Below the pieces are notes generated by a model. It did no database searches, was not told the origin of the DNA, and saw nothing but the letters and a program-made list of their open reading frames with translations. The position numbers and the translations under genes are program-made. Of a DNA stretch of 6,246 nucleotides, positions 1 through 6,246 are shown in pieces. Source of the stretch: Planctomycetaceae bacterium. Lineage in GTDB: Bacteria > Planctomycetota > MHYJ01 > SBBU01. Positions within the stretch are counted from its first letter, which is position 1. The number at the start of each line of letters is the position of its first letter. The stretch lies in NCBI GenBank assembly GCA_005239585.1, contig SBBU01000113.1:1-6246 (forward strand), read 5' to 3'.

Positions 1-59
1 AAAGTTTATCAAAATAGCCCTAAACCTCCTTAAAATGCTCTAATTGAACCTACTAAAAA

Positions 60-94
60 TTTCACGTAGTAGCAAGGATTTTTTCACGCAGTAG
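60..94. repeat. 13-bp imperfect direct repeat pair, 22-bp period
   Basis: TTTCACGTAGTAG at 60-72 and TTTCACGCAGTAG at 82-94 differ at one base and begin 22 bp apart, about two helical turns, so both would face the same side of the DNA. This could be a pair of regulator-binding sites for whatever lies to the left, or a chance duplication. There is no third copy, so it is not an array. Confidence 0.4.
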
Positions 95-307
95 GACTAA
101 TATCCATACAAATTTATTTACCAACCACACGTGTCGGATGCTCCCCTTTATCCACAACTTTCGCAAATGAATCATAACACATCTACAAACCGGATGAATT
201 GTAAGCTCCACTTCGTAGACAACACTAGAACCATCTTCCAACGACTAAATAGATATGTTTATATACCAAATCTGTCTAATGTAATGCGTCCACACTACAA
301 GCACACG

Positions 308-326
308 ATAAATGTGTATCATTTAT
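308..326 (-). terminator. Possible weak hairpin downstream of the 126-aa membrane protein gene
   Basis: ATAAATG (308-314) and CATTTAT (320-326) form a perfect 7-bp stem with a 5-nt loop, starting 17 nt beyond the stop codon of the minus-strand gene at 343. It is AT-rich and no U-tract follows on the minus strand, so it is at best a weak terminator or an mRNA 3'-end hairpin. Confidence 0.2.
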
Positions 327-342
327 GAACTAACCCTCTAAG

Positions 343-723
343 CTACTGACTATTCTCTGGGGTATCAAAATTCACTACAAAATCCTCCGTGTGCCCAAAC
401 GTAAACCTGCGTAATCTGCCGACAGAGACAAAAACTAAATAGTTTCTCGCTTGTTGCTGCGGTCTTGCACCGATTGCAACGGAATACTGAACACCGTCTC
501 TTTCAACAACCTCACGCTTTTCCTGCCTTGTAAGTTCCATTACCTTATCCTGATCCCAACTCTGAATATTTAATTTATATTCATTGATAATTGCTTCTAT
601 AACATTGCGATCAGGAGCAGATTTGAAGCGTTTCTCTGCGATAAGAAGACATACTCCGGCAAAGATTATTAAAAGTAGATACACAGCAATCGCTCCAGCC
701 ACTATATAAATCACAATTTCCAT
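343..723 (-). CDS. Single-pass membrane protein of unknown function (126 aa)
   Basis: I do not recognise a family. Residues 3-29 form one strongly hydrophobic helix (IVIYIVAGAIAVYLLLII and onward), followed at once by a basic stretch (K31, R32, K34). By the positive-inside rule this suggests an N-out/C-in anchor with the ~95-residue remainder in the cytoplasm. The soluble part has a charged helical section (about 38-72) and then a beta-rich section (about 73-121: YSVAIGA, NYLVFVSVG, RRFTFGH, DFVVNFD). It ends in TAG. The ATG at 723 has only a weak AGGA 11 nt upstream. The gene lies 129 bp downstream of the porin gene on the same strand, with no clear terminator between them, so cotranscription is possible but unproven. 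Reality as a gene is likely from the well-formed TM plus globular composition; function is unknown. Confidence 0.7.
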   Translation of the reverse strand: MEIVIYIVAGAIAVYLLLIIFAGVCLLIAEKRFKSAPDRNVIEAIINEYKLNIQSWDQDKVMELTRQEKREVVERDGVQYSVAIGARPQQQARNYLVFVSVGRLRRFTFGHTEDFVVNFDTPENSQ

Positions 724-852
724 TCGTCATTACATCCTAAAATCAGGTAACATCAAATTCTTACAACTTCCGCAACTAGCTTGTTCACAGGTAAATTGTA
801 AACTCCCCAAACAAGACTAGGACACGCAACAGTTATTCAATCGCCGAGTTTT

Positions 853-2316
853 TTACCACTTGAAGAGGCAGCCAAGCAGTAAAAGATTGGCGTTCTTTTC
901 TGACTTGCGGCTGAGCACGTCCAGGGCCTGCGAGCCGTCGAGCATGGCGGCCTTGAGTTGAAAGGCAAGCTCTTTTGTGTAGGCCCAGTTGACTGTCAGG
1001 TCATATTCAACTCCCAACTTTTTTTCGTTTGACTGGATGAGCGTCGTCTGGCCGGGTTTGTGGGCTAGCTTGTCAAGATCGAAACGTCCGGCGTCAAGCC
1101 TTAACGATATATCCTTAAATTTCTCGCTAATAAAGATATTATCTGCACCTATCGTAATTTTTGTTCCCTTGTAATTAGTATCTATATCGAGCCCAACCTC
1201 TTTATCCTCCAAGATTATAAATTGATTGACATTTTCATACGACTGAAAGCTATTGTCCTCTGAGTTGAGGGGATTATTATCGCCTGAATATCTGATTCTT
1301 GAGATCTCTGCCCACCACAGAAAACTACCGTTCTGAAGGATATTTCCTCTTAAACCAAAGTTATATGCGAATGCATCCTTGTCAATTTTTTTCCTCAGCG
1401 TTGCCGGGACGAGATCTGAATCATTTCTAAGCGTTCCAGACTGGAGATAAACATCAGCAAAGACCTCGATTTTCTTTAGATCATCAATATACTGGTCAAG
1501 TCCTAATCCATACGTAAGGACATTTTGCCCCTTTCCCTCGCTAATCCCTGCAACTTGGCGTCCCCCCTTTACAAGTGCAACAATTAACTGGGCATAGGTC
1601 CTGTCAGAAGGAGTAATGCCGCCTCTAATGGCGAGAAACTGCTCATCAAGCTGTGGTGAACCATCCTCCAGAACCTTGAAGATATATGCATCCAGAGTAA
1701 GCCATGGGGCATTTTCGATTTTATACGACAGCCTGAGTCCGACAGGTTCAGACGTATCGCGATAGACTGTATTTCTGAACTGTGTGATATTTGTATTTGC
1801 GCCTTCATAAAAGGACTCACTCTCTGTAATGTCCATAAACATCGACTCTCCATGAGGTCTTAATTTCCAGACAACATCCTGTACGCCCAGTTGTAAACGA
1901 GTTCCCTTGCAGATCCAATCTTCAACCACTATAAAAGCTTGTTCTAGACTTATGTTGAGTCTGTCAAGGTCATCAATACCAAATCTCTGCAGAGAACCCT
2001 GATCTACGGACTTGGTCTCAGCCTCTGCAAAAAATCTAACGTTGCCAACTGTTGTATCGAGTCTAAGTGTCAGGCGGCCAAAGAATGCATCCTCAGAATC
2101 CTTACTCCCTGCAGAACCAGACTCTGTCCCTCGAAAACCGTTGCTAAGGTTTGAGGCAGATTCTACAAGCACACCATCCCAAAATGAATATTTTAGATCA
2201 AATGAACCGGAAAATGTAATTTGTGGTGCGTTTTTCGGCTCATCCTTTTTATCCTTCTGAGGATTGTCCTGAAGGTTAAAGGCCGTTACCAGTCCAAAGA
2301 AAACAATACTATTCAT
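853..2316 (-). CDS. Porin-like outer-membrane beta-barrel protein (alginate-export/porin type)
   Basis: From the ATG at 2316 the product is 487 aa. Residues 1-16 are hydrophobic (MNSIVFFGLVTAFNLQ) and serve as a probable, atypical signal sequence: there is no basic n-region and no clear AXA cleavage site. A charged linker follows (about 17-29, DNPQKDKKDEPKN). The rest consists of alternating hydrophobic/polar segments rich in aromatic residues, typical of amphipathic strands, and the last residue is Trp, as in the C-terminal beta-signal of barrel proteins. The pattern resembles alginate-export-like and porin barrels; the substrate cannot be read. An upstream in-frame TTG at 2391 would add 25 residues, but it lies before a good promoter (2347-2375), so I choose ATG 2316, preceded by GGGA at 8 nt. 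The last ~80 codons have markedly higher GC3 than the rest. The gene is divergent from the symporter, so a joint role in uptake is a reasonable inference. Confidence 0.72.
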   Translation of the reverse strand: MNSIVFFGLVTAFNLQDNPQKDKKDEPKNAPQITFSGSFDLKYSFWDGVLVESASNLSNGFRGTESGSAGSKDSEDAFFGRLTLRLDTTVGNVRFFAEAETKSVDQGSLQRFGIDDLDRLNISLEQAFIVVEDWICKGTRLQLGVQDVVWKLRPHGESMFMDITESESFYEGANTNITQFRNTVYRDTSEPVGLRLSYKIENAPWLTLDAYIFKVLEDGSPQLDEQFLAIRGGITPSDRTYAQLIVALVKGGRQVAGISEGKGQNVLTYGLGLDQYIDDLKKIEVFADVYLQSGTLRNDSDLVPATLRKKIDKDAFAYNFGLRGNILQNGSFLWWAEISRIRYSGDNNPLNSEDNSFQSYENVNQFIILEDKEVGLDIDTNYKGTKITIGADNIFISEKFKDISLRLDAGRFDLDKLAHKPGQTTLIQSNEKKLGVEYDLTVNWAYTKELAFQLKAAMLDGSQALDVLSRKSEKNANLLLLGCLFKW

Positions 2317-2346
2317 AGAAGCTGTCCCGCAAAAAATTCTAGTGCC

Positions 2347-2375
2347 TTTATATAAAATCCAGACGTTAATTTCAA
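2347..2375 (-). promoter_or_regulatory. Predicted sigma70-type promoter of the porin gene
   Basis: On the minus strand TTGAAA (2375-2370) is followed by a 17-bp spacer and TATAAA (2352-2347). Each box matches consensus at five of six positions. The expected transcription start is near 2340, giving a leader of about 24 nt with GGGA before ATG 2316. This placement excludes the TTG at 2391 as a start for this transcript. Confidence 0.6.
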
Positions 2376-2384
2376 GCTCAAATC

Positions 2385-2412
2385 TATACAAAACTTTGTC
2401 GTAATGTATAAT
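2385..2412 (+). promoter_or_regulatory. Predicted promoter of the symporter gene, leaderless type
   Basis: A perfect TATAAT lies at 2407-2412, with a weak -35 candidate TATACA (2385-2390) at 16 bp. Only 8 nt separate the -10 box from ATG 2421, so transcription should begin within a base or two of the start codon, and no Shine-Dalgarno sequence is present. The promoter is back to back with that of the porin gene; predicted start points are about 80 bp apart. Confidence 0.5.
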
Positions 2413-2420
2413 ACCCGATT

Positions 2421-3683
2421 ATGAAACTGGCGGGCAGGATTTTTATAGGTCTACTGATCGGTGTAATCGCCGGAATAATCTGCAATCAATATAAAGAGAC
2501 ACAGCAAGTTCAGTGGACAGTCAGTAATATAGCACCACTAGGTAACATCTTCCTGAATCTTATCTTCATGATTGTAATTCCCCTCATCTTCTCCGCCATA
2601 GTCCTTTCAGTCTCTGAGTTTAGAGATATGGCCGTACTGGGACGAATCGGTCTAAAAACCCTGTTTGTAACCGTAATCCTTGCCTCGATTTCTGTTGCCA
2701 TCGGTCTGGCGCTGACGAATTTTCTAAGACCGGGAGAAGCATTTGATGTCAAAGAGAGAGAAAATCTTATTCAAAAGATGCAAAAAACAACTGAGGAAAA
2801 GATGGCTCAGGCAAAAAAGGCAAAGCCATTCATCGATGTCATAATTGATATAATCCCAAAAAATCCCATCAAAGCCCTCGCAGAAGGAGATTACCTTGCT
2901 TTGATGTTTTTCTCGCTCTTATTCGGCATCGCTGTCGCACTATGCAGTCCTGACAGGACTCAAAACCTTATAGGAGTCCTGCAGGCGGTGTTCGACGTTT
3001 GCTTAAAGATAATCACTTTTGCGATGGCTTTGGCACCGTTCGCAGTGGCATTGCTTGTCTTTCCTATAGCAGTAGAAATAGGTTTTAGAGTCATAGAAAC
3101 TCTTGGTAAATTCATGCTCGTCGTCATTCTTGGGCTCGCAATCCATATGTTTATTGTTTATTCCATCGTTCTCAGGTATTTTGCAAGAGTAAATCCATTC
3201 TTGTTCTTTAAAAAGATAAGAGAGGTAATGGTCACCGCCTTTTCCACAAGTTCAAGCAATGCTACACTTCCTGTTTCATTAAAAGTTGGAGAAGAAGAGC
3301 TCAAAATTCCAAGAGAGATAAACAGATTCGTCCTCACAGTAGGCGCTACTGCAAATCAAAATGGAACTGCCCTTTACGAAGGTGTTACAATCCTCTTCAT
3401 CGCCCAGGTATTTGGGGTAAGTCTATCACTGGAAAATCAGCTAATGGTAGTTCTGATGACAATTCTTGCGGGCATCGGGACTGCCGGAGTGCCCGGTGGA
3501 TCTTTGCCATATATTGCCATGATACTAACGATGGTAGGAATACCGGCAGACAGAATAGCTCTTATCTTGGGGGTTGACCGCATACTAGATATGTGCAGGA
3601 CAGTTCTAAATGTGACTGGCGATCTGGTTGTTGCCACATACATTGCATCCTCTGAAGGAAAGCTGGTACTCAAAGAGACATGA
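2421..3683 (+). CDS. DAACS/SLC1-family dicarboxylate/amino acid:cation symporter
   Basis: This 420-aa inner-membrane protein has the length and hydrophobic profile of GltP/DctA/GltPh-type symporters, which import acidic amino acids or C4-dicarboxylates with Na+ or H+. Visible family marks are an HP1 serine-rich loop (FSTSSSNATLP, 274-284), the TM7 motif region (GATANQNGTALYE, 308-320), HP2 (AGVPGGSLP, 355-363), and TM8 (DRILDMCRTVLNVTGD, 386-401). D390 and R393 match the GltPh residues that bind the substrate amino group and side-chain carboxylate (D394, R397), which favours an acidic amino acid; N397 and D401 match cation-site residues. A charged loop (about 104-135) between TM3 and TM4 is normal for the family. 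The TM7 motif reads NQNGT rather than the usual NMDGT. The gene looks complete and begins with a typical family N-terminus at ATG 2421. Its TGA stop abuts the first small repeat. Confidence 0.93.
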   Translation: MKLAGRIFIGLLIGVIAGIICNQYKETQQVQWTVSNIAPLGNIFLNLIFMIVIPLIFSAIVLSVSEFRDMAVLGRIGLKTLFVTVILASISVAIGLALTNFLRPGEAFDVKERENLIQKMQKTTEEKMAQAKKAKPFIDVIIDIIPKNPIKALAEGDYLALMFFSLLFGIAVALCSPDRTQNLIGVLQAVFDVCLKIITFAMALAPFAVALLVFPIAVEIGFRVIETLGKFMLVVILGLAIHMFIVYSIVLRYFARVNPFLFFKKIREVMVTAFSTSSSNATLPVSLKVGEEELKIPREINRFVLTVGATANQNGTALYEGVTILFIAQVFGVSLSLENQLMVVLMTILAGIGTAGVPGGSLPYIAMILTMVGIPADRIALILGVDRILDMCRTVLNVTGDLVVATYIASSEGKLVLKET

Positions 3684-3684
3684 C

Positions 3685-3783
3685 CTCCACACTTTGGCCT
3701 TATGAAAACAGTAAGAGTAGTTATACTATTGGAAAACTGGTTTTGACATGAGTTACTAGTTTTAACTAATCCAAAGTGCGGGG
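3685..3783 (+). mobile_element. MITE-like small inverted-repeat element, copy 1 (99 bp)
   Basis: The ends CTCCACACTTTGG (3685-3697) and CCAAAGTGCGGGG (3771-3783) are inverted repeats: 12 of 13 positions pair counting one G-T. The element is flanked by TGAC (3681-3684, including the symporter stop) and TGAA (3784-3787). It carries no coding capacity. An internal AGTTA (3751-3755) and TAACT (3763-3767) form a 5-bp stem. It is in the same orientation as copy 2 and roughly four-fifths identical to it. Small size, inverted ends and short flanking repeats suggest a non-autonomous transposable element; a repeated structured RNA is the alternative. Confidence 0.6.
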
Positions 3784-3798
3784 TGAACTCCGCACTTT
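3773..3798. terminator. Strong hairpin at the junction of the two repeats, possible terminator
   Basis: AAAGTGCGGGG (3773-3783) pairs with CTCCGCACTTT (3788-3798) as an 11-bp stem, including one G-U, closed by a TGAA tetraloop. It arises from the head-to-tail meeting of two inverted-repeat ends. It lies about 90 nt after the symporter stop and has only three U residues after the stem, so termination would be partial. It is nearly symmetrical and would also form on the other strand. Confidence 0.4.
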
Positions 3799-3887
3799 AG
3801 CCTTGTGAAAACAGTAGGAGTGGATGTATAATTGGAAAACGTGTTTCAAAAGGAGTGGCTAGTGCCAAACTAGACCAAAGTGCGGGG
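3788..3887 (+). mobile_element. MITE-like small inverted-repeat element, copy 2 (100 bp)
   Basis: The ends CTCCGCACTTTAG (3788-3800) and CCAAAGTGCGGGG (3875-3887) are inverted repeats, and the copy is flanked on both sides by a perfect 4-bp direct repeat TGAA (3784-3787 and 3888-3891), as expected of a target-site duplication. The internal stem of copy 1 is kept with changed bases: AGTGG (3854-3858) pairs with CC (3865-3866) and ACT (3869-3871) around an AA bulge. Its last G forms the first base of the GTG start codon of the next gene. Confidence 0.65.
3803..3832 (+). promoter_or_regulatory. Predicted promoter inside repeat copy 2
   Basis: TTGTGA (3803-3808), an 18-bp spacer and a perfect TATAAT (3827-3832) would start transcription near 3839, some 48 nt before the GTG of the PPC gene. 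Copy 1 has only TACTAT at the aligned position. The element may therefore drive the two downstream regulatory genes independently of the symporter. Confidence 0.45.
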
Positions 3888-4312
3888 TGAAATCAATCTC
3901 GATCGGAAAAGCTGATCAACACATATTACGACTCGATGTTGGTGACGAAGTTGTTGCTTCAGTAAGCGAGTTCGTCAAACAAAAGAATATCTTGTCTGGC
4001 TCGATCATGGGACTGGGTGCGGTAAAGGATAGTGTGTTGGGCTGGTTTGATCCCAATACAAAGGAATATTCAAGGAAGACGATGCCGGAGGCGCTTGAGC
4101 TTGTTGGCCTTACTGGGACAATTGCGTGGTTCAATGACAATCCTGCAGTTCATATGCATGTGGTTGTAGGTGACGAATTTGGAAGGACATATGCAGGGCA
4201 CCTGTTTTCTGCAGTCGTCGCGGTACTGTGTGAAATTGTGATACAAAGCGGCAATGTCAAGGTAACAAGGCAGAAAGATCAACAGTTTGGTCTGAATTTT
4301 CTCGATATCTAA
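3887..4312 (+). CDS. PPC-domain (DUF296) protein
   Basis: The 141-aa product is a complete single PPC (plants and prokaryotes conserved, DUF296) domain. Known members are small, commonly trimeric proteins; some bind DNA or metal, and the bacterial role is mostly undefined. Landmarks are GSIMGLGAV (38-46), the LGWFDPNTKEY strand-turn (51-61), the histidine set AVHMHVVVGD (87-96; H89, H91) and H105 in YAGHLF, which together can form the family metal site, and CEIVIQ (115-120). The only start open to this frame is GTG 3887, because a TAG lies at 3860. That GTG is made of the last base of the repeat and TG of its flank, and no Shine-Dalgarno sequence precedes it. Excising the repeats would give ATG in the ATGA overlap with the symporter. 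It ends 4 nt before the REC-PilZ gene, so the two are probably one operon. Confidence 0.88.
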   Translation: MKSISIGKADQHILRLDVGDEVVASVSEFVKQKNILSGSIMGLGAVKDSVLGWFDPNTKEYSRKTMPEALELVGLTGTIAWFNDNPAVHMHVVVGDEFGRTYAGHLFSAVVAVLCEIVIQSGNVKVTRQKDQQFGLNFLDI

Positions 4313-4316
4313 TCAT

Positions 4317-5585
4317 ATGATGCAAGATTTCACAGCGCAAAAAGTAGTGAATCTGCCATTTGATATTCCCCTACTATACTCTGTTTACCATGAAAACGGT
4401 GAGATTCTATTCCACAAAGGGGCGCAACTTAATCCCAACCACTTCAAGTACCTCAAGGCCGCAGACATTACAACCGTATTTCTGTCAGATAACGATGAAG
4501 AAGAAGCCATACAAAAATTTCGGTTTGAAAGGACTACACTACCGATCAAGGAAGAACTTATACAAGAGGGAGCTGTCTTTGATAGAGACATCATAAACAA
4601 TTTTGGTTCGGTTGTTGTGCCAACAGGAACACCGGTTAGCCGGTTCCTTTATCAAAAGCTCATCGACACGGGGACTGAAGATCTTCGATTTAAGAAAAAT
4701 CAGTCTGATCTAAAATTTGATCAATTAATAATTTACAAAGAACTTTTAGAAGGAACTAGAACCTTCGCTAGAACTGCTGCTATACCAACCCCTTCAGCCT
4801 CAAAGACTGCTCTTATTGCGGAAGATGATGGTCCGATAAGACGCATATTGGTGCATATACTTCAAGACGCTAATTTCAAAACGTTTGAGGCAGGTGACGG
4901 ACAGATCGCACTCGATACACTTCGTGAGAATGACAAAGTGGACCTAGTAGTTACTGACGTTAATATGCCAAAGATGGATGGTTTTGAATTGTGTCGTCAG
5001 ATAAAAAAATGGCCTGAGCGAATGCACATTCCAGTCATCATTTGTACTTGTCGAAACACCAGAGATGATATTCTTACAGCTCTGAAGGCCGGGGCAACCG
5101 ACTATATTCTGAAACCATTTTCAAAGGAGATCGTTCTAAACAAGGTATTAGAAACTGTCAAGACTACTGTTCCTTTTACACAGGAACGACGCAAACACCC
5201 CAGAAACCAGGTCGGTATTGCAATAACATGGAGTCCGCTTGACAAGGAGGTAGCTGGTGTTATTTACAATGCAAAGGTAATTAATCTATCTCCATCAGGA
5301 ATTTGTTTTGAGTACCACCCTGATCGATTTCAAGTAGATTATCCAAGGGGAGAGATTCCCTCCACACATCCGTTTTTTAAATACTCCAGATTTAATCCAC
5401 AATGCAATCCTATTAAACTCTTCATTGGCCAGCCTCCGACAGTCATTGATATATCCGGCAAAGTAATACATATTCAACTAGACCGAGCGCGGCAGTGTGA
5501 GATAGTCGGTATACAATTCGAGCCGCTTGAACCGGAACAAGAACTGATGCTAATAAAACTAGCACAAGCAGTAATAACGACTTGA
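4317..5585 (+). CDS. REC-PilZ response regulator with duplicated N-terminal module
   Basis: This 422-aa cytoplasmic signalling protein has three parts. Residues about 10-140 hold two similar modules (NGEILFHKGAQLNPNHFKYL at 27-46; VVVPTGTPVSRFLYQKL at 99-115), of the kind often found at the N-terminus of HD-GYP proteins. Residues 164-282 are a receiver domain with the acidic cluster E169/D170/D171, phospho-acceptor D214 (TDVNMPKMDG), T244 and K266 (LKPF), all canonical. Residues 290-420 are a PilZ domain with R292-x3-R296 and N323-x-S-x2-G328, the c-di-GMP binding motifs. It should combine phosphorylation by an unknown histidine kinase with c-di-GMP sensing. There is no DNA-binding or enzymatic output domain, so action is probably by protein contact. 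ATG occurs at 4317 and 4320, neither with a Shine-Dalgarno sequence; the 4-nt gap after the PPC gene suggests translational coupling. Confidence 0.9.
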   Translation: MMQDFTAQKVVNLPFDIPLLYSVYHENGEILFHKGAQLNPNHFKYLKAADITTVFLSDNDEEEAIQKFRFERTTLPIKEELIQEGAVFDRDIINNFGSVVVPTGTPVSRFLYQKLIDTGTEDLRFKKNQSDLKFDQLIIYKELLEGTRTFARTAAIPTPSASKTALIAEDDGPIRRILVHILQDANFKTFEAGDGQIALDTLRENDKVDLVVTDVNMPKMDGFELCRQIKKWPERMHIPVIICTCRNTRDDILTALKAGATDYILKPFSKEIVLNKVLETVKTTVPFTQERRKHPRNQVGIAITWSPLDKEVAGVIYNAKVINLSPSGICFEYHPDRFQVDYPRGEIPSTHPFFKYSRFNPQCNPIKLFIGQPPTVIDISGKVIHIQLDRARQCEIVGIQFEPLEPEQELMLIKLAQAVITT

Positions 5586-5610
5586 ACTCGACAAGTTACA
5601 TAGTTATATT
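5582..5610 (+). promoter_or_regulatory. Predicted promoter of the selenocysteine glutaredoxin gene
   Basis: TTGAAC (5582-5587) overlaps the stop of the REC-PilZ gene and is followed by a 17-bp spacer and TATATT (5605-5610). The -10 box ends 9 nt before ATG 5620, so the mRNA would have a leader of only a few bases. No Shine-Dalgarno sequence is visible. This is similar in layout to the symporter promoter. Confidence 0.45.
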
Positions 5611-5619
5611 TACAACACA

Positions 5620-5859
5620 ATGGCAAAAGTAATCGTTTATACATCGCCGGCCTGAGGGGCTTGCAAGAGTGCTAAGGAGTTCCTTACGCGGAATAACGTG
5701 CCATTTGAAACGAAGGACATTTCTGAAGATGAAAATGCAATGAATGATCTGGTAAAACTCGGCTCGACTTCAGTTCCTACAATTCTAGTAGATGAAAAGG
5801 TCTTTATCGGGTTTAATGCCAATCAACTCGCCAAGGCACTCTCTATCCAGCCAAAGTAG
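5620..5859 (+). CDS. Selenocysteine-containing glutaredoxin-like protein (in-frame TGA)
   Basis: Read through the TGA at 5653-5655, this is an 80-codon gene giving a 79-aa glutaredoxin/NrdH-type thioredoxin-fold protein. It opens with MAKVIVYTSPA, then U12-G13-A14-C15 in place of the family CxxC, then KSAKEFLTRNNVPFE. It continues with the SVPT cis-proline loop (V52-P53) and VFIGF (61-65), and ends at TAG. The length is typical for the family. The Sec replaces the nucleophilic N-terminal Cys, which in known selenoenzymes raises thiol-disulfide exchange reactivity. TGA is a stop in two neighbouring genes, so it is not a reassigned codon, and frame and homology continue unbroken on both sides. 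A SECIS-like hairpin follows. The start is ATG 5620. The alternative is a pseudogene with a nonsense mutation of the Cys codon (TGC or TGT to TGA); the hairpin and otherwise intact frame argue against it. Decoding needs SelA/SelB/SelC elsewhere in the genome. Confidence 0.82.
5669..5689 (+). promoter_or_regulatory. Putative bacterial SECIS element
   Basis: Just downstream of the UGA, TAAGG (5673-5677) pairs with CCTTA (5682-5686) around a 4-nt loop AGTT. A lower stem of GTG (5669-5671) with CGC (5687-5689) is offset by a bulged C5672 and includes one wobble pair. The loop begins 22 nt after the UGA and has G at its second position, both within the known bacterial SECIS pattern (loop about 16-37 nt from UGA, G in the first two loop bases). 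SelB would bind here. Confidence 0.6.
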
Positions 5860-5943
5860 CACAACTTTTTGTTCCTGATAATAAACTTGTTTGAACTATG
5901 GGTTTGGTACTCCTCATTAAGGTCTCGTTTTTAAAACGATAAT

Positions 5944-5971
5944 TTGATGAAAGGGAAAATTCGCTATAAAA
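5944..5971 (+). promoter_or_regulatory. Possible promoter upstream of the 54-aa ORF
   Basis: TTGATG (5944-5949), a 16-bp spacer and TATAAA (5966-5971) would start transcription near 5978, giving a ~46-nt leader before ATG 6024. The -35 box matches consensus at four of six positions and the -10 box at five. Confidence 0.3.
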
Positions 5972-6023
5972 TGTACGAGGTTTCAAGGAAAAGAGAAATC
6001 TAAAGTTACCTTAAGGTAGAAGC

Positions 6024-6188
6024 ATGGTAAAGACGAGAACAGAAAAAAGCAGAACTGGAGAGGGTCATCGACCTGAAGCCGGTATTTGTAAATTAAAGAT
6101 GCTGAAAGTACAGGAATCGTTTGCTTACCTAGAGCACAGATTATTTAACACTGACGAGCCCTATGAAAGCCCCTCACAACCAAGATAG
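6024..6188 (+). CDS. Doubtful small hypothetical protein (54 aa)
   Basis: An ATG at 6024, with AAGGT about six bases upstream as a weak ribosome binding site, opens 54 codons ending in TAG at 6186. The product starts basic (MVKTRTEKSRTGEGHRPEAG), has a short possible helix in the middle (LKMLKVQESFAYLEHRL), and ends acidic/polar with several prolines. There is no membrane segment, no cysteine pair and no family I recognise. An in-frame TAA at 6012 fixes the start. A possible promoter lies at 5944-5971 and a small hairpin follows the stop. It may be a chance ORF. Confidence 0.3.
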   Translation: MVKTRTEKSRTGEGHRPEAGICKLKMLKVQESFAYLEHRLFNTDEPYESPSQPR

Positions 6189-6193
6189 ATAGG

Positions 6194-6208
6194 AATTGCT
6201 GGGCAATT
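6194..6208 (+). terminator. Weak hairpin after the 54-aa ORF
   Basis: AATTGC (6194-6199) and GCAATT (6203-6208) form a 6-bp stem with a 3-nt loop, beginning 6 nt after the stop codon. No U-tract follows, so a terminator function is uncertain. Confidence 0.2.
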
Positions 6209-6246
6209 TCGTTGCATTGCGTACACTTTCTTAGATTGTCGCTAGC

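Follow-up and report, generated by a model that had tools for sequence, protein, structure and literature searches.

MITE-like repeat units between a symporter gene and a PPC-domain gene, and a putative insertion into an ancestral ATGA junction

Gene order and the repeat units

The window, by which we mean the whole 6,246-bp stretch of DNA that was analysed, contains genes for a DAACS-type symporter, a PPC/DUF296 protein, and a response regulator-PilZ protein, all of which run in one common direction (Table 1). The PPC stop and the response regulator-PilZ start are only 4 nt apart, forming a compact junction, and the symporter-to-PPC gap now measures 203 nt. An in-frame TAG at 3860-3862 lies 27 nt upstream of the GTG at which the PPC gene begins, and this GTG is the first in-frame start after the TAG. 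Since no start codon occurs between the two, an earlier PPC start is ruled out.

Other features of the window concern the surrounding genes. The N-terminal ≈160 residues of the response regulator-PilZ protein (+ strand) have no domain assignment, and among the best 120 of its 723 scored relatives, only P0125 (42% identity, 96% query coverage) is full-length at >40% identity. Downstream, a glutaredoxin-like frame (5620-5859, + strand) reads TSPA-TGA-GACKS, with one in-frame TGA (5653-5655) at the redox position. With this TGA read as selenocysteine, the frame matches PF00462 above the cut-off, whereas its matches to TIGR02196 and to NF041212, the Uxx-star selenoprotein family, stay below theirs; the frame probably encodes a selenoprotein. 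On the - strand, a 512-aa open frame (853-2391) points away from the symporter gene and has no Pfam or NCBIfam match at E 0.001.

Table 1. Features of the symporter-PPC region, in positions of the window
Feature	Position	Strand	Remarks
DAACS (SDF) dicarboxylate/amino acid:cation symporter gene	2421..3683	+	420 aa; PF00375, E 5.7e-119
Symporter stop TGA	3681-3683	+	sequence
Left flank TGAC, putative target-site duplication	3681..3684		holds the symporter stop; 1 mismatch to TGAA
MITE-like unit, copy 1	3685..3783		99 nt; direct repeat plus inverted ends
Copy 1 left inverted end	3685..3697		11/13 match to right end
Copy 1 right inverted end	3771..3783		sequence
TGAA between copies, putative shared target-site duplication	3784..3787		sequence
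MITE-like unit, copy 2	3788..3887		100 nt; its final G also opens the PPC start codon
Copy 2 left inverted end	3788..3800		11/13 match to right end
Promoter-like site in copy 2 (TTGTGA-18-TATAAT)	3803..3832	+	no excess of sites over shuffles
Copy 2 right inverted end	3875..3887		predicted RNA fold: pairs with left arm just before PPC start
PPC/DUF296 (PCC domain) protein gene	3887..4312	+	141 aa; PF03479, E 1e-30
GTG start of PPC gene	3887..3889	+	last base of copy 2 plus TG of flank
Right flank TGAA, putative target-site duplication	3888..3891		sequence
Response regulator-PilZ gene	4317..5585	+	PF00072, PF07238

The symporter-to-PPC gap is occupied by two units arranged head to tail, which are identical in 77 of 100 alignment columns and differ in 23 (one of them a gap). 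The initial annotation had described two ≈100-bp units with 13-bp inverted ends, separated and flanked by TGAC, TGAA, and TGAA. The units and flanks are as it described them; the lengths are corrected to 99 and 100 nt, and the inverted ends, which read C[T/C]CCGCACTTT[A/G]G, are imperfect, with 11 of 13 positions matching in each copy. A match of this quality was reached by 3 (copy 1) and 4 (copy 2) of 200,000 base shuffles, and the repeat and its inverted ends are far beyond chance. With the TGAA included, the repeat period is 103 and 104 nt. Among the three flanks, the left TGAC is off by one base and the middle and right TGAA are identical, which fits a duplication of either 3 bp (TGA) or 4 bp.

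The differences between the copies are clustered in the middle of the units (12 of 27 columns there compared to 11 of 73 columns toward the ends; Fisher p 0.003, with the segment chosen post hoc). The longest stop-free stretch in the whole array, over all six frames, is 38 codons; a resemblance of a minus-strand peptide of the unit to a phage gene was dropped, given stops in all six frames of the array. Like MITEs, the units are small and non-coding and carry no transposase, and terminal inverted repeats lie at both ends of each copy. As judged from these sequence features, the double unit appears MITE-like, of an unclassified family, and its membership of the MITEs is putative.

Gene ends at the joined junction and in relatives

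Joining position 3680 to position 3888 in silico gives ...ACATGAAATC..., in which the symporter ends in ...LKET and its TGA overlaps an ATG as ATGA. The PPC protein of the joined sequence reads MKSISIGKADQH through to its normal end, and its N-terminus (MKSISIG...) is that of the present PPC protein, with the M supplied by ATG instead of GTG. The sequence thus bears out two earlier claims, namely that joining the outer flanks restores both gene ends, with the symporter stop lying over an ATG that reads MKSIS, and that the present GTG consists of the last base (G) of copy 2 plus the TG of the flank.

A further argument was that chance hardly accounts for this reconstruction; as regards the four bases by themselves, it was overstated. 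TG is common to every NTG start and every TGA stop, and 6.5% of random stop/start pairs (drawn from 2,163 ORF ends in loci L001-L080) mimic an A plus a flank matching at 3 of 4 positions, if the array is assumed to be flush with both codons. In the window, a single base separates the symporter stop from the array, whose last base is also the first base of the PPC start codon. Support for insertion at the junction comes from both array ends being flush with codons, rather than from the ATGA bases alone. By a crude count built on longest-ORF calls, 39 of the 700 same-strand ORF pairs in L001-L080 have an in-frame ATGA overlap and, equally crudely, so do 3 of 125 pairs in the 14 loci with Planctomycetota-type titles. 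NTGA is described as by far the commonest gene-junction spacing motif in prokaryotes (PMC12548453), and the reconstructed ATGA ancestor is thus of an expected kind.

The closest symporter relative, P0005, is 71% identical and two residues longer at its C-terminus, and the closest PPC relative, P0002 (63%), starts with M-K at the same column as the window PPC start. The other PPC relative, P0003 (56%), has a start three residues farther upstream, with I in the column of the window's M. Given the M-K start shared with P0002 and a symporter that lacks only two residues of P0005, the array sits between complete genes. Both genes have intact ends in protein alignments with their closest relatives (P0005 and P0002). 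P0005 and P0002, which are known here as proteins, are each listed with a 17,913-bp contig, and their genes are most likely on the same contig. The last residue of P0005 is I, which permits, without proving, an end of the form ATA-TGA, that is, an ATGA junction.

Relatives of both proteins were sparse. Besides the query, only one symporter exceeded 55% identity among the best 120 of 7,999 scored, and the PPC protein search, with 21 candidates, yielded just P0002 and P0003 in addition to the query. The best named hits, P0006 (55%) together with P0129 and P0132, tentatively suggest Planctomycetota as the phylum. A symporter alignment search of genome_contigs gave 196 relatives, the best 80 of which were kept. 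With the PPC alignment, matches came from 2 of 10 selected genomes and from 20 of the 397 genomes of a single class, in a search that was aimed at Brocadiia and that probably covered another class; viral contigs gave none. With the single PPC protein as query, 83 of 392 genomes matched, at a best identity of 40%. These 392 genomes represent the phylum of a MAG titled Planctomycetota, and largely the same draw served in the PPC, inverted-end, and BLAST searches. No locus with both the symporter and the PPC protein (E 1e-5) was found among 122 loci, some of which extend ≤1.5 kb to either side of the match.

Searches for further copies of the unit

No further copy of the unit occurs outside the array in the window or in 102 fetched loci. 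A pattern of 23 specified bases had no match in genome_contigs (one genome per species, 84,980 species) or in viral contigs (IMG/VR). Likewise, no match was obtained with a right-end pattern in the IMG/VR viral contigs, with a gapped inverted-end pattern in the 392 genomes, or by BLAST of the array against plasmids. Across the GTDB-wide, viral, plasmid, phage, and 392-genome searches, there was no convincing third copy, which fits a lineage with few sequenced relatives.

Several short matches were considered and set aside. In 33 phage records, BLAST of the array found matches of 26 nt at E 0.8, which look like chance. A shorter left-end pattern picked out two mutually alike IMG/VR contigs (L123 and L124), also judged to be chance, where the match lies inside a phage gene that has an HNH-like look on reading of its sequence, and ends after ≈27 bases. 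Short BLAST matches in 19 of the 392 genomes look like chance as well. Eight of these were fetched (L125-L132); surroundings were viewed for seven and ORFs listed for two, and L132 was compared by BLAST and profile alone. With 22.2 bits and E 2.4e-6 against these eight preselected loci, L126 is the best profile match, and it falls within a 396-aa open frame. L125 and L129 have ≈25 bases in common with the middle of copy 2, at a best single-genome E of 1.1e-4, or ≈0.04 over 392 genomes, and their surroundings are without unit-like inverted ends, apart from one unrelated palindrome in L129. This match, near 1501-1527 of both loci, covers 24-28 bases, includes a 1-nt gap, and is probably chance with respect to the query; the stretch itself is alike between those two genomes.

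Origin of the array and predicted effects on expression

With moderate confidence, we interpret 3681-3891 as the product of one or two insertions of a MITE-like, non-autonomous, IS-derived element into an ancestral ATGA junction. In the ancestral state, the symporter TGA would have overlapped the PPC ATG as ATGA. A transposase acting in trans would have cut inside A^TGAA, with a duplication of TGAA (or TGA) on repair. The TGA at the beginning of the duplicated target would have preserved the symporter stop, and the terminal G of the element would have left the PPC gene a usable NTG start, GTG in place of ATG, with an unchanged N-terminus. A second insertion or a tandem duplication would then have produced the two copies. 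In favor of insertion, the unit ends carry inverted repeats and abut TGA[A/C] exactly at all three borders, the join restores both genes in an ATGA overlap, and the next junction is compact too. Against it count the lack of a convincing third copy in the searches above, the mismatched base of the left flank, the 6.5% of random pairs that mimic the join, the upstream start of P0003, and the two copies in one place, which are also expected from local tandem duplication.

Duplication may itself form part of the insertion model, as a sub-case in which one insertion was followed by tandem duplication of the element plus its flank and by drift to 77% identity. We regard this order of events as possible, if on the unlikely side. 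A duplicated module that includes TGAA explains the middle TGAA without a second insertion, but middle-clustered differences and conserved ends are unlike the neutral decay of a local duplicate, and this clustering, seen in a post hoc test, leans to two diverged family members. A different origin, to which we give a low probability, is a tandem cis-regulatory RNA, in which two riboswitch-like structured leader domains lie upstream of the PPC gene and govern its translation, and the terminal stems are their closing helices. Consistent with such an RNA, the + strand folds beat dinucleotide shuffles (z -3.3 and -2.6 for copies 1 and 2), the closing stem adjoins the start codon, all four varying pairs of the consensus fold still pair, via one-sided changes, and only a minority of column shuffles have a consensus energy as low (26 of 500 for the whole unit and 82 of 500 for the inner part). 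By contrast, the z values of the - strand (-3.2 and -4.3) are similar or better, and the units fold better than shuffles on both strands because inverted ends demand folding. Moreover, the structure conservation index of 0.45 does not surpass the column-shuffle mean of 0.46 (236 of 500 shuffles score the same or higher; 166 of 500 for the inner part), no pair has changed on both sides, and at each of columns 5 and 12 the difference costs one copy a stem pair. Rfam gave no family at the gathering score, and its single match at a loose threshold (E 3.2) is regarded as chance. The TGA[A/C] at all three borders is also left unexplained by a structured RNA, the case for which appears weakened, although a comparison of two sequences is a weak test.

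If the units are insertions, the ancestral junction could still have been something other than ATGA, with a spacer since lost or with stop and start contexts that agree by chance. The frequency of mimicry among random stop/start pairs given flush borders, the small share of same-strand pairs with an ATGA overlap in the crude counts, including the Planctomycetota-type loci, and the TG in every NTG start and TGA stop all favor this alternative. However, it asks for both array ends to be flush with codons, which is itself unlikely, and no residue is missing from the PPC start compared to P0002; we consider it improbable. An assembly artefact, from the merging of two alleles or a wrongly resolved repeat in the metagenome assembly, seems to us extremely unlikely. 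In its favor, the window proteins are listed from one 6,246-bp contig, but both genes are intact, and 23 differing columns in 100 would be a lot for strain variants of one repeat.

The insertion model that we favor has precedents in part. Small mobile DNA that separates neighboring genes is a known kind of event, and the array is probably an ordinary case of it. Prokaryotic MITEs as described in PMC10969869 resemble the units in length (≈100 bp), inverted ends, short flanking direct repeats, lack of coding capacity, and intergenic location; unlike the units, which are known from one locus, they have family-wide copies and a partner IS. Chunjie of Geobacter uraniireducens (via PMC10969869) is likewise a MITE inside an operon, but at 178-235 bp and with 37 further intergenic copies it differs from the 99/100-nt units, and the parts of PMC10969869 that deal with it mention no start-codon swap. 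MITEAba12 of Acinetobacter (111-114 bp; PMC6382973) has inverted ends like those of the units and can be likened to them in its outward-facing promoters and its potential for fusion with neighboring coding sequences. It is unlike them in its 9-bp target duplications and its known partner, ISAba12, and the IS ends of its group (GGCTTTGTTGC...) differ from the unit ends (PMC6382973). Pneumococcal BOX elements are also repeats inside operons that supply gene ends; what they contribute, as far as the relevant part of PMC3049150 describes it, is stop codons or their own short ORFs rather than a fresh start codon where a stop and a start once overlapped. Among the titles and abstract openings listed by literature searches, none describes a MITE that rebuilds a start codon at an ATGA overlap, which does not establish absence from print.

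Should the insertion model be correct, the locus would be a readable case of a small mobile element that opened an overlapping gene pair and left both proteins unharmed. Operon inference relies on gene order and overlaps, and such insertions would be one route from a compact junction to a long spacer. A further idea, which we think has little chance of being right, is that the element family is tuned to stop-start overlaps and targets the TGA(A) of ATGA junctions. Such a family would enter operons with both proteins spared, the upstream stop restored by the duplicated target and a downstream NTG start rebuilt by the terminal G, translation uncoupled, and a hairpin placed over the second start, and two separate insertions at one junction would be a trace of the preference. 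The wider value of the locus hinges on a family preference for ATGA junctions, and one locus is insufficient to tell.

For expression, insertion would have turned ATG into GTG and coupled into uncoupled translation. Coupling is reported to be most efficient at spacings of -4 to +3 nt and to drop by 3- to 10-fold by about +40 (PMC12548453), and one study cited in that paper saw no effect up to +25; the 203-nt gap would end stop-start coupling. In read-through mRNA, the hairpin of copy 2 would occlude the PPC start, the predicted opening cost of which is 11.9 kcal/mol in read-through RNA compared to 3.9 kcal/mol in the empty-site join and 7.3 kcal/mol in a transcript starting in copy 2; these energies are for single sequences without a shuffled control, and we judge them to be weak evidence. 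The PPC gene would then depend on initiation at the GTG, possibly from a promoter inside copy 2. Two promoter-like sites were counted in 3500-4100, compared to a mean of 1.2 (sd 1.2) in shuffles, and the promoter in copy 2 is a weak candidate.
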